From: Saprospiraceae bacterium
GTDB taxonomy: Bacteria; Bacteroidota; Bacteroidia; Chitinophagales; Saprospiraceae
NCBI GenBank assembly: GCA_013214355.1
Contig: JABSSL010000024.1
Location: 62,001-126,000, forward strand
DNA length: 64,000 nt
Direction: 5' to 3'
The notes under the pieces were generated by a model. The model ran no database searches, was not told the DNA's origin, and saw nothing but the letters and a program-made list of their open reading frames with translations. Position 1 is the stretch's first letter. The number at the start of each line of letters is the position of its first letter. Below, piece after piece: positions 1 to 64,000 of the stretch. Both the position numbers and the translations under genes were made by a program.

Positions 1-1422
1 AATTCCCCAAACGTGTACAAAGTGCAGATCCACAGCCAGTCCAAAGTAGACGACTACATAAAACACCAAACCAAAAATGAGTCCAGCCTTAGCCCCTACA
101 GCCGATACTTTCGGGAAAAAGAAACCCGCCAAAATAACCGTGGCCATTGGTATGAAGAATATACCATTAAGTTGTTGTAGGAGTTGGTAAAGACCTTCCG
201 GTGCATTCCCAACAAAGGGGGCTACTCCTATGGCGAAGACAGCTAGGATCGTCGACACACTCTTTCCTATCGTCACCAACCTCAATTCACTGGCTTTCGG
301 ATTCACATAGCGTTGGTAGATTCCCAAACTGAAGATCGTTGCGGCACTATTCAAGGCGCTATTGAAAGTACTTAGCACTGCTCCCATTACAACAGCCACA
401 AAGAAACCAGTCAACCAAAGCGGCAATACTTTTTTCAGTAGCAAAGGATAGACTACATCTTGATTCTCATAGTACGTATCTCCGAAGTAGTAAAAAGCAA
501 TGATCCCAGGTAGTACAATTACCAGCGGAATCAAAATCTTCAATACCCCAGTAAACAACAATCCCTTCTGCGCCTCTTTTAGGCTCACTGCACCTAAAGC
601 TCTTTGGATGATAGATTGGTGCATCGTCCAGAAGTACAGTTGGTTAATAATCAAGCCGGTAAAAAGCACACTGAATGGGAGAATCGCTTCGCGCGCACCC
701 GGTCCGACGGAGGCCTCCCGGCTTACCACATTAAATTTATCCGGACTGTTCGCAAATACCTTGCTCAAACCGTCCCAAACACTACCCCCACCTATATCGA
801 TCAAAGCTAGTAACGGAACCAGAAGTCCAGCGATCAATAAGCCAAAACCATTGATAGTATCTGTATAGGCTACCATTTTCAAGCCTCCAAAAATCGCGTA
901 TATCCCTCCTAAGACTCCTACCACTAAAACGGTGATCCATAAGCCCTGTTGTTTGGATACATTCAATAGATCGGAGATTTCAAAAATGCTTTCAATATTG
1001 ATCGCTCCCGTGTAGAGGACGATGGGAAGTAGGGTAGATACAAAGGAGATGATTAGCAAAAGTGCGATCAAGGTTCGAGTCAGCCCATCAAATCGTTTCT
1101 CTAAGAACTCAGGAATGGTTGTTAACCCCATTTTCAAATACCTCGGCATGAAATACATGGCCGCCGCTACCAAGGCCAAGGCCGAAGTCACTTCCCAGGC
1201 AATGATAATCGCTCCATTCTTGTAGGAAGAACCATTCATACCAATCAAATGCTCCGTAGATATATTGGTGAGTAGCATGGAGCCTGCGATGACAATACCC
1301 GTCAGGCTTCTTCCTCCAAGGAAATATCCGTCTTGGGTATTGAGCTTATCCTTTCGCAATTGCCAAGTGGCATAGAAAGCCACAAAGCCAGTAAACAGAA
1401 GAAAGCTGAGGAACTGTAGCAT
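1..1422 (-). CDS. Sodium:solute symporter (SSS family), C-terminus cut by window edge
   Basis: Inner-membrane sodium-coupled sugar or polyol transporter of the SSS/SLC5 family. I translated it directly from the complement: it starts at the ATG at 1422 (MLQFLSFLLFTGF) and stays open for 474 codons to base 1, so the end of the protein is outside the window. The first helix is followed by DGYFLGGRSLTG, the usual SSS motif after TM1, then by a long series of hydrophobic helices. IYAIFGGLKMVAYTD is the typical family segment around TM5-6. It lies 38 nt downstream of iolG on the same strand and so is probably the last or a late gene of the inositol operon. Inositol as substrate is inferred from this context. 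Confidence 0.9.
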   Translation of the reverse strand, partial: MLQFLSFLLFTGFVAFYATWQLRKDKLNTQDGYFLGGRSLTGIVIAGSMLLTNISTEHLIGMNGSSYKNGAIIIAWEVTSALALVAAAMYFMPRYLKMGLTTIPEFLEKRFDGLTRTLIALLLIISFVSTLLPIVLYTGAINIESIFEISDLLNVSKQQGLWITVLVVGVLGGIYAIFGGLKMVAYTDTINGFGLLIAGLLVPLLALIDIGGGSVWDGLSKVFANSPDKFNVVSREASVGPGAREAILPFSVLFTGLIINQLYFWTMHQSIIQRALGAVSLKEAQKGLLFTGVLKILIPLVIVLPGIIAFYYFGDTYYENQDVVYPLLLKKVLPLWLTGFFVAVVMGAVLSTFNSALNSAATIFSLGIYQRYVNPKASELRLVTIGKSVSTILAVFAIGVAPFVGNAPEGLYQLLQQLNGIFFIPMATVILAGFFFPKVSAVGAKAGLIFGLVFYVVVYFGLAVDLHFVHVWGI

Positions 1423-1460
1423 ATACTTGGCTTTTACATTAATGAGTTAAGCGCGCGTTC

Positions 1461-2465
1461 TTACATCTCACTTAGAGCTACGGGACGATTTTCTCGGACA
1501 GACTGCCAAGCAGCCATACCGATCTTAGTAGCCATGAGGGCATCATGAGCATCTACAGGAACTGGCTTCCCGCTGCGAAGGGCGGTGACAAAATCCTGCA
1601 TCTCTCGCTGGTAAGCTTGTTCATATCGTTCCAAAAAGAAATCAAGTAGTACGGGCTGATGAATACCATCCGCATTATACACGGTATGAGAGTCAGCCTG
1701 TTGATTACCAATGTGTGCCATGCCTTTGGAGCCGAAGATCTCCAGGCGCTGATCATAGCCATAGGTCGCTTTCCGGCTATTATCGATCGTAGCAATCGTT
1801 CCATCCTCAAAGGTCAAATTCACGATGGCTGTATCCACATCACCTGCCTCACCTATTGCTGTATCTACTCTGACGCGCCCAAGTGCAAATACCTCTTTCA
1901 CTTCGCTTCCCACAATGAAACGCGCCATATCAAAATCATGAATGGTCATATCCAGGAAGAGGCCTCCAGAGCGTTCGATATAGGAGATCGGTGGTGGGCC
2001 GGGATCACGACTGGTAATCTTCAAGATGTGGGGATCTCCTATTGCTCCCGCCTCCACCAAGGAACGGATGCGGGCAAAATGGACATCAAAACGACGATTG
2101 AATCCCACTTGCAATTTAACTTGGGCAGTAGTGACGATGTCAACAATCTTTTCAATGGCCTCTACAGTCATATCCAGTGGTTTCTCACAAAAGATATGTT
2201 GTCCAGCCGCTGCTGCTTTTTCGATACATTCGAAATGCGTATCCGTGGGAGAACAGATGATGACTGCCTTAATATCAGGATGGGAAAAAATTTGATCAAA
2301 GTCTGCTGACAATTGGCCAACCCCAAGCTTCTCCGCAAAGGCGAGGGCAGTGGGATCTGGATCCGAGGCCATCACGACTTCTACCTCCGCTAAGGCTACT
2401 AAATTCTCGAGGTGAATTTTACCAATACGACCGAGGCCAATAATTCCGACCTTTAGTTGTTCCAT
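1461..2465 (-). CDS. iolG: myo-Inositol 2-dehydrogenase
   Basis: Cytoplasmic NAD-dependent oxidation of myo-inositol to scyllo-inosose, first step of the Iol pathway. The 334-residue Gfo/Idh/MocA protein has the Rossmann glycines G10-x-G12-x-x-G15, the EKP motif at 94-96 (catalytic K95) and D172/H176 in LDMTIHDFD. These correspond to the Lys-Asp-His catalytic set known for IolG. Length fits the family (about 340). It has no export signal, unlike the Tat-type Gfo/Idh proteins at 10219 and 18540. It sits between iolA and the symporter. The assignment to inositol rather than another polyol rests on the neighbours iolA, iolC and iolB. Confidence 0.9.
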   Translation of the reverse strand: MEQLKVGIIGLGRIGKIHLENLVALAEVEVVMASDPDPTALAFAEKLGVGQLSADFDQIFSHPDIKAVIICSPTDTHFECIEKAAAAGQHIFCEKPLDMTVEAIEKIVDIVTTAQVKLQVGFNRRFDVHFARIRSLVEAGAIGDPHILKITSRDPGPPPISYIERSGGLFLDMTIHDFDMARFIVGSEVKEVFALGRVRVDTAIGEAGDVDTAIVNLTFEDGTIATIDNSRKATYGYDQRLEIFGSKGMAHIGNQQADSHTVYNADGIHQPVLLDFFLERYEQAYQREMQDFVTALRSGKPVPVDAHDALMATKIGMAAWQSVRENRPVALSEM

Positions 2466-2540
2466 CTTGTTGTTGGTTTTCGTTCTGTGCTTAGAAGTAT
2501 GTTTAAGTCGGTAGACTGTTTATTCCGCTCAGGATATCCC

Positions 2541-4007
2541 TTAGAATTTGCGTTCCCAGGTCTTAAACCATCGCTCCACCACTACTTTCGTTTGGGTAAA
2601 AAACTCAACAGCATGCCGTCCTTGTCCATGCAAATCCCCAAAAAAGCTGTCCTTCCAACCGGAAAAAGGGAACTCAGCCATCGGAGCTGCTACGCCAATG
2701 TTGATCCCGATATTACCCGCCCAAGCATCATGACGAAACTGTCGCGCCGCGGAGCCACTGGAGGTGAACAAGCAAGCCATGTTTCCATAGTTGCCGCTGT
2801 TCACTAGTTCAATCGCTTGTTCAATACTATCCAGGTGAATTAGGCTCATTACCGGTCCAAATATCTCCGTGTTAGCTATTTTTCCACCTAAGGGTACATC
2901 CTCCAAGATGGTAGGAGCAATGAAGTTTCCTGTTTCGTATCCGGAAATTTTGGGATTACGTCCATCAAGCACCAATCGGGCACCTTCCGCTACTCCTTCC
3001 TCAATCAGGGTGTGAATCCGGTCCTTACTCTCTGGCGTGATCACTGGTCCCATCGCCACCCCATCAGCCAATCCAAAGCCAGTAACTCTGCTCTCCGTCA
3101 GCTCCATGATCTTTTCCGTAATCGGACGATGCTCGCCGATTGTCACGACCATAGAAGCCGCTAGACAGCGCTGGCCCGCGCAGCCGTAGACACTATCCGC
3201 TACGATCTGTGCCGTGGTATCTAATTCGGCATCGGGAAGAATGATGATTGGGTTTTTAGCCCCTCCTTGTGCCTGCACTCGTTTACCGTGCTGGGCAGCC
3301 TTGGCGTAAACGTAGCGCGCGATGGCCGTGGAGCCCACAAAGCTGATCGCTTTCACCTCCGGATGTTCCAGCAAGGTATCTACACTTTCCTTCGCTCCAT
3401 GGACCATGTTGATCACCCCCTTCGGTAGATCTAGTTGATCAATGAGTTGAAAGACCTTTTGCATCGTCAGCGGTACCTTCTCCGAAGGTTTTACAATAAA
3501 AGTATTTCCGCAGGCTATAGCATAAGGGAGAAACCAGAACGGTATCATCCCAGGAAAGTTAAAGGGAGCGATACAAGCGCAAACCCCCAGCGGTTGCCGG
3601 ATCATGAATTCATCAATACCCTTAGCAATATCTTCGGAAAACTGACCTTGCATAAGAGCCGGAATCCCACAAGCCATTTCCACATTTTCAATGGCTCGCT
3701 GCATTTCTCCTTGGGATTCGCCATAGGTCTTTCCACATTCCAGCGTTATGGTTTTGGCTATATCTTCTCTTGCCTCCTCCAACAGCATCTTTAATTTAAA
3801 GAGATACTGAATTCGTTGATGTGCTGGGGTATTTCTCCAAGCCGGAAAAGCCTTAGCTGCGGCTTCTACCGCTACGGCAATATCCGCTTTGCCTCCACTC
3901 GGCACCTCAGCCAGTACTTCCAGGGTAGCTGGGTTATCGACATTAATATAGGTACCGCCTTGGCTTTTCACCCATGTACCATTGATATAGTTGTTTAACC
4001 TTTCCAT
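2541..4007 (-). CDS. iolA: Methylmalonate-semialdehyde dehydrogenase (CoA-acylating)
   Basis: Aldehyde dehydrogenase superfamily protein of 488 residues. In the Iol pathway it converts malonic semialdehyde plus CoA and NAD to acetyl-CoA and CO2; the same enzyme (MmsA) also serves valine catabolism. The catalytic cysteine is C281 in GQRCLAAS, and the NAD-binding segment is [20 protein letters not shown] (149-168). The region [13 protein letters not shown] (222-234) is typical of MmsA/IolA. It starts with [10 protein letters not shown], the usual N-terminus of this group. The position between iolC and iolG supports iolA over a general mmsA. Confidence 0.9.
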
Positions 4008-4065
4008 AGTTATTTGCTAAACTGTTGTCTTTAATTCTGTTCAAATTTGAGATAGAGTTGCAACT

Positions 4066-5082
4066 TTATAGCCCTCCTTTGGCATTGGCAAAAGCCATGG
4101 CTTCAGCCTGGGTCGGCATAAAATTGGCACATCCATGCTGGGTCACCACGATTGCTCCACAGGCATTCCCCATTCTTACTGCTTTATATAAGTCCCACCC
4201 TTGTAGGCATCCATATAAAAATCCCGCAGCAAAAGCATCTCCTGCTCCAAGAATATTGAGGATCTCCACGGGAAAGCCAGGCACCTTCACCTCTTCCTTT
4301 CCGGCCGCAAAGATAGAGGCGCCTTCTGCTCCTCGTTTCACAATTAACACCTTCACCCCTAGGTCCAAGATTTTCTGGATGGCCGTATCAATATCGCCAC
4401 TTATTTCAGGAGCAGATACTTGTTGGTGAGTAATGGTAATCTGACTACTATCCTGTAAGCTGGCGGCTAAGATCTCTTCTTCTGTTCCAATAGCGATCTC
4501 TACCTTGGGCAGAAGCGCCCGAACCATCACGCCATAAGCTCTAGTATCATACCACTGATCCGCCCTAAAATCTAAATCTAGGAAAATGCGTGTCCCTTTT
4601 TGCAGCGCCTCTTCTGCTGCGTAGAAAGTAGCGGTCTGACTCGGGTTTTTACTCAAAGCATTGCCAGATAGAACGATCGCCTTGAATTGGTCTAAGGGAA
4701 TCCCTTTGACATGGTCAATGTTTATTTGCAAATCAGCAGCATTATCCCGGTAGAACACCAAAGGAAAGCGATCCGGAGGTTCAATACCAAGTACGACGGC
4801 AGAGCTACGCGTACCCACAATGGTAGGGATGTACTTAGTCTCAATGCCTTCCTTATTCAGGAAGTTTTTGATAAAATCCCCTACCTTATCTGCGCCAACT
4901 GCAGTCAGCAAGGCCGTTTTCAAGCCCAGGCGACAACTTCCAACCGCAATATTAGTAGAGGATCCTCCGACAAAAGCCCCAAAAGCACTGATTTCTTCGA
5001 AGGCGGCTCCTAGATCGTTAGAATACAGATCGATGGAAGAGCGCCCGAAGGTAATGACATCAAATGGTCGATCTTTTTTCAT
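4066..5082 (-). CDS. iolC: 5-Dehydro-2-deoxygluconokinase
   Basis: PfkB/ribokinase family kinase of 338 residues. It phosphorylates 2-deoxy-5-keto-D-gluconate at C6 in inositol degradation. Visible signs are the N-terminal DVITFGRSSIDLYSND, the substrate-side GGSSTNIAVG segment and the PfkB signature NILGAGDAFAAGFLYG near residue 290 with its catalytic Asp. In some bacteria IolC is fused to a C-terminal DUF2090 aldolase-like domain; this one is the kinase alone. It is 12 nt downstream of iolB and 58 nt upstream of iolA, so an operon is very likely. Confidence 0.88.
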   Translation of the reverse strand: MKKDRPFDVITFGRSSIDLYSNDLGAAFEEISAFGAFVGGSSTNIAVGSCRLGLKTALLTAVGADKVGDFIKNFLNKEGIETKYIPTIVGTRSSAVVLGIEPPDRFPLVFYRDNAADLQINIDHVKGIPLDQFKAIVLSGNALSKNPSQTATFYAAEEALQKGTRIFLDLDFRADQWYDTRAYGVMVRALLPKVEIAIGTEEEILAASLQDSSQITITHQQVSAPEISGDIDTAIQKILDLGVKVLIVKRGAEGASIFAAGKEEVKVPGFPVEILNILGAGDAFAAGFLYGCLQGWDLYKAVRMGNACGAIVVTQHGCANFMPTQAEAMAFANAKGGL

Positions 5083-5094
5083 AACCCCTTGCTT

Positions 5095-5985
5095 TTAACT
5101 GGACTGATTCATTTCAGCCGTAACCAACGGCAGGCGAGGATCTTGCCCCTTCCAAGTGCCGTATATCCATTTGTGATCCGGATCATCCGTATTCGCTAAG
5201 GATTGATCACTACCGGTGAGAAAGTTTAGGTAATAGACATTGTAACCATGACCTGCTACTACCGGATGGTATCCCTTCGGAACCAATACTAGATCATCAT
5301 TTTTGGGTCTGACCATTTCGTCCAGACTTCGGTCTCCCGTATATACTTGCTGGATCGCGTATCCTTGTGGTTTATCAATTTTGTAGAAGTATATCTCCTC
5401 CAGACGAGCTTCTAACACATTACCTTCTTCATCTAATATCCGTTCATCGTGCTTATGAGCAGGGAAGGAGCTCCAATTTCCGGAAGGCGTATATACCTCA
5501 ACCACGACCAGACGGTGACAATCAAAGCCTGGTTGCAATAAGCTATTAATCTGTCGATTGGCATTGTCTCCTCCACGCAGCTCAATGGCGCATTCCTCCG
5601 GGCGCTTAAAATAAGGCGGATGGTCTTCATCTGTTTCACACCATCCTACACCGATGTCCAATACTTCGCTATCAGCAGTTAAGGTGAATTTGGTATTTCG
5701 GGATAGATATAACGTATGGGCAATGCCACTAAAGACATCCTTTCTACCATTCTCTGTCTTCCATGCACCTCTATTGGACTCCACTGTAAAGTTCCCTCCT
5801 AAAAGGACAATAGCATATTCATTTTCTCCCGTGTCATGGGTCCAGTTTTCTCCCTTCTTCAAGCGTCTAGCTTGGAAGTTCAGAAATTCCCAATCCGCTT
5901 CTTCTCTACGAACATCCTGGTACACCCCGGAAGCTTGATCCGGATCGCTAAGAATCAATAATGGGCTTTGTGCTGATCTTTTCAT
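5095..5985 (-). CDS. iolB: 5-Deoxy-glucuronate isomerase
   Basis: Bicupin isomerase converting 5-deoxy-D-glucuronate to 2-deoxy-5-keto-D-gluconate. I prefer the ATG at 5985 (MKRSAQSPLLIL, 296 residues) over an upstream in-frame ATG at 6015, because the ten extra residues are not family-like and IolB is usually about 270-300 long. Supporting features are the WEFLNFQARRLKKGE opening, the cupin segment FPAHKHDE (metal-ligand histidines) near residue 190, and the C-terminal YYLNFLTGSD and WIYGTWKGQDPRLPLV. It is first in the operon. A perfect palindrome lies about 85 nt upstream (6069-6078). Confidence 0.9.
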   Translation of the reverse strand: MKRSAQSPLLILSDPDQASGVYQDVRREEADWEFLNFQARRLKKGENWTHDTGENEYAIVLLGGNFTVESNRGAWKTENGRKDVFSGIAHTLYLSRNTKFTLTADSEVLDIGVGWCETDEDHPPYFKRPEECAIELRGGDNANRQINSLLQPGFDCHRLVVVEVYTPSGNWSSFPAHKHDERILDEEGNVLEARLEEIYFYKIDKPQGYAIQQVYTGDRSLDEMVRPKNDDLVLVPKGYHPVVAGHGYNVYYLNFLTGSDQSLANTDDPDHKWIYGTWKGQDPRLPLVTAEMNQSS

Positions 5986-6068
5986 AAGAGGATAAAGTTG
6001 ATTTTTCTTTCTCAATAATAGCGTTTACCCATTACAATTCCATGCACCTGACTTGTTCAATCCCCACG

Positions 6069-6078
6069 CAAACGTTTG
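6069..6078. promoter_or_regulatory. Palindromic operator, LacI-type, upstream of the iol operon
   Basis: CAAACGTTTG is a perfect 10-bp palindrome with a central CG, the usual shape of LacI/CcpA-family operators. The 11-mer GCAAACGTTTG (6068-6078) recurs exactly upstream of susC (11713-11723). It is located about 85 nt before the preferred iolB start. No LacI-family gene is inside the window. Function is inferred from symmetry, position and recurrence. Confidence 0.6.
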
Positions 6079-6236
6079 TAATTCTTTATGGATATAGGGT
6101 CTAATGATTACCTCCAAGCAGTAAGAACAGTGGAATGGGGTGAATTCTTACAAGCGACAGAATAAGATGACTCGAAACCCAGTTATAAAACCAGTAAGGG
6201 TAAAGAAGTACCTGTCTATCCGCAATCCCAAACCCA

Positions 6237-6899
6237 TTGAAAATGCTGTTCCACAATACCCTAAAGGCCAGCCTATTTGCAATAGTAGTTTTATTTTCCT
6301 TCTATCTGATGTTGATGATTGTACTTCCTTACAGCGGAGGAGCTTTGCAGATTGACTTTCTACTCACTAAGCAACATATTATTCATCTTCGTCATTACCG
6401 CTGGGCCTTCTATCTCCACATTTTCACGAGTCTTTATGTATTGTTAGTGGGCGTGATCCAGTTCTCTGGGAGCTTTCTCAAAAATTGGCCTAGACTGCAT
6501 CGATTTTTTGGGCAAGCCTATGTTTTCATCATACTATGCATCAGCGGGCCAGCGGCTTTAGTGATGTCATTCTACTCCAATGGAGATTGGAGTGCTAGGC
6601 TTAGTTTTATTTTGCTTTCTGTACTTTGGTGGTGGTTTACCTGGCGGGCCTACCAGACGGCAAGAAGCAGAGCGTTCGATGATCACGGCGCTTATATGCT
6701 TCGTTCCTATGCCCTGACGTTTTCAGCCATTACTTTACGAGTACTTCAATATGTGATCGGTAGCTGGTGGTATCTAGATCCCGATCAGCAGTATACCGTC
6801 GTAGCCTGGGCTAGCTGGGGGATAAATCTTGCTGTGGCAGAGTTCCTGATCTGGCGAAAAAGAGGACCAGCGCAATTGGATAAATATTCAGCCACATGA
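6237..6899 (+). CDS. DUF2306-like multi-helix membrane protein
   Basis: A 220-residue integral membrane protein with about six hydrophobic helices. The segment HIFTSLYVLLVGVIQFSG followed by RLHRFFGQAYVF is typical of DUF2306 proteins, whose conserved His and Arg residues sit at helix ends. The role is unknown. It stands alone, divergent from the iol operon and about 210 nt before the DUF6807 operon, with no evident functional link to either. The ATG at 6237 gives a basic N-terminus straight into the first helix; nearby ATGs cannot be excluded. Confidence 0.7.
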   Translation: MKMLFHNTLKASLFAIVVLFSFYLMLMIVLPYSGGALQIDFLLTKQHIIHLRHYRWAFYLHIFTSLYVLLVGVIQFSGSFLKNWPRLHRFFGQAYVFIILCISGPAALVMSFYSNGDWSARLSFILLSVLWWWFTWRAYQTARSRAFDDHGAYMLRSYALTFSAITLRVLQYVIGSWWYLDPDQQYTVVAWASWGINLAVAEFLIWRKRGPAQLDKYSAT

Positions 6900-7111
6900 T
6901 ATATGGTTCTCTAACAATTTTTGTGATTGGAGGTCGCGTGATTTTCAAAATCCTCTCCATCTCTCCATTGAAAACAAGCTTCCGTTCCTCTTTTCTTCCT
7001 TAGGCCATTTATTCTTATTAACTTTAGATACGCTGTTGGAGTAACCCCAACAGCTCAAATCAACAAAACGAAATACTAGCATGGCCGATCGTATCGGCTA
7101 TTAAACAAGTT

Positions 7112-8224
7112 ATGTCACATCTCAAAGAGAAACTAACGGTTGGCAGGTTCCCTGCACGACTCTTAGGAGGGGCTAGCGCTATGGCTTTGATCCTATTTTT
7201 TTCTGGTTGCCAAAAGAAAATTCGATCAGCCGGAGCTAGCGATACTTCTCCTCAAAAAATTCAACTCAAGTCGGTTCCAGAAGAAAAAAAGGTGGAGGTA
7301 TTCATCGGCGGTGAACTCTTTACAGCCTATAGATTCCCTGACGAGGTTGCCAAACCCATTTTATACCCGATCCTCACGGCTAAGGGCATACCGCTTACCC
7401 GTGGATTTCCCATCGATCCGCAAGCTGGTGAGCGTGTAGACCATCCTCATCAGGTGGGACATTGGCTAAATTATGGGAATATCAATGGCTTAGACTTTTG
7501 GAATAACAAAGGAGAAGTTCCAGAAGAGAGGAAGCATAGATATGGTAAGATTGTTCATCAGCGCATTGTAGATCTGAAGCAGACCAAAAAAGGAGCCGAG
7601 CTGAAAGTAGAAGCTCAATGGCAAGACCTATACGGTAAAGCGCTGCTTGCTGAAACCACCAGCTTTCATTTTTACCTTGAGGAGGATGTCCGAATCATTG
7701 AAAGGCATACAACTCTTACCGCGAAGGATACCAGCGTTTCTTTTAAAGACAATAAGGAAGGTATGTTTGGGATTAGAGTAACCCGGGCACTCGAATTTCC
7801 TTCGGAGAAGCCTTTACTCCTGACGGGTGAAGCGGGCGTTCCCCGAGCTGCGAAGGTGATAGACAATGAAGGTGTGAACGGCAATTACCTCAGCAGTACC
7901 GGACAGACGGGAAGAGGAGTTTGGGGTACACGTGCACATTGGATGAAACTGCATGGACAGGTAGCTGGAGAAGAATCTTCCTTGGTGATCTTGGACCATC
8001 CTGAGAACCCTGGATATCCTACCTATTGGCATGCCCGGGATTACGGTTTGTTTTCTGCCAATCCCTTAGGGCAGTCCGTCTTTTCCAAAGGCAAAGAGTC
8101 CCTAAACTATGCCCTAAAGGCTGGTCAATCGGTAACATTCAAATACCAAATATTGGTGCACAGTGGCAGTGATCTAGCTGCGGATAAGATAGAACAACTG
8201 GCCACCAGGTTCGCCAAAAAATAA
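7112..8224 (+). CDS. DUF6807 (PmoA-like) lipoprotein
   Basis: A 370-residue secreted protein of the DUF6807 family, often labelled PmoA-like. The N-terminus has a lipobox-like FFSGC, so it is probably a lipoprotein; a later ATG at 7181 would also leave this signal. Recognisable conserved segments are PILYPILTAKGIPLTRGFP, DHPHQVGHWLNYGNINGLDFWN and HPENPGYPTYWHARDYGLFSANPLGQ, rich in His and Asp as expected of a carbohydrate-active fold. The biochemical function of the family is not settled; its members usually occur in glycan-use clusters. It leads a three-gene operon with the sulfatase and Gfo/Idh gene that follow. Confidence 0.8.
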   Translation: MSHLKEKLTVGRFPARLLGGASAMALILFFSGCQKKIRSAGASDTSPQKIQLKSVPEEKKVEVFIGGELFTAYRFPDEVAKPILYPILTAKGIPLTRGFPIDPQAGERVDHPHQVGHWLNYGNINGLDFWNNKGEVPEERKHRYGKIVHQRIVDLKQTKKGAELKVEAQWQDLYGKALLAETTSFHFYLEEDVRIIERHTTLTAKDTSVSFKDNKEGMFGIRVTRALEFPSEKPLLLTGEAGVPRAAKVIDNEGVNGNYLSSTGQTGRGVWGTRAHWMKLHGQVAGEESSLVILDHPENPGYPTYWHARDYGLFSANPLGQSVFSKGKESLNYALKAGQSVTFKYQILVHSGSDLAADKIEQLATRFAKK

Positions 8225-8265
8225 TCACCGTACATCCATACAACAAAGACGAAATCCAACTGTAG

Positions 8266-10128
8266 ATGCATTGCAAACATATAATCTGGCTCTTTTCCGC
8301 CTTTTGCTGGCTTAGCTGCCAAGGCCCCGCCGAGGACCTCCCACCCCCCAACATACTTTGGATCACCTGCGAGGACATTAGTCCGAACCTAGGCGCCTAC
8401 GGAGACACCTATGCATACACCCCTAACCTAGACCAGCTGGCTAGAGAAGGCGTATTATACAAACAAGCTATTGCCTCAGCTCCGGTCTGCGCCGTGGCCC
8501 GCTCTAGCATCATCACGGGTTTATATGCTTCGAGTCAAGGAACACAATACATGCGCTGTAAGGGCCAATTACCTGAAACGGTAGAGCTTTATCCAACCTA
8601 CTTAAGAGAAGCAGGCTACTTCTGTACCAACAATAGCAAAACAGATTATAACCTAGCCATCAATAATAAGGCTTGCTGGGATGAATGTACAAGGGACGCT
8701 CACTGGCGAAACCGCCCTGACACTGGACAGCCCTTCTTTTCTATCTTCAATTTTGGTACTTCCCACGAAAGCCGCGTGAACGATGCCGAACGCTACGAAC
8801 AGGCTATCGCGAATGTAGACCCCAAGCTATTAAAATCTCCGGGAGAAGTTCCCCTCCCCCCCTACTATCCAGATACAGATACTGTCCGAGCATTGTGGAG
8901 TAGATACTATAATATTATTACCGCTATGGATCAGCAAGTAGGTGAGCTTCTTGCTGAATTAGAAGCAGATGATTTGCTGGAGAACACCATCATATTCTTC
9001 TATTCAGATCATGGTGCCGGCCTTCCTCGGCATAAGCGTTGGTTATATGATGCTGGTCTGCAAGTTCCGCTTATCGTGAAAGCACCTAAAAAATATCAAC
9101 ATCTACTGCCCATGTCTGCTGGAAGCGAAACGGATGAATTGGTCAGTTTCATCGATCTTCCCCCTACCCTGCTGCAATTAGCCAATATCCCAATTCCGAA
9201 TCACATGCAAGGACGCGCCTTCCTGGGCGAAAACTTAAGCCTTCAGCGGACCTATACCTATGCAGGGCGGGATCGTATGGATGAGCGCTATGATATGCAA
9301 AGAGCTGTTCGCTCACAACGATATAAATACATTCGCTACTACGAACCCTACAAGCCCTTCTGCCAGTACATGAATACCCCAGAAAAAGGAGCGATTATGC
9401 AAGCGATTCGGCAGGCGGCAGCGGATAACAGTTTGCCAGAGGCCGGCGCACATATTGTCGCTTCCACTAAACCGGCTGAAGAGTTATTCGATCTACAGAC
9501 GGATCCTTGGGAGTTAAATAATCTGGCCAAAGATCCCAAGTATGTGAAACAATTGGAAGAAATGCGAAAAGCACATGCGGATTGGTCCGATGAAACAAAG
9601 GATACTGGTTTAATCCCCGAAACTATCTTGCGGCGGTGGGAGAAGGAATATGATAAATCGATCTATGCCATTATGAGAGAGGAGAATATCCCCGTTTCCT
9701 TAATCCGCAATATTGCCATCGGAGACCTGGAAATAGAACCTTGGCTAACTGCCTTAAACCATTCCAATGCGGCAGTAAGGTACTGGGCTGCCATTCGGCT
9801 AGGTAATGATTCCAGAACAGTAGAGCATATTCCAGCGCTGTTAGAACGAGCTACCGATTCGATTCCATTGGTGAGCATTGCTACCGCCCGAGCACTATGT
9901 TTGATGGGTGCCGAGGAGCAAGGTATTCCGGTATTGCAACAAGCCTTAAAGCATACAGACGAATGGGTGAGACTGGCCAGCGCTTTGGTCCTAGACGAGA
10001 TGCAAGAGGGGGGTAGACCTGCACTAGCAGATTTGCAATCTGTAATGGAAGACCCTAATAAATATGTAGTTCGAGTAGCCAACCATGCTTTGAATGCCCT
10101 CCAAGGTACTACCCATGTAGTTCCCTAA
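8266..10128 (+). CDS. Sulfatase lipoprotein with C-terminal HEAT-like repeats
   Basis: Type I sulfatase-like protein of 620 residues, similar in layout to heparan N-sulfatase (SGSH-like). A lipobox (WLSC, C18) suggests outer-membrane anchoring. Metal-binding starts at NILWITCEDISP (D37). The formylglycine site reads C75-A-V-A-R79 rather than the standard C-x-P/A-x-R, so the +2 residue is Val. YSDHGAG is the second metal-site motif. From about residue 470 to the end the sequence changes to helical repeats (NAAVRYWAAIRLG, VSIATARALCLMG, EWVRLASALVLDEM, YVVRVANHALNAL), a HEAT-like domain. It sits 41 nt after the DUF6807 gene. Substrate unknown. Confidence 0.85.
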   Translation: MHCKHIIWLFSAFCWLSCQGPAEDLPPPNILWITCEDISPNLGAYGDTYAYTPNLDQLAREGVLYKQAIASAPVCAVARSSIITGLYASSQGTQYMRCKGQLPETVELYPTYLREAGYFCTNNSKTDYNLAINNKACWDECTRDAHWRNRPDTGQPFFSIFNFGTSHESRVNDAERYEQAIANVDPKLLKSPGEVPLPPYYPDTDTVRALWSRYYNIITAMDQQVGELLAELEADDLLENTIIFFYSDHGAGLPRHKRWLYDAGLQVPLIVKAPKKYQHLLPMSAGSETDELVSFIDLPPTLLQLANIPIPNHMQGRAFLGENLSLQRTYTYAGRDRMDERYDMQRAVRSQRYKYIRYYEPYKPFCQYMNTPEKGAIMQAIRQAAADNSLPEAGAHIVASTKPAEELFDLQTDPWELNNLAKDPKYVKQLEEMRKAHADWSDETKDTGLIPETILRRWEKEYDKSIYAIMREENIPVSLIRNIAIGDLEIEPWLTALNHSNAAVRYWAAIRLGNDSRTVEHIPALLERATDSIPLVSIATARALCLMGAEEQGIPVLQQALKHTDEWVRLASALVLDEMQEGGRPALADLQSVMEDPNKYVVRVANHALNALQGTTHVVP

Positions 10129-10218
10129 ATCAAGGATAGCTAAATGAGCAAAAATCAGTTCCCGCCCTAAGAATACGGGTTCAGCTAGCATTTTAAAATC
10201 GAAACAACTAAAATTCAT

Positions 10219-11520
10219 ATGCAATCATCAATTTCAAGACGAAAATTTCTGAAGGCCGCTACCGTGACGGTTGGAGCCTGTACCATTGTCCCAAGGCATG
10301 TTTTGGGCAGGGGATATACGGCGCCAAGCGATCGGATTACCTTGGGTTTTATTGGATGTGGTAGGCAAAGTAATGGACTATCCGCTCGCTTTACAAGGGA
10401 TGCAGAAGCCCAAATCGTGGCAGCTAGTGATGTTTTTAGCACTAAATTAGCTTGGTTCGAAAAGCGAGTAGCAGAATTATATGCTGAACACCGAGGGAAT
10501 GAAGATTACAAGGGAATGAAGACGTATTTGGAATATGAGGAAATGCTGGAACGAGATGATATTGATGCTATAGTAGTTGCTACTCCAGATCATTGGCATG
10601 CCATTCCTTCCATTCAGGCCATGAAGGCGGGTAAGGATGTTTTTTGTGAAAAACCTTTATCTCATACCATCCAGGAAGGGCGAGCTATGGTGAAAGCCTC
10701 CGAAAAATATGGCCGTGTCCTACAGACTGGTAGCATGCAACGCTCTAGAAAGAATTTTCTGCATGCCTGTGAATTGGTCCGCAATGGATACATTGGGGAA
10801 ATCAAGAAGGTAATTGTAAATGTTGGAGACCCTGCGGTGTCCTATGATCTTGAAGCGGAACCGATGCCCGAAAACTTCAATTGGGATCGTTGGTGTGGTC
10901 CATCCCCCGTACTGGCCTATCATTCTCAATTGGCACCGAGCACCAACAAGATCAAATATTGGCCACAATGGAGAAAATACAAAGAGTATGGTGGCGGCAT
11001 ACTATGTGATTGGGGTGCCCATATGTTTGACATAGCACAATGGGGTCTAGGCATGGATCATACCGGCCCGGTAGAATGGATTCCTCCCAAGGACCCTAAA
11101 GCCGTCAGAGGGCTTAAAATGATCTATGCGAATGGAATCGAAATGGTCCATGAAGATTTTGGTCGTGGTTGGGGCGTCCGGTTCATTGGTACAGAAGGGA
11201 CACTTGATGTGAGTCGTAAATATTTGGATTCCAATCCAGAAAATGTTGTCTCCGCTGAAATCAAGTCGGGAGAGACTCGCCTGTATGACAGTCAAGAGAA
11301 TCATTATCAAGATTGGATCAATGCCATCAAGAAAAGATCAAAACCGATCTGCCATGCGGAGATTGGCCACCGCTCCGCCTCCATTTGCAACATTGCTAAT
11401 ATTGCTTACTGGCTAAATCGTCCGCTGAAGTGGGACCCAGTTAAAGAGAAGTTCAACGATAAAGAAGCTAATAAGCTTCGGAAAAAGAAATATAGAAAAG
11501 GATATAAACTAAAAGCATAG
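10219..11520 (+). CDS. Tat-exported Gfo/Idh/MocA oxidoreductase
   Basis: A 433-residue NAD(P)-dependent oxidoreductase with an N-terminal twin-arginine signal (S-R-R-K-F-L-K, residues 5-11, then AATVTVGACTIV). It is therefore predicted to be periplasmic and exported folded with its cofactor. The Rossmann region is ITLGFIGCGRQSNG and the EKP motif reads DVFCEKPLSHT. The middle part (WCGPSPVLAYH, GGGILCDWGAHMFDIAQWGLG) is the form seen in Bacteroidota and Planctomycetota exported members. It is the third gene of the operon and is followed by a terminator. Probable role: oxidation of a sugar or glycoside released by the sulfatase/DUF6807 pair; exact substrate unknown. Confidence 0.85.
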   Translation: MQSSISRRKFLKAATVTVGACTIVPRHVLGRGYTAPSDRITLGFIGCGRQSNGLSARFTRDAEAQIVAASDVFSTKLAWFEKRVAELYAEHRGNEDYKGMKTYLEYEEMLERDDIDAIVVATPDHWHAIPSIQAMKAGKDVFCEKPLSHTIQEGRAMVKASEKYGRVLQTGSMQRSRKNFLHACELVRNGYIGEIKKVIVNVGDPAVSYDLEAEPMPENFNWDRWCGPSPVLAYHSQLAPSTNKIKYWPQWRKYKEYGGGILCDWGAHMFDIAQWGLGMDHTGPVEWIPPKDPKAVRGLKMIYANGIEMVHEDFGRGWGVRFIGTEGTLDVSRKYLDSNPENVVSAEIKSGETRLYDSQENHYQDWINAIKKRSKPICHAEIGHRSASICNIANIAYWLNRPLKWDPVKEKFNDKEANKLRKKKYRKGYKLKA

Positions 11521-11610
11521 CTTGACCAAGTAGAGTAGCAAAGGGCAATAGTCACCTCGATATTTCCCCCGCTACTTCCCTTTACTTTAGCTAAACATTC
11601 TTCCTAAAAG

Positions 11611-11641
11611 AGACTCCTGAGTTTTTCAGTGAGTCTTTTTT
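11611..11641 (+). terminator. Intrinsic terminator after the DUF6807-sulfatase-Gfo operon
   Basis: Stem AGACTC-CTGA pairs with TCAG-t-GAGTCT (one bulged T), with a short T-rich loop and a closing T tract at 11635-11641. It is 90 nt after the Gfo/Idh stop. Confidence 0.75.
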
Positions 11642-11711
11642 GTTGCAATAGGAATACTTTAATCAATCAAAACAAGACTAAAACATGGGCTAGTAATACT
11701 CCAAAAATCTA

Positions 11712-11725
11712 TGCAAACGTTTGCA
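11712..11725. promoter_or_regulatory. Palindromic operator, LacI-type, upstream of susC
   Basis: TGCAAACGTTTGCA is a perfect 14-bp palindrome sharing its core GCAAACGTTTG with the site before the iol operon. It lies 70 nt upstream of the candidate -7 box, a position compatible with either activation or repression. Regulation by a LacI-family protein is inferred. Confidence 0.65.
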
Positions 11726-11795
11726 AAAAAATTGCTTTTCTTGAATTCAGACCTCTCAAATCAAAATTTTTTTTTCATTAAAAATTTTATTTCAC

Positions 11796-11803
11796 TATAT
11801 TTG
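11796..11803 (+). promoter_or_regulatory. Bacteroidota -7 box (TATATTTG) for susCD
   Basis: Exact match to TAnnTTTG. A good -33 TTTG is not visible at the normal distance (the region is a T run), so the promoter may need an activator bound at the upstream palindrome. Confidence 0.45.
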
Positions 11804-11862
11804 AACAAAGAAAATTGCACTATTCTAGTAGTATTCAATCATAAATATTGAATTTTAGAAAG

Positions 11863-11875
11863 TGTCACCGTGACA
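11863..11875. promoter_or_regulatory. Palindrome TGTCAC-C-GTGACA in the susC leader
   Basis: Perfect 6-bp arms around a single C, 60 nt after the candidate -7 box. It may be a second operator or an RNA hairpin; no binding protein is known from this window. Confidence 0.35.
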
Positions 11876-12771
11876 AAATTGATGAAATCGATTGCTTTTT
11901 TGGGCTCTTTTTCGTGAAAAATAAGCTTCAAAATTTCAAGATCATCTTTAGGCACGGAAAACGAAAAACTAACAAAACAAGGCTTTGGAATATTTGAACT
12001 CAATATTCTTAAGACGAGTGGGTACTATGACCAACAGAAGGGTTCATAAGACCTCTTTTAATAAGTCAGTAAAGAATCATGTGAGCGTCCTTTCTGACTC
12101 CAATTCTTTGTTATTCTGCCATATCATCAATTCTCTGGAACGGTTTATTCTATTTAAAGGCAGTCCAGCTACAGTCAACATTAGCGAAAGTTTACCCAAA
12201 GAACCAATGGTACTGCCTTTCCATTCACCCAAGCAAACAGACAAATCCAACCAAGGATACATTCTATCAAAAACTACTTTTAACGTATTAAAGCAACCCT
12301 TAGTGGGACTCAAAATTCTACAGCAGGACTACTTAAGGATGCAGGTGTGCCCTGCAACTGAAATAGATAGGTAAACTGTTTGATTCTGAATTAGAATCCA
12401 AGCATCAGTACATTTAACGTAAATCAAGCAAAAACTTGATTTGACCTTAATTTCCTTTAGAGGGAAGACTGGAGGTTCCAGTTCTTTCAGCTAGGGTTAG
12501 CAGTTGTAGAGCACATTGGCTCCAGGATTAAGGTTGGATAAGTAAAGAGCACAGCAAAATAAAAGGGGGCCTTCTACTTCCTTTACATAGGTAGACATCA
12601 GAGCAGGCGAAAAACCAACACATAAACAAGCTTAGCCTTGCCTTGATTTTCTCCAATTAGTAAGTAGAAATCCTGTTTAAGGACTCTCGTGTCAGCGATT
12701 GTCCTAGGATCGTAATGCCCCGATTTACAATTAGTTACTTAATCATTTTTTAAAACTTAATGGCCGGTATT

Positions 12772-15700
12772 ATGAAACTTAGATTACATCTAAGCATGCC
12801 ACTAGTACTTTTAGTTGTATGCTTTTCCTTATTGAGTATGGCTCCAGCTCAAGCAGCTTCCATACCCAATCCCAATGGGGAGATCGAAGAACTCCCCGTC
12901 GCCGTCCGCTCCGTAACTGGAACAATTACCAGTGAAACAGATGGATCCCCACTCATTGGTGCCACTGTGCGAGTTAAAGGTACAAGCACAGGAACTGTCA
13001 CCGATATCGATGGAAATTTTTCCATTGACGTCGAGGGCAATGATGCGGTACTACTAATCACCTACACAGGTTTCAAAGAGCTTGAGGTAGAGGTGGGTAC
13101 ACAAAGTACACTCCAAATTACGCTCTCAGAAGATTCAACTATTCTAGATGAGGTGGTTGTAGTGGGGTACGGTGTACAGAAAAAACGAGTGGTAACCGGT
13201 GCGATCGCCAACTTAGACGCTGAGAAGATCAGTGCCATTCCAGTTCCTAGTGGCGTACAAGCTATGCAGGGACAGGTAGCTGGTGTAGATATCGTACAGA
13301 CAGGCGGTCGTCCTGGTGCCAACCCGACGATTCGTATTCGTGGACGCCGTTCCATCACGGCATCTAATGATCCGCTATTCGTAATTGACGGTATTCCACA
13401 AACTTCTGGTACCAATGCGATCAACGATATCAACCCACAGGATATCCAATCCATGGAGATTTTGAAAGACGCAGCAGCAACAGCCATTTACGGTTCTAGA
13501 GGTGCGAACGGGGTAATTATCATCACCACCAAGCGTGGTAGCGAAGGTAGAACCATAGTAGCTTATGATGGCTATTTCGGAACTACTAGTGCTCTCCGAA
13601 CAGTTGATATGATGAATGGTGCAGAATATGGTGCGTTGAAGCGTGAATCTCGAAGAAGAGGTTGGGATGGTGAAATTCCTGCGGATGATCTAGTTTGGAC
13701 AGACCCCATCGAGCCTATCTCATTGGCTAATGGTACTTCTACTAATTACCAAGACCTAGTATTGGGAGATGGCTGGCAAACTAACCACCAATTGAGTTTA
13801 AGAGGTGGAACAGCCAAGACACAGTTCAACATTGCTTTGGGTTACTTCGACGAGCAAGGTATCATTAGTAATATGGACTTCAGTCGACTAACAGCTCGAG
13901 TAAACCTAGATCACAAGATTGATAAAACGTTTAGTGCTGGTGTATCCTTCTTGGCTACCAACACAGTACAGAACTATGGTTCTAACGCCACCATGGGAGA
14001 AGCCTTGGCTAACAACCCACTTGGTGTACCATATGATGCGGAAGGTAACTTGTTGCTTCTTCCTACCAATGATGGTATTCGTACTAATCCTTTGAATGAA
14101 TTGGTAGAAAATGCGGTGGTAGACGAACGAAGTACTAATCGTATTTTCGTGCCCTTCTATATCAAGGCCAATATCCTAGAAGGTTTGACCTATACTGTCA
14201 ACTTTGGTCCTGACGTACGTCTCTTCAAAAGAGGCGTGTTTACTGGACGTAATACCAACCGAAACCGTGGTGGTATTTCCAATGCTGGCATCCAAAATAA
14301 CCAGGAAATCGGTTATACACTAGAGAATATCTTAAATTATAATAAGTCGTTCTCAGGTGGCCATACGCTAGGAATTACGGGACTTCAAAGTATCCAATCT
14401 CTTAACTTCCAAAGTCACCGAACTGAGGTATCCAACCTACCTTACGAATCGCAATTGTTCCACAACATCGGAACAGCCGAAGTGAAAGGGAACTTAAGCA
14501 GTGCATTGCGTGAATGGACCTTGGCATCCTTCATGGGTCGTATTAACTACGACTATAACAACAAGTATCTTTTCTCTGCTACGCTACGTGCTGATGGATC
14601 CTCTCGTCTTTCTGAAGGAAACAAATGGGCTTACTTCCCAGGTGTATCTTTGGGATGGCGTATCCTAGAAGAACCATTCATGGATAATGTAGGCTGGCTT
14701 GATGAATTGAAGCTGAGAGTATCCTATGGTGCTGTAGGTAATACTTCTATTAATCCTTATCAGACCGCTGGTGCATTATCTCGTACGACTTACGCTTGGG
14801 ATGAAAGTCCTGCCTTTGGTTTTGGTTTGAATCAGATTCCTAACCCAGACTTGGGATGGGAAATTTCCAGCACGACTAACATCGGTGTCGACTTCAGTAT
14901 GTTGAATGGTCGTTTTAACGGTGCCATTGAAGTATACCGTACGAATACTACAGACCTACTGTTAGCTAGAAACCTTCCTTTTACTTCTGGTTACAATAAC
15001 GTTCTTCAGAATATTGGTTCTACACAATCTGATGGTATCGAATTTAGTATCGGGGCAGCTATCGTGAACACCCGAGACTTCCAATGGAATGTGGATTTCA
15101 ACATCTCCACTTACAATGAAAAGATCACAGAGCTTGCATTGAAGGATGAAAATGGCAATGCCATAGATGATATTGGTAACCGTTGGTTTATTGGTCAACC
15201 GATTCGTGTATTCTATGACTATGAAAAGATTGGCATTTACCAAACTAACGAAGCTGACTTGGCTAGCAGTGCCGAGAACAAAGTACCTGGAGAGATTAAG
15301 TTAAGAGACCAGAATGGTGATGGACTCATTACTGCGGCGGATGATCGTATCATCTTAGGAACAGATGTACCTGATTTCCTAGGTGGTATTACCAACCGTC
15401 TATCTTACAAAGGAATTGACTTAAGCTTCTTCTTCTTCTTCCGTCAGGGTGGAATGATCAGAAGTAACTTCCATACTAGCGGTAGTTTCAATGGTCTATT
15501 TGGTCGATACAATAACTTGGATGTGGACTATTGGACACCTAATAATCCAACCAATGAATTCCCTCGTCCTAATGAGAATCAGGAACGTCCAAGAAACAAC
15601 TCTACGCTAGGCTATTTTGATGGCAGTTTCATCAAGTTGCGTAATGCCTCTCTAGGCTACACACTCCCAGAAAGTATTGCTTCTAAATTGAAAATGTCTC

Positions 15701-15870
15701 GTTTGAAAGTATACGTTTCCGGACAGAACTTGTTGGTTTTCTCTCCTTTCGACACATTCGATCCTGAGGTAGATAACACCAATACTGCTTCATTACCAAC
15801 GATTGGTAGTGGTGATTCCATTATTCCTAGTACTAGACTGATTTTGTTTGGTATTAACGCGCAATTCTAA
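12772..15870 (+). CDS. SusC-like TonB-dependent outer-membrane transporter
   Basis: A 1032-residue SusC/RagA-family porin importing oligosaccharides or similar ligands with its SusD partner. I chose the ATG at 12772 (MKLRLHLSMPLVLLV) over 12760, because it begins directly with a signal peptide ending near APAQAA. Next come a carboxypeptidase-like domain (GTITSETDGSPLIGATVRVKG), a TonB-box-like DEVVVVGYGVQKK, the plug (RGRRSITASNDPLFVIDGIP, DAAATAIYGSRGANGVIIITT) and a beta-barrel ending with an aromatic terminus (FGINAQF). There is no N-terminal STN signalling domain, so an anti-sigma partner is unlikely. It is followed directly by susD. A glyco-inositol-like ligand is suggested only by the shared operator. 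Confidence 0.95.
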   Translation: MKLRLHLSMPLVLLVVCFSLLSMAPAQAASIPNPNGEIEELPVAVRSVTGTITSETDGSPLIGATVRVKGTSTGTVTDIDGNFSIDVEGNDAVLLITYTGFKELEVEVGTQSTLQITLSEDSTILDEVVVVGYGVQKKRVVTGAIANLDAEKISAIPVPSGVQAMQGQVAGVDIVQTGGRPGANPTIRIRGRRSITASNDPLFVIDGIPQTSGTNAINDINPQDIQSMEILKDAAATAIYGSRGANGVIIITTKRGSEGRTIVAYDGYFGTTSALRTVDMMNGAEYGALKRESRRRGWDGEIPADDLVWTDPIEPISLANGTSTNYQDLVLGDGWQTNHQLSLRGGTAKTQFNIALGYFDEQGIISNMDFSRLTARVNLDHKIDKTFSAGVSFLATNTVQNYGSNATMGEALANNPLGVPYDAEGNLLLLPTNDGIRTNPLNELVENAVVDERSTNRIFVPFYIKANILEGLTYTVNFGPDVRLFKRGVFTGRNTNRNRGGISNAGIQNNQEIGYTLENILNYNKSFSGGHTLGITGLQSIQSLNFQSHRTEVSNLPYESQLFHNIGTAEVKGNLSSALREWTLASFMGRINYDYNNKYLFSATLRADGSSRLSEGNKWAYFPGVSLGWRILEEPFMDNVGWLDELKLRVSYGAVGNTSINPYQTAGALSRTTYAWDESPAFGFGLNQIPNPDLGWEISSTTNIGVDFSMLNGRFNGAIEVYRTNTTDLLLARNLPFTSGYNNVLQNIGSTQSDGIEFSIGAAIVNTRDFQWNVDFNISTYNEKITELALKDENGNAIDDIGNRWFIGQPIRVFYDYEKIGIYQTNEADLASSAENKVPGEIKLRDQNGDGLITAADDRIILGTDVPDFLGGITNRLSYKGIDLSFFFFFRQGGMIRSNFHTSGSFNGLFGRYNNLDVDYWTPNNPTNEFPRPNENQERPRNNSTLGYFDGSFIKLRNASLGYTLPESIASKLKMSRLKVYVSGQNLLVFSPFDTFDPEVDNTNTASLPTIGSGDSIIPSTRLILFGINAQF

Positions 15871-15920
15871 TTTCAGCGTACAGTTTTATGCTAAACCATT
15901 CAATCAAAGACATAATTAAA

Positions 15921-17609
15921 ATGAAAAATAAAATATATCTTTTCTTATTAACACTGGTGGCCTTCTTTGGCACTTCCTGTGAGAGTTACCTAGAAGAAGA
16001 ACTTGTCTCTGACGTATCTTCTGGTACCTACTATACTACTCCACAAGGTTTTGAAGATGCTGTAAAAGCCACCTATTCCTGGATGAAGCCCTTCTTTAGT
16101 GTAGAAAGAGGCTTTACCATGACTGTCTTCGGTACGGATACCTACACCAATGGTGCAGATGGTGGATGGAAAATGTACAACCGATACACCGGCGACTTGA
16201 ACCCCAACAATGGTTACGCTCGTGATACCTGGAGAGACTTTTATCGTGGTATTAATCAGGCCAATGCCACCATCAACCGTGGCGCCAAGATCGACGCCAT
16301 TAGTCAAGCTACTAAGGATCAACGTATCGCAGAAGTACGTTTCCTAAGAGCCTTGTATTACTTCGTACTGGTACAAACTTATGGAGATATCCACTTGACC
16401 CTTGAAGAAACGGAAGGCGTAGAATTGGAAGCCAACCGTACCTCAGCGGGAGAAATTTACAGTCAGGCCATTATTCCTGATCTTGAATTTGCCATTTCCG
16501 TTCTTCCTGATGTACAGGATGAATATGGTCGCGCTACCAAGCCAGCTGCTGAATTCCTTTTAGCTAAAGTTTTATTGACAAGAAGTTATAAGAGCTATGG
16601 CGAAAGCAACGATGCTAGCCGTGCTGAATCGCTGTTCAGCAACGTAATCAACAACTATGACTTCAAACTCTTAGATGACTTTTCAAGTCTTTGGGACATC
16701 GACAATGAGCAAAACGATGAAGTTGTATTTGTAGTACAGAACTCCAAGTCACAAGTAGATGAAGGCTTGGACGGACAGGGCCACAGAGGTCACCTATATT
16801 TCTTGATGGAATATGACGTACTTCCTGGTATGACTCGTGATATCACGAACGGTCGTCCTTGGAAGCGATTCCGTCCTACCAATTTCCTATTGGGACTTTG
16901 GGATAGAGCTACTGATGCACGCTATGATAAGACCTTTAAGCATGTTTGGTTTTCCAACCGGGAGAGCAATATCCCTACTTGGACATCTGAAGAAGCAGCA
17001 GCAGGACATGTTGACGCTGGTTTGGTTGGATCACCTAAATTCACAGTAGGAGATACCGCTGTTTACATCCCAGGCCCTGGTACAGATGCCGAATGGGGTG
17101 CAGATCGCCAAGCAAAGGCTCGTTACGCGGTTTACTCTAGTGATGAGTGGGATGAGCGCCGATTCCCATCCATGAACAAATGGATCGACCCTACTCGTCC
17201 AGATCGTCAGAAGACACAAGGACAACGTGACTTCATCCTGATGCGCTTAGCGGATGCCTACCTACTCCGAGCTGAAGCACGCCTAGCACAAAATAATACT
17301 GCGGGTGCAGCGGAGGATCTAAACATGATCCGCCGTAGAGGTGCATGGCCAGGACAAGAAGCAGCTGTAGAAATTGATGCCGGAGCTGTAACCTTAGACT
17401 TCATCCTAGATGAAAGAGCTAGAGAGCTAGTTGGTGAAGGACATCGCTGGTGGGATTTGGTTCGTACCAACAAGTTGGTGGAGCGCGTACGCTTGTACAA
17501 CGAACAAGGTGGACCTAACATTCAAGATTTTCATGTACTACGTCCAATTCCACAAGATCAAATTGATAGAACACTCGGTGGATATGGACAGAATCCTGGA
17601 TACCAATAG
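15921..17609 (+). CDS. SusD/RagB-like outer-membrane lipoprotein
   Basis: Surface glycan-binding lipoprotein (562 residues) that forms the lid of the SusC transporter. The ATG at 15921 (MKNKIYLFLLTLVAFFGTSC) gives a clean lipoprotein signal, whereas the upstream in-frame ATG at 15888 adds eleven unlikely residues. SusD hallmarks are the TPR-like helices IAEVRFLRALYYFVLVQTYGDI, the C-terminal LMRLADAYLLRAEARL, and IRRRGAW followed by ILDERARELVGEGHRWWDLVR. Ends with the usual PIPQDQI...NPGY. It begins 50 nt after susC and belongs to the same transcript. Confidence 0.95.
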   Translation: MKNKIYLFLLTLVAFFGTSCESYLEEELVSDVSSGTYYTTPQGFEDAVKATYSWMKPFFSVERGFTMTVFGTDTYTNGADGGWKMYNRYTGDLNPNNGYARDTWRDFYRGINQANATINRGAKIDAISQATKDQRIAEVRFLRALYYFVLVQTYGDIHLTLEETEGVELEANRTSAGEIYSQAIIPDLEFAISVLPDVQDEYGRATKPAAEFLLAKVLLTRSYKSYGESNDASRAESLFSNVINNYDFKLLDDFSSLWDIDNEQNDEVVFVVQNSKSQVDEGLDGQGHRGHLYFLMEYDVLPGMTRDITNGRPWKRFRPTNFLLGLWDRATDARYDKTFKHVWFSNRESNIPTWTSEEAAAGHVDAGLVGSPKFTVGDTAVYIPGPGTDAEWGADRQAKARYAVYSSDEWDERRFPSMNKWIDPTRPDRQKTQGQRDFILMRLADAYLLRAEARLAQNNTAGAAEDLNMIRRRGAWPGQEAAVEIDAGAVTLDFILDERARELVGEGHRWWDLVRTNKLVERVRLYNEQGGPNIQDFHVLRPIPQDQIDRTLGGYGQNPGYQ

Positions 17610-17650
17610 ACATGATTTAGAATGCTAATCTAAGTTATCTATAATGTAAC

Positions 17651-17682
17651 AGCGGTCCGATGGCAACATCGGGCCGCTTTCT
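17651..17682 (+). terminator. Intrinsic terminator after susD
   Basis: AGCGGTCCGATG pairs with CATCGGGCCGCT (one G-T wobble) around a GCAA tetraloop, followed by TTTCTATTTCT. It is 41 nt after the susD stop. Confidence 0.75.
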
Positions 17683-17683
17683 A

Positions 17684-17740
17684 TTTCTCAGATCTACACT
17701 TCCGAAATCTTCGAGATTTCGGAAGTGTAGACCTGAGAAA
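17684..17740. repeat. Long 27-bp-arm hairpin between susD and the Uma2 gene
   Basis: Arms 17684-17710 and 17714-17740 are complementary with one mismatch around a 3-nt loop (TCG). TTTCTCAG at one end pairs with CTGAGAAA at the other. It ends just before the convergent Uma2 gene stop (17743). It is much longer than a normal terminator and comes directly after one; it may end transcription from the minus side or be a small repeat element. Confidence 0.7.
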
Positions 17741-17742
17741 GA

Positions 17743-18318
17743 CTAATCTAGAATTTCGTCCACTGGCAGTCCCTTTGATAAAATAGAACTACTCAGCAGG
17801 TCTCCACGCTGATAGATATGTTGAGTTTGATAAGTTGAGCCTTGTGGGTTAGTATAAATTAGTATCCGATCACTCTGTAAGTCAATAATCCAATATTCCG
17901 GAATGCTCTCTTTCGCATACAAAGGGAGCTTAACCTTGGAGTCATATTCGAAAGTTGTATCTGCGACTTCTACCAATAAGATTACATCAGCAGGAGTAGG
18001 ATGACCTGACTTATAAAAGTCAGCCCGTGGCTTTAGGATCGAAATATCTGGCTCCGGTTCACTATAGGATGATAATCTAACGGGATTCTGAACAGCGAGG
18101 ACACGGTTCCATCCCTCCATTTCGCGTAGTAGATAACTGAGCTGGTTTATAACACCCGCATGCCTCGGACCAATAGGACTCATCTTGACAATTTCTCCGT
18201 TTATCAATTCAACTTTGTCCTCTGGGCCTAGAATGCCTACTTCTGCTAGTCGGTAGTATTCCTCCACCGAAAAGCGTCGTATTGGCATATTTGCTATGTC
18301 TGATCGAGTCATTTTCAC
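17743..18318 (-). CDS. Uma2-family (DUF820) PD-(D/E)xK endonuclease-like protein
   Basis: A 191-residue protein of the Uma2 family, a restriction-endonuclease-like fold common in cyanobacteria and Bacteroidota. Typical elements are the N-terminal FSVEEYYRLAEVGIL and DKVELINGEIVKMSPIGPRHA. The nuclease core is EPDISIL (Asp), LLVEVADTT (Glu) and the downstream K-rich SKVKLPLYAKESIPEYWIID. The cellular function is unknown; mobility-related or repair roles have been suggested for the family. It is a single gene between two hairpin regions. Confidence 0.85.
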   Translation of the reverse strand: MKMTRSDIANMPIRRFSVEEYYRLAEVGILGPEDKVELINGEIVKMSPIGPRHAGVINQLSYLLREMEGWNRVLAVQNPVRLSSYSEPEPDISILKPRADFYKSGHPTPADVILLVEVADTTFEYDSKVKLPLYAKESIPEYWIIDLQSDRILIYTNPQGSTYQTQHIYQRGDLLSSSILSKGLPVDEILD

Positions 18319-18430
18319 AAATTACAATAAAAGTAAGTGATTTTCAATCCTAAGAATATAGACCATCAAGAACGATTTCAATGATTAATCGATTAGGAAA
18401 GAAAAAGGTAACCACCTTGTATGCAAAAAA

Positions 18431-18533
18431 ATAGCTGCGAGAAGTACCTTCGTACCCTCCGCAGCTATCATGGGGCGATGCTATCCCCATCGCGGATGTT
18501 TTCATCCGCTATTGTTGGTGCTTCATCCAACAA
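18431..18533. repeat. Array of four tandem short hairpins
   Basis: Four consecutive inverted repeats occur in about 100 nt: ATAGCTGCG/CGCAGCTAT (18431-18468), GCGATG/CATCGC (18475-18493), GCGGATG-TTTT-CATCCGC (18492-18509) and TTGTTGG/CCAACAA (18512-18533). They fill the gap between the stop of the Gfo/Idh gene at 18540 and the upstream region of the Uma2 gene. The hairpin tips resemble those at 37.1, 39.1 and 45.6 kb. They may stop transcription or protect the 3' end of the Gfo/Idh message. Confidence 0.65.
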
Positions 18534-18539
18534 TCAATC

Positions 18540-19943
18540 CTACAACCGTTTAGCCCGCGGCTCCAAATCCGTCAATTCGGCTATCTTGACCGGCCGACCA
18601 GATTCAATACTTTTACGAGCTGCTACACCGACCAAAATCGACATCGCGCCATCTCGCGTACCCGCAGAATGTTTGTAAGGATCTGGATTATCAGGATTGC
18701 GGAAAATCTTATCATGCAATCGCTTATCGCCACCACCGTGGCCGCCACGCTCAGAAACCACTTCAATGGTTTGATATTCGTTCCAGTTCTTATGCAAGAT
18801 GATAGGCTTGCGCTCCTTGTCATCTTTCTTATCCTGTGACATCTCTGCAGCGTGCAATTCTGCCTGATCCATACCACTATTTTCCATCCAAGGAATATCG
18901 AGCCAAGCTTCGATTCGTCCATCCGTACCATTGAAAGCTATACGCCAACCTTCAAACGGAGAGTAGGTAGTCAGTGAATAATTCACCAATACATCGTTCG
19001 CGTACTTGATCTGGGCAGACATCTTGTCATAGATATTGATATCATGTCGGAACAAACAACTATCCCGCACATATCCATCATACTTTTCATTATTGACATA
19101 GAGGTCCATGTTCCGCTTACTCTTGGTAATATCCCAATGGAATTTGCAGTCCTTTTTATGCTCACAAGTCCGGCAATTCTCACCTCGGAAAGGGCCATTG
19201 CTACCATAATGCTCAAGCGCACCATAAGCAAAAACCTCCGCAGGATCAGAATCCAACCACCAATTGACCAAGTCAAAGTGGTGAGTAGCTTTGTGCACCC
19301 AGAGCGTACCACCCGCTTGGCGCAGTCCATGCCAGCGACGGAAGTAGGAAGCGCCATGATAAGTGTTGAGATACCAATGGAAATCCACCGAAACGACCTT
19401 GCCAATTTCATTATTTGCCAACAACTCCTTGATCTTGGTCATATAAGGACTCCAACGATAGTTGAATCCTACAATTACATTCTTGTTGTTGCGTCTTTCT
19501 GCATCGAGGATAGCTTGACATTTATCCTCATCTGTAGTCAGTGGCTTTTCCGTCAACACATCACACCCCATATCCAATCCCTTGATAATGAACTCGTGAT
19601 GAGTAGAATCCTTAGTTGTTACGATGACCAAATCCGGTTTGGTCGTACTGACCATTTCCTCAAAGTCTGTAAAAGTGGGGCAGTTCACTCCCATGTAAGT
19701 CTTCGCATAAGCCAATCGCCCCTCATTGATATCACATAGTCCGACAAATTCAAGGATATCCGAATACTGATCGACCAGTCGTTTCCCCCAGAAAGAGGTG
19801 CCACGGACGCCTGTTCCGACTAGCACGATTTTCAACTTAGCATTGGATTTGCCGAAGCCCCAGGACGGGACAGACATTAGGTTCCCGGCGGCCAACATAC
19901 TGACAGCAGTCAGAAAGGACCGACGGTCTAGGTTCTTTTGCAT
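18540..19943 (-). CDS. Tat-exported Gfo/Idh/MocA oxidoreductase with Cys cluster
   Basis: A 467-residue oxidoreductase with a twin-arginine signal (D-R-R-S-F-L, residues 6-11, then TAVSMLAAGNLM), hence periplasmic. The Rossmann region is LKIVLVGTGVRG and the EKP motif reads DVLTEKPLTTDED. The segment WVHKATHHFDLVNWWLDSDP carries the catalytic-type histidines. A cysteine-rich stretch, CRTCEHKKDCKFHWD, in the C-terminal half could bind a metal and is characteristic of a Bacteroidota subgroup. It is not adjacent to a transporter or hydrolase; substrate unknown. Tandem hairpins lie directly behind its stop codon. Confidence 0.85.
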   Translation of the reverse strand: MQKNLDRRSFLTAVSMLAAGNLMSVPSWGFGKSNAKLKIVLVGTGVRGTSFWGKRLVDQYSDILEFVGLCDINEGRLAYAKTYMGVNCPTFTDFEEMVSTTKPDLVIVTTKDSTHHEFIIKGLDMGCDVLTEKPLTTDEDKCQAILDAERRNNKNVIVGFNYRWSPYMTKIKELLANNEIGKVVSVDFHWYLNTYHGASYFRRWHGLRQAGGTLWVHKATHHFDLVNWWLDSDPAEVFAYGALEHYGSNGPFRGENCRTCEHKKDCKFHWDITKSKRNMDLYVNNEKYDGYVRDSCLFRHDINIYDKMSAQIKYANDVLVNYSLTTYSPFEGWRIAFNGTDGRIEAWLDIPWMENSGMDQAELHAAEMSQDKKDDKERKPIILHKNWNEYQTIEVVSERGGHGGGDKRLHDKIFRNPDNPDPYKHSAGTRDGAMSILVGVAARKSIESGRPVKIAELTDLEPRAKRL

Positions 19944-20087
19944 AAGCTTGTTTTGTTAAAAGTTGGTAAAAGTGTTTTGTTTACGATATTCTTCCTAAAA
20001 GCGACCCAATAAGCACAGATCGCTTTCACTCGTAAATATAACAAATATCAGGATGGAAAGAGGCCTTTTGAAGCTTTACCGTACAAA

Positions 20088-20360
20088 CTAAAACTGATAG
20101 GACAAATGCATCCCTTTGCTAATGGGATAAATAGATAAGCCGCTGGCTTTCAATGGTCTTTTATGAAGTGTTGGTATTAAATAGCCGATGGCACCTCCAA
20201 GTAGATATCCAGCAATCACATCGGTGGGATAGTGCTGGCCGCCTCTCACCCGTAAATACCCTGTCAAAGCGGGAAGCACCATGGATACCCCCCAAACGTA
20301 TGGCTTCCAAGGACTATCAGGGTAAACCGTACTAGAAAGGTCACGAGGATAGAATACCAA
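20088..20360 (-). pseudogene. C-terminal remnant of a PAP2-family phosphatase
   Basis: Only about 90 residues remain of a type 2 phosphatidic acid phosphatase. The third catalytic motif is present (LRVRGGQHYPTDVIAG, His-x3-Asp) with the following helix LLGGAIGYLIP. The first and second motifs (KxxxxxxRP and PSGH), which should lie upstream, are absent: the frame meets a TAA at 20361-20363. Without the earlier catalytic residues the product cannot be active. I call it a 5'-deleted pseudogene; a frameshift or assembly error would be the alternative. Confidence 0.75.
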
Positions 20361-20419
20361 TTATTCATACGGGGGCAATTGGAAAAAAGGATGCCTTAAG
20401 CAGGACCACCAAAATCCAT

Positions 20420-21208
20420 TTAAGCGGTAGGCCTGCCCCACAAATACAACATTTTTGCCCGTTTCGTGCCTATTAAATTCTTTTCCCATTGGTATCCACT
20501 TCCGCCCAAACCTTCTAGCAGTTCATCCATATCCTTTAAGGTGTAGGTTCTTACATTTGAAATAGCTCCATCCCAGGCAAATGCTAGTGGAATAATGGGT
20601 ATCGGATAGGTAAAGACCAATTGCTGCCAAGTCATGGGCCTCACCAAAGGTGTAACAAAGAGACACATAATAAAATTGATCGGAATAGCGATAAGGCTAG
20701 CCCAAACGGGAACACTATTGTCACTAATTTCAAAGATCAGAATAGGTTGGCGGCTTTTTTCCGCATCCATAAGTATACGTTTGGCGAGTAAGGGGGGCAT
20801 ATGATGGAAGCTGCTTACCATGGTCCGAAGCCCCTGCATTTTATCACCTACCTGCGTGGCATCCAAAGGGTCCTTTTGAAAAGAAAGCATCGGATCATTG
20901 CGCTCATTAACTTCCTTGGCAAATTCCTCATTGGGATAAAGATCCGTCATGGTTAAGGACAAATCCTTAAACCCCTCCTCCTTTCGTAAATGCTCAAAAG
21001 CGTAGAGCATCGGCCCTCCACTGCCTGAGCAAAGATCAATAATCCGTTTTTCTCCACTTTCTGGAATCACTTTCTTCAATAATTCTAATAAATGATCGCG
21101 TGTTCCTAGCAGGCGGTGCATTACTACAATTAGACGCGTCATGCATTTGCGAATGAAGTTAGGAAACCACGGAAGATCCTCAAATTCAAAGAGTTGAATA
21201 CGCTTCAT
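20420..21208 (-). CDS. Class I SAM-dependent methyltransferase-like protein
   Basis: A 262-residue protein starting, in my choice, at the ATG at 21208 (MKRIQLFEFEDLPWFP); an upstream ATG at 21238 adds ten residues. Motif I of the SAM fold is KRIIDLCSGSGGPML, followed by LTMTDLYPNEEFA with the acidic residue that normally binds the ribose. SSFHHMPPLLAKRIL corresponds to motif IV. The C-terminal half has two hydrophobic stretches (VWASLIAIPINFIMCLFV and QLVFTYPIPIIPLAFAW), suggesting membrane attachment and perhaps a lipid or quinone substrate. Substrate unknown. Confidence 0.75.
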   Translation of the reverse strand: MKRIQLFEFEDLPWFPNFIRKCMTRLIVVMHRLLGTRDHLLELLKKVIPESGEKRIIDLCSGSGGPMLYAFEHLRKEEGFKDLSLTMTDLYPNEEFAKEVNERNDPMLSFQKDPLDATQVGDKMQGLRTMVSSFHHMPPLLAKRILMDAEKSRQPILIFEISDNSVPVWASLIAIPINFIMCLFVTPLVRPMTWQQLVFTYPIPIIPLAFAWDGAISNVRTYTLKDMDELLEGLGGSGYQWEKNLIGTKRAKMLYLWGRPTA

Positions 21209-21435
21209 AAATTTTCTCGATTGACCGAAAGAAATCAATTGGTAGCGGCATCTAAGGTACGTTAATTTGTGATTCTATGACATCTTTTAGAAAAGACTAA
21301 ATCCCGAAAAGCATTAGGCCCCGTATATACTCCTAAACAACATTTCCGAGGACTGATACGAACTTTTTGGTCTCGTCGACACCCAATAAGTTGGCAATCG
21401 TCCCACATCAAATTTTCATAATTCAGCATTGCACC

Positions 21436-23655
21436 ATGAAATCCGCTATCACACTTTTATCCTTATTTATGGTTCCTATATTTGCCCTCACTCAAGTGCT
21501 CGAAGGTAAAATATTGGGTGAAAAGGAATCACCAATTGTCGGCGCCTACATCATCAATATAACTACGCAGGAGCATACCCACTCGAATGACGGTGGTGCC
21601 TTCTGGCTTAAAAATTGCGCTAAGGGGGATACGCTCCAAGTCATACACCTCGGCTATAAAACACATACCGAAATTCTTTCCGCCACCGACTTACCTCTAA
21701 CTATAGAAATGGAGGAATCCGTATTCCAGTTGGACGAAGTTGTAGTTGGTAGAAGTGATCGTTCTCTAAATCTACTTTCAGGAATCGATTTGACGTTAAA
21801 TCCGGTCAACTCATCCCAAGAGATTCTTCGCAAAGTCCCCGGACTTTTCATTGGTCAACATGCCGGTGGAGGTAAGGCGGAGCAGATATTCCTACGCGGA
21901 TTTGATATTGACCATGGTACGGATATCAGCCTCAAAGTGGATGGAATGCCCGTTAATATGGTTTCGCATGCCCATGGCCAAGGCTATGCTGATCTTCACT
22001 TCCTCATTCCTGAAACCATAGATAAGATAGATTTTGGGAAAGGTACCTATCATGCAGATCAAGGGAATTTTGCCACTGCCGGATATGTAAATTTCAAAAC
22101 CAAAGACCGGCTGGATAACAGTCTCTTTAAATTGGATATCGGGCAATTCAACACGAGCCGCGCACTCGGTATGTTCAATATCCTAAACAACAATAAGCAA
22201 AAGGCTTACATCGCATCAGAGTATCTAGTGACAGACGGCCCCTTCGAGTCTCCACAAAACTTCAACCGACTAAATCTGATGGGAAAATTCCAAACTCAAT
22301 TGCCCAATGATGCAAAACTGAGCGTCATCGCTTCTCATTTTCAAAGCCAGTGGGATGCTTCCGGTCAAATCCCCTTTAGAGCCATAAATGCAGGGCTCAT
22401 CACCCGTTTTGGAGCTATAGATGATACAGAAGGAGGCCAAACCAGTCGCACTAATCTTGCTTTGAATTTCCAGAAGATCTTGGATGAGAAGACCTTCATT
22501 AAGAGCAATATCTACTACTCAATGTACGATTTCGAACTCTACTCTAACTTCACCTTCTTCCTTCGCGACCCAGAGAACGGTGATCAAATTCGACAGCGCG
22601 AACAACGGCAATTATTTGGTTTTGAATCCACTTGGAATCATTCCAATTACCTAGGAAATATCGCCACCTCTTTTCAAGCCGGCATCGGTATGCGCGTAGA
22701 TTTAGTAGAGGACAATGAACTATCGTATACCATCAATCGTATCACCACGCAAGAAAGAATCCAGTTGGGAGAGGTTCAAGAATCCAATACCTACGGATTC
22801 CTAAACGCAGAATTCGAATTTGGCAAATTACTGGTCAATCCATCTGTTCGTTTGGATTACCTAAATGGAAACTATAAGGATGCGTTGAGCCCAACCTATA
22901 GCTCCATGTCGGTCGCTCAAGTCTTGGCCAGTCCAAAGCTGAATTTGATTTACAATCTCAATCGAAATCTACAATACTTCATCAAGACGGGTTATGGATT
23001 TCATTCAAATGATACCAGAGTGGTCCTCGGGCAAAGTGGTCGAAACTTCTTGCCACGAGCATTAGGTGTAGACCTAGGAGCGACCTGGAAACCTACACCG
23101 CGTCTCATTACAGAGTTAGCGCTATGGAATTTAGATTTGGAACAGGAATTTGTCTATGTTGGAGATGAAGGAATAGTAGAACCAAGTGGTAGGACCAAAC
23201 GATCTGGCCTAGACCTAGGCATTAGGTATCAAATGAAGAATTGGCTGTTTGCAGATGTAGACTGGACCTATACCTATGCCAGGAGCATCGAGGGACCTGA
23301 AGGAGCACAATACATTCCCTTAGCTCCTATTCACACCTTAAGTGGAGGAATCAGTATGCAAAAAGATGGATTCAGTGGAAGTATGAAGATCCGACACCTA
23401 GCAAATCGCCCCGCTAATGAGGACTATAGTATTGTAGCCGAAGGCTACACCATTGTCGACCTGAACCTAGGGTATAAATACCGACAACTATCCTGGCATA
23501 TGTCGATCGAAAACTTATTCAATTCAGACTGGGAGGAAACTCAATTTGCCACACAGTCCCGTTTACCCGGCGAGGAAAGAGAAGGTATTGAAGAGATCCA
23601 TTTCACACCTGGAACTCCCTTCTTCTTTAAGACCGGGATTAGCTACGAATTCTAG
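21436..23655 (+). CDS. TonB-dependent receptor (siderophore/metal type)
   Basis: A 739-residue outer-membrane receptor. I chose the ATG at 21436 (MKSAITLLSLFMVPIFALTQ), which gives a clean signal peptide; the frame is open from an ATG at 21367. Domains: a carboxypeptidase-like repeat (VLEGKILGEKESPIVGAYI), the plug (LDEVVVG, ILRKVPGLFIGQHAGGGKAEQIFLRG, HGTDISLKVDGMP) and a beta-barrel to the C-terminal FFKTGISYEF. Unlike the SusC protein at 12772 it has no SusD partner and matches the generic TonB receptor layout. HAHGQGYADLHFLIPE in the plug is His-rich and might hint at metal or cobalamin-like ligands, but the ligand is unknown. Confidence 0.85.
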   Translation: MKSAITLLSLFMVPIFALTQVLEGKILGEKESPIVGAYIINITTQEHTHSNDGGAFWLKNCAKGDTLQVIHLGYKTHTEILSATDLPLTIEMEESVFQLDEVVVGRSDRSLNLLSGIDLTLNPVNSSQEILRKVPGLFIGQHAGGGKAEQIFLRGFDIDHGTDISLKVDGMPVNMVSHAHGQGYADLHFLIPETIDKIDFGKGTYHADQGNFATAGYVNFKTKDRLDNSLFKLDIGQFNTSRALGMFNILNNNKQKAYIASEYLVTDGPFESPQNFNRLNLMGKFQTQLPNDAKLSVIASHFQSQWDASGQIPFRAINAGLITRFGAIDDTEGGQTSRTNLALNFQKILDEKTFIKSNIYYSMYDFELYSNFTFFLRDPENGDQIRQREQRQLFGFESTWNHSNYLGNIATSFQAGIGMRVDLVEDNELSYTINRITTQERIQLGEVQESNTYGFLNAEFEFGKLLVNPSVRLDYLNGNYKDALSPTYSSMSVAQVLASPKLNLIYNLNRNLQYFIKTGYGFHSNDTRVVLGQSGRNFLPRALGVDLGATWKPTPRLITELALWNLDLEQEFVYVGDEGIVEPSGRTKRSGLDLGIRYQMKNWLFADVDWTYTYARSIEGPEGAQYIPLAPIHTLSGGISMQKDGFSGSMKIRHLANRPANEDYSIVAEGYTIVDLNLGYKYRQLSWHMSIENLFNSDWEETQFATQSRLPGEEREGIEEIHFTPGTPFFFKTGISYEF

Positions 23656-23690
23656 GATAAGGTATCGACTCCGACCACCAAAAGGTAAAC

Positions 23691-23732
23691 ACGAGGATGG
23701 CAAAGCTAAGGCTTTGGCATCCTCGTATTCAG
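23691..23732. terminator. Bidirectional terminator between TonB receptor and S9 peptidase
   Basis: 16-bp arms (23691-23706 and 23711-23726) pair with one mismatch around TAAG. It lies between two convergent genes, 35 nt after the receptor stop and 9 nt beyond the peptidase stop. Confidence 0.75.
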
Positions 23733-23740
23733 TTTTTCTG

Positions 23741-25771
23741 TTACGGCTTAGCCTTTTCCGGTAGAAACTTCTCAAACCAGCCCATGATGCGAGGAGAAAC
23801 TTCCATTTGCAATTTAGGCTCTCTCGGTCCATGCGGTGTTCTAGGTAGAACGATCATCTCCGTATCTACACCTCTGCGTTTCAGGGCTACATAAAACTCT
23901 TGTCCTTGCGTAAATGGAACTCGAAGATCATTTGCTCCATGAATCACCTGAGTAGGCGTTTCTACATTCTTGATGTGATAGATCGCGGAATGCTTTTCGT
24001 AAGTCTCATAGTCCTCCCAGAATTCCTTGCCCATATGCCCAACCAAGTAGTCGGGTATATCGGTAGTAGACGTCATACTAATCAGGTTGGGCAAGCCGGC
24101 TCCCATACTCGCCGCTTTGAAGCGATTGGTCTTCGTCACTAAGAAGCTCGTCATGTATCCACCGTAACTCCACCCCATAGCCAACAGTCTTTCTTCATCT
24201 GCCATCCCATCTGCTACTACCTTATCTACTCCGCTCATTAAATCCTCAAAATCCCCATAGCCCCAATCTCGGAAGTTAGCATATCGAAACGCTTTACCAT
24301 ATCCAGAGCTTCCGCGGGGATTAGGCCGTAGTACGAAGAAACCTTGTTCAGCGAAATATTGAGTGAGGTAGATAGAAGGATTTCCTGTGAAGCCTTTGGT
24401 AAACACCCCTGCTGGGCCTCCATGAATTTGTAGTATGGTGGGGTACTTTTTACCCGGCTCATAGTTGACGGGATAAGTAAGAAGGCCTTCCACTTCCAAG
24501 CCATCTTTGGACTTCCACTTAATCAATTCTGTTTTCCCCATCGCAGGTAACTCAATCTTCGAATTGACCGTAGTAATCGCTTTCTTGTTGCTCCCATCGG
24601 CATTGGCCACGTGCAGTTCAACAGGCTGATCTGGAGTCTGATAAGCAAAAGCCATCTTTTGAGTTTTGCTGTCAAAGGCAATCGCTCCGCTCGTACCATC
24701 CAAGGGGCAAAGTGCCTTGGCCACTCCTTTCCCTTTCTTGCCTTGGAGCACATCATTGATCGGCAGGATCATAGCTGTACGTGAGGTATTAAGTGCTTCG
24801 GAGAACAATAAATTTTGTCCATCTGCCGTCCAGCCCATGAGATTGGCATTACGATCTGGAGTATGGGGCAAAGCCGTCATCTTACCATCGGCCAAAGCAT
24901 ACAAGTACAGATCTCCCAGGCCAATGGGTTCTGGCTTTCCATTATCAGAAACAAAAGCAATATGACGACCATCGGGAGAAAAGTGTGGACTATCATCACT
25001 CCCATCTTGGGCCACTAGTGATCTAACCGCGCTACTGTCAGAAGCCACCATCGAAATATCAAACCCACTGCGACTCGTATTGATGCTTGGGTTCTCTTTA
25101 TGTGCAAAAACGATCTGTGAACCATCCGGAGACCAATCAAAACTTGAGATGTGGAATTCCCCTTTAGTAAGTCGTTGGGTTTTCCTTTTCTTATCCTCTC
25201 CCGGCTCCAAGTCAATGGTGTAGAGATGGTTGTATTTGAAGTTTTGATCAACCAAGATCACCGCTCTCTTCTCTTTTTTGGCTTTTTCTTCTTCCGCTGT
25301 TTCCTCATCCTTGGCGGTAAAAGCAAACCGATCGCCCTGAGGAGACCACTGAAAAGAAGCAATGCCTGTTTTACTATCCGTAATTTGCTCTGCCTCTCCT
25401 CCCATCAAGCGCATAACCCAAATCTGCGTTTTTCCGGAACGACCAGATAAGAAGGCAATCCGCTGGCCATCAGGGCTAAAGGCAGGAGCATAACTAGATT
25501 TTTCTCCGCGTGTATATTGAATTTCCATACTCCCGTCGGTAGCTGCTACCCAAATCTGCTGTAGGTATTCTGACTTTTCACCTTCCGTTAGCGCTTCTCT
25601 GACGACGTAGGCGACATGCTTCCCATCCGGAGATAGATCTGTACCATTAATTTGTCGAAATTGCATACTGAAAGTGGGGTTCCACTTCAAATCAGCTTCT
25701 TGACTCAATAGGCCTAGTGGCAACACTAAAGCTAAGGCTATCAGGAGTTGCCCAATTTTTGGTTTTTTCAT
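23741..25771 (-). CDS. S9-family peptidase (prolyl oligopeptidase/acylaminoacyl type)
   Basis: A 676-residue exported serine peptidase. The N-terminus is a Sec signal (MKKPKIGQLLIALALVLPLGLLSQ). A beta-propeller of PD40-type repeats follows (DLSPDGKHVAYV, FSPDGQRIAFLSG, WSPQGDRFAFT, WSPDGSQIVFA, FSPDGRHIAFVSD). The C-terminal alpha/beta hydrolase has the nucleophile in MGWSYGGYMT, Asp in HGANDLRVP and His in PRTPHGPREP. It cleaves short peptides, typically in the periplasm. It is a single gene facing the TonB receptor. Confidence 0.92.
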   Translation of the reverse strand: MKKPKIGQLLIALALVLPLGLLSQEADLKWNPTFSMQFRQINGTDLSPDGKHVAYVVREALTEGEKSEYLQQIWVAATDGSMEIQYTRGEKSSYAPAFSPDGQRIAFLSGRSGKTQIWVMRLMGGEAEQITDSKTGIASFQWSPQGDRFAFTAKDEETAEEEKAKKEKRAVILVDQNFKYNHLYTIDLEPGEDKKRKTQRLTKGEFHISSFDWSPDGSQIVFAHKENPSINTSRSGFDISMVASDSSAVRSLVAQDGSDDSPHFSPDGRHIAFVSDNGKPEPIGLGDLYLYALADGKMTALPHTPDRNANLMGWTADGQNLLFSEALNTSRTAMILPINDVLQGKKGKGVAKALCPLDGTSGAIAFDSKTQKMAFAYQTPDQPVELHVANADGSNKKAITTVNSKIELPAMGKTELIKWKSKDGLEVEGLLTYPVNYEPGKKYPTILQIHGGPAGVFTKGFTGNPSIYLTQYFAEQGFFVLRPNPRGSSGYGKAFRYANFRDWGYGDFEDLMSGVDKVVADGMADEERLLAMGWSYGGYMTSFLVTKTNRFKAASMGAGLPNLISMTSTTDIPDYLVGHMGKEFWEDYETYEKHSAIYHIKNVETPTQVIHGANDLRVPFTQGQEFYVALKRRGVDTEMIVLPRTPHGPREPKLQMEVSPRIMGWFEKFLPEKAKP

Positions 25772-26218
25772 ACTAATGTGAGTTTTGATGCATTCTCATT
25801 CCGAAGCTGTTACAATCCAGCTTCTCATTCTTGACTAATTTAACAAAATAGGAAACAACCTCTAGCAGAGTCTTGAAATTAGCAGGATTGAAATAGAAGC
25901 TTGCCTAATCTTTGGCAGAAATACTTGTCAAAATCGGAAATGCGAAGTCGCAAGTCGGAACCTGCAATTTCCCCACTTCTCACTTCACGAAAGCGGAAGG
26001 ACGAAAGCAGAAGGCGGAATCGAAAGCCATGACATTCCCATTTCCCACTTCGAACTTCCCATTTCCAGACTCCCTCACTTACCAAAAAGTTAGTAGCGCA
26101 CCAATTATTCAGTCAGTGGCTTTGCTAGTAGATTGTGCTTAGCTTTGTGGCCGAGGGAAAAGGATAAATATTTTCGCTTGGCGAGGAGCATGCCTTTTTC
26201 ACCACCAACCAACTAGCC
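25772..26218. other. Intergenic region with degenerate GAAG/TTCC patches
   Basis: About 450 nt between divergent genes. Positions 25930-26075 consist of short imperfect repeats built from GAAGT, CGGAA, CCCATTTCC and CACTTC in both orientations. An ORF on either strand through this patch is repetitive and not gene-like. A promoter for the plus-strand pair is at 26140-26147. Nothing else recognised. Confidence 0.5.
26140..26147 (+). promoter_or_regulatory. Bacteroidota -7 box (TAGCTTTG)
   Basis: Exact TAnnTTTG match 72 nt upstream of the outer-membrane protein gene at 26219. A TTTG lies 15 nt upstream, slightly nearer than the usual spacing. Confidence 0.45.
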
Positions 26219-26833
26219 ATGCTAAGAATTATTAGTTGTCTGCTTCTAATTGGAGTTCTGCCTTCGATGCTATCTAGCCAGAGTTACGAGCTGATGCCAT
26301 CTTCGGAGTATGTTTTTGCAGATATCCAATTCCTAAAGCCATTCGACAAGCAATATCGCTTTACATTATTTAGTCGTACTAGAATCGAAGTCGATTATGA
26401 GGAGCAGGTAAGCTTCTTCTCTGGCGCTTATTTTAGTTATACCGACAAGAGTGGTTTTGGTACTACGGTATTAGGGCGGGTCAACAATGCAGGTGCTGGC
26501 GCAGACTTCGGAATCCATTTCAATCACACCAAAGATACTTGGAGTTTCTTTGGCTTACTCGCCAAGGACCTAGGCGAATCAAAGGACTACAGTTGGTTTT
26601 CTATCTTTCGATATCGTCCTAAGATCAATGATCAATGGAGAGTTTACAATTCGATCGAATTGTTCACGGCGATGAGTGGTGGGGATCACGGTGCTTCCTT
26701 GCAGCGCGTCCGGATCGGCGTGGAAAAGGGTGGGTATCAATTCGGTTTTGGCTTCAATTGGCTTGAACTTGGCAATTCCTTCCTATTTATTAACGATAGC
26801 TACGGCTTATTTATCAGAAAAGAATTCAAATGA
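26219..26833 (+). CDS. Small outer-membrane beta-barrel-like protein
   Basis: A 204-residue protein with a Sec signal (MLRIISCLLLIGVLPSMLSSQ). The mature part is made of alternating aromatic/polar strands typical of a small beta-barrel (YRFTLFSRTRIEVDY, GAYFSYTDKSGFGTTVLG, SWFSIFRYRPK, YQFGFGFNWLELG) and ends in FIRKEFK. I do not recognise a named family. Its stop overlaps the start of the transporter gene (ATGA at 26830-26833), so the two are probably translated in a coupled way. Confidence 0.65.
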   Translation: MLRIISCLLLIGVLPSMLSSQSYELMPSSEYVFADIQFLKPFDKQYRFTLFSRTRIEVDYEEQVSFFSGAYFSYTDKSGFGTTVLGRVNNAGAGADFGIHFNHTKDTWSFFGLLAKDLGESKDYSWFSIFRYRPKINDQWRVYNSIELFTAMSGGDHGASLQRVRIGVEKGGYQFGFGFNWLELGNSFLFINDSYGLFIRKEFK

Positions 26834-27282
26834 AACCTATGGAAATCTTTTATATCCCAATTGTATTAGCTGCAGGTATTGGTGTTCCGATCCAAACGGC
26901 CTCCAACGCAGCCTTGGGTAAATCCTTAGGAGGGCCGATTCATTCCACCGTATCGGTGTTTCTAGTGGGCTTGATCCTGGTGACCTTGATCTTTTTTCTA
27001 CAAAAAAATGCAATTCCGACCGGGGCAGCCATCACTGAAGCTCCTTGGTGGGCCTGGCTCGGTGGTCCATTGGGTGTCGCCTACATTTTTGTACTCATCT
27101 TGGTAGCTCCTAAAATTGGTATGGCCAATGCCGTCGGCTTCGTGATTCTAGGGCAGATCTTGGGCGCTGTGATCTTAGATCACTTTGGCTGGTTAAATTT
27201 TCCGGTCCACAAGATTAACTGGCAAAGGCTATTGGGTGCCTTGCTCATGATCATTGGAGTCTTCTTGATTCGGAAGTTTTGA
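26830..27282 (+). CDS. DMT-superfamily transporter (DUF606/YdcZ type)
   Basis: A 150-residue inner-membrane protein with about five helices. Its opening PIVLAAGIGVPIQTASNAALGKSLGG and closing INWQRLLGALLMIIGVFLIRKF are the two signatures of DUF606 half-size DMT proteins, which probably work as dimers. Substrate unknown. It overlaps the upstream beta-barrel gene by 4 nt. A diverged copy of the same family is at 59320-59769. Confidence 0.8.
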   Translation: MKPMEIFYIPIVLAAGIGVPIQTASNAALGKSLGGPIHSTVSVFLVGLILVTLIFFLQKNAIPTGAAITEAPWWAWLGGPLGVAYIFVLILVAPKIGMANAVGFVILGQILGAVILDHFGWLNFPVHKINWQRLLGALLMIIGVFLIRKF

Positions 27283-27347
27283 CTCGATTGATTTAAGTAT
27301 CAGCGGGGCAAAGCTAAATGTAAGTACCAAATACTACAATTGAACAC

Positions 27348-28826
27348 TTACTGCTCCCTGATTCCATTGATAAATTCTACCAGATCTTCTGCGCTCATAT
27401 TACGTAGTTGGGATCTTGGAATAAAATGCTCAGGAAGTACCGGATTGGGATTCGTTAGATCCATGTTGGCTCTAACATAGAAGGCGCTGGGCAAATACAC
27501 GCCTAATCCAGAGTTCGGCAACTTTAATTGCATAATCTCCCCATGTTCATTTGGGATACTTCCAGAGGGTTGCCCAATTAATGTACCCAAATCAAAATCT
27601 TCTACCGCATTGGCTAGGCTTACAGCCGAGCTGTAGGTTCCATTATCAATGATAAAATAAGTATCTCCGTCGAACCGAAGGGGGTTTCTTTTGATTCTCA
27701 CTAATTTAGCCTCTTTGCCTACTTTAGGGCTACTGTACACCTTGCTTTCCGTTGGATGTTTTGAGAAAAATAAGCTAACACCAAAGCCATAAGGTATCTG
27801 ACGAATTATCCAGGGCATACTCCCTGCATACTTAAAGTATTTATTGTATGCTTTACTCACTTTACGATGTTGGCCACCATACATACGATAGGGCCGGTCA
27901 ACGAGGTAATGTAAAAGCGCTATGCATAAACGATCATTCCCTCCACCATTTCCTCTTAGATCGACCAGCAAGCACTTCATCCCTTTCCCTTTTAGGTCAT
28001 AGAAAGTTTGCTCTAGAAAGTCAAAGTATTCTTTTTTGGGAAAGCCCCAAAAACGCTTGATCTCCAAATATGCCGTTTCTTCATTGATTTGCCGGTATTG
28101 TACGTAAGTTTTAAGGCCATCATTCCCTTCGGAGGGGGGAGTCGATACCTCTGACTTTTCGGGTAGATAGTAACCCTGATGTTGGATGGTAATGGGTTCA
28201 TTATCCCCCCTTGTCATCTCTATGTGAAACGGCCCTTCTACCTTATTTAACCAGAGACAGGTAAAAAAATTAGAACGGGTATCATAATGCTTCGTGGTTT
28301 CCGCCCCTCCTGTGTATCGATAGAAGGATCGGAATAAGGAATCTGCATCCAAGCCATTGATTCGTTCTACCTGATAATCCATCCATATGCTATCAGCAGG
28401 GTACAGGACTTTATCCACGATAAGCTCCTCCCCTTCCAAGGAACAGTAAAAAGGAAATAGGCCTTGATGTTTTTCTTTGAGCTGTCGACGAAAAAGACTT
28501 GTGGGAAATTGCACAAAAAAATGGCTGGCATCGTAGCTACCGATTATTTCTAAGACGCCTTTATAAAAGGATAGGATATCTTGCTCACCCCTACCTTTCA
28601 TAGTTTCGTAGATCTGGGCAATCTGGGATGAGTCTTTATACAAGTAGGGAAAGGGTACAATTTGCTCAATAGAACGCTGCAAATAGTCTAAATCTGCTTG
28701 AACGGCATCCGCGCTAAGTTGTTTCTCTTTGATTGGCTGATTCAAGGCTCCAAGATAAGCTTTCCGACCGCAGGACAGCATGGAGAAAGCAATGATCACC
28801 ACTAGGTATAGGATATTGTTTGTCAT
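27348..28826 (-). CDS. S41-family (C-terminal processing) peptidase, lipoprotein
   Basis: A 492-residue protein with a lipoprotein signal (MLSCG near residue 20). The C-terminal half contains the S41/tail-specific protease core: CLLVDLRGNGGGND, the nucleophile region DNGTYSSAVSLANAV and IGQPSGSIPNEHGEI. No clear PDZ domain is seen between the N-terminal helical region and the core, as in several Bacteroidota lipoprotein members. It probably acts in the periplasm; substrate unknown. Single gene. Confidence 0.82.
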   Translation of the reverse strand: MTNNILYLVVIIAFSMLSCGRKAYLGALNQPIKEKQLSADAVQADLDYLQRSIEQIVPFPYLYKDSSQIAQIYETMKGRGEQDILSFYKGVLEIIGSYDASHFFVQFPTSLFRRQLKEKHQGLFPFYCSLEGEELIVDKVLYPADSIWMDYQVERINGLDADSLFRSFYRYTGGAETTKHYDTRSNFFTCLWLNKVEGPFHIEMTRGDNEPITIQHQGYYLPEKSEVSTPPSEGNDGLKTYVQYRQINEETAYLEIKRFWGFPKKEYFDFLEQTFYDLKGKGMKCLLVDLRGNGGGNDRLCIALLHYLVDRPYRMYGGQHRKVSKAYNKYFKYAGSMPWIIRQIPYGFGVSLFFSKHPTESKVYSSPKVGKEAKLVRIKRNPLRFDGDTYFIIDNGTYSSAVSLANAVEDFDLGTLIGQPSGSIPNEHGEIMQLKLPNSGLGVYLPSAFYVRANMDLTNPNPVLPEHFIPRSQLRNMSAEDLVEFINGIREQ

Positions 28827-28960
28827 TCAATCTTCTTTAGATTAATTCTGAAAAAGTGTGATTTATCTAAGTTCGAAGGAATGATGGCGAAGAAAGCTAG
28901 GAAGTTGCAGGCTATATCCCTGGAGCAGGTTCGGATTTTTGCTAATGCATAAACCTGAAC

Positions 28961-30358
28961 CTATTGCTTCCGATATTGCCCTGGTGTTTGCCCGGTAATC
29001 TCCTTAAAAATGGTGAAAAATGAAGTCTTACTGCTAAATCCAGCTTGCCTTCCAATTGCTTCTATGGTATGATGTTTATTTCCGTCCTTCAAGATAGATT
29101 GGGCATATGTCACTCGATAGGTATTCACGAAAGAAGGAAAAGTGGTGTTCATCCTTGACTTTAATAATTCACCAAGCCGCCGTTTGGAAACCTGAAGCGC
29201 CTCTGCAATGTCGGTTTGTTGAAGAACTGGATTCAGAAAAAGCTGTTGTTCCTCCATAAGCTGCTCCAATCGTGTCATTAGCAGCTCGTCTTCTTGACTA
29301 AGGAATTGACCTAGCTCGTGATATTCTAACAACTGTATAGAATGGAAAACTGATTCACTTGGATAATCAACCTGTAGGGTTTCTTGGCGAAATCGCCCGG
29401 ATAAGAGCATATTGGATTTAGTGATGAGATCAAACTCGACCTCAGTCTTGTCCTTAGGTGGAGTTTCTGCAGCTGCAGGAAGTAATCTAGCTACGGATCG
29501 ACCCAGAAGTTCCGATTTCCTGTAGTTTAAGATCTTCAACATCTGCTCATTGAGGTGGATCATTAGATAGTTCTGGTCCATCAAGATGGTCGGCGCCTTA
29601 GCAGTAAAGACTTCCCTCATCCGATCGTTAAAGGAACTACGCTTGCCACTAAATGCCTGCGGGCAGTAAAAGACAAAGAACAATATATAGATAGACAAGA
29701 GCAATAGGGTCAGATAGTAAGCCAGATAGAATTTAGTTCCTCCAAAATTATCTAGTGTGATGAGTACAAATGAAAATAGTAATATACCCCAAAGCCAGGT
29801 CCGTGAGACTTGATGGATGAGCTCAAAGCGTCGAAAAAAGTGCTGATAGGTCATCAAAAAGATAGCACCGATCAGCAAAAACAGAGCATATAGCAAGCTA
29901 TAATTAGTAGAGAAGCTATCAAATAGTTGATACGCTTTGACGAAAATCGATTCATCAGTCAAAAGCCCCCAAAAGTGTAGATTGTCAGGAAGATGCATCA
30001 GGTATTCTACTGCTGGGAATAGGAACAATAGATTCACAAATCGATATTTTCGACTTATCTGTTTCGGGTAGACGGAGTAGAAAATGTATAAGAAGATAAA
30101 CGATCCGAACCCAAACCAAGACACTAAGAAGATTCGTTGAACAAATACATCTGCAAACAAGTACAAGCCAAATCCCCAAGTTTCTTCAAAGCTGTAAAAG
30201 AAGAAGTTCAAAATCAAAAGAAAAATAATGCGGTGTTCTGTTGCTCTTAGTTTTGATCGTGTACCCACCAAAACCAAGACGCTGGCAAAAAAGCTCATGC
30301 TAGCAAAAGCAAAAAGAGCACAAATAAAGGCCAAGCTATTTGGTACATCTAAGGGCAT
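28961..30358 (-). CDS. Membrane-anchored AraC-type regulator with PAS-like domain
   Basis: A 465-residue regulator. About seven hydrophobic helices span residues 8-240. A PAS-like segment follows (ILMDQNYLMIHLNEQMLKILNYRKSELLGRSVARLLP). The C-terminus is an AraC helix-turn-helix domain (TDIAEALQVSKRRLGELLKSRMNTTFPSFVNTYRV, then AIGRQAGFSSKTSFFTIFKEITGQTPGQYRKQ). It likely senses a membrane or small-molecule signal and binds DNA from the membrane. It is separated from the L,D-transpeptidase gene upstream by only 10 nt, so the two are co-transcribed. Confidence 0.85.
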   Translation of the reverse strand: MPLDVPNSLAFICALFAFASMSFFASVLVLVGTRSKLRATEHRIIFLLILNFFFYSFEETWGFGLYLFADVFVQRIFLVSWFGFGSFIFLYIFYSVYPKQISRKYRFVNLLFLFPAVEYLMHLPDNLHFWGLLTDESIFVKAYQLFDSFSTNYSLLYALFLLIGAIFLMTYQHFFRRFELIHQVSRTWLWGILLFSFVLITLDNFGGTKFYLAYYLTLLLLSIYILFFVFYCPQAFSGKRSSFNDRMREVFTAKAPTILMDQNYLMIHLNEQMLKILNYRKSELLGRSVARLLPAAAETPPKDKTEVEFDLITKSNMLLSGRFRQETLQVDYPSESVFHSIQLLEYHELGQFLSQEDELLMTRLEQLMEEQQLFLNPVLQQTDIAEALQVSKRRLGELLKSRMNTTFPSFVNTYRVTYAQSILKDGNKHHTIEAIGRQAGFSSKTSFFTIFKEITGQTPGQYRKQ

Positions 30359-30368
30359 TCATCCGCTT

Positions 30369-31121
30369 TTAAATCTGATATGCCCCATCGACATCTATCC
30401 TAATTGATGGCAGCATTTTATGGCGCTCAAAATACTGATAAATGGGTAACAATTCTTGCCAAAAGGGAGCGTGTAGGCTGTCATTATAGTCTCTCCGAAA
30501 TTCAGCGGTATCAAATCGTCCTGGGAAGATGTGAACAGGCACTTCGGCTTGCCCATTGGCCCGTGCCTGTGACACCAACTGATAAAGTTCTTCAATCTTT
30601 TGATCGGTAATAGGCAAACAGCCTACAGTCACACAGCCTCCATGGATGAAGATGTCGGAACCAGGTTCCTGCTGGTCACCCCGGATTTTATCCGACGCAT
30701 TCGGGTAGTTGAGGCCCAAGGACAAATGGAAGGAACTATTAGGATTCATCCTATCAATGTAATAACAACCTTCGGGCACTTGTAGGTCTCCCTCCTTGCG
30801 CTTGGGTCCGAGGACACCGCTGCTTTTACAGATGGGGTAGGTGATTAGATGTTGAAACGCTTCTTGATCCTGCGTACCCACCCACACTTCTAATTCCTGT
30901 TCAGCTTTGAAGGCACGTAGGAAGAGGATGAATTGAGTTTTTGCTATGCCCTTCTCCCGCATTTGAGTGTAAAGTGCTTGAACACGTTCCGTAGAATTTT
31001 CCGTCACCTCCGGGAATTCCTTAGAGCCCCGTTTCAAATAATACCACACTCCTACGGCAATCATCAAGACAAGCATACTAAGCAAGATAAATTTCCCATT
31101 CCACATACAAGTCCTTTCCAT
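30369..31121 (-). CDS. L,D-transpeptidase (YkuD/YafK type)
   Basis: A 250-residue membrane-anchored protein (hydrophobic residues 11-28). The catalytic segment is SDIFIHGGCVTVGCLPIT, with H160 and nucleophile C168 in the HGG...GC arrangement of YkuD-type enzymes. It probably forms peptidoglycan cross-links or cleaves lipoprotein links in the periplasm. Upstream conserved elements are VPEGCYYIDRMNPNSSFHLSLGLNYPN. An in-frame ATG at 31106 (MWNGKFILLS) is an equally good start. It precedes the AraC gene by 10 nt. Confidence 0.85.
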   Translation of the reverse strand: MERTCMWNGKFILLSMLVLMIAVGVWYYLKRGSKEFPEVTENSTERVQALYTQMREKGIAKTQFILFLRAFKAEQELEVWVGTQDQEAFQHLITYPICKSSGVLGPKRKEGDLQVPEGCYYIDRMNPNSSFHLSLGLNYPNASDKIRGDQQEPGSDIFIHGGCVTVGCLPITDQKIEELYQLVSQARANGQAEVPVHIFPGRFDTAEFRRDYNDSLHAPFWQELLPIYQYFERHKMLPSIRIDVDGAYQI

Positions 31122-31330
31122 TGGTTATATCTGGTAAATATACCTTGGAGTCTACAATGAAAAAAGCCCAGCAATTGAGGATATCAAATGCTAGGCTAAC
31201 TAGTGAACGTTTTTTTCAAAACGGGAAATTGGAAGTAAATATGAAATTAGATCGGTAAGAATAGAGCCTCTTGTAAACACTCTATCACCCGTGCGCACCT
31301 TCCAATTTCCAGCTTCGGGTTTGGCTATTA

Positions 31331-32569
31331 TTAGGACTTGAGTCTCGCCATGATCCGCTTATTGCCGGGACTATTTACTAAAGCTTTTTCATAGTAGGAT
31401 TTAGCTTTTTCCGGTTGTCCTAAAATTTTATACACTTCTCCTAGGTTAAAGAAGGGCTGCCATCGATCAGGATATCCCTCACTATTTAGGGTAAATAGCG
31501 TGATTGCCGCTTGTACATTGCGTTTGGCCATATATTGCCATCCCAAATTCCCTACTGCCAAGACAACATCTTCCGATTTGGTAAAGGGATCCGATCGATA
31601 AGCCAGATAGGCATTCTGAGCTGCTTCCTGATTATTTTGATCTAGATGATGGGACAGCATCTCTGTAATTGTCAATAACTTAATCTTACTTATCTCTATC
31701 GTGGAGGCTTTTCTACTACTCCATTGTCCTTTCACATTGTTGATATACAGCTCTCCACTCTGAGCATCCACTCCAATCCCATTCGGCGCAGAAAAGGAAG
31801 CCTCCAAAGCAGGACCCTCCTTAATCGCGGTTTGCCCGTTACCTGCTAGCAACCGTACTTCACCAGTCTTATTGATTTGATACACCCGGTTAGACTTAAT
31901 CTTCGTCACAAAAAGTCGATCATTGTAGTGCACGACATGCGCCGTACCATCCACCCCCGGAAGCGTCGCAAATACCGAAGATGTACCATCAGGAGCGATC
32001 TTGATCACATCATTACTGTTGAAGTTAGCGACGTAAAGGTTGCCTGCTGGGTCAATGGTAATGCCATTGGGGCCATTAAAGTGGACCCCGCTGGCGAATA
32101 CACTTATTTGTTTGTCGGACGATACCTTAATGATATTATTTTGATTGAAATTACAGACGTACAAGTTCTGATCAGAATCAAAAACCAGTCCTACTGGTCC
32201 GCTAAGCCCTTCATCGATAAAAGGTGAAATTTGACCAAATCGATCGATCCGTACGATGCTATGGGCAATGAAATTAGCTTGATATAAATCCCCTCTACCA
32301 TCAATGGCATTACCAGAAGACCCATATAGCCCGTCAGTCAATAACTTGGTTTCTCCCTTTGGCGAGATCTTCCAGACGGCATCGTGAAAATTAGCCACGT
32401 ACACAAATCCAAGTCGATCCACTGTCACTCCGCCCAACTGGCTGCGTGCAGTCAAAGGTAAATCTGTTGATAATACACTCACTTGATCCGTCAGGGTGGC
32501 TGCCGCTTGAGCCAGGAGCCAGGGCCCTAATAGCATAAATAATCCGATAGAAAAGTATCTCATTAGCAT
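31331..32569 (-). CDS. Exported NHL/SMP-30-like beta-propeller with C-terminal TPRs
   Basis: A 412-residue exported protein (signal MRYFSIGLFMLLGPWLLAQA). Residues about 45-280 are repeated propeller blades (GVTVDRLGFVYVANF, GLVFDSDQNLYVCNFNQNNIIKVS, GITIDPAGNLYVANFNSNDVIKIA, GIGVDAQSGELYINNV), as in gluconolactonase or virginiamycin lyase-like proteins. Residues 340-410 carry one or two TPR units (WQPFFNLGEVYKILGQPEKAKSYYEKALVNSPG). The lactonase metal ligands are not clear, so a binding or scaffold role is as likely as enzymatic activity. Confidence 0.75.
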   Translation of the reverse strand: MLMRYFSIGLFMLLGPWLLAQAAATLTDQVSVLSTDLPLTARSQLGGVTVDRLGFVYVANFHDAVWKISPKGETKLLTDGLYGSSGNAIDGRGDLYQANFIAHSIVRIDRFGQISPFIDEGLSGPVGLVFDSDQNLYVCNFNQNNIIKVSSDKQISVFASGVHFNGPNGITIDPAGNLYVANFNSNDVIKIAPDGTSSVFATLPGVDGTAHVVHYNDRLFVTKIKSNRVYQINKTGEVRLLAGNGQTAIKEGPALEASFSAPNGIGVDAQSGELYINNVKGQWSSRKASTIEISKIKLLTITEMLSHHLDQNNQEAAQNAYLAYRSDPFTKSEDVVLAVGNLGWQYMAKRNVQAAITLFTLNSEGYPDRWQPFFNLGEVYKILGQPEKAKSYYEKALVNSPGNKRIMARLKS

Positions 32570-32920
32570 AGAAGTAGGTGTTAAATTTATCCAGTCGAAT
32601 CCTTAAAGACCGACGCTTGACCTTGGGTGTAAAAACGATAAATCGAAGGGTAAAAGAGACCAATCCGATAGGATTTGACCTATTAATGGGCAAGCCAGCT
32701 GACTTTTCTATCAGCAAGAGGAGTAAGTTCAGTAAGCTAGAAATTACTTGGATCTTGAGGGAACCAAAATGAAGAGAAAATTGTACCTTTATTGCAAGCG
32801 TTTAGGGCGCTTCCATTCTGCGGAAAGACCTGAGGTCACCTACTCTTCCATTCTTTGGAATGACATATAGTTTTCTTTAATCCCGAAAATGCAGAATAAG
32901 GGGTATAATTAAAGAACATT
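32570..32920. other. 350-nt divergent intergenic region
   Basis: It separates the NHL-repeat gene (minus) and the LRR gene (plus). It holds AT-rich promoter-like sequence but no exact TAnnTTTG box in the needed orientation. TTGCAAGCGTTTAGG at about 32783 faintly resembles the operator at 11712 but is not palindromic. No gene seen. Confidence 0.4.
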
Positions 32921-34021
32921 ATGATGTTGTCAAATGACCAATCACCTACCCGTCTCAACGAAAAGCAGTTAAGAAGTAAAGCAAAAGAATTACTGAAAGC
33001 GCAGCGCTCCGGCGAAAAAGCGGCGTTGCATCGTATTCAAGAGTACCTTCCGCAGTATGCTCACCTATCTTCTGATGATATTTCAGCATTATCCCTACAG
33101 TTGAGTGACATGCAATATGTCATTGCGCGAGAAAATGGCTTTAAGAGTTGGCCCAAGTTAAAGGCCTTTTTAGATTCCAGACAGGAAGGATCATCAAGTC
33201 TAAAAGTCCACGATTCAGAGCGGGAGACAGCCAACCAATTGGAAGTAATTGGAGCCTTCTATAAGCTTACGGACAGTAGTCATATAAAAGGGGTAAGCTT
33301 TAGTGGTCGACATTGCACTGACGAGGATTTAGCCCTGGTGAAAACACTCCCGGAACTGAAAACCTTGGGGATATCCAGTACTAATATCACAGATCGTGGG
33401 ATGAGACATTTGGGTAACTTACCGCAACTGGAAGAGTTATACATTGCTAAAACGGCTATCTCCGACCGCGGCTTGATGGCCATTAGTTCGCTTACCCAAC
33501 TGAAATTATTGGTGCTGGGAAGAACCAAGATTTCAGATCTAGGCTTGCAACATTTACGACCATTGAAATCGCTCCATTTACTATCACTTAATAACACCAA
33601 GGTCTCCGATGCTGGCCTGCTACATGTACAAGAACTCCAAAGACTCGAAACACTCTATTTAAACACAACTATGGTGACTGACGAGGGGCTTCGCCATCTG
33701 GAAAAACTTGAGCAGCTGTCTGATCTAGGGCTATTTGGCTTACCTATCACCGATCAAGGGCTTACCTATCTTCAGCGCTTACCTAGGCTAAAGTTCCTAG
33801 GTCTAGGAAAAACCCAAATTAGTAATACGGGCCTTCAGCAGCTATTGAATGTACCACAATTGCAAAAACTTGACCTTTCCTTCACGCCTATTACAGATCA
33901 AGGGATCAAACCTCTTTTGGAGATGCCGAATCTACGGGAATTAGGGCTGCTATCAACTGCTATATCAGTGGAAGGATTAAGATTACTGAGGAGTGTACCA
34001 GGCCTGAAAGTAAAGAATTAG
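32921..34021 (+). CDS. Leucine-rich repeat protein
   Basis: A 366-residue soluble protein without a signal peptide. Residues 20-90 form a helical cap (KAKELLKAQRSGEKAALHRIQEYLP, DMQYVIARENGFKSWPKLKAFL) of a kind often placed before repeats in Bacteroidota proteins. From about residue 118 to the end there are some ten regular 24-residue LRRs with the consensus L..L.L..T.I.D.GL.HL..LP.L. Such repeats bind proteins; partner unknown. It overlaps the convergent AraC gene by 4 nt. Confidence 0.85.
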   Translation: MMLSNDQSPTRLNEKQLRSKAKELLKAQRSGEKAALHRIQEYLPQYAHLSSDDISALSLQLSDMQYVIARENGFKSWPKLKAFLDSRQEGSSSLKVHDSERETANQLEVIGAFYKLTDSSHIKGVSFSGRHCTDEDLALVKTLPELKTLGISSTNITDRGMRHLGNLPQLEELYIAKTAISDRGLMAISSLTQLKLLVLGRTKISDLGLQHLRPLKSLHLLSLNNTKVSDAGLLHVQELQRLETLYLNTTMVTDEGLRHLEKLEQLSDLGLFGLPITDQGLTYLQRLPRLKFLGLGKTQISNTGLQQLLNVPQLQKLDLSFTPITDQGIKPLLEMPNLRELGLLSTAISVEGLRLLRSVPGLKVKN

Positions 34022-35154
34022 GCCACCTGATGAGCTTTCCGAAAAGCAGAAGGGGTTTGTCCTACATATTTCTTAAAGGCAGCATTGAAAGAAGCTTTAT
34101 TACTAAAACCAGAATCAAATGCGATACTTAATATGGTATGCTGACTACGTTCAGGATCCACCAAGAGCGTCTGGGCATGCTGCACGCGATAAGTGTTGAT
34201 AAAATCTGAAAAGCTTTTCCCCAAATGTTCATTAAGTACTTGGGACAGGTGATGCGTAGAAACACCAAGTTCAACTGCTAAGTCATTGAGCTTTAAGTCA
34301 TCTTGCAGATAAGGACGTTCCGTCTCCATCTTGATCAATAGTTGATTTAGGTATTGTTGAGCTTGAGTGGCTTTCAAAGAAGACTTTTGATAGCTTTTCT
34401 TGGGCTTCATCTCCTCCCAAGTACCAGTGGTAATCTCTGGTTGTCGAATCGTAGAGTAGCCTAAATAATAGATGGCAAAAGTTCCGGACAACAGTACGGC
34501 CTTCGCCATTCCAAAAAGGTAATCATAATGGAAGAGATAGATACTTAACAAGTGAGAAAAATCAAATAGCAGAAACAAGCCCAAGGCCAGAAGCAGCTGC
34601 TTCAGCCAGCGATTACCCATAGTGGAAAGGACCGGAGTTTGATCTTTGCGACCAAAGGGACGATAGGTTCGGTAGACTAGGAATAAATAGCCCAGTAAAT
34701 GCAGGAATTTAAGGCTCTCATTGATAAAGAAAGAAATCGAAAAAGCAGGCGGGACCTCCACATTTTGCAACTGTTCTAGTCCGATAACTTTCGCTTCGCT
34801 AGATTGTAAGAAAAAGGGTAGGTAATAGAGGGTATGAACGATAAACGGAATCAGATGCCATACATCTTTCCTCCGGATCGCCTTACGCTCCCCTTGCAAG
34901 CTTTGTACATAAAACAGCAGTAGTGGGCCAAAGAGCAAGGGCAGGCCTACCGTAACAAACATTAGATGCGGAACGTGGTACAGATATCGGGTAAAATAGG
35001 AGGCAAACTCAGCCATCCACAAGGAATACAAAAGTATCAAGCCTGCCAACAAACTGTTAGCTAACCGATTGCCTCGCTTCAAAAGGAATAGTACGCAACT
35101 TAGGAATACCCCTTGTGCCGTGGCGAAGAAAGTGATATGTGTAAAGAATTCCAT
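34018..35154 (-). CDS. Membrane-anchored AraC-type regulator
   Basis: A 378-residue protein with about seven N-terminal membrane helices (residues 5-235) and a C-terminal AraC-type DNA-binding domain (KLNDLAVELGVSTHHLSQVLNEHLGKSFSDFINTYRV; ILSIAFDSGFSNKASFNAAFKKYVGQTPSAFRK). Its start codon overlaps the stop of the Lrp gene (TAATG at 35154), so it is translated with it. Architecture matches the regulator at 28961 without the PAS part. Confidence 0.87.
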   Translation of the reverse strand: MEFFTHITFFATAQGVFLSCVLFLLKRGNRLANSLLAGLILLYSLWMAEFASYFTRYLYHVPHLMFVTVGLPLLFGPLLLFYVQSLQGERKAIRRKDVWHLIPFIVHTLYYLPFFLQSSEAKVIGLEQLQNVEVPPAFSISFFINESLKFLHLLGYLFLVYRTYRPFGRKDQTPVLSTMGNRWLKQLLLALGLFLLFDFSHLLSIYLFHYDYLFGMAKAVLLSGTFAIYYLGYSTIRQPEITTGTWEEMKPKKSYQKSSLKATQAQQYLNQLLIKMETERPYLQDDLKLNDLAVELGVSTHHLSQVLNEHLGKSFSDFINTYRVQHAQTLLVDPERSQHTILSIAFDSGFSNKASFNAAFKKYVGQTPSAFRKAHQVA

Positions 35155-35579
35155 TACCGCGATTCGTCTGCTAGCATATCCTTGAGCACGATCGAGGTTT
35201 TAGTCTCTCCGTATTCTGCTAGCTGCTCCAAGAATTCTACCAGATGGTTATTATTTCGGAACCAAGCGTAAATTAACACACAATCCTCTCCCGTCAGCCT
35301 GAGACATTGTCTAATTTCCGGGAAAGCTGTCAGTTGCCTGGCAAATGCCTTGATTTTACCATAAGGACATTTCAATGTAATCTGCGCTGCAATATCAAAT
35401 CCCAACTGTACATGGTCAATAAGGGTAGTATACTGCTTGATTAAACCACTATTTTCCATCTTAGTGATTCGCTGTGCCACAGCGGGGGCGGTCAGGCCCA
35501 CTTCCCGCCCAATCTTCGCCAACGAAGCTCTGGCATTTTGCTCTAATTCATCTAAAATTGACCGGTCTAATTCATCCAT
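35154..35579 (-). CDS. Lrp/AsnC-family transcriptional regulator
   Basis: A 141-residue regulator. The winged HTH is MDELDRSILDELEQNARASLAKIGREVGLTAPAVAQRITKMENSGLI; the C-terminal RAM/ligand domain includes AAQITLKCPYGKIKAFARQL and the amino-acid-pocket segment CLRLTGEDCVLIYAW. It lies divergently from the PLP decarboxylase at 35695, a classic arrangement for control of an amino-acid gene and itself. A good promoter is at 35624-35653. Confidence 0.9.
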   Translation of the reverse strand: MDELDRSILDELEQNARASLAKIGREVGLTAPAVAQRITKMENSGLIKQYTTLIDHVQLGFDIAAQITLKCPYGKIKAFARQLTAFPEIRQCLRLTGEDCVLIYAWFRNNNHLVEFLEQLAEYGETKTSIVLKDMLADESR

Positions 35580-35623
35580 TTCGAATCATTAACAATCGAA
35601 TTCAAATAAAACGATATCAAAAT

Positions 35624-35653
35624 CAAAAATACTATTTCACTTTTTATTCCAAA
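35624..35653 (-). promoter_or_regulatory. Bacteroidota promoter for the Lrp gene
   Basis: On the minus strand TTTG (35653-35650), an 18-nt spacer after it, then TATTTTTG (35631-35624), an exact TAnnTTTG. Expected start near 35617 leaves a leader of about 38 nt. Confidence 0.65.
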
Positions 35654-35694
35654 TTTATTTATCTATAATACTTTCTAATTTTACAATCAAAAAC

Positions 35695-37131
35695 ATGACT
35701 TCATTTGATTTGGGTCGAACAGAACAAGAAGCATTCCTACAACAAACACTCAGCACGCTCTTAGATTGGTACGAAAAAGGAGACGAAGCTCCTGTAGGCA
35801 CTTTATGGTCGCACCAGCAACTCCAGGCCACGGTAGCAGATTTCACCTATAAAAAACCCGCTGCTACCAAAGCATCTCTACAAAACTTAATGCAGCAACT
35901 AAAGGACTTTACCATACACACTACCAACTCCAATTACTTTGGCCTATTCAACCCACGAGCCAATTTCCCAAGCATCTTAGCCGATATCATTACGGCCTTT
36001 TTCAATCCACAGCTGGCCGCCTGGAGTCACGCCCCCTACGCCGCAGAAATTGAACGCAATTTGATCTTGCAGTGCTGTCAACGCTTTGGCTACGCAGAAG
36101 AAGCACAAGACGGCACCTTCACCTCTGGTGGTGCTGAATCCAATCTAACTGCCATTATCTGTGCCTTACACCATCATTATCCGAACTATGGTGAGGAGGG
36201 GCTTTTTGCCCTTAAGCAAATGCCGGTAATCTACTGTTCTGCTGAATCTCACCACAGTCTGCTGAAAGCGACAAGATCTCTAGGCTTGGGAGCCAAGACC
36301 TTACAAGTCATCCCTAGCGACATGGAGGAACGCATGGACTTAAAGCAACTCAAACACCAATTGATCTTGGATGAGGCCGCAGGGAAGCAGCCCATCATGG
36401 TAGTAGGGACGGCTGGCACGACCGGCTCCGGCGCCATTGATGACCTAGATACACTAGCCGTCATCTGCAAAGCACATAGCTGCTGGTTTCACGTCGATGC
36501 CGCCTACGGCGGCGCCCTAATGCTATCTACCAAACACCGGAGACATCTGAGCGGGATCGAAAAAAGTAACTCCATAACCATGGACATCCACAAATGGTTC
36601 TCTGTCCCCATGGGAATCAGCCTCTTCCTCACCTCTGACCCCAACATACTCCATCGAGCCTTTGACGTATCCACCGCCTACATGCCTGAAAAAGGAGAAT
36701 CAAAGAAGGAGATTGATCCCTATGTGCATTCTCTACAATGGTCGCGCCGCTTCATGGGCTTAAAAATGCATTTACCGCTCTTGTTCTTCGGATGGGAAGG
36801 CTATGAAGAAGTAATCCACCACCAGATTCACCAGGGGCAACTACTACGTGAAAGTCTAGAAGCGGCTGGTTGGGAGATCAAAAATTATAGTCATTTGCCT
36901 ATCCTTTGCTTCTCACACCCAAGTTTGGAGCAAACTCCAGCCCGCGTCCAAGAGATCGTCGATGATATCGTTTCCAAAGGCAAAGCCTGGATCTCCACCT
37001 ACCCCATCAAAGGTCAGCCCTGCATCAGAGCCTGTATTACCAACTACAATACCGGTCCCGAAGAAGTCCAAAAGCTAGTCGATTTGCTGTCTACCTATTT
37101 GAGGCAAGATTCATCACCTGACAACAGCTGA
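35695..37131 (+). CDS. PLP-dependent group II amino-acid decarboxylase
   Basis: A 478-residue cytoplasmic enzyme of the glutamate/aromatic/diaminobutyrate decarboxylase family. The PLP lysine is K300 in SITMDIHKWFSVP; H186 in SAESHHSLLKA stacks on PLP; HVDAAYGGAL carries the Asp that binds the pyridine nitrogen. TFTSGGAESNLTAI is the phosphate-binding segment. The substrate cannot be fixed from motifs; aromatic amino acid or 2,4-diaminobutyrate are possibilities. The divergent Lrp gene supports an amino acid as substrate. Confidence 0.87.
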   Translation: MTSFDLGRTEQEAFLQQTLSTLLDWYEKGDEAPVGTLWSHQQLQATVADFTYKKPAATKASLQNLMQQLKDFTIHTTNSNYFGLFNPRANFPSILADIITAFFNPQLAAWSHAPYAAEIERNLILQCCQRFGYAEEAQDGTFTSGGAESNLTAIICALHHHYPNYGEEGLFALKQMPVIYCSAESHHSLLKATRSLGLGAKTLQVIPSDMEERMDLKQLKHQLILDEAAGKQPIMVVGTAGTTGSGAIDDLDTLAVICKAHSCWFHVDAAYGGALMLSTKHRRHLSGIEKSNSITMDIHKWFSVPMGISLFLTSDPNILHRAFDVSTAYMPEKGESKKEIDPYVHSLQWSRRFMGLKMHLPLLFFGWEGYEEVIHHQIHQGQLLRESLEAAGWEIKNYSHLPILCFSHPSLEQTPARVQEIVDDIVSKGKAWISTYPIKGQPCIRACITNYNTGPEEVQKLVDLLSTYLRQDSSPDNS

Positions 37132-37140
37132 TCCCACGAC

Positions 37141-37196
37141 CGTTGTTGGTTTACCGTTGTTGGTACATCGTTGTTGGTCTTTTCGACCGACAACAT
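37141..37196. repeat. Three direct repeats CGTTGTTGGT ending in a hairpin
   Basis: CGTTGTTGGT occurs at 37141-37150, 37155-37164 and 37169-37178 (period 14). The last copy forms a hairpin GTTGTTGGTC-TTTTC-GACCGACAAC with one wobble. It lies between convergent genes and belongs to the hairpin group described under findings. Confidence 0.65.
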
Positions 37197-37242
37197 ACCC
37201 CAAGCCATGACCAACAACCTTACCATAGAAAACATTAATTTA

Positions 37243-37899
37243 TCACCCCAACTCCTCAATCCGCCCTATAACCCGCGCCTTATTCCCCACCCCATTCTCC
37301 AAACGCCGCTGCGATTGATGGCCGTTGGCCACCAAAATACAATCCACACCAATGGCCTCCGCCACCTCAAAGTCGTGCAAAGTATCTCCAATCAACACCG
37401 CTTGATTGGCTCGGATAGCCCGATTGCGAATCAGCTGCCGACCCCTATCCACTTTACTCTCGGCACGGTGATTATCCAAACCTTCGATCTCCGCGAAGAA
37501 ATGGTGAATATCAAAATGTTGTAAGAGTTCCAGCACACTTTTCTTAAAAGCAGCCGTTAGAATGTACTGTTGCTTATCGCTATTCTGAAAATGCCCCAAA
37601 AGCTGTTGCACGCCTAGGTGAAGCTGGCAGTCCAGTACAGCCTGATCGTAAGTAGCGAAGAACTTCTTCGTCAATTCATCGAAGGGTTCTTTCTCCAGAT
37701 CAATCCCAATTCTATGATAGTACGCCGTGATGGGGAAGCCAAACACCTCGCGATAAGCCGCTTGGTCAAGTCTTAAATCATTGTGGTTAGCCAAAAGCTG
37801 ATTCGCAATCTCGACACAGAGTAGGACATCATTTAGCAAGGTTCCATTCCAATCCCAGATGACATGTTCGTATGGAGCAATCAAAGGTCTACCAGCCAT
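37243..37899 (-). CDS. HAD-family hydrolase (phosphoglycolate-phosphatase-like)
   Basis: A 218-residue HAD phosphatase. Motif I is HVIWDWNGTLLND (nucleophile Asp, then WNGT), motif II lies in YILTAAFKKS, and the motif III/IV region is ESKVDRGRQLIRN...VLIGDTLHDFEVAEAIGVDCILVANGHQ. The small cap is inserted between motifs I and II. Substrate unknown. Its start overlaps the end of the NUDIX gene by 11 nt, and both may act on small phosphorylated metabolites. Confidence 0.87.
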   Translation of the reverse strand: MAGRPLIAPYEHVIWDWNGTLLNDVLLCVEIANQLLANHNDLRLDQAAYREVFGFPITAYYHRIGIDLEKEPFDELTKKFFATYDQAVLDCQLHLGVQQLLGHFQNSDKQQYILTAAFKKSVLELLQHFDIHHFFAEIEGLDNHRAESKVDRGRQLIRNRAIRANQAVLIGDTLHDFEVAEAIGVDCILVANGHQSQRRLENGVGNKARVIGRIEELG

Positions 37900-38335
37900 A
37901 TTCCGTAATAGGTTTTTCAGTTTGGACAGCGCTCAGCGCAGCGCGAACGTAAGGTATGGTGTTGCTAGGTAATTGATCCCTATCTACCCATCGCAATTCA
38001 TCGCATTTATTGGGCTCTATATTCCGTAACTCCCCCTCCCATTCATACGCTGACACAAAGAAATCTACCCGATCCGGTAAATGCACCTTTTCCCGCCGCC
38101 GATGCATCACATGTACAAATTGAAAAGCCTCCAATTCAATCAGAATGCCCACCTCCTCTTTAGCTTCGCGGCGAGCCGCCTCCAAAACCGTTTCATGCTC
38201 TTCCACATGTCCTGCCACCACGCTGTAGTTGCCATCCTCATAGCCGGTATTGAACCGGCGCGCCATCAGTAATTGTCCTTGGTCATTGAAAAGCAATAGA
38301 TGAACGGCAGGAACAAGCTTGTGTTTTTTTGGCAT
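37889..38335 (-). CDS. NUDIX hydrolase
   Basis: A 148-residue hydrolase of nucleoside diphosphate derivatives. The full Nudix box GHVEEHETVLEAARREAKEEVGI fits Gx5Ex7REUxEExGU without deviation. I prefer the ATG at 38335 (MPKKHKLVPAVHLLLF) because the frame upstream to 38389 gives an atypical N-terminus. Substrate not predictable. Overlaps the HAD gene. Confidence 0.87.
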   Translation of the reverse strand: MPKKHKLVPAVHLLLFNDQGQLLMARRFNTGYEDGNYSVVAGHVEEHETVLEAARREAKEEVGILIELEAFQFVHVMHRRREKVHLPDRVDFFVSAYEWEGELRNIEPNKCDELRWVDRDQLPSNTIPYVRAALSAVQTEKPITEYGW

Positions 38336-38639
38336 GGAGAAGTAAATCTTAGGCATGAACAAAGCCGCAAGATACAGAGGTCGCACCAAAACCAGCTACA
38401 AGTAATCAGGAATCACATAAATTCATTCCGCCCAGCCGGAAGAAACAGCCCCCCCGAAGAATCATTTTATTGAAAACCAATAGAGAAAGGGCTGGATTCA
38501 CACCTTACCACCGTGGATCTGAAGCAGCTAACAGGAAAGGTATACCAAAAAACACCATTTAATTATTCATTGAAATTTTCCATTGCATGTACGCACAGCG
38601 CCCCTCACTTCGGAGGCCGGTAGGCAGCACAGCCAATCC

Positions 38640-39077
38640 TCACTCCCCAATATCTTCATTCCACAATTCCGGTTTCTCCTTAATAAACCGCCGCATCAAT
38701 TCCACACAGCGTTCATCATTTACTACTTCGACTTCTACACCTCTAGCTCGCAGTAACTCCTCCTCTCCCATAAAAGTTCGATTTTCTCCGATTACTACCT
38801 TGGGTATCCCATATAACAGCATGGTACCAGAACACATAGAACAAGGAGATAAAGTCGTATACATCACACATTCTCGATAAACGGAAGCGGGCTGTCGTCC
38901 GGCGTTTTCTAGAGCATCCATCTCCCCATGCAGAATAGCACTCCCTTTTTGTACCCGCCGATTATGCCCACGCCCAATAATCTTTCCTTTATGCACCAAT
39001 ACCGCACCAATTGGAATCCCGCCTTCCTCCATACCTTTACGGGCTTCGGCTAAAGCTGCATCCATAAACTTTGTCAT
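38640..39077 (-). CDS. Cytosine deaminase, yeast Fcy1-like
   Basis: A 145-residue zinc deaminase of the CDA fold. Zinc ligands are in HGEMDALEN (His, with the catalytic Glu) and SPCSMCSG (two Cys). The overall sequence, in particular YTTLSPCSMCSGTMLLYGIPKVVIGEN, RGVEVEVVNDERC and the end RRFIKEKPELWNEDIGE, agrees with yeast cytosine deaminase (Fcy1), including its C-terminal DIGE. It is therefore more likely a free-base cytosine deaminase than TadA, which has a different C-terminus. This is recalled similarity and was not aligned. Confidence 0.8.
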   Translation of the reverse strand: MTKFMDAALAEARKGMEEGGIPIGAVLVHKGKIIGRGHNRRVQKGSAILHGEMDALENAGRQPASVYRECVMYTTLSPCSMCSGTMLLYGIPKVVIGENRTFMGEEELLRARGVEVEVVNDERCVELMRRFIKEKPELWNEDIGE

Positions 39078-39105
39078 AATCTATCCCCTTTTTATGACCC
39101 ATATC

Positions 39106-39130
39106 CTGTTTGGTTTTTTCCACCAAACAG
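39106..39130. repeat. Hairpin CTGTTTGG/CCAAACAG
   Basis: Perfect 8-bp arms around a T-rich 9-nt loop. It is the first of two similar hairpins in the gap between the cytosine deaminase and galU-like genes. Confidence 0.6.
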
Positions 39131-39159
39131 AAAGCCATGCCCTAGACAATCCAGTGCTG

Positions 39160-39182
39160 TGTTTGGTGTTTTTCACCAAACA
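39160..39182. repeat. Hairpin TGTTTGGTG-TTTTT-CACCAAACA
   Basis: Perfect 9-bp arms and a T5 loop. The lower stem is the same as in the hairpin 30 nt away (39106-39130). It is 18 nt after the galU-like stop, so on the minus strand it may end or protect that message. Confidence 0.65.
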
Positions 39183-39199
39183 TATAGCCCCGAGCCCCC

Positions 39200-40075
39200 C
39201 TACACCTCCAACCCCTTCAACCACTCCCTCAAAGGCTCCCGAAACTCCTCCCTTTTCAAACCAAACAACAGATTCGTCTTGATAAAATCCAGCTTATTCC
39301 CTACATCAAACCGTTTACCATCAAAGTGCAGGCCATACATATCCTGAGACTTAAGTAACAACCTCATCGCATCCGTCAATTGAATCTCATTATTAACCCC
39401 CGTTGGAATGACCTCCAGTAGATCGAAAATCTCCGGCGTGAAGACATAGCGGCCGGCAATAACCAGGTTGGAAGGTGCGTCTTCGGGGCGAGGCTTTTCA
39501 ATCCATTGATCCACCTTGTACAATCCATCATCGCTGGTAGATTGTCCTCCCATCACACCATAGCGATAGGTGAGTGATTTGGGAACTTCCTCCAAAGCTA
39601 CAACCGAAGCTTGGAACCGCTCGTAAACCTCCATAATTTGTCGCATCACGGGCTTATCTGTATTAGAATCAAGTATCGTATCTCCCAATAGAACCGCGAA
39701 AGGTTCATTGCCCACGTGTAGTCGACCGTAGCGTACTGCATCCCCCAGTCCATTCAGCTCCTTTTGCCAGACAAAATGGATATTCGCCATATCAGAGATA
39801 CGCTTGATCATTTCCAGTTCCTCCTTTTTCCCTTTTTGGGCCAGGTTGTATTCCAACTCGAAGTTGTGATCAAAATGCTCTTCAATAGCGCGTTTCCCTT
39901 TACCAATCACCATCAAAATATCTGTGATACCAGAGTCTACCGCCTCTTCTATCACGTATTGGATCACGGGTTTATCCACAATCGGGATCATTTCTTTGGG
40001 TTGGGATTTCGTGGCGGGCAAAAGTCGGGTGCCAAATCCGGCGGCCGGGATGATGGCCTTCTTTACTGTACTCAT
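39200..40075 (-). CDS. galU: UTP-glucose-1-phosphate uridylyltransferase (GalU-type)
   Basis: A 291-residue nucleotidyltransferase. The N-terminal signature KKAIIPAAGFGTRLLPATKSQPKEM is standard for GalU, followed by LLGDTILD, YRYGVMGGQ, WIEKPRPEDAPSNLVIAGRY and RFDVGNKLDFI. I take the ATG at 40075 (MSTVKKAI), because it follows the glucuronokinase stop as TAAAATG; the upstream ATG at 40087 would overlap. Tight coupling to a glucuronokinase suggests it may use glucuronate-1-phosphate as well as glucose-1-phosphate, which is inference. Confidence 0.9.
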   Translation of the reverse strand: MSTVKKAIIPAAGFGTRLLPATKSQPKEMIPIVDKPVIQYVIEEAVDSGITDILMVIGKGKRAIEEHFDHNFELEYNLAQKGKKEELEMIKRISDMANIHFVWQKELNGLGDAVRYGRLHVGNEPFAVLLGDTILDSNTDKPVMRQIMEVYERFQASVVALEEVPKSLTYRYGVMGGQSTSDDGLYKVDQWIEKPRPEDAPSNLVIAGRYVFTPEIFDLLEVIPTGVNNEIQLTDAMRLLLKSQDMYGLHFDGKRFDVGNKLDFIKTNLLFGLKREEFREPLREWLKGLEV

Positions 40076-40076
40076 T

Positions 40077-41075
40077 TTAGCTAACAATTATGGGTTTAAA
40101 GACCTCTATCTTATGCTGGGACAAAATCCCACATAGAGCCTCGTACATTTCTTCGCTTTGGTAGGTGCCGATAATCGCTCCTCCCGATCCGGTAAACTTG
40201 GCACTTGCCCCCACGCTCCTAGCTAGGGCTACCATCTCCGTATTCTTACTACTTATTTGATAAATGGAACTGCGCAAGTCAAAATTGGCGTCCAACAGGG
40301 GGGAAATTTGATCAAATTGCTTGGTTTCTAGAAGCTTCATAACTTGCACGGTAAGATCCGCAAACCCTTTCATCGCGTCAATCACTATTTGATCTCCCTT
40401 TTCAAATCGGGCTCGAATATCATTATGAAAGACTTCGGATCCCTCTGATAGGTCTGTACGATAAGCAATATATATACGTTGCAAATGATCAGCAGAAAAG
40501 GGCCGATAATCGCCATATTCTTGCCGTTCAAAGATTGATTTATCAAAATCCATAAATACCGGCTCTTCATAAGCCTGCGCCACTCGGTCCTGCAAGCCCG
40601 CACTAATGCCTAACTCATCCGTTTCAACGGACAGTACCAAATTAGCCAGCAGCTGTCGAGGTATCCGGATTTTGTAAAAAGCCATGAGGGCCTTCATACA
40701 GGCAGTGATAATCGCACTCGACCCCGCCAAACCCAGCCGGTTTGGAATATCGGACTGGTATCGAATCGTAAAATTACGGTTATCTAGTACCACTCGATTA
40801 GTCCGACAATACTCCAAGAATTTCTTGATTGTTGCTTTCAGCAATCGTATACCTCCGTAATAGCCGAAGAGCTGTACATCCTCAAAAAGCCCATTGATGT
40901 CTTTATAGATACTTCGATCGCGTTCTTGTGGGAGGATTTCCAGTTCCGGTGTTTCGTAGAGAATAACTTCAGCACTGAAATTGCTGAAGACGAAAGCTAT
41001 CGTTTTGCCAAAATAGCCGTCGGAAGGATTTCCCACGAGGGCGGCTCTCGGATATGACTTCGTATGTATAATCAT
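40077..41075 (-). CDS. GHMP-family glucuronokinase (plant GlcAK-like)
   Basis: A 332-residue GHMP kinase. The N-terminal RAALVGNPSDGYFGKTIAFVFSNF is the form known from plant glucuronokinase. The GHMP ATP loop is IPNRLGLAGSSAIITA and the C-terminal motif is SAKFTGSGGAIIGTY. Expected reaction: D-glucuronate plus ATP to glucuronate-1-phosphate. One nucleotide after its stop begins a GalU-type uridylyltransferase, the partner needed to reach UDP-glucuronate. The divergent GH88 gene (41208) could deliver uronic acid. Heptose or galacturonate kinase are less likely alternatives. Confidence 0.8.
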   Translation of the reverse strand: MIIHTKSYPRAALVGNPSDGYFGKTIAFVFSNFSAEVILYETPELEILPQERDRSIYKDINGLFEDVQLFGYYGGIRLLKATIKKFLEYCRTNRVVLDNRNFTIRYQSDIPNRLGLAGSSAIITACMKALMAFYKIRIPRQLLANLVLSVETDELGISAGLQDRVAQAYEEPVFMDFDKSIFERQEYGDYRPFSADHLQRIYIAYRTDLSEGSEVFHNDIRARFEKGDQIVIDAMKGFADLTVQVMKLLETKQFDQISPLLDANFDLRSSIYQISSKNTEMVALARSVGASAKFTGSGGAIIGTYQSEEMYEALCGILSQHKIEVFKPIIVS

Positions 41076-41088
41076 GGAATCTTGCTTG

Positions 41089-41122
41089 AAAAATCTAAAA
41101 CTGGCACTAAAAAAATCTAAAA
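41089..41122 (-). promoter_or_regulatory. Direct repeats in the glucuronokinase promoter region
   Basis: AAAAATCTAAAAC occurs at 41089-41101 and again at 41110-41122. On the minus strand these are GTTTTAGATTTTT, each containing a near-match to a -7 box. They may be tandem promoters or a paired binding site. No -33 element is clear. Confidence 0.3.
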
Positions 41123-41191
41123 CTTGATTTTACGACACTTCTTTTTCTAATTCCCTTTTAATTACCGTTCAACCTCCTTAATTTTCGGGCA

Positions 41192-41206
41192 AGTTAATTA
41201 TTAACT
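41192..41206. promoter_or_regulatory. Perfect palindrome abutting the GH88 start codon
   Basis: AGTTAAT-T-ATTAACT, 15 bp, ends one base before the ATG at 41208 in the 132-nt region shared with the divergent glucuronokinase. A repressor bound here would block the plus-strand gene. Confidence 0.45.
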
Positions 41207-41207
41207 G

Positions 41208-42572
41208 ATGAATATAAACGAAAAACTGACAATTGAGCAGCTTCTGCCCAAGGTGGAACTGCTGTGGGAACTTTCTGCCCACAAGATACGACGTATCGAA
41301 CAAGAATATGACCCTTCTCAAGGCGCTCCCGTTTTCACACGTGCAGGCAAATACACGACCAGGGGATGGACCGAATGGACCCAAGGGTTCCAATATGGTT
41401 CAAGTATCCTGCAGTATGATGCTACCGGTGACGAAGCATTTTTGGAGATCGGACGAAAGGCTACTTTGGAAAAGATGGCCTCACACGTTGGACACTTTGG
41501 TGTTCATGATCACGGCTTCAACAATGTAAGTACCTACGGTAACTTGCTACGCTTGATGAAAGAGGGCAAAATTCCACAAGTGGATTGGGAACAGCATTTC
41601 TATGAGTTAGCACTTAAGCTATCCGGCGCTGTCCAAGCCAAACGCTGGACGGAACTGCCTGATGGGGGTTACATGTATTCCTTCAATGGACCACATTCTC
41701 TTTTTGTGGATACCATCAGAACCGTGAGAGCGGTCATGGTAAGTCACGAATTAGATTATGCCATCTGGGGAGAAAACGACCGACGTATAAGCCTCCTAGA
41801 AAGAGGGATCCAACATGCTTTAGCTACGGCCCAATATGCCATATACTATGGAGAAGGCCGAGATAGCTACGACGAATGGGGAAGAACCGCGCATGAAAGT
41901 ATCTTCAATACCAATGATGGAAACTTCCGTTGTCCAAATGCTCAACAAGGCTTTTCCGGCTTTACCACTTGGACTCGAGGCCTAGCTTGGGCCATCGCCG
42001 GCTACCCGGAACAACTGGAGTACCTAAAGACGCTATCCGACGAGGATCTTGCCCCTTACGGTGGATTTTCAGCACTGGAAGCAGTCTACCTCAAAGCAGC
42101 TAAGGCGACTTGCGATTTCTACATCGATAATACGCCAACCGACGGCATTCCCTATTGGGATACAGGTGCACCAAACTTGCACAAATTAGGTGATTACTTC
42201 AGTCGTCCTTCAGATCCTTACAATGATTTCGAACCGATCGATAGCTCCGCCGCCGCCATTGCTGCACAAGGATTACTAAGATTGGGTAAATATTTAGGTG
42301 ACGAAGGAAAGCGCTATTGGCAAGCCGGGTTAACCGTCTTGGATAGCTTATTACAAGCACCTTATCTAAGTGAAGACCCAGAGCACCAAGGGCTTCTATT
42401 GCACACCATTTATCATCAACCGAATGGCTGGGACTATGTTCCTCCAGGTAGTAAAATCCCATATGGAGAGTCTTGCATGTGGGGAGATTATCATCTGCGA
42501 GAAGTCACGCTCTACGCCCAACGGATAATCAAAAACGAAACCTATTACACTTTTTATGGTAGTGTGAAATAG
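41208..42572 (+). CDS. Glycoside hydrolase family 88-like unsaturated uronyl hydrolase
   Basis: A 454-residue (alpha/alpha)6-barrel protein. Family-type segments are YTTRGWTEWTQGFQYGS, HDHGFNNVSTYG, FSGFTTWTRGLAWAIAGY, EPIDSSAAAIAAQGLLRLG and the C-terminal IPYGESCMWGDYHLREVTLYAQRI. GH88 enzymes remove 4,5-unsaturated uronic acid from lyase-made oligosaccharides. No signal peptide is seen, so it would be cytoplasmic. It is the first gene of the long plus-strand catabolic cluster and is divergent from the glucuronokinase. Confidence 0.82.
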   Translation: MNINEKLTIEQLLPKVELLWELSAHKIRRIEQEYDPSQGAPVFTRAGKYTTRGWTEWTQGFQYGSSILQYDATGDEAFLEIGRKATLEKMASHVGHFGVHDHGFNNVSTYGNLLRLMKEGKIPQVDWEQHFYELALKLSGAVQAKRWTELPDGGYMYSFNGPHSLFVDTIRTVRAVMVSHELDYAIWGENDRRISLLERGIQHALATAQYAIYYGEGRDSYDEWGRTAHESIFNTNDGNFRCPNAQQGFSGFTTWTRGLAWAIAGYPEQLEYLKTLSDEDLAPYGGFSALEAVYLKAAKATCDFYIDNTPTDGIPYWDTGAPNLHKLGDYFSRPSDPYNDFEPIDSSAAAIAAQGLLRLGKYLGDEGKRYWQAGLTVLDSLLQAPYLSEDPEHQGLLLHTIYHQPNGWDYVPPGSKIPYGESCMWGDYHLREVTLYAQRIIKNETYYTFYGSVK

Positions 42573-42580
42573 CAGTAATT

Positions 42581-43411
42581 ATGATGAAAAACCAGAAGGA
42601 CTTAAACAAGCTCTGCGTTCACACCATCACCACAAAACCTTGGTCACTCGAAGAATCGCTAGAACACTACGCGGCCAGTGGTATAGGTGGGATCAGTGTA
42701 TGGACGGATGCTTATGCTGAGATGGGAGCAACCAAAGCGGGAGAGTTGATAGCCGATTCTCCCTTAGAGGTAGTATCCTTAGTGCGGGGAGGCTTTTTTC
42801 CTAAGGCCACCGCGTCCGAAAGGGCCAAATCCATTGATGACAATAAACGATTAATCGAGGAGGCAGCTGCCTTAGGTGCACCGCTCATCGTCCTCGTGTG
42901 TGGAGCTGAACCAACGCAATCTCTGTCGACTTCTAGAGCACAGATCCAGGCTGGCATTGAAGCACTTCTTCCTTTAGCAGAATCCTTAAACATTAAGCTG
43001 GGGATAGAACCGCTGCATCCTATGTATGCAGACACTCGCTCTGCAGTTTCAACCCTCAATCAAGCCAATGATATGACCGAAGCTATCCAATCTCCCTTAG
43101 TGGGGGTGGTGGTAGATGTCTATCACCTTTGGTGGGATGAGCGTTTGGAAGCAGAGATCAAGCGAGCGGGCGCTAAGGACTATCTATTTGCCTATCACAT
43201 CTGTGACTGGCGGGTTCCTACGGAAGACATGCTCAATGATCGAGGCCTGATGGGAGAAGGGTGTATCAATGTGCCTCAAATCAGCGAGTGGGTAGGCCAG
43301 GCGGGCTTTAACGGATTCGCAGAGGTAGAAATATTTTCACATCGGCACTGGCAATCTGACCAGTCCGAATTTTTAGAAAAAATTATAAAAGCATATCAAA
43401 CACATGCCTGA
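42581..43411 (+). CDS. Sugar phosphate isomerase/epimerase-like TIM barrel
   Basis: A 276-residue xylose-isomerase-like TIM-barrel protein (AP endonuclease family 2 fold). Metal-ligand-type residues occur in LGIEPLHPMYA, VVVDVYHLWWD, AYHICDW and GFAEVEIFSH. No signal peptide. IolE and hydroxypyruvate isomerase share this fold, but its position in the GH88 cluster argues for a sugar-acid isomerase. It overlaps the next gene by 8 nt. Confidence 0.8.
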   Translation: MMKNQKDLNKLCVHTITTKPWSLEESLEHYAASGIGGISVWTDAYAEMGATKAGELIADSPLEVVSLVRGGFFPKATASERAKSIDDNKRLIEEAAALGAPLIVLVCGAEPTQSLSTSRAQIQAGIEALLPLAESLNIKLGIEPLHPMYADTRSAVSTLNQANDMTEAIQSPLVGVVVDVYHLWWDERLEAEIKRAGAKDYLFAYHICDWRVPTEDMLNDRGLMGEGCINVPQISEWVGQAGFNGFAEVEIFSHRHWQSDQSEFLEKIIKAYQTHA

Positions 43412-44570
43412 TAATACATTTAGTAAGACACATACGATTGGAATTATCTTGAACGGGGTGACCGGTAGAATGGGAACCAATCAACACCTATTGCGCTCAA
43501 TGGTTGCCATTCGTGATCAAGGTGGTATTCCGATTGGGAATAATGAGGTGATTATGCCAGATCCCATCCTGGTAGGACGGAATGCAGGGAAGCTCAAGCG
43601 ACTTTGTGATATTTCCGGTTTTGACAAGATGACCACGGATCTAGAGGAAGCCCTGCAGGATGATCACAACCAGATCTACTTTGATGCACAGATCACTGGC
43701 CGTCGTTACCACGCAGTGAAAAGAGCCATTGAACTAGGCAAACACATCTATTGTGAAAAGCCAACTGCCGTCAACTCGCAAGAGGCACTTGAATTGTATA
43801 CATTAGCACAAGCAGCAGGTGTCAAACACGGGGTGGTACAAGATAAATTATGGCTGCCCGGGATCTTGAAATTGAAGCGATTGATGCAAAATGGCTTCTT
43901 TGGAGACATCTTAAGTGTAAGAGGAGAGTTCGGTTATTGGGTATACGAGGGACATTCTATTCCTGCCCAGCGTCCGTCTTGGAATTATCGCAAAGAAGAC
44001 GATGGAGGTATTATTGTGGACATGCTCTGCCATTGGCGATACGTTCTAGACAATGTATTTGGCAACGTTAAGGCAGTATCTTGTTTGGGAGCTACGCATA
44101 TTCCAAAACGAGTAGATGAAAACGGAAAAGAATATGATGCCACGGCAGATGACGCAGCCTATGCTACCTTCGAACTAGAAGGAGGAGTTATTGCCCACTT
44201 CAATTCATCCTGGACCGTACGGGTACGTAGAGATGACCTTCTGACGCTCCAGGTGGACGGTACACGAGGATCAGCAGTGGCAGGTCTACGGGAATGTTAC
44301 ATCCAGCACTATGGAAACACCCCGAAGCCAGTCTGGAACCCTGATGTACCACAACCCATCAACTTCTACGACGATTGGTCCAAAGTACCAGAACAGGAGC
44401 CTTACGACAATGCCTTCAAGGCACAATGGGAATTGTTCTTAAAGCACGTAGTTACCGATAGTCCTTTTGAAAATGATCTATTGGAAGGCGCGAAGGGCGT
44501 GCAGTTAGCAGAATTAGGACTGGAAAGCTGGGCACAAAGACGCTGGTTAGACGTTCCTGATTTAGTCTAG
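43404..44570 (+). CDS. Gfo/Idh/MocA-family oxidoreductase (cytoplasmic)
   Basis: A 388-residue NAD(P)-dependent dehydrogenase without export signal. The N-terminal GIILNGVTGRMGTNQHLLRSM is an unusual Rossmann opening for the family, and the EKP motif reads HIYCEKPTAVNSQEA. GGIIVDMLCHWRYVLDNVFG provides the catalytic-type Asp/His region. Translation is probably coupled to the TIM-barrel gene upstream (8-nt overlap); the two may carry out successive oxidation and isomerisation of the same sugar. Confidence 0.82.
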   Translation: MPDNTFSKTHTIGIILNGVTGRMGTNQHLLRSMVAIRDQGGIPIGNNEVIMPDPILVGRNAGKLKRLCDISGFDKMTTDLEEALQDDHNQIYFDAQITGRRYHAVKRAIELGKHIYCEKPTAVNSQEALELYTLAQAAGVKHGVVQDKLWLPGILKLKRLMQNGFFGDILSVRGEFGYWVYEGHSIPAQRPSWNYRKEDDGGIIVDMLCHWRYVLDNVFGNVKAVSCLGATHIPKRVDENGKEYDATADDAAYATFELEGGVIAHFNSSWTVRVRRDDLLTLQVDGTRGSAVAGLRECYIQHYGNTPKPVWNPDVPQPINFYDDWSKVPEQEPYDNAFKAQWELFLKHVVTDSPFENDLLEGAKGVQLAELGLESWAQRRWLDVPDLV

Positions 44571-44753
44571 GTGAGACATGTAGGGAGAAGTCAGAGGCAA
44601 GAGGACAGATGTAAGAGCTTGATATCTTGTATCTGACCTCTATCATCTGTCAGCGAAGCGGTCTATCCACTACTGTCTGTCAACGAAGTAATCTGACCTC
44701 TTCCTTCTAACATCTACTACTGACATCACTTAGTAAACGAAAACACCAACAAA
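44571..44753. other. Intergenic patch of degenerate direct repeats
   Basis: ATCTGACCTCT occurs at 44631-44641 and 44691-44701. CTGTCA(g/a)CGAAG occurs at 44647-44658 and 44677-44688. The part at 44595-44615 is roughly the inverse of these. No gene; origin unknown. Confidence 0.5.
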
Positions 44754-45527
44754 ATGAAACGAGTTGCACTGATTACCGGTGGAAGCCGGGGAATTGGTTT
44801 AGGTATTGCTCATGCATTGGCCGCCGAAGGATGGTCTATAGCGATTAATGGAATGCGGCCAGCTGAGCAGGTACAAGATACCCTAGAAGAATTGAGTAAA
44901 CATGGAACGGATGTCATCTACTGCCAAGGTAATGTCGGCGATACGCAAGATCATCAACGTATGCTCGATCAGATCATGGGCAAGTGGGGACAACTCAATG
45001 CCTTGATAAACAATGCAGGAGTAGCTCCCAAAGAACGTAAGGATCTTTTGGATATGAGCGAAGAAAGTTATGATCGTGTGATGGGAATCAATCTTCGGGG
45101 CCCTTTCTTTCTCAGTCTCGCTACAGCCAAGCTCATGTTACAAGCCAAACAAGCGGATGATAGCTTCCCAGCTTTCCTCGTCAATATTTCCTCTATCTCA
45201 GCAACTGTTGTTTCTCCCAATCGTGGACAATATTGCATGTCAAAAGCAGGCATCAGTATGGCCACTCAATTGCTCGCCGCACGATTGGGTAAAGAGGAAA
45301 TTCCTGTATACGAGGTACGACCAGGGATTATCAAGACCGATATGACCTCAACCGTCAAAGGTAAATACGACAGTCTGATCCTAGATGGAGATCTCTGCGT
45401 TCAACCCCGCTGGGGCCTACCGGAAGACGTAGGCAAAGCAGTAGCCTCACTTGTCAGAGGGGATTTCCCCTACTCCACCGGCCAAGTCATCATGGTCGAC
45501 GGAGCGCTGACCATGCCAAGGCTGTAG
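44754..45527 (+). CDS. SDR-family dehydrogenase (3-ketoacyl-ACP-reductase-like)
   Basis: A 257-residue short-chain dehydrogenase. The cofactor motif is ALITGGSRGIGLGIA, the structural NNAGV motif is present, and the catalytic set is Ser in VNISSISA, Tyr/Lys in GQYCMSKAG. It ends GQVIMVDGALTM. Although FabG-like, its place in the GH88 cluster suggests a sugar-acid reductase (such as KduD-type), which is inference. Confidence 0.85.
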   Translation: MKRVALITGGSRGIGLGIAHALAAEGWSIAINGMRPAEQVQDTLEELSKHGTDVIYCQGNVGDTQDHQRMLDQIMGKWGQLNALINNAGVAPKERKDLLDMSEESYDRVMGINLRGPFFLSLATAKLMLQAKQADDSFPAFLVNISSISATVVSPNRGQYCMSKAGISMATQLLAARLGKEEIPVYEVRPGIIKTDMTSTVKGKYDSLILDGDLCVQPRWGLPEDVGKAVASLVRGDFPYSTGQVIMVDGALTMPRL

Positions 45528-45544
45528 AAGACCTCTGTCTCGCC

Positions 45545-45572
45545 TTATCGTGGGTGAGAACACCAACGATAA
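45545..45572. repeat. Hairpin TTATCGTGGGTG/CACCAACGATAA
   Basis: 12-bp arms with one mismatch around an AGAA loop, 18 nt after the SDR stop. It shares the lower stem with the hairpin at 45644-45668. Confidence 0.6.
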
Positions 45573-45643
45573 AGGTGGAATTAAGGAGACTAACTCCAAG
45601 GGCTGGGCTAGCTTGAGCCACTAACTCAAGCCATCCTCCCTCC

Positions 45644-45668
45644 ATCGTTGGTGTTTTCCACCAACGAT
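45644..45668. repeat. Hairpin ATCGTTGGTG-TTTTC-CACCAACGAT
   Basis: Perfect 10-bp arms. A third, half copy with only the right arm (GAAAACACCAAACGATAAGG) follows at 45711-45730. Confidence 0.65.
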
Positions 45669-45762
45669 AAGGAGTGATGCAGAAGACAAGTCCAAGAGGT
45701 AATGAAATGGGAAAACACCAAACGATAAGGATTAAACCAACTATGACCTTCAACAATAAATC

Positions 45763-45975
45763 ATGAATAAAGAGACACTCTGGAAACTATGTTGCGCCGC
45801 AGTGATCTTGGTGGCGATACTCACCTTCACCCCTGTGATCACACCAGTTGGCCGTTATAAACCCCAGCTCATGGGAATGCCCTACACACTGTGGATGGGC
45901 ATCTTGCAAGCCATTGTGCTGGTAGGTATTACTTACCTAGGCACCCTTGTTCACCCCGGACGCAAAAACGACTAA
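45763..45975 (+). CDS. Small two-helix membrane protein (DUF3311-like)
   Basis: A 70-residue protein with two hydrophobic helices (CCAAVILVAILTF and TLWMGILQAIVLVGITYLG). Small proteins of this kind regularly precede SSS symporters and may be accessory subunits. It is 3 nt from the symporter start, so it is certainly co-translated with it. Confidence 0.75.
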   Translation: MNKETLWKLCCAAVILVAILTFTPVITPVGRYKPQLMGMPYTLWMGILQAIVLVGITYLGTLVHPGRKND

Positions 45976-45978
45976 GCC

Positions 45979-47379
45979 ATGTTACAATCTTTAATTATTG
46001 TAGGTATCATCTACATTGCCGCCTTGGTCTTCTTTACCATGAGCGCTAGAACAAAAGAAAAAAGTTCCAAAGGCTTTTTGATGGCGGGTGCCAACATTGG
46101 AGCAGTCTTGGGCTTCTTCACTTTTGCCGCCACACTATTTAGCACCTTTACCCTGCAAGGTATGCCGGATTTTTTCCGTAATCACGGTGTTGGTGCATGG
46201 ATATTCCTAGCCATTTCTGACGCAGTTATGGTCTTTGGTATCATATCCATTGGCTATGCTTTCCGCAAAAAGGCAGCAGGCCATGAGTACTATGGCATGG
46301 CAGGCTTTATGAGTTATTGCTATAAATGGCGAGTGGCAGGCCTGGTTACTTTCTTCGGGGCTTTTATCTTTCTAGTCCCCTACGTGGCTATCCAAATTCG
46401 AGGAGTAGCTATTTTCTTAAGTGGAGCTTTCCCTGATTCCATCCCCCTTTGGGCTGGGGCAGTTGGAATGGTGGTCGTGATGCTAATTTATAGCGAAATC
46501 GGAGGATTGAAAGCAATCATCTACAGTGATATGTTACAGGGTATTCTACTCCTTGCGGTAATCTGGATTATTGGCATCAACTGCCTTAACTACTTTGGAG
46601 GGATTGGGCCGATGTTCGAAGAGATACAACAGAAAAACGAAGCCTTATTGTCCGTACCAGGGCCCAATGGCTTGCTCGATTTTCAATTTCTATTTGGCTC
46701 CATGATTGCGATCTGCTTATTACCTTTTACCCAACCACAAGTGTCTACCCGATTGATCATCATGAAGGATACTAAATCCTTATATAAGCTTGCGGTAGGA
46801 TTAGGATTCTTTGCCATTTTAATCATCCTCCCAACCTTATTCATGGGAATGTATGGAGCGGCCAAATACCCAGATGCCACCACCGCCGAATTCCTCAATC
46901 GTACCTTCCTTGAGGATCAGGCTCCTTTGATTGCCGCCTTTGTCATGATCGGTTTGATTGCCGCTGCCATTTCTACTTCGGATTCGCAGTTATTTGCCTT
47001 GGGTGGAGAAATTCGTTCCTTGCTCTCCGGTGATGATAAGAAGATGTTAGGCTATGCCCGGATGGCGATTCTCTTCTTTGCCGTCATCACCTTGGCCTTT
47101 GCCCTGATGAGTAGCGACGAGTTAGTATTGCTTACGCGTATGAGTTTTGCAGGAACGGCTTTGATGGCTCCCATGATCTTCACGGGCATCTTTTACGATC
47201 GCTCAGGCTTCTTAAAGATCGTACCCCTAGCCACCCTGATTGCCTTGCTCATTTTAGTGCTATCCTTATTTGGCATAGTACCCAATACCCTGGCAGGAGT
47301 TCGCATGGACTTAATTTTATTAGGTTTATTAGCACTTATTGCAATTGTGGCTGTTGGAATAGATAAAAACCGAAATTAA
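45979..47379 (+). CDS. Sodium:solute symporter (SSS family)
   Basis: A 466-residue inner-membrane transporter with about 13 helices. SSS features are SKGFLMAGANIGAVLGFFTFAATLFSTFTLQG, YSEIGGLKAIIYSDMLQGILLL and FTQPQVSTRLI. ISTSDSQLFALGG corresponds to the sodium-site helix 8. It is probably the uptake system for the sugar acid handled by the cluster. It is distinct in sequence from the inositol-operon symporter at the left edge. Confidence 0.9.
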   Translation: MLQSLIIVGIIYIAALVFFTMSARTKEKSSKGFLMAGANIGAVLGFFTFAATLFSTFTLQGMPDFFRNHGVGAWIFLAISDAVMVFGIISIGYAFRKKAAGHEYYGMAGFMSYCYKWRVAGLVTFFGAFIFLVPYVAIQIRGVAIFLSGAFPDSIPLWAGAVGMVVVMLIYSEIGGLKAIIYSDMLQGILLLAVIWIIGINCLNYFGGIGPMFEEIQQKNEALLSVPGPNGLLDFQFLFGSMIAICLLPFTQPQVSTRLIIMKDTKSLYKLAVGLGFFAILIILPTLFMGMYGAAKYPDATTAEFLNRTFLEDQAPLIAAFVMIGLIAAAISTSDSQLFALGGEIRSLLSGDDKKMLGYARMAILFFAVITLAFALMSSDELVLLTRMSFAGTALMAPMIFTGIFYDRSGFLKIVPLATLIALLILVLSLFGIVPNTLAGVRMDLILLGLLALIAIVAVGIDKNRN

Positions 47380-47394
47380 ACTTATTTTAGAAAG

Positions 47395-48399
47395 ATGAAA
47401 CGAGTGCCTTACCTTGAGATGCATGAAGAATTGGTTCGTGTGCTACGCAAGATTGGGTTCCCCCAAGACAGAGCGGACCTTAGTGCTCGCTTATTTGCGG
47501 AGGCCAGTAGAGATGGCGTGTATTCTCATGGACTTAATCGCTTTCCTCGTTTCATTGAATATATCCAGAAGGGCTATGTAAAAATCGATCAAGAAGCCAT
47601 TCCCGTAAAGCAGATGGGAGCTTTAGAACAATGGGATGGTCAATTAGGTCCTGGCAACCTAAATGCTTGGACCTGCATGAATCGAGCCATTGAGTTGGCA
47701 CAAAAACATGGTATAGGTCTAGTTGCCTTAAGAAATACCAACCATTGGATGCGCGGTGGTGCCTTTGGCTGGCAAGCTGCAGAGGCGGGTATGATCGGTC
47801 TTTGCTGGACCAATACGATACCCAATATGCCCGCCTGGGGTGCCAAGAACCCGGTTTTCGGCAATAACCCCCTGATCATTGGCTTTCCTAAAGCTGATGG
47901 ACATATTGTATTGGATACTGCTATGACTCAGTTCTCTTTCGGTAAGATCGAAAGTTACCGAAGGCAAGGAAAACTCCTCCCCGTGGCGGGAGGGTTTGAC
48001 TCGGCTGGAGAAATAACGCGAGATCCGGCTGAAATTGAAAAGAGTGGTAGAGCACTCCCTTTTGGTTTTTGGAAAGGTTCAGGTCTTTCACTGATGCTGG
48101 ACTTGCTCGCCAGTAGCCTATCAGAAGGCCTAGCAACTACTCAAATAGGTGAGCAGTGCGAGGACGAATATGGCTTATCCCAGATCTTTATTGCTATAGA
48201 TGGCCAAAACCTTGGAGCAAAAGCCCATTACGAAGAGATGCTGGAAAATACGCTGGACGCTATCAGAAGTGCTGAACCTGCTACCCCTGGGGAAAAGGCC
48301 TATTATCCAGGGGAGCGCACCTTAGCGACTCGACTTGAAAACGAGCGCTTGGGTATACCTGTTGACGAGGCCTACTGGGCAGAGATAAAAGCAATGTAG
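47395..48399 (+). CDS. Ldh-family (malate/L-lactate/diketogulonate) dehydrogenase
   Basis: A 334-residue NAD(P)-dependent oxidoreductase of the LDH2/MDH2 family (YiaK-like). Recognisable parts are SRDGVYSHGLNRFPRFIEYI, LRNTNHWMRGGAFGWQAAE, GFPKADGHIVLDTAMTQFSFGKI and FWKGSGLSLMLDLL. The family reduces 2-keto acids, including 2,3-diketo-L-gulonate. In a cluster with GH88 and an SSS symporter it most likely acts on a keto-sugar acid. It is 15 nt after the symporter. Confidence 0.88.
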   Translation: MKRVPYLEMHEELVRVLRKIGFPQDRADLSARLFAEASRDGVYSHGLNRFPRFIEYIQKGYVKIDQEAIPVKQMGALEQWDGQLGPGNLNAWTCMNRAIELAQKHGIGLVALRNTNHWMRGGAFGWQAAEAGMIGLCWTNTIPNMPAWGAKNPVFGNNPLIIGFPKADGHIVLDTAMTQFSFGKIESYRRQGKLLPVAGGFDSAGEITRDPAEIEKSGRALPFGFWKGSGLSLMLDLLASSLSEGLATTQIGEQCEDEYGLSQIFIAIDGQNLGAKAHYEEMLENTLDAIRSAEPATPGEKAYYPGERTLATRLENERLGIPVDEAYWAEIKAM

Positions 48400-48401
48400 T
48401 T

Positions 48402-51113
48402 ATGACAAACAACTACCTAAGAATATTGACAATAGTTGGATTGACACTGCTTGGTATTTGGGGTGTCAAGAAGATTATTTTCCCCACTCATGCAATCGAT
48501 TTCAATAGTGATATTCGTCCCATTCTCAACCAGCATTGCCTACGATGCCATGGCGGGGTAAAAGCTTCTGGGGGCCTAAGCTTTCTATTTGAAGAGGAAG
48601 CCTTTCAAGCTGCAGAATCTGGCAAACTAGCCATTGTGCGCGGCAAAGCAGGTAAAAGTGAATTGATCAGACGGATCAAACATAGCGATCCGGAATTGCG
48701 CATGCCTCTAGATGCCGACCCCATGTCTCCAAAAGAGATTCAATTGTTGACCGACTGGATCAATCAGGGTGCACCCTGGGCAAAGCATTGGGCTTATATT
48801 CCACCAGTGAAGCCTGCAATAGCGGATCCATCCACTGCATCGGTATTTCCATTACAGAACGAAATTGACCATTACATACTCGATCGCCTACAGCAGGAGG
48901 ATATCCCTCCCTCACCCAGAGCCGACAAAACAACGCTGATTCGAAGGATCACGCTGGATTTAACCGGCCTTCCTCCAACCGATGCAGAAGTAGCGGCCTT
49001 CTTAGCGGATGAAAGCGATACAGCCTTAGATAAAGTCATAGATCGACTGTTGGGGTCTCCTCATTTTGGAGAACGTTGGGCAGCCATGTGGATGGACCTA
49101 GCTCGCTATGGAGATTCTCAAGGTTATCAAAAAGACCCCTATCGCTCCATTTGGCGGTACCGTGATTGGTTGATTGATGCCTTCAATGAAGACCTGCCCT
49201 TCGATAAATTCACCATCCAGCAATTGGCAGGTGACCTTTTGCCAGAGCCTTCCGAAAAGGAGCTACTAGCTACAGCTTTTCACCGTAATACTATGACCAA
49301 TGATGAAGGAGGAACCGATGACGAGGAATTTCGAGTAGCCGCTGTCATTGACCGTATCAATACTACCTGGGAAGTATGGCAGGGCACAACCATGTCCTGT
49401 GTACAATGCCATAGCCACCCCTATGATCCGTTCGTACATGAGGACTTCTATACGTCCATGGCTTTTTTCAACAACACGGAAGATGCTGATACCCGGAATG
49501 ATGCGCCAAACCTAATGAGTTTCTCCAAAACGGATAAGGAAAAACTGAAGCGGTGGACCAATAGCCTATCTCCTACTCCAATTGCCGAAAACATCAATGA
49601 TAGTAAGGATTTGAATCGATACCGACGAATGGTCTTGTTTCCCAACTGGAAACCAGGCTTTAGTGATAGTTGGGATAAACTATTTATCGATGATAAAAAT
49701 AGAGCGCGCAGCATAGCCCAGGGCGGATGGCTGCTGTTCAAGGACGTGGATATGGCAGCATTAAATGCTATTACCTTAAGCCACAACAAAACGAAAGAAG
49801 CCATAAAAGTTTCGGTGTTCGCTGGTGCGCTAGATGGTACGCTGCTTGGAGAATCCATCCTCAGTCGTGGGGAGAACAGCCAGATTAAATTGACCAGTGT
49901 AGAGAAGGCTAAACAAGATCTTTATATCCAGTTTCAAAGTGATACGAAGATTCCTCGAGGTTTCCGGGTAGAAGAATTGAGTTTTGGAACTACCGATTTA
50001 GCTAAAACCGAAATTGCAGATAGCCTGGCAGAGCTTGCCCAAATCCCGACTCCAATAATGAAGGATTTATCTGGAAAGGCAAGTCGAACCACACATGTAT
50101 TTGAAAGGGGTAACTGGCTGGTCCATGGAGCCGTAGTAGAAGCAGATGTTCCGGAAAGTTTATCTCCCTTAGCCAAAGATGAGCAAGTAGATCGACTGGA
50201 CTTGGCAGAATGGTTGGTTCATCGAGATAACCCACTCACTGCAAGAGTCATTGTCAATCGATTTTGGGCAGAGATGATGGGGAGAGGGATTGTTGAAACC
50301 ATTGAAGACTTCGGCTCTCAAGGCACACCGCCTACCCACCCGGAACTCCTAGATTGGTTAGCCATTGAATTCCAAGAAGATATGCAATGGAGCGTCAAGA
50401 AGCTTTTGAAATTCATTGCCAGCTCCAGCGCCTATCAGCAGAGCTCCGTCACCAGCGCGATCGCCTTAGAAAAAGATCCCAATAATCAGTGGTGGTCGAG
50501 GGCCTATCGCAAGCGCTTGACTGCCGAGCAAGTCCGAGATCAGGCGCTGGCCGTAAGTGGCTTATTGAGTACGAAGATGTATGGACCTAGCGTAATGCCT
50601 CCACAGCCAGATGGGGTATGGCAAGTTATCCGCAATGTGATGCGTTGGCGGGAGAGTCAAGGGGAGGATCGCTACCGCCGAGCCCTGTATACCTTTTGGC
50701 GAAAATCCAGCCCCTACCCTTCTTTCCTAACCTTTGATAGCCCGAGTAGGGAGATTTGCGTATCCAGGAGAATTCAAACCAATACGCCACTGCAGGCTCT
50801 TACCACCATGAATGATACCGTCTATGTGGAAGCAGCAAGAGCATTGGCCAAGATAGCCATGAACAAGGCCGAACAGAAAGAAGACACAGCACTAGCCATA
50901 GTCTACGAACGGGCTTTGTTGAAAACCCCGTCCGCTGAGACACTTAACCTTTTGCAACAGCATTTTGAAGAGAATCTGGATTATTATCAAGACAATCCAG
51001 AAGAAGCCAAAAAGATAGCACAAAGCGAAGAGAACAATCACACCCAATTAGCTGCCCTAACCGTGGTAAGTAATGTTATTCTCAATCTTGATGAATTTGT
51101 GGTAAGAGAATAG
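48402..51113 (+). CDS. PSCyt1/DUF1549/DUF1553 cytochrome-like protein
   Basis: A 903-residue protein of planctomycete type. A signal-anchor (residues 5-22) is followed by a cytochrome-c-like PSCyt1 domain with the haem motif HCLRCH (C-x2-CH, near residue 47). Then comes DUF1549 (DHYILDRLQQEDIPPSPRADK, RRITLDLTGLPPTDAEV, GERWAAMWMDLARYGDS) with a second CVQCH, a carbohydrate-like insert, and DUF1553 (HRDNPLTARVIVNRFWAEMMGRGIVET, RRALYTFWRKSSPYPSFLTFD). Function unproven; the pair with DUF1501 is typical. It starts 2 nt after the Ldh gene, so it belongs to the cluster. Confidence 0.9.
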   Translation: MTNNYLRILTIVGLTLLGIWGVKKIIFPTHAIDFNSDIRPILNQHCLRCHGGVKASGGLSFLFEEEAFQAAESGKLAIVRGKAGKSELIRRIKHSDPELRMPLDADPMSPKEIQLLTDWINQGAPWAKHWAYIPPVKPAIADPSTASVFPLQNEIDHYILDRLQQEDIPPSPRADKTTLIRRITLDLTGLPPTDAEVAAFLADESDTALDKVIDRLLGSPHFGERWAAMWMDLARYGDSQGYQKDPYRSIWRYRDWLIDAFNEDLPFDKFTIQQLAGDLLPEPSEKELLATAFHRNTMTNDEGGTDDEEFRVAAVIDRINTTWEVWQGTTMSCVQCHSHPYDPFVHEDFYTSMAFFNNTEDADTRNDAPNLMSFSKTDKEKLKRWTNSLSPTPIAENINDSKDLNRYRRMVLFPNWKPGFSDSWDKLFIDDKNRARSIAQGGWLLFKDVDMAALNAITLSHNKTKEAIKVSVFAGALDGTLLGESILSRGENSQIKLTSVEKAKQDLYIQFQSDTKIPRGFRVEELSFGTTDLAKTEIADSLAELAQIPTPIMKDLSGKASRTTHVFERGNWLVHGAVVEADVPESLSPLAKDEQVDRLDLAEWLVHRDNPLTARVIVNRFWAEMMGRGIVETIEDFGSQGTPPTHPELLDWLAIEFQEDMQWSVKKLLKFIASSSAYQQSSVTSAIALEKDPNNQWWSRAYRKRLTAEQVRDQALAVSGLLSTKMYGPSVMPPQPDGVWQVIRNVMRWRESQGEDRYRRALYTFWRKSSPYPSFLTFDSPSREICVSRRIQTNTPLQALTTMNDTVYVEAARALAKIAMNKAEQKEDTALAIVYERALLKTPSAETLNLLQQHFEENLDYYQDNPEEAKKIAQSEENNHTQLAALTVVSNVILNLDEFVVRE

Positions 51114-51212
51114 CCAAATTGACTTTTATCCAACCGTCTTTGGCAACTTCCTGGCGAGCAAAGCCAGCTCCCAAGGAAATTAGCCTGAATAAAGAGGCCT
51201 AAAATTGGATCT

Positions 51213-52703
51213 ATGAAATTGATCAATGAATTAATACAAGAATATGAGAAAGAGCTAACTCGTCGATCTTTCCTACAGGTAGGCGGTCTGAGCTTAGGCG
51301 CCATGGCCTTGTCCTTTCTCTCTTCTTGTGATCGCCCAGCTGGCATCGGGAGTAGTCACGATAGCCCTTTGATCGACTTAGCTAACCCCTTGCGTCCTAG
51401 AGATAGCCATTTTGCCCCAAAAGCAAAACGTGTGATCTTCCTACATATGGCGGGCGCCCCTTCTCAATTAGAGTTATTCGAATATAAACCTGCTCTGCAT
51501 AAATTAGATGGATTGGACTGTCCCCCCTCCTTACTCGAGGGTAAGCGTTTCGCCTTTATCACGGGTGTTCCTAAGATGCTAGGACCACAGTTTGAGTTTG
51601 GGAAGTTTGGGGAAACGCAAAGCTATGTATCTGATCGCTTACCGCATTTCAAAGAAGTGGTAGATGAGGTAACCTTCCTCCGAGCCATGCATACCGACGA
51701 ATTCAACCATGCACCGGCTCAGCTCTTCATGCATACCGGGCATGCCCGCCTCGGGCGCCCCAGCATGGGCTCCTGGGTGACCTATGGCCTAGGCTCTGAG
51801 AACCAGGATTTGCCGGGCTTCGTCGTCCTGGTATCTGGTCAATCGGCACCTAGCGCTGGCAAGAGCGTCTGGGGAAGTGGCTTTTTACCAACCGTTTTTC
51901 AAGGGGTACAATGCAGATCCAAAGGAGAACCTGTACTATACGTGAATAATCCTGACGGAATGCCTCGGAATATCCGCAAAGGTACCATTGAAGCCATTAA
52001 CGAACTGAATCGCAGACGTTACGAAGAAGTGCAGGACCCAGAGATTGTGACGCGGATTGCACAGTACGAAATGGCTTTTAAAATGCAGATGACCGTGCCA
52101 GAGGTGATGGATATCAACGATGAGCCGGACTACATTCATGAAATGTACGGCACCACTCCTGGTCAAGCCTCTTTTGCCAACAATTGCCTCCTGGCGCGCC
52201 GTTTAGCAGAGAAGGATGTACGTTTCATTCAACTTTTCCATCGAGGTTGGGATTCCCACGGCAGTAACCAATTTGAGGCCTTGGACATCGGATTCGTGAA
52301 GCGCTGTCAGGAGATCGACAAGCCCATGTCCGCTCTCTTGAAAGACCTAGAACAGCGCGGACTATTAGAAGAGACCCTAGTGGTTTGGGGGGGAGAATTT
52401 GGACGTACTCCAATGATGGAAAACCGTGGAGGTATATCCAATCCCTTTGCCGGACGCGATCACCACAAAGAGGCGTTCACCATGTGGATGGCTGGTGGTG
52501 GGGTGAAGAAAGGCTTTAGCTTTGGAGAAACCGACGAAATCGGTTATTATGGTACCCAAGACCGCGTTCATACCCACGATCTGCAGGCAACTATCTTGCA
52601 TCTAATGGGTATCAATCACGAGCAATTGACCTATCATTTCCAAGGCAGAGACTTTAGATTGACTGACGTACACGGTCATGTAGTCAAAGATATTATGGTT
52701 TAA
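51213..52703 (+). CDS. DUF1501 protein, exported
   Basis: A 496-residue member of DUF1501, a sulfatase/alkaline-phosphatase-like fold. A Tat-like and lipobox-like N-terminus (T-R-R-S-F-L, residues 16-21, then GALSLGAMALSFLSSC-like segment ending at a Cys) indicates export. Typical elements are FLHMAGAPSQLELFEYKPAL, HTDEFNHAPAQLFMHTG, VVWGGEFGRTPMMEN and the closing HLMGINHEQLTYHFQGRDFRLTDV. Such proteins are the usual partner of DUF1553 proteins. Substrate unknown. Confidence 0.9.
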   Translation: MKLINELIQEYEKELTRRSFLQVGGLSLGAMALSFLSSCDRPAGIGSSHDSPLIDLANPLRPRDSHFAPKAKRVIFLHMAGAPSQLELFEYKPALHKLDGLDCPPSLLEGKRFAFITGVPKMLGPQFEFGKFGETQSYVSDRLPHFKEVVDEVTFLRAMHTDEFNHAPAQLFMHTGHARLGRPSMGSWVTYGLGSENQDLPGFVVLVSGQSAPSAGKSVWGSGFLPTVFQGVQCRSKGEPVLYVNNPDGMPRNIRKGTIEAINELNRRRYEEVQDPEIVTRIAQYEMAFKMQMTVPEVMDINDEPDYIHEMYGTTPGQASFANNCLLARRLAEKDVRFIQLFHRGWDSHGSNQFEALDIGFVKRCQEIDKPMSALLKDLEQRGLLEETLVVWGGEFGRTPMMENRGGISNPFAGRDHHKEAFTMWMAGGGVKKGFSFGETDEIGYYGTQDRVHTHDLQATILHLMGINHEQLTYHFQGRDFRLTDVHGHVVKDIMV

Positions 52704-52822
52704 ATCGATCCTTTTATGTTTACTTATGGTGAGATGCCCACTGGAAGCTTCCTACAAGCCCAGTTGGTGTTCTTAGCCATCTGCGGGTATTAGAACCAGC
52801 AACACTTGATAAAACGAACAAA

Positions 52823-54568
52823 ATGAAGCCAACTTCAACCCTTCTTTTCCTATTATGCTCTTTTTTTTGGGCTAGTTCACAAGACATGGTACTTCCGCTT
52901 TATCCCGAAGGTATCCCCTGTGCTAGTGAAAACCAGCAAAAAACAAGAGAAGTCAATAATGGTAGCGAACGCAGAATAAGTGCCGTCCAGGAACCGGAAA
53001 TAGCCGTTTACCTACCGGCTAAGTCCAATGCGAATGGAACGGGAGTAGTGATCTGTCCTGGTGGAGGCTATTGGGTGCTAGCATGGGACTGGGAAGGCAG
53101 TTGGATGGCGAAATGGCTCAATGAAATGGGTATCGCTGCCTTTGTCTTAAAATACAGACTTCCTGGATGGGAATCAGATGAATGTAATGACAAGGTAGCC
53201 CTGATGGATGCACAGCGAGCTATGCGCTTAGTCCGGAGCAAAGCTGTTGATTGGAGATTGGACCCTGATCGAATTGGAATCATGGGTTTCTCAGCAGGTG
53301 GCCATTTAGCTTCGTCTTTATCTACTCACTTTGACCGAGGAATCGAAAATGCTCAGCTCCCTATCGACGGCTTCTCTTCACGTCCAGATTTCTCCATCCT
53401 AATGTATCCAGTCATTTCCATGGATACCACGATCGCTCACAGGGGCTCTAGAAGGAACATTATTGGAGATACGCCCAGTGCCGAGATGGAAGAATACTAT
53501 TCTAACGAAAAGCAGATCACCGCAGAAACACCGCCTGCCTTACTGATCCACGCAGATAATGACAAAGGTGTTATCCCCGAAAACAGCATTGTCTACTATC
53601 AAGGTCTACGAAAACACGGAATTCCGGCAGCCTTACACATCTTCGAATCTGGTGGTCATGGTTTTTCTTTTGGAAAAGGGTTGGGTGATGTCGAAGGTTG
53701 GCCTAGAGTAGCGAAGGAATGGCTAGCGGGCAGAGGCTTGCTGAAGAAAAAGCTTCGAGCCTTAATTGTGGACGGCCAAAACAACCACAAAAACTGGCCT
53801 GAAACCACTCCCATTCTACAACAACAATTGGAAGAGACAAACCTATTTGTTGTGGATATCGCTACCTCCCCCGCTAAAGGAGAACCGATGACTAACTTCC
53901 GTCCCCCCTTTCACGCCTATGATGTGGTAATATCCAACTATAATGGAGATGCCTGGCCAGCAGAAACACAGCAGGACTTTGAACGCTATGTACACGGCGG
54001 GGGTGGCTTCATCTCTGTTCACGCCGCCGACAACGCTTTCTCTAATTGGGAAGCCTATAATGAGATAATCGGCCTTGGCGGTTGGGAGGGACGAAATGAG
54101 AAAAATGGCCCCTATGTCTATATCAATGATAAAAATGAGGTAATCAGAGATGATTCGCCTGGCAGAGGAGGCAATCATGGTAAACGTCACGAATTCATCA
54201 TTCAAGCGCGGGACAGCACCCACGCCATCATGAAAGGTCTTCCTACCCGATGGCTCCATGTCGAAGATGAATTGTATGACATGATGCGGGGCCCAGCCAA
54301 AAACATGCATATCCTGGCTACAGCTTATGGCGATCCAGCACAAGGTGGACAAGACAGACATGAGCCCATGTTGATGACCATCCACTATGGCTTAGGTCGA
54401 GTCTTTCATACCACACTAGGTCACAGCAATGAGTCACAATTGTGCCTAGGCTTCAAAACCACCTTCCAGCGTGCCGCTGAATGGGTCGCTACCGGCCAAG
54501 TAACACAGAAAGTACCGGATCAATTTCCTACAGAAACGCAAAGTATCCTTTCTAATCCCCCTAAATAA
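52823..54568 (+). CDS. Alpha/beta hydrolase fused to a ThuA-like domain
   Basis: A 581-residue exported two-domain protein (signal residues 1-19). Residues 55-307 are a BD-FAE/xylan-esterase-like alpha/beta hydrolase with G-F-S157-A-G-G, Asp in HADNDKG (D247) and His in ESGGHGFS (H279). Residues 311-560 are a ThuA-like (trehalose-utilisation) domain: [66 protein letters not shown]. The two halves are normally separate proteins. The combination suggests a deacetylating and sugar-processing function on one glycan. It is 119 nt after the DUF1501 gene. Confidence 0.87.
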
Positions 54569-54575
54569 TACCCTG

Positions 54576-54678
54576 CTTCGACAAAGCTTGTGGACAATCA
54601 TAGCAGGAGATGAATAAGCGCTTGTAGCTAGCGTTGAATTTCATTTTTAAATGTCTTCAAACACAAGCTTTGTCGAAG
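54576..54678. repeat. Perfect 17-bp inverted repeats bounding a 103-nt unit
   Basis: CTTCGACAAAGCTTGTG (54576-54592) and its exact complement (54662-54678) enclose 69 nt without a gene. AATAATA occurs on both outer sides a few bases away. It could be a terminator-like stem or a miniature transposon-like element. Confidence 0.6.
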
Positions 54679-54702
54679 AACCAATAATATAAGCCTCTTT
54701 TC

Positions 54703-55605
54703 ATGAATAAGCCATCCACAATTAATCGACGTTCCTTCAATCAATTGTTAGCCGCGGGAGCCTTATTGTCTCCGCTTTACGGATTTACTGCCCCACCTGC
54801 CAAGCTAGGTAGCAACATGAAAATGGGATTGGTCACCTATCTCTGGGGCAAGGACTGGGATCTTCCTACCTTGATTGAGAACTGCACTAAAGCTAAGACC
54901 TTCGGCGTAGAGCTACGAATCGAACACGCTCATGCCGTCACGCTGGACTTATCTCAAAACGAACGGCTAGAAGTGAAAAAGCGCTTCGCAGATAGCCGAG
55001 TTACCTGCCTGGGTATGGGAACCAATCAAGCTTACCACTATGCAGACAGTTCCCGACTACAGCAGGAGATCGAAGGGACCAAGGCTTACATCAAGCTGAG
55101 TCATGACATCGGAGGTACAGGCGTCAAAGTTAAACCCAATGCCTTTCCCAAAGGTGTATCCAAGGAAAAAACCATCGAGCAGATTGGTCTGGCCCTAAAT
55201 GAAGTAGGCAAATTCGGGGCCGATTATGGCCAGGTCATTCGAGTCGAGGTACATGGCCGTGGCACCCAAGAACTGCCCAACATGAAAGCCATCATGGATA
55301 TAGCTGATCATCCTAATGTCAAGGTATGCTGGAATTGCAACGATCAAGATCTGATCGGTGAAGGTTTGGAGCACAATTTCAATCTGGTCAAGGATCGCTT
55401 TGGAGACACGGTACATATCCGGGAAGTCAACGTTGGAGAATATCCCTATCCCGCCCTTGCCAAGCTCTTTACGGCCATCGACTATGATGGCTGGATTCTC
55501 CTGGAATGTCGGACCAACCCTGAAGATAAGCTTGCCGCCATGAAAGAGCATCGAAAGCTGTGGAACAAAATGGTAAAACAGGCTCGCCGGGAGATCAAGG
55601 TTTAG
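54703..55605 (+). CDS. Exported sugar phosphate isomerase/epimerase-like TIM barrel
   Basis: A 300-residue TIM-barrel protein with a Tat-type signal (N-R-R-S-F-N, residues 8-13, then QLLAAGALLSPLYGF), hence periplasmic. The xylose-isomerase-like core shows GMGTNQAYHYADS, GGTGVKVKPNAFPKG, VIRVEVHGRGTQ, VCWNCNDQDL and DGWILLECRT, with the usual acidic and histidine metal ligands. It lies after the esterase-ThuA gene, both exported, and may process the sugar those enzymes release. Confidence 0.82.
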   Translation: MNKPSTINRRSFNQLLAAGALLSPLYGFTAPPAKLGSNMKMGLVTYLWGKDWDLPTLIENCTKAKTFGVELRIEHAHAVTLDLSQNERLEVKKRFADSRVTCLGMGTNQAYHYADSSRLQQEIEGTKAYIKLSHDIGGTGVKVKPNAFPKGVSKEKTIEQIGLALNEVGKFGADYGQVIRVEVHGRGTQELPNMKAIMDIADHPNVKVCWNCNDQDLIGEGLEHNFNLVKDRFGDTVHIREVNVGEYPYPALAKLFTAIDYDGWILLECRTNPEDKLAAMKEHRKLWNKMVKQARREIKV

Positions 55606-55653
55606 TAGAGTTAATCAGCCCGGCGATTGTGGCCCTTCGGTTGCCTATTCCCC

Positions 55654-56877
55654 TTATTTCTTAAGATCCTCTAACTTCTGTTTAGAAGGGCCATCAGGGT
55701 TCAAATCAAATGCTTTTTGAAAAGATTTCTTGGCATTCTCCAGGTCTTCGACTGCCATATAGTAATCGCCCAACGAATCATGGGTATTGAAACTATCGGG
55801 ATAGTTCTTGGTATTCATCTCAAAAAGCTGTTTGGCTTTCGACAGCATTTGCATCTCCAGCATATTATATCCCATCTGATTTACCATTGATTCGTCCGGC
55901 AAGATGGTCATACCCATTTCCTTTGAAACCACTTTGTAGTGCTTCTGCATTTTAGCCGCAACGCCAACAGATGGATCCATGAAATCCTGAGGACCAATAA
56001 CGAGTTTGTAAAAATCAAAAAAGAAGCGCACGGCATCATATTCCGTAATTAGGGGAACAGAGCCATGATCATCATTTTCGTAGTATTTACCTGCATACTT
56101 AATCTCATCCCCTTTGGAAGCCAATAGGTGATCATGCAACTCCATCAGGGCACGAAAATGACCTGTCAACAATCCCTTGTCCTCCAAGGCGGCCTCCACC
56201 GTCATGCCTTCCTCTAAGGTATTCGCGATTCCCAGATAGAGCATCTTGCCTTGGTGGGCACTTGTCCACTCCGACGCTTTAATCTCTTTCAACAGGCTTT
56301 CCTGACTCCACCACATGGAAGGGTCAATAGAAATAAAGGCATCAAAAAGATCAGGCTGGTGCTTAAAGGCATGCATCGCCAATAATCCCCCAAATGAATG
56401 GCCAATTAGCATTTCAAAAGAATTAACGGGATAATTCGCTTCTACATAAGGCTTTAATTCTTCCTTGATAAAGCGTAGAAAATTGTCTCCACCCCCGGAA
56501 GCTTCAACCATTCCTGGAGCCACAAATGGATGACTACTATCCCCCTTGCTAGGTGTAAGATCCCGTGTTCGGTTCGTATTCTCGATCCCCACGATAATCA
56601 TGTCAGGGCAAATTGAATTAGCGCTTAGACTTTGGATCATAGTTGCCACAGACGGAAAATGAGCCTCCCCATCCAGCAGATATACCACTGGATAAGTCTT
56701 TTTCGCGAAGAGGTCATCCCCCTGATGAGGGATATGTATCCAAATCGTTCGAGCTTCTTTCAACACCTTGGAGTAGATACTATCCTTATGCCCAATTACA
56801 ACTTGATTAGCAGGGGATTGAGCAATGGTCAGATGGGAAAATCCACTAAGGATTAGCAGCAAGAGTATATTCTTCAT
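55654..56877 (-). CDS. Exported alpha/beta esterase (Fes/IroE-like) with TPR tail
   Basis: A 407-residue protein with a Sec signal ending near TIAQS. Residues 40-270 are an esterase-D-type hydrolase: RTIWIHIPHQ, YPVVYLLDGEAHF, the nucleophile in LIGHSFGGLLAMHA and FISIDPSMWWS. The His is probably in YENDDHGSVPL. Residues 330-405 are a TPR-like tail (YNMLEMQMLSKAKQLFEMNTKNYPDSFNTHDSLGDYYM). Similar proteins hydrolyse siderophore or feruloyl esters; the substrate here is unknown. Confidence 0.85.
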   Translation of the reverse strand: MKNILLLLILSGFSHLTIAQSPANQVVIGHKDSIYSKVLKEARTIWIHIPHQGDDLFAKKTYPVVYLLDGEAHFPSVATMIQSLSANSICPDMIIVGIENTNRTRDLTPSKGDSSHPFVAPGMVEASGGGDNFLRFIKEELKPYVEANYPVNSFEMLIGHSFGGLLAMHAFKHQPDLFDAFISIDPSMWWSQESLLKEIKASEWTSAHQGKMLYLGIANTLEEGMTVEAALEDKGLLTGHFRALMELHDHLLASKGDEIKYAGKYYENDDHGSVPLITEYDAVRFFFDFYKLVIGPQDFMDPSVGVAAKMQKHYKVVSKEMGMTILPDESMVNQMGYNMLEMQMLSKAKQLFEMNTKNYPDSFNTHDSLGDYYMAVEDLENAKKSFQKAFDLNPDGPSKQKLEDLKK

Positions 56878-57045
56878 GTCTTCGATTTAGTGTCAAATTT
56901 CTCGATAATGTACATAATTAAAGTCACAAGGAAGGGAATGACAAAAAGCATTGATCGAACGGTCTTATCAGTGATCCTGCGGCAAATCTGCGTTTTGTGT
57001 TATACTATCCGCATTTTGTCTGTTTCCTGCGGTAAGAATAGCACA

Positions 57046-57053
57046 TACCTTTG
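57046..57053 (+). promoter_or_regulatory. Bacteroidota -7 box (TACCTTTG) for the SDR gene
   Basis: Exact TAnnTTTG match 60 nt before the start codon at 57114; the -33 element is weak. Confidence 0.45.
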
Positions 57054-57113
57054 TTTATGTAATCCGGGTAGAGGCAACAATACTCAATTAAACAACCAAA
57101 AAAGATAGCAAGC

Positions 57114-57896
57114 ATGAAAAAGATAGCATTAATCACAGGTGCAAGTAGCGGAATTGGCAAAGAATTAGCGCGTATCCACGCGGAGCAAGGAGGAGATTTG
57201 GTCATTGTAGCCAGAAGTGCAGGCAAGCTGAATAAGCTCAAGGAGGACTTGGAGAGCAATACTGCTGCTAAGGTCACCGTCATCGTAAAAGATCTCACGC
57301 TTCCAAATGCTTCACAAGAAGTGTATGAAGAGGTTAAGAATGCAGGAATTGAAGTAGATTATTTGATCAATAATGCAGGCTTCGGCGGACAAGGGAAGTT
57401 CCACGAAAGAGCCTGGGAAGAAGACTTGGCTATGATCAACTTAAATATCGTGGCCTTAACCGCCCTAACGCGATTCTTCTTGCCTGATTTTGTAAAACGT
57501 AATAGCGGAAAGATCTTGAACGTTTCTTCTACGGCCAGCTTATTGCCTGGTCCTTTGCAGGCGGTTTACTATGCTACAAAAGCCTATGTAACTTCCTTTA
57601 GCAATGCTATTGATGAAGAACTATACGATAAAAACATTAGCGTGACGGCACTGCTTCCAGGTGCCACAGAAACCGAGTTTGCTAAGGTGTCAGGGATGGA
57701 TAAAACAGACTTATTCAATAATACTTTCAGTGCTCGGGAGGTAGCGCAGGCAGGATATGACGGCATGATCGAAGGTAAATTGAATGTGTTGGCGGGTGTG
57801 ACTTTTGCACAGAAACTGATGATGAGATCTATCCCGTTCACACCGAAGAAAATGCTGCTTACCCAAATTAGAAAGATGCAGGAGGTTTCTGCTTAA
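57114..57896 (+). CDS. SDR-family oxidoreductase (DltE-like)
   Basis: A 260-residue short-chain dehydrogenase with cofactor motif ALITGASSGIGKELA, NNAGF, catalytic Ser in LNVSSTAS and Tyr/Lys in VYYATKAYV. VTALLPGATETEF follows, typical of the DltE/YqjQ-like branch. Substrate unknown. It is a single gene with its own promoter and terminator. Confidence 0.87.
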   Translation: MKKIALITGASSGIGKELARIHAEQGGDLVIVARSAGKLNKLKEDLESNTAAKVTVIVKDLTLPNASQEVYEEVKNAGIEVDYLINNAGFGGQGKFHERAWEEDLAMINLNIVALTALTRFFLPDFVKRNSGKILNVSSTASLLPGPLQAVYYATKAYVTSFSNAIDEELYDKNISVTALLPGATETEFAKVSGMDKTDLFNNTFSAREVAQAGYDGMIEGKLNVLAGVTFAQKLMMRSIPFTPKKMLLTQIRKMQEVSA

Positions 57897-57921
57897 GCGC
57901 ACAACGTAACAAATTCGCTGA

Positions 57922-57966
57922 ACCTTTGGCCTTTGAGCGTGTGGGGCCAAAGGTCAGTGTTTTTCC
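57922..57966 (+). terminator. Terminator between SDR and TPR genes
   Basis: ACCTTTGGCC (57922-57931) pairs perfectly with GGCCAAAGGT (57945-57954), followed by GTGTTTTT. It serves the SDR gene and overlaps the stop of the convergent TPR gene. Confidence 0.75.
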
Positions 57967-59135
57967 AATTTCTTCAACATTAGATCCCGTTGGTAAATGG
58001 CATTGCTATCCTCCGAGTCTAGTTTCAGGACCTCTTCATAGGCAGCCAAAGCAAGATCCCATTTACCTGTAAACCGATATAGGTTTCCCAAATTGTAGTG
58101 AGGATCGATATAGGTGGGCAACAATTCGATAGCTTTCTCCAGCGCAGGTTTGGCACCGAGGTAATCTTTTAAGTATAAGAGTGCAGATCCTAGGTTATTA
58201 TAAGCCACTGCAGAAGTAGGATTGATCCGAATGGCATCCAGGCAGGCGTCTCGAGCAGCTTCGTATTGCCCAAAGTCCTCTAACAAAGAACTAAGATTCG
58301 TATACGTTAACTCATAACTAGGATCAAGCTCAAGAGCAGCCATGTAAGCTTCTTTGGCTTCCTCCAAAAGATCCATCTCATGGTAAATAAAGCCTTTCGT
58401 AACCAAATATCCCACGTATTTCGGTTCAATCGCAATCGCATGGTTAATATCGGCGATCGCCGCCTCATCATCCCCAAGGGCAAGTCTAATTTTGGCGCGC
58501 AAAGCATAACTAGTGCCAAAAGTAGGATTCTCCTCTACATCCGCATGCATCAACAACAAGGCTTCAGCAGCTCTGTCTAACTTATAGAGAGTAAAGGCTT
58601 TGTGGAAGTTATAGTCATGCAAAGTTTCCGCCTTTGGCAGTACAAAATCAAAATCGGCTAAGGCTGCGCCATAATTTCCCAATGCCTTGTGTACCAAGCC
58701 CCTTTGAAAATGGGCACGATGGTGCAAGGGATCAAAAACGATAGCTTGGTCATAGGCCTCTAGCGCCTCATCCCACCGCTTTAGATCTTCCAATGAACAG
58801 CCTTTGAGGTAATGTGCCTCCGCACTAGCCGGGTTCAGACTGATCGACCGTTCAAAATCCTCAAGACCATCTTCAAAGCGATCTAGTTGGCAGAAACAGA
58901 CACCTCTCATCTCAAAGTAAGTAGAGTTAGCTGGATCAGCTTCTATGGCCTGATTAAAAGCTTCTAAAGCTTTTTCATGTTGCTTCTCACCACTTAGAAA
59001 TAAGCCTTTCCAGTACCAACTTTCCGCGTGATAAGGGATTTGCTCCAAGGCCTGCTCTAAGGCCTGAAGCGCCTTCTTGGCTTGACCATTGGCATAAAAA
59101 TCGCGAGCATTTTCGATCAGTTGATCCACTATCAT
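57954..59135 (-). CDS. Tetratricopeptide repeat protein
   Basis: A 393-residue soluble protein made almost wholly of about eleven 34-residue TPRs, e.g. AESWYWKGLFLSGEKQHEKALEAFNQAIEADP and VAYNNLGSALLYLKDYLGAKPALEKAIELLP. No signal peptide or other domain. Presumably a protein-protein scaffold; partners unknown. Confidence 0.9.
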   Translation of the reverse strand: MIVDQLIENARDFYANGQAKKALQALEQALEQIPYHAESWYWKGLFLSGEKQHEKALEAFNQAIEADPANSTYFEMRGVCFCQLDRFEDGLEDFERSISLNPASAEAHYLKGCSLEDLKRWDEALEAYDQAIVFDPLHHRAHFQRGLVHKALGNYGAALADFDFVLPKAETLHDYNFHKAFTLYKLDRAAEALLLMHADVEENPTFGTSYALRAKIRLALGDDEAAIADINHAIAIEPKYVGYLVTKGFIYHEMDLLEEAKEAYMAALELDPSYELTYTNLSSLLEDFGQYEAARDACLDAIRINPTSAVAYNNLGSALLYLKDYLGAKPALEKAIELLPTYIDPHYNLGNLYRFTGKWDLALAAYEEVLKLDSEDSNAIYQRDLMLKKLEKH

Positions 59136-59156
59136 AGCTACCTTTTGCTAATTGCT

Positions 59157-59279
59157 TTACATACTACCAGGTGTAACATTGGGGAAGATATGAATTCGGA
59201 TACTATTTCCTACTCGATCTCCAGTTACTGCTACATTTAACCGTCCAAAACGAAAATAAATTCCATCTGATCGGTACAT
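59157..59279 (-). CDS. Possible 40-residue small ORF
   Basis: ATG at 59279 to TAA at 59157; the product begins MYRSDGIYFRFGRLNVAV and ends FPNVTPGSM. The composition looks protein-like, with alternating hydrophobic residues, and it sits 21 nt before the TPR gene on the same strand. I recognise no family; it may be a remnant or chance. Confidence 0.25.
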   Translation of the reverse strand: MYRSDGIYFRFGRLNVAVTGDRVGNSIRIHIFPNVTPGSM

Positions 59280-59319
59280 AAGCAAAAATGCATCCACTAT
59301 AGTGTGATCAGTTCGCCAT

Positions 59320-59769
59320 CTAGAAATTTCGAATCAATAATACGCCCCCAATGATTAAAGCTATCCCTAGCAGTCGCTGCCAATTGATAGCATGGACCGT
59401 CATTCCCAACCATCCATAATGATCCAGCAGTAAAGAAAAAGTCAACTGTCCCGCGACGACTAAGCCAAAGGTTAATGCCGCTCCGATCTTTGGCACCAGA
59501 ATTATTACAGCTGCCACGTAAAATGCGCCTAAAAGTCCCGCCGTCCAGACAGACCAGTGTACCGTACCGGCCGCTGAGATCTGACTGAGGTCCACTTTGG
59601 TAGCTAAGCTATAGATTAACAAACCAATGGAACCAATAACGAAAGAAATTAGGGCTGCGTAAACGGGATCACCTACGGCCTTTCCCATCTTTGCATTCAA
59701 CCCAGCCTGAATCGGTAATACGGCTCCAGAAACAACAGCTAGGGTTAATAATACATATATGCTTTTCAT
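59320..59769 (-). CDS. DMT-superfamily transporter (DUF606/YdcZ type), second copy
   Basis: A 149-residue membrane protein with five helices. I chose the ATG at 59769 (MKSIYVLLTLAVVSGAVLPIQAGLN), which gives the same length as the paralogue at 26830; an ATG at 59808 adds 13 residues. The ending INWQRLLGIALIIGGVLLIRNF is the family signature shared with the other copy. Substrate unknown. Confidence 0.8.
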   Translation of the reverse strand: MKSIYVLLTLAVVSGAVLPIQAGLNAKMGKAVGDPVYAALISFVIGSIGLLIYSLATKVDLSQISAAGTVHWSVWTAGLLGAFYVAAVIILVPKIGAALTFGLVVAGQLTFSLLLDHYGWLGMTVHAINWQRLLGIALIIGGVLLIRNF

Positions 59770-59843
59770 GATAATTTCTCTTTTTGTGGGCACCTGGTTT
59801 TTACTCACCGATCGGTCCCCTCTTCCGTTGAATTAGATGCACC

Positions 59844-59878
59844 TAGGGGGAAGTGCTCTTCAAGAGCACTTCCCCCTA
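59844..59878. terminator. 17-bp perfect hairpin, probable terminator
   Basis: TAGGGGGAAGTGCTCTT and its exact complement flank one central base. It lies 18 nt after the minus-strand hydrolase gene stop and upstream of the DMT gene. The T tract is poor, so it may be a processing or stabilising stem. Confidence 0.6.
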
Positions 59879-59896
59879 AGCAAGTTTTATAGTCGA

Positions 59897-60652
59897 TTAG
59901 TGGTTATTACCATCTTCTTTCATCCACTCGGTCATCGTCTTGATGTAATCAATACCTAGACCATAGGCACCACCATATTTCTTTGATACCTTGAGCACTG
60001 CTTCATACATATCTCCTCTGGCCCAGTCTCGGTGTACTTCGAGCAGGTATTGTAAAGAGGTAACTGGTTTTACACCTGCCTGCACCATTCTGGTAATGGC
60101 CATATCATGCGCCTCTTGAGAGATTCCGCCGGAGGCATCTGTAATGACATATACTTCGTACCCGTCTTCTAGTGCAGACAAGGCAGCGGTGAGGACACAC
60201 ACCTCTGTCCAAAGCCCTGCAATGACCAATTTCTTCTTATTGAAGTCTCCTACAGCTTTTACCACACGCTTGTCTTCCCAACAGTTCATTGTAGTTCTAT
60301 CTATATAAGACTTAGAATCTGGGAAATACTCTCTTATTTCTGGGAAAACAGGGCCGCTGAAAGACTTTTCTGCCACGGTCGTAATTACGGTAGCAATATC
60401 ATAGATCTTCGCAGTTCCGGAAATCAAGCCCGAATTGTTGCGCAATTCTTCAATAGGCTGGGACTCCACGGCAAAAGCCATTTGGCTCTCATGGTCGATC
60501 ATTAGTAGGACGTGATTGGTAGGGTTTAATAACTCCTTAGATGCGTTTGCTGGATCATTGTTAGGATTAGGATTGTATTGCTTCCATTGAGCCTGCACTG
60601 GTGCATTCATCAAAAACAAAACAGCAATTACACTCAACAAAAATTTCTTCAT
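59897..60652 (-). CDS. Exported isochorismatase-like hydrolase (YcaC type)
   Basis: A 251-residue cysteine hydrolase. The ATG at 60652 (MKKFLLSVIAVLFLMNAPVQAQ) gives a Sec signal; the frame also opens at 60679. The catalytic Asp is in VLLMIDHESQM, and the nucleophile Cys in LVIAGLWTEVCVLTAALSAL. YcaC-type enzymes are usually cytoplasmic, so an exported one is uncommon. Substrate probably a small amide; unknown. Confidence 0.82.
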   Translation of the reverse strand: MKKFLLSVIAVLFLMNAPVQAQWKQYNPNPNNDPANASKELLNPTNHVLLMIDHESQMAFAVESQPIEELRNNSGLISGTAKIYDIATVITTVAEKSFSGPVFPEIREYFPDSKSYIDRTTMNCWEDKRVVKAVGDFNKKKLVIAGLWTEVCVLTAALSALEDGYEVYVITDASGGISQEAHDMAITRMVQAGVKPVTSLQYLLEVHRDWARGDMYEAVLKVSKKYGGAYGLGIDYIKTMTEWMKEDGNNH

Positions 60653-60999
60653 GGCTATTTGATTTAAAACGATTGACATTATTTACCCACTGTTACACAA
60701 GCCATTAAGCTCCGCAACTTTGGGGTTTTGATCATTTATTATAGGAAGAGTTCAGGCATAGATGTCCAGCCCAAAGACTTAGCTAGTCAGTGGTATTTCT
60801 TTATTTTTTGCCTTTTATCTATCCTCTTTTTTGACTTGCTAGAGAGGTGAACCCTTTCGATTAATTACAATGCAAAGATCCAGGAAAAAACCAGGTGATG
60901 GGATATAAAAAAGGATGTCAGCTATGCAAAAATGGCGGAATAGGCATGATTTCTCATGAATAGTTAATAGTACCTAGCGCGAAACCTGGCCTTCTACCT
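60653..60999. other. 350-nt intergenic region
   Basis: AT-rich gap between two minus-strand genes. No ORF, tRNA or strong hairpin recognised, and no exact TAnnTTTG box on the minus strand. Confidence 0.4.
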
Positions 61000-61974
61000 T
61001 TAGAACTGCTCGAAATAGGCCTGCCATTGCTCCGGATCGTCAGTCAATAGCAAACTTAGCATCAGTAGTATTCGTGCTTTCTTGGGGCTGAGATCAGGAG
61101 CAAAAAGGACGGGAAAGTCATATTCCGGATAGCCAATAATTCGCCCCTCAGGCACCTGGGAGGCAATACAAATCGGCAAGCCTTTACCCGCCGCCCGCTT
61201 CAAGCCTTCAGTCATACCGGCGCTAATCCGCCCTCCAGCGAAGGAACCCACCACTAGTCCATCCAAGCCCTTGGAAGCAAAATAATCTATGATTCCAGGA
61301 TCGAAATCCGTGAAGTCCATTACCAATTCTACCTTGGGAAGTTGATCCAGTTTTTCTATCCTAAAGGGAGTGTTAGCGGTATGCGCATACAGAGTCTGCC
61401 GGTAGAATCGGATTTTATCGGGATCCACTACTCCTAAAAAACTACTTGAGGACTGAAAAGTGTCCACCCCGCGATTATGTGTTTTCCAAACTTCACGTGC
61501 CGCACTTATCCGTTCATTTAAGACGACCATCACACCACTGCCCACCGCCTCGGGAGCCAGTCCCACCCGAACAGCGTTGATTAGGTTAGCCGGGCCATCA
61601 GCAGAAATTTCGTTCGCGGAGCGCATGGCCCCTACTACGATCACGGGTTTGGGGCTACGGATCGTGAGATGTAAGAAGTAGGCCGTTTCCTCCAGTGTGT
61701 CCGTCCCATGAGTTATCACAACGGAATTTAAATCTTCATCCGTAGCAAGTAGCTGGTTGACCCGCTGAGAGAGTTGGAGCCACAGAGCAGGCGTCATCTT
61801 AGATGAACCAATCTTGCTGAACTCTTCCACTTGTATATCCGCGAGATTGCCCAGCTCAGGTAAAGCTCCTACTAAAGCTGGTCCATCGATCATCGGCTTG
61901 CCATTAACGCTGGCAATCGTACCCCCAGTAGTAATAATGAGAACTTTCGGTTTAGCAAAGGAGCTTTGAGTCAT
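61000..61974 (-). CDS. L-asparaginase
   Basis: A 324-residue amidohydrolase converting asparagine to aspartate and ammonia. Both threonine motifs are present: LIITTGGTIAS (T19 region) and VITHGTDTLEETAYF with the Thr-Asp pair. The Lys of the second triad may be replaced, since VVGAMRSANEISADG reads R where many type II enzymes have R or K-x2. No signal peptide, so a cytoplasmic enzyme is likely. A matching promoter is directly upstream. Confidence 0.9.
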   Translation of the reverse strand: MTQSSFAKPKVLIITTGGTIASVNGKPMIDGPALVGALPELGNLADIQVEEFSKIGSSKMTPALWLQLSQRVNQLLATDEDLNSVVITHGTDTLEETAYFLHLTIRSPKPVIVVGAMRSANEISADGPANLINAVRVGLAPEAVGSGVMVVLNERISAAREVWKTHNRGVDTFQSSSSFLGVVDPDKIRFYRQTLYAHTANTPFRIEKLDQLPKVELVMDFTDFDPGIIDYFASKGLDGLVVGSFAGGRISAGMTEGLKRAAGKGLPICIASQVPEGRIIGYPEYDFPVLFAPDLSPKKARILLMLSLLLTDDPEQWQAYFEQF

Positions 61975-61990
61975 AGCAGAAGAATTTATC

Positions 61991-62019
61991 CAAATATAAA
62001 GGTACGGGAACTTTTCACA
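61991..62019 (-). promoter_or_regulatory. Promoter for the asparaginase gene
   Basis: On the minus strand TATATTTG (61998-61991) is an exact -7 box. TGTG about 17 nt upstream is a one-mismatch -33. The predicted leader is only about 10 nt. Confidence 0.5.
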
Positions 62020-62043
62020 GAAGGAGGAAGTTGTAAGAGTATC

Positions 62044-62106
62044 ATGACTAAAAAACGCACATATACATTATTGCTCCTGAGTTATCCGAAGATAACCGAG
62101 GTGTAA
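62044..62106 (+). CDS. Leu/Ser leader peptide of the tRNA operon (20 aa)
   Basis: ATG at 62044 to TAA at 62104-62106. Codons 9-13 are TTA-TTG-CTC-CTG-AGT (LLLLS), four different leucine codons in a row and one serine codon. The first eight residues are MTKKRTYT, a polar start typical of leader peptides. The ORF is followed within 30 nt by an intrinsic terminator and then by three tRNA genes with anticodons TAA, CAG and GCT. These read TTA, CTG and AGT of this very run. I infer a stalling sensor, not a functional protein. No -7 box of good quality is seen upstream. Confidence 0.6.
   Translation: MTKKRTYTLLLLSYPKITEV
62081..62096 (+). promoter_or_regulatory. Leader hairpin just after the Leu/Ser codons
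   Basis: GTTATC-CGAA-GATAAC, 6-bp arms with a tetraloop; outer CTC/GAG adds three pairs. It is inside the leader ORF immediately after the LLLLS codons, where an attenuator pause stem would be. Confidence 0.5.
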
Positions 62107-62133
62107 TTGTATTGTCTAGATATGAAGCAATAG

Positions 62134-62169
62134 AAAAGCTCCTTGGTATTTGTCCAAGGAGCTTTTTTT
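62134..62169 (+). terminator. Intrinsic terminator (attenuator) before the tRNA genes
   Basis: AAAAGCTCCTTGG pairs perfectly with CCAAGGAGCTTTT over 13 bp, with a 7-nt loop and seven or more Ts at the end. The only plus-strand transcript it could end is the leader ORF. It lies 7 nt before the first tRNA, so the tRNAs are expressed only on read-through unless they have their own promoter. Confidence 0.8.
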
Positions 62170-62175
62170 ATGCTT

Positions 62176-62248
62176 ACCACTGTAGGCCAACGGCAGAGCC
62201 CCCAGTTTCAGAAACTGGTGTGTATGAGTTCGAATCTCATCAGTGGTA
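62176..62248 (+). tRNA. tRNA-like gene with Leu anticodon CAG, short variable loop
   Basis: Cloverleaf by hand: acceptor ACCACTG/CAGTGGT, TA at 8-9, D stem GGC/GCC with GG in the loop, anticodon stem CCAGT/ACTGG, loop TTCAGAA with anticodon CAG at 62209-62211. Variable loop 5 nt, T arm ATGAG/CTCAT with TTCGAAT, discriminator A. CCA is not encoded. Bacterial tRNA-Leu should have a long variable arm (class II), so this is atypical; charging identity is uncertain. Confidence 0.75.
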
Positions 62249-62259
62249 CTCAAAATTCT

Positions 62260-62336
62260 ACACCTGTAAGCTAAAAGGAAACGCTATCGGACTTAAAATC
62301 CGATGTTTGACGGTTCGAATCCGTCCGGGTGTACCA
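62260..62336 (+). tRNA. tRNA-like gene with Leu anticodon TAA, short variable loop
   Basis: Acceptor ACACCTG/CGGGTGT (one T-G pair), D stem AGC/GCT, anticodon stem TCGGA/TCCGA, loop CTTAAAA with anticodon TAA at 62294-62296. Five-nt variable loop, T stem GACGG/CCGTC with TTCGAAT, discriminator A and encoded CCA. It is again a class I shape with a leucine anticodon. Confidence 0.78.
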
Positions 62337-62339
62337 AAC

Positions 62340-62424
62340 GGAGGGTTGGCGGAATTGGTAACGCACCACATTGCTAACGTGAGGTAGGCTTAGGCCTGTG
62401 CAGGTTCGAGTCCTGTACCCTCCG
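62340..62424 (+). tRNA. tRNA-Ser(GCT)-like gene, class II
   Basis: Acceptor GGAGGGT/ACCCTCC, D arm GCG/CGC with GGAATTGGTAA, anticodon loop TTGCTAA with anticodon GCT at 62373-62375. A long variable region (AGGC-tta-GCCT stem), T arm GCAGG/CCTGT with TTCGAGT, discriminator G. The anticodon stem is poor: A-C and C-A mismatches at its ends leave three pairs. The anticodon and long arm fit serine. Confidence 0.75.
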
Positions 62425-62528
62425 CAACAACTATTATTGCTGTTCTAAAATTAGTTGCGTGTAGTTTGACAACTACCTGTAACTAAATCAAAAAATTCCC
62501 TATTTTTCCTCCCAAACAATACAGCGTG

Positions 62529-64000
62529 ATGAAAATCCATACAGGACTACTTTTTCTCTTCCTAGTAGCCCCGTTTTGGCTCTTGGGGCAGACCAGCAAT
62601 TCTAGTATCAAAAATAGTCCAGCAGCGCTGGAATGGTTTAGGGACGCGGGACTTGGCCTTCGCATTCATTGGGGATTGGAAAGCCAGTTGGGCATCAGTA
62701 TGGAACATAGCTTAATTAACGCCTCTCCTGCCTTCCAAAAGCGTTTTTTTGAAGACTTGCCTACCTCCTTCGATCCTTGGGACTTTAATCCGAAGGAAAT
62801 TACCAAACTCGCAAAATTGGCAGGCGTTCAATACATCCTATTCACCGTTAAAAGCAAGTCTGGTTTTTGCCTATGGGATACGGAAACTACCTCATTTAAC
62901 ATTATCAATACGCCTTATACGAAAGATTTACTAAAGGCCTATGTAGAAGCAGCCCGAGCAGCAAAATTGAAGGTTGGCTTTCAGTATTCAACCGATGACC
63001 ACCACTTCTTATACACGCACGACCTTCCCATCAAAGAAACGGTGCTGGAGGAGCTAGACGAAGAGCTACAGGAAAGTTATGAGGGCCTGGTGGAAGCTCA
63101 GTGCAAGGAGCTATTTACTAATTATGGGAAGATAGATTTATTCTTCTTAGAAGGAAAGCAAGCAGACTTTGCTGCGAAGGTAGCCCTCCAGCAACAAAAG
63201 GACCTTCTAATTACCGGTGCTGTTCTCCCTACTTGGAATGAACACATTCCCACAAATGTCAAAAGTCAAAGTTGGGAAGTGGGTTTCTCCATGGTGGATC
63301 AATGGTCCTACAAGGCGAGACCTCAGGCGAGATCCGTACAGGAGCTAGTCGATTTATTGATTGAAACTCGATCAAAAGGAGGGACTGCTCTTTTTACTGT
63401 AGGCCTTCAGCCAGATGGAGGACTACCAAGCCACGAAGAAGTCTCATTGCGAGAAATGTCTGCTTGGTCATTCGTCAATGCCGAAGCTATTCATGATGTA
63501 CGCCCATGGATCCTGCATTACGAAGGGAATACTTGGTTGGCTCGAAAACGGGAAGCTACGGATGTTTACCTCTATATTTCTCCTGAAGAAAGCTGGATCC
63601 TGGGACAAGAACATAGCTTGATCTTAAAATCTGTGCGAGCCACTAAAGATTCTGAAATTAGTATACTGGGGCAGGCGATTGAATGGCCAGGTCGATCTCT
63701 GGCACCGGTTCGATATCAGCAACAAGACAGCCAATTAGAAATCCATTTCACCCCGCTCCTTCAATTATACGATAACGGAAAGTGGCCTTATCCCCTTGTC
63801 CTAAAATTGACCAGAGCAGAACCAACCCTCACGCCTCCCGTCGTACAGACCCTACCTCCAAAGCAACAATCCGAAGGAACACAACTTAAAGGCTTCCTAG
63901 CTAAAAAGGGGGATCAGCAGGACCTTGAGTATGGCTTTGAATACCGACCGTGTACCAAGCTTTTCTCACAAACTTATACAGATTGGAAAAGGACAGATTG
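62529..64000 (+). CDS. GH29-like alpha-L-fucosidase homologue with altered catalytic motifs, C-terminus cut
   Basis: Starts at the ATG at 62529 (signal MKIHTGLLFLFLVAPFWLLGQ) and runs off the right edge after 490 codons. Family features are WFRDAGLGLRIHWGL, FDPWDFNPKEITKLAKLAGVQYILFTVK, CLWDTETTSFN and LLIETRSKGGTALFTVG. The usual KHHDGF reads KSKSGF (108-113), and the nucleophile position of WFDG reads FLEG, that is E208 in place of Asp. It may be inactive, changed in specificity or a binding protein. It begins about 100 nt after the tRNA cluster. Confidence 0.8.
   Translation, partial: MKIHTGLLFLFLVAPFWLLGQTSNSSIKNSPAALEWFRDAGLGLRIHWGLESQLGISMEHSLINASPAFQKRFFEDLPTSFDPWDFNPKEITKLAKLAGVQYILFTVKSKSGFCLWDTETTSFNIINTPYTKDLLKAYVEAARAAKLKVGFQYSTDDHHFLYTHDLPIKETVLEELDEELQESYEGLVEAQCKELFTNYGKIDLFFLEGKQADFAAKVALQQQKDLLITGAVLPTWNEHIPTNVKSQSWEVGFSMVDQWSYKARPQARSVQELVDLLIETRSKGGTALFTVGLQPDGGLPSHEEVSLREMSAWSFVNAEAIHDVRPWILHYEGNTWLARKREATDVYLYISPEESWILGQEHSLILKSVRATKDSEISILGQAIEWPGRSLAPVRYQQQDSQLEIHFTPLLQLYDNGKWPYPLVLKLTRAEPTLTPPVVQTLPPKQQSEGTQLKGFLAKKGDQQDLEYGFEYRPCTKLFSQTYTDWKRTD

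Follow-up and report, generated by a model that had tools for sequence, protein, structure and literature searches.

Reserve tRNA genes behind a putative leader-peptide attenuator in a Saprospiraceae genome and its relatives

Leader-peptide attenuation is the textbook control of amino-acid operons (trp, his, leu, thr and ilv), and T-boxes bind uncharged tRNA directly. We know of no earlier case in which the supply of tRNA is controlled by the codons that it serves. T-box attenuators are named in the accessible portion of PMC2965389, where a word search found no leader-peptide control of tRNA genes; nor was any found among the matches listed in the PMC literature on tRNA regulation, arrays and cleavage, a collection that leaves subscription papers and preprints mostly outside. 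The available main text of PMC12803027, which deals with tRNA array units of mycobacteria and phages, has 0 mentions of leader, attenuat-, promoter or terminator. GOLLD RNA sometimes accompanies such arrays in both groups (PMC12286853, available portion), and the RtcB RNA-repair operon is induced by damaged tRNAs (PMC7790460, available portion).

Here we describe a locus in a window of 64,000 nucleotides (positions 62,001 to 126,000 of contig JABSSL010000024.1, assembly GCA_013214355.1, Saprospiraceae bacterium), which is the whole stretch of DNA analysed. The original prediction had read in its last part a tRNA operon under the control of a leader peptide. The features, in window positions, are the following.

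61000-61974, leftward: asparaginase gene (Pfam)
62007-62035, + strand: promoter-like element GGAACT-N17-GTTGTA, ECF-sigma-like in shape (pattern)
62044-62106, + strand: leader peptide ORF of 20 codons, MTKKRTYTLLLLSYPKITEV (sequence; conserved in L002 and L013), reading ATG ACT AAA AAA CGC ACA TAT ACA TTA TTG CTC CTG AGT TAT CCG AAG ATA ACC GAG GTG TAA
62068-62082, + strand: control codons TTA TTG CTC CTG AGT, four Leu and one Ser (sequence)
62081-62096, + strand: predicted leader hairpin, segments 1:2, GTTATC-CGAA-GATAAC (folding, sequence)
62095-62101, + strand: putative antiterminator segment ACCGAGG, pairable with CCTTGGT at 62141-62147 (folding, sequence)
62134-62170, + strand: intrinsic terminator, perfect 13-bp stem (62134-62146 with 62154-62166) and T run
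62176-62249, + strand: reserve tRNA-Leu(CAG), 74 nt, short variable loop (ARAGORN; Rfam 54.7 bits)
62260-62336, + strand: reserve tRNA-Leu(TAA), 77 nt, short variable loop, A73 (ARAGORN; Rfam 59.0 bits)
62340-62425, + strand: reserve tRNA-Ser(GCT), 86 nt (ARAGORN; Rfam 50.7 bits)
From 62526, rightward: fucosidase-like gene (Pfam)

The operon is intergenic between the asparaginase and fucosidase-like genes, in the last 2 kb of the window. The 20-codon ORF with its TTA-TTG-CTC-CTG-AGT run, the 13-bp terminator stem with a T tract (ending at 62170) and the tRNA genes with anticodons CAG, TAA and GCT were all found as first read, and ARAGORN and the Rfam covariance models accept all three tRNAs. 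The richest 8-codon stretch of the leader has Leu or Ser at five of eight positions, its stop codon is at 62104-62106, and the leader region folds with a z of -4.42, none of 200 shuffles being as stable. Neither Leu tRNA has the long variable arm typical of tRNA-Leu. Only a 5-base gap separates the T run from the first tRNA, which leaves no room for the intervening promoter that the original prediction had named as an argument against itself; tRNA transcription thus needs read-through of the terminator, barring a promoter inside it. No biosynthetic gene follows the tRNAs, the next gene being that of the fucosidase-like enzyme (Pfam).

This layout resembles the trp, his, leu, thr and ilv attenuators in its short ORF, control codons, 1:2 hairpin, 2:3 antiterminator and 3:4 terminator, and in a stop codon placed so that the ribosome would hide segment 2. 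Unlike in those systems, the controlled genes are tRNAs for the amino acids of the control codons and not biosynthetic enzymes, each tRNA leader would sense several amino acids together, and there are several such operons per genome. T-boxes likewise sense the state of tRNA and control a terminator, by direct tRNA binding, whereas here the ribosome is the proposed sensor; in Rfam scans covering the window and 11 loci, no T-box family reached the gathering score. We conclude that the block is very probably a ribosome-mediated transcription attenuator of a small reserve-tRNA operon, one of several in the genome. The architecture, the matching by amino acid, the antiterminator potential and the conservation on which this reading draws come from sequence and statistics.

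In the mechanism that we propose, RNA polymerase would initiate near the GGAAC element and a ribosome would translate the leader. With plentiful charged Leu and Ser tRNAs, the ribosome would proceed to the stop codon at 62104-62106 and cover 62095-62101, upon which the terminator at 62134-62170 would form and the tRNAs would not be made. When TTA-TTG-CTC-CTG-AGT is read slowly, the ribosome would halt and cover segment 1 (62081-62086), and the freed 62095-62101 would pair with 62141-62147, so that the terminator would fail and the Leu and Ser tRNAs would be transcribed. We infer that the leader is indeed translated, that stalling leads to read-through and that the reserve tRNAs are used in translation. 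The natural trigger would be the loss of working tRNAs, cleaved by toxins or defence systems, and not amino-acid shortage. The other operons would act likewise for other amino acids, giving a second, largely minimal tRNA set on demand.

The positions of the segments are consistent with this proposal. The segment at 62095-62101 falls within the final leader codons, which a ribosome at the stop codon would cover, and the competing GTTATC at 62081-62086 lies just past the control codons, where a stalled ribosome would cover it. All seven antiterminator pairs are possible in the window and in its relatives L013 and L002 (G-T counted; segments chosen by eye): ACCCAGG can pair with TTTGGGT in L013, where one pair is changed on both sides, from G-T to C-G, and GCTGAGG with CCTTGGT in L002. 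For a broader comparison, 26 leaders (same-genus repeats kept, the L053 call described below excluded) were folded, in each case over the RNA that begins 12 nt beyond the first base of the stalled codon and runs through the terminator 5' arm. In these predictions the mean fraction of the terminator 5' arm paired upstream was 0.70 with the ribosome stalled, 0.12 with the ribosome at the stop codon and 0.40 with the upstream sequence shuffled. The mean z of the fold energies was -2.49, with values below -1 in 23 of the 26, against shuffles that preserve base content and not dinucleotide content. The stop codon lay 17-40 nt ahead of the terminator stem in these leaders, within a rule that permits 12-40. 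The attenuator predicted from the sequence thus comprises a leader ORF with matched codons, an intrinsic terminator and an antiterminator freed by stalling.

The window operon occurs between the same flanking genes in three species of the genus. By tblastn, L057 and L056 have an asparaginase frame on one side of it and a fucosidase-like frame on the other, and a fucosidase-like frame lies 3' of it in L058, whose contig begins within the operon. Conservation of the leader at homologous loci had been proposed as a check, and the leader is kept, yet diverging, at L002/L057 and L013/L056. The control run is TTA TTG CTC CTA AGT in L002/L057, where the only downstream tRNA found is Leu-TAA, and AGT TTA TCA CTT CGA AGT in L013/L056, which have Leu-TAA and Ser-GCT. 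After the L002 terminator, an unrelated near-palindrome occupies the place of tRNA-Leu(CAG).

The source genome (11.2 Mb in 224 contigs) has 54 Rfam tRNA matches and, by ARAGORN, 53 distinct tRNA genes, which divide into an ordinary and an odd class. Ordinary Leu and Ser tRNAs are also encoded, the former long-armed (83-88 nt), whereas the odd Leu tRNAs measure 74-77 nt. The odd tRNAs are confined to few places, and their operons are spread over six contigs. Upstream of odd tRNAs, four more loci repeat the succession of GGAAC element, short ORF, hairpin and tRNAs, so that the original prediction is to be amended: the window operon is one of several that jointly carry a second tRNA set. It has three tRNAs, and the other operons of the genome have 1 to 10 (ARAGORN). 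These other operons are as follows.

C35 operon, leader MKTIKIHIPIPQRPRHQRPRFLWGIQTYTSR: tRNAs Pro, Leu(AAG), His, Arg, Gln, Gln, Gln
C148 operon, leader MYSITATTVINKGGAST: tRNAs Val, Ile, Ala, Lys and Thr (the last an Rfam match with its anticodon read by eye)
C159 operon, leader MHTTKTYQTYWHLLLQPARE: tRNAs Trp and a Tyr-like one recognised by eye only
C171 operon, 48-residue ORF with C-terminal ESNFDGIDFDFGSIEGKENLIS: tRNAs Asp, Leu, Ser, Gly, Asn, Ile, Met, Phe, Phe, Lys

By operon, the leaders are rich in Leu and Ser (window); Pro, Gln, Arg and His; Thr, Ala, Val, Ile and Lys; Tyr and Trp; and Asp, Gly, Asn, Phe, Ile and others. With two tRNAs taken by eye, the true pairing of the five leaders with the five operons ranked 1st of 120. 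The C159 leader fits only through Trp and the Tyr tRNA seen by eye, for which ARAGORN made no call even at a 65% threshold. The C171 leader has a hairpin without a clear T run and was therefore missed by the uniform rule given below, and C144 (tRNA-Phe) has the promoter-like element and no leader. Under that rule, an ORF and terminator preceded 1 of 29 ordinary tRNA unit heads and 5 of 12 odd-locus heads, one of the latter being a false call inside GOLLD RNA. The sole ordinary head matched, before tRNA-Trp, is the end of a protein gene and not a leader; we take this gene to be EF-Tu from its sequence. Inside the leader-headed C171 operon (L053, 484-1020) lies a GOLLD RNA (RF02032) that itself contains a tRNA gene; it scores 119.1 bits (E 1.4e-32), under the gathering score of 150 bits, and segments around it recur in L068, L076, L074 and L206. 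In C35 (L052, about 690-1200 of the reverse complement), two more copies of the tRNA-Pro segment, both broken, stand between tRNA-Pro and tRNA-Leu.

In part like the array units of mycobacteria and phages (PMC12803027, in its available text), these sets are clustered extra tRNAs for many amino acids; they share short-arm Leu tRNAs with the mycobacterial arrays and, through C171, a GOLLD RNA with the arrays in the accessible part of PMC12286853. Unlike the array units, the Saprospiraceae sets are distributed over operons that each serve one group of amino acids and have a leader of their own. The likeness to the RtcB operon (PMC7790460, available portion) is a response tied to tRNA damage, which for the reserve tRNAs we infer; that operon provides repair enzymes under a transcription activator, whereas the reserve operons would provide replacement tRNAs under an RNA attenuator.

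The relation between leaders and operons was measured with a composition-blind rule, namely an ATG ORF of 13-60 residues whose stop codon is followed after 12-40 nt by a terminator, with a tRNA downstream, the gap limits having been chosen after viewing examples. It returned 27 leaders in 26 of 61 loci, from 21 genomes of the class; one call, inside L053, is the false one in GOLLD RNA, and some of the loci without a rule leader contain no tRNA other than an ordinary one or begin right at the end of a contig. The match was taken as the fraction of leader residues that are among the amino acids of the operon's tRNAs. For the 27 leaders it was 0.372 vs 0.257 when permuted (z 6.3), and z was 5.6 for the 22 non-redundant ones, from which five same-genus repeats (L057, L056, L078, L075 and L171) had been removed; a further version also removed the L053 call. 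By this whole-peptide measure, 21 of the 27 matched their own operon no less closely than they matched the other operons on average, and six matched it worse. Among 26 stretches from named records there were 12 rule matches, including L240 and L259, which are unlike leaders, and also leaders in three Nocardia species. All non-redundant rule matches together (n = 27, with L240, L259 and the L053 call, and with only repeats and the doubly fetched contigs L246, L249, L261 and L262 excluded) gave 0.392 vs 0.288 for the whole peptide (z 6.0) and 0.778 vs 0.539 for the best 8-codon window (z 7.1). For that window the values were 0.807 vs 0.549 (z 7.2) in a version (n = 24) without the same-genus repeats, the L053 call, the Nocardia repeats L248 and L260, and L240 and L259, these last two dropped by choice. 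In each permutation test, 0 of 200,000 permutations reached the observed match. Leaders recognised by eye (the main one of L053, L068, L074, L083, L179, L181, L183, L185, L190, L196, L206 and L210) were excluded from the tests, except that the L053 main leader was used in the 5 x 5 pairing matrix.

The match is one of amino acids. The original prediction had leader and tRNAs corresponding codon by codon; the amino-acid part of this claim stood, and strict codon-anticodon matching was dropped on account of the varied synonyms and of the AGT codon of L002, whose only tRNA found is Leu(TAA). Leader synonyms include codons that the operon's own tRNAs need not read, and the leaders (L053 call excluded) vary their Leu, Ser and Arg codons more than codon usage would give, with a count of different codons of 100 vs 89.1 expected (8 of 5000 simulations). 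Such variety is expected if each leader watches every isoacceptor. Combinations in leaders rich in Trp, Tyr, Cys, Pro, Gln, Arg, His, Asp or Gly also follow the downstream tRNAs. A swap within the C35 type is tracked as well: L075 has tRNA-Val where the source genome (L052) and L078 have Leu(AAG), and Val codons are present in the leader of L075 and absent from those of L052 and L078, which are both without tRNA-Val.

Further genomes were reached with a covariance model of the short-arm Leu-TAA tRNA, run on overlapping sets of 398 family, 298 order and 395 class genomes, with at most 30 loci taken per set. Since the loci were sampled through Leu tRNAs, operons without Leu are under-represented. 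Three Nocardia species were added by a pattern scan of named genomes (26 stretches). Representative loci are listed here.

L055, another genus: leader MKANIQYINILSLSSLSSYSCEFCEGMC; tRNAs Leu-TAA, Ser-GCT, Ser-TGA
L172: leader MHNHTSYLCSFSWLLTQAARAMV; tRNAs Leu, Leu, Tyr, Phe, Trp, Ser, Cys, Ser
L193: leader MMLELLNINLQDLHQLHQEVLEQLDQELILDWKQLHFE; tRNAs Asp, Glu, Gln, Leu, His
L184: leader MKLFIHIQRQPEPHSLIYEDHLCR; tRNAs Pro, His, Glu, Arg, Gln, Met
L198, another family: leader MIKCNSYLSLYLSLEKGYCNGM; tRNAs Leu, Leu, Tyr
L211, another order: leader MIIKNNILSLCLSSYSIGILRGSLYDDLR; tRNAs Leu, Leu, Ser, Cys, Tyr, Ser
L244, Nocardia: leader begins MTSTQDQGLRSLAGAWQLRSGTRRPMSQLR; tRNAs Trp, Arg, Leu, Arg, Gln
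L248, Nocardia: leader begins MTSTQDQGLRSLAGAWQLRSGTRRPMSQLR; tRNAs Trp, Arg, Leu, Arg, Arg
L260, Nocardia: leader begins MTSTQDQGLRSLAGAWQLRSGTRRPMSQLR; tRNAs Trp, Leu, Arg and one undecided

Leader composition, whose comparison with tRNA content in other genomes had been suggested at the outset, tracks it across genera and in another family, order and phylum. Neither the rule nor inspection by eye recognised a leader ahead of the L192, L197, L201, L230 and L233 arrays. Model R1 matched 200 of 398 family genomes, which is not a prevalence because R1 also picks ordinary Arg tRNAs; in the class search these made up 25 of the 29 loci read. A pattern search of 395 phylum genomes gave no match and is uninformative, as the pattern fails on the source genome too. 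L180, L191 and L193 have two or more tandem ORF-terminator modules ahead of one tRNA cluster, and L184 and L178 have additional leaders within their tRNA arrays, each matched to the tRNAs immediately downstream.

The reserve tRNAs were counted over 225 genes from leader-bearing and sister arrays, with same-genus loci not thinned and with the by-eye loci and L076 (where the contig ends and the leader is not visible) taken in. Four-codon boxes mostly have a single T34 anticodon (Ala TGC, Gly TCC, Pro TGG, Thr TGT and Val TAC, with one AAC). Arg is read by ACG (7) and TCG (1), Ser by TGA and GCT, and Leu by TAG, TAA, one CAG and two AAG. The long variable arm is absent from 41 of 43 Leu tRNAs, and the source genome has a long-armed His tRNA of 89 nt. 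Anticodons, Leu A73 and paired stem changes are kept, and the cloverleaf passes the covariance model; relatives of the reserve Leu-TAA occur in four other genomes, with paired changes in the stems. Position 37 was compared with a small set of ordinary tRNAs, in places one gene, and against this reference A37 replaces G in Leu-TAG (20/23), Arg-ACG (7/7), Gln-TTG (13/14) and Pro (9/14), T37 replaces A in Asp (13/13) and G37 replaces A in Phe (9/14), with Lys, Ser, Tyr and Met as in ordinary tRNAs or nearly so. Such changes would fit tRNAs that evade anticodon-loop nucleases or modification. A second LeuRS for the short-arm Leu tRNAs was considered and rejected: a PF00133 search gave five frames of 509-1097 residues, of which one, assigned by length, is of LeuRS size, so that the ordinary enzyme would have to charge them. 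By length and score we take the five to be the Ile, Val, Leu, Met and Cys enzymes, one each, with Cys below the cut-off.

Several other explanations have to be weighed against codon-matched attenuation of reserve tRNAs in answer to tRNA loss. The operons might be cargo of phages or plasmids against cleavage of host tRNAs, the chromosomal copies being remnants or tamed, which we consider possible and somewhat unlikely. The GOLLD RNA of C171, a kind reported near phage tRNA islands (PMC12286853, available portion), the large tRNA arrays on mycobacterial plasmids and the position-37 changes, reminiscent of phage tRNAs for which resistance to anticodon nucleases is reported (PMC10264068, available portion), all speak for such cargo. 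However, the window operon is flanked by one and the same gene pair in three congeneric species, the neighbouring genes examined are ordinary metabolic ones, the source-genome operons are on six contigs, no plasmid record matches the window operon and one phage record matches its tRNA-Ser only; moreover, a mobile past bears more on origin than on mechanism. Amino-acid attenuation proper, in which the leader senses Leu or Ser starvation and the extra tRNAs are a starvation response, is unlikely. The sensor alone cannot separate a missing amino acid from a missing tRNA, and the leaders resemble those of amino-acid biosynthesis operons, yet a shortage of amino acid is not cured by more tRNA and a fucosidase-like gene, not a biosynthetic one, follows the window tRNAs. 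In addition, leader combinations (Trp, Tyr, Cys, Pro, Gln and so on) follow the downstream tRNAs, and the excess of synonyms suits the sensing of every isoacceptor.

Under the same attenuator, the reserve tRNAs could act outside translation, for example as nuclease decoys, a role that their unusual bodies would suit (short-arm Leu in 41/43, the 89-nt His, Asp T37 in 13/13) and that we regard as very unlikely. A decoy set would need neither box coverage nor kept anticodons, A73 and stems, whereas these tRNAs span many amino acids, mostly with a single tRNA for each codon box, and have kept their anticodons, Leu A73 and paired stem changes. Short ORFs are common, and the whole arrangement could be a coincidence, with the ORF untranslated, the hairpin part of something else and the tRNAs constitutive or dead; given the permutation and antiterminator tests, the conserved leader, the paired changes in tRNA stems and the lack of promoter room between terminator and tRNA, this is hardly credible. 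Leader-peptide attenuation of the tRNA operon, as originally put forward, thus draws support from conservation, from composition tracking and from the antiterminator pairings.

A wider proposal, to which we give about even chances, is that several lineages maintain a second tRNA set, minimal and near-complete, whose members have been altered to escape whatever destroys the first set, with a codon-matched attenuator for each amino-acid group, and that the ribosome senses the failure of a particular tRNA species and turns on the replacements for it. If true, this would be a feedback through which translation mends its own decoding, and tRNA genes would be a new target class for leader-peptide attenuation. 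The finding makes the role of supernumerary tRNA arrays testable, and would tie them to tRNA-cleaving toxins and defence systems and to GOLLD RNA. The reserve operons may also supply natural short-arm Leu tRNAs and a ready reporter for the failure of a single tRNA species.

Arrays of 27-30 tRNA genes with short-arm Leu tRNAs are present on Mycolicibacterium and Mycobacterium plasmids (L266, L267 and L268). No terminator was found in the 500 nt upstream of these three arrays, where there is a conserved ORF of about 72 codons.

The promoter-like element GGAACT-N17-GTTGTA has an ECF-sigma-like shape and may be of that class. Its strict pattern has nine matches in the 11.2-Mb genome and three for the reversed control; of the nine, five belong to odd tRNA loci, one precedes an ordinary tRNA-Gln and three lie elsewhere, and the deviant C148 element is missed. 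A wider regulon under this element was rejected, as the three matches elsewhere are not above the three of the control. In four relatives, a looser pattern gave 18, 9, 5 and 3 matches vs 12, 13, 5 and 10 for the control, so that the pattern alone has little specificity. Upstream of the leaders, GGAAC occurs within 130 nt in 17 of 26 (same-genus repeats included) vs 1.8 expected from shuffles. In L066 (C208), a GGAAC-type element, which may be there by chance, precedes a protein gene whose product is presumably von Willebrand-A-like.
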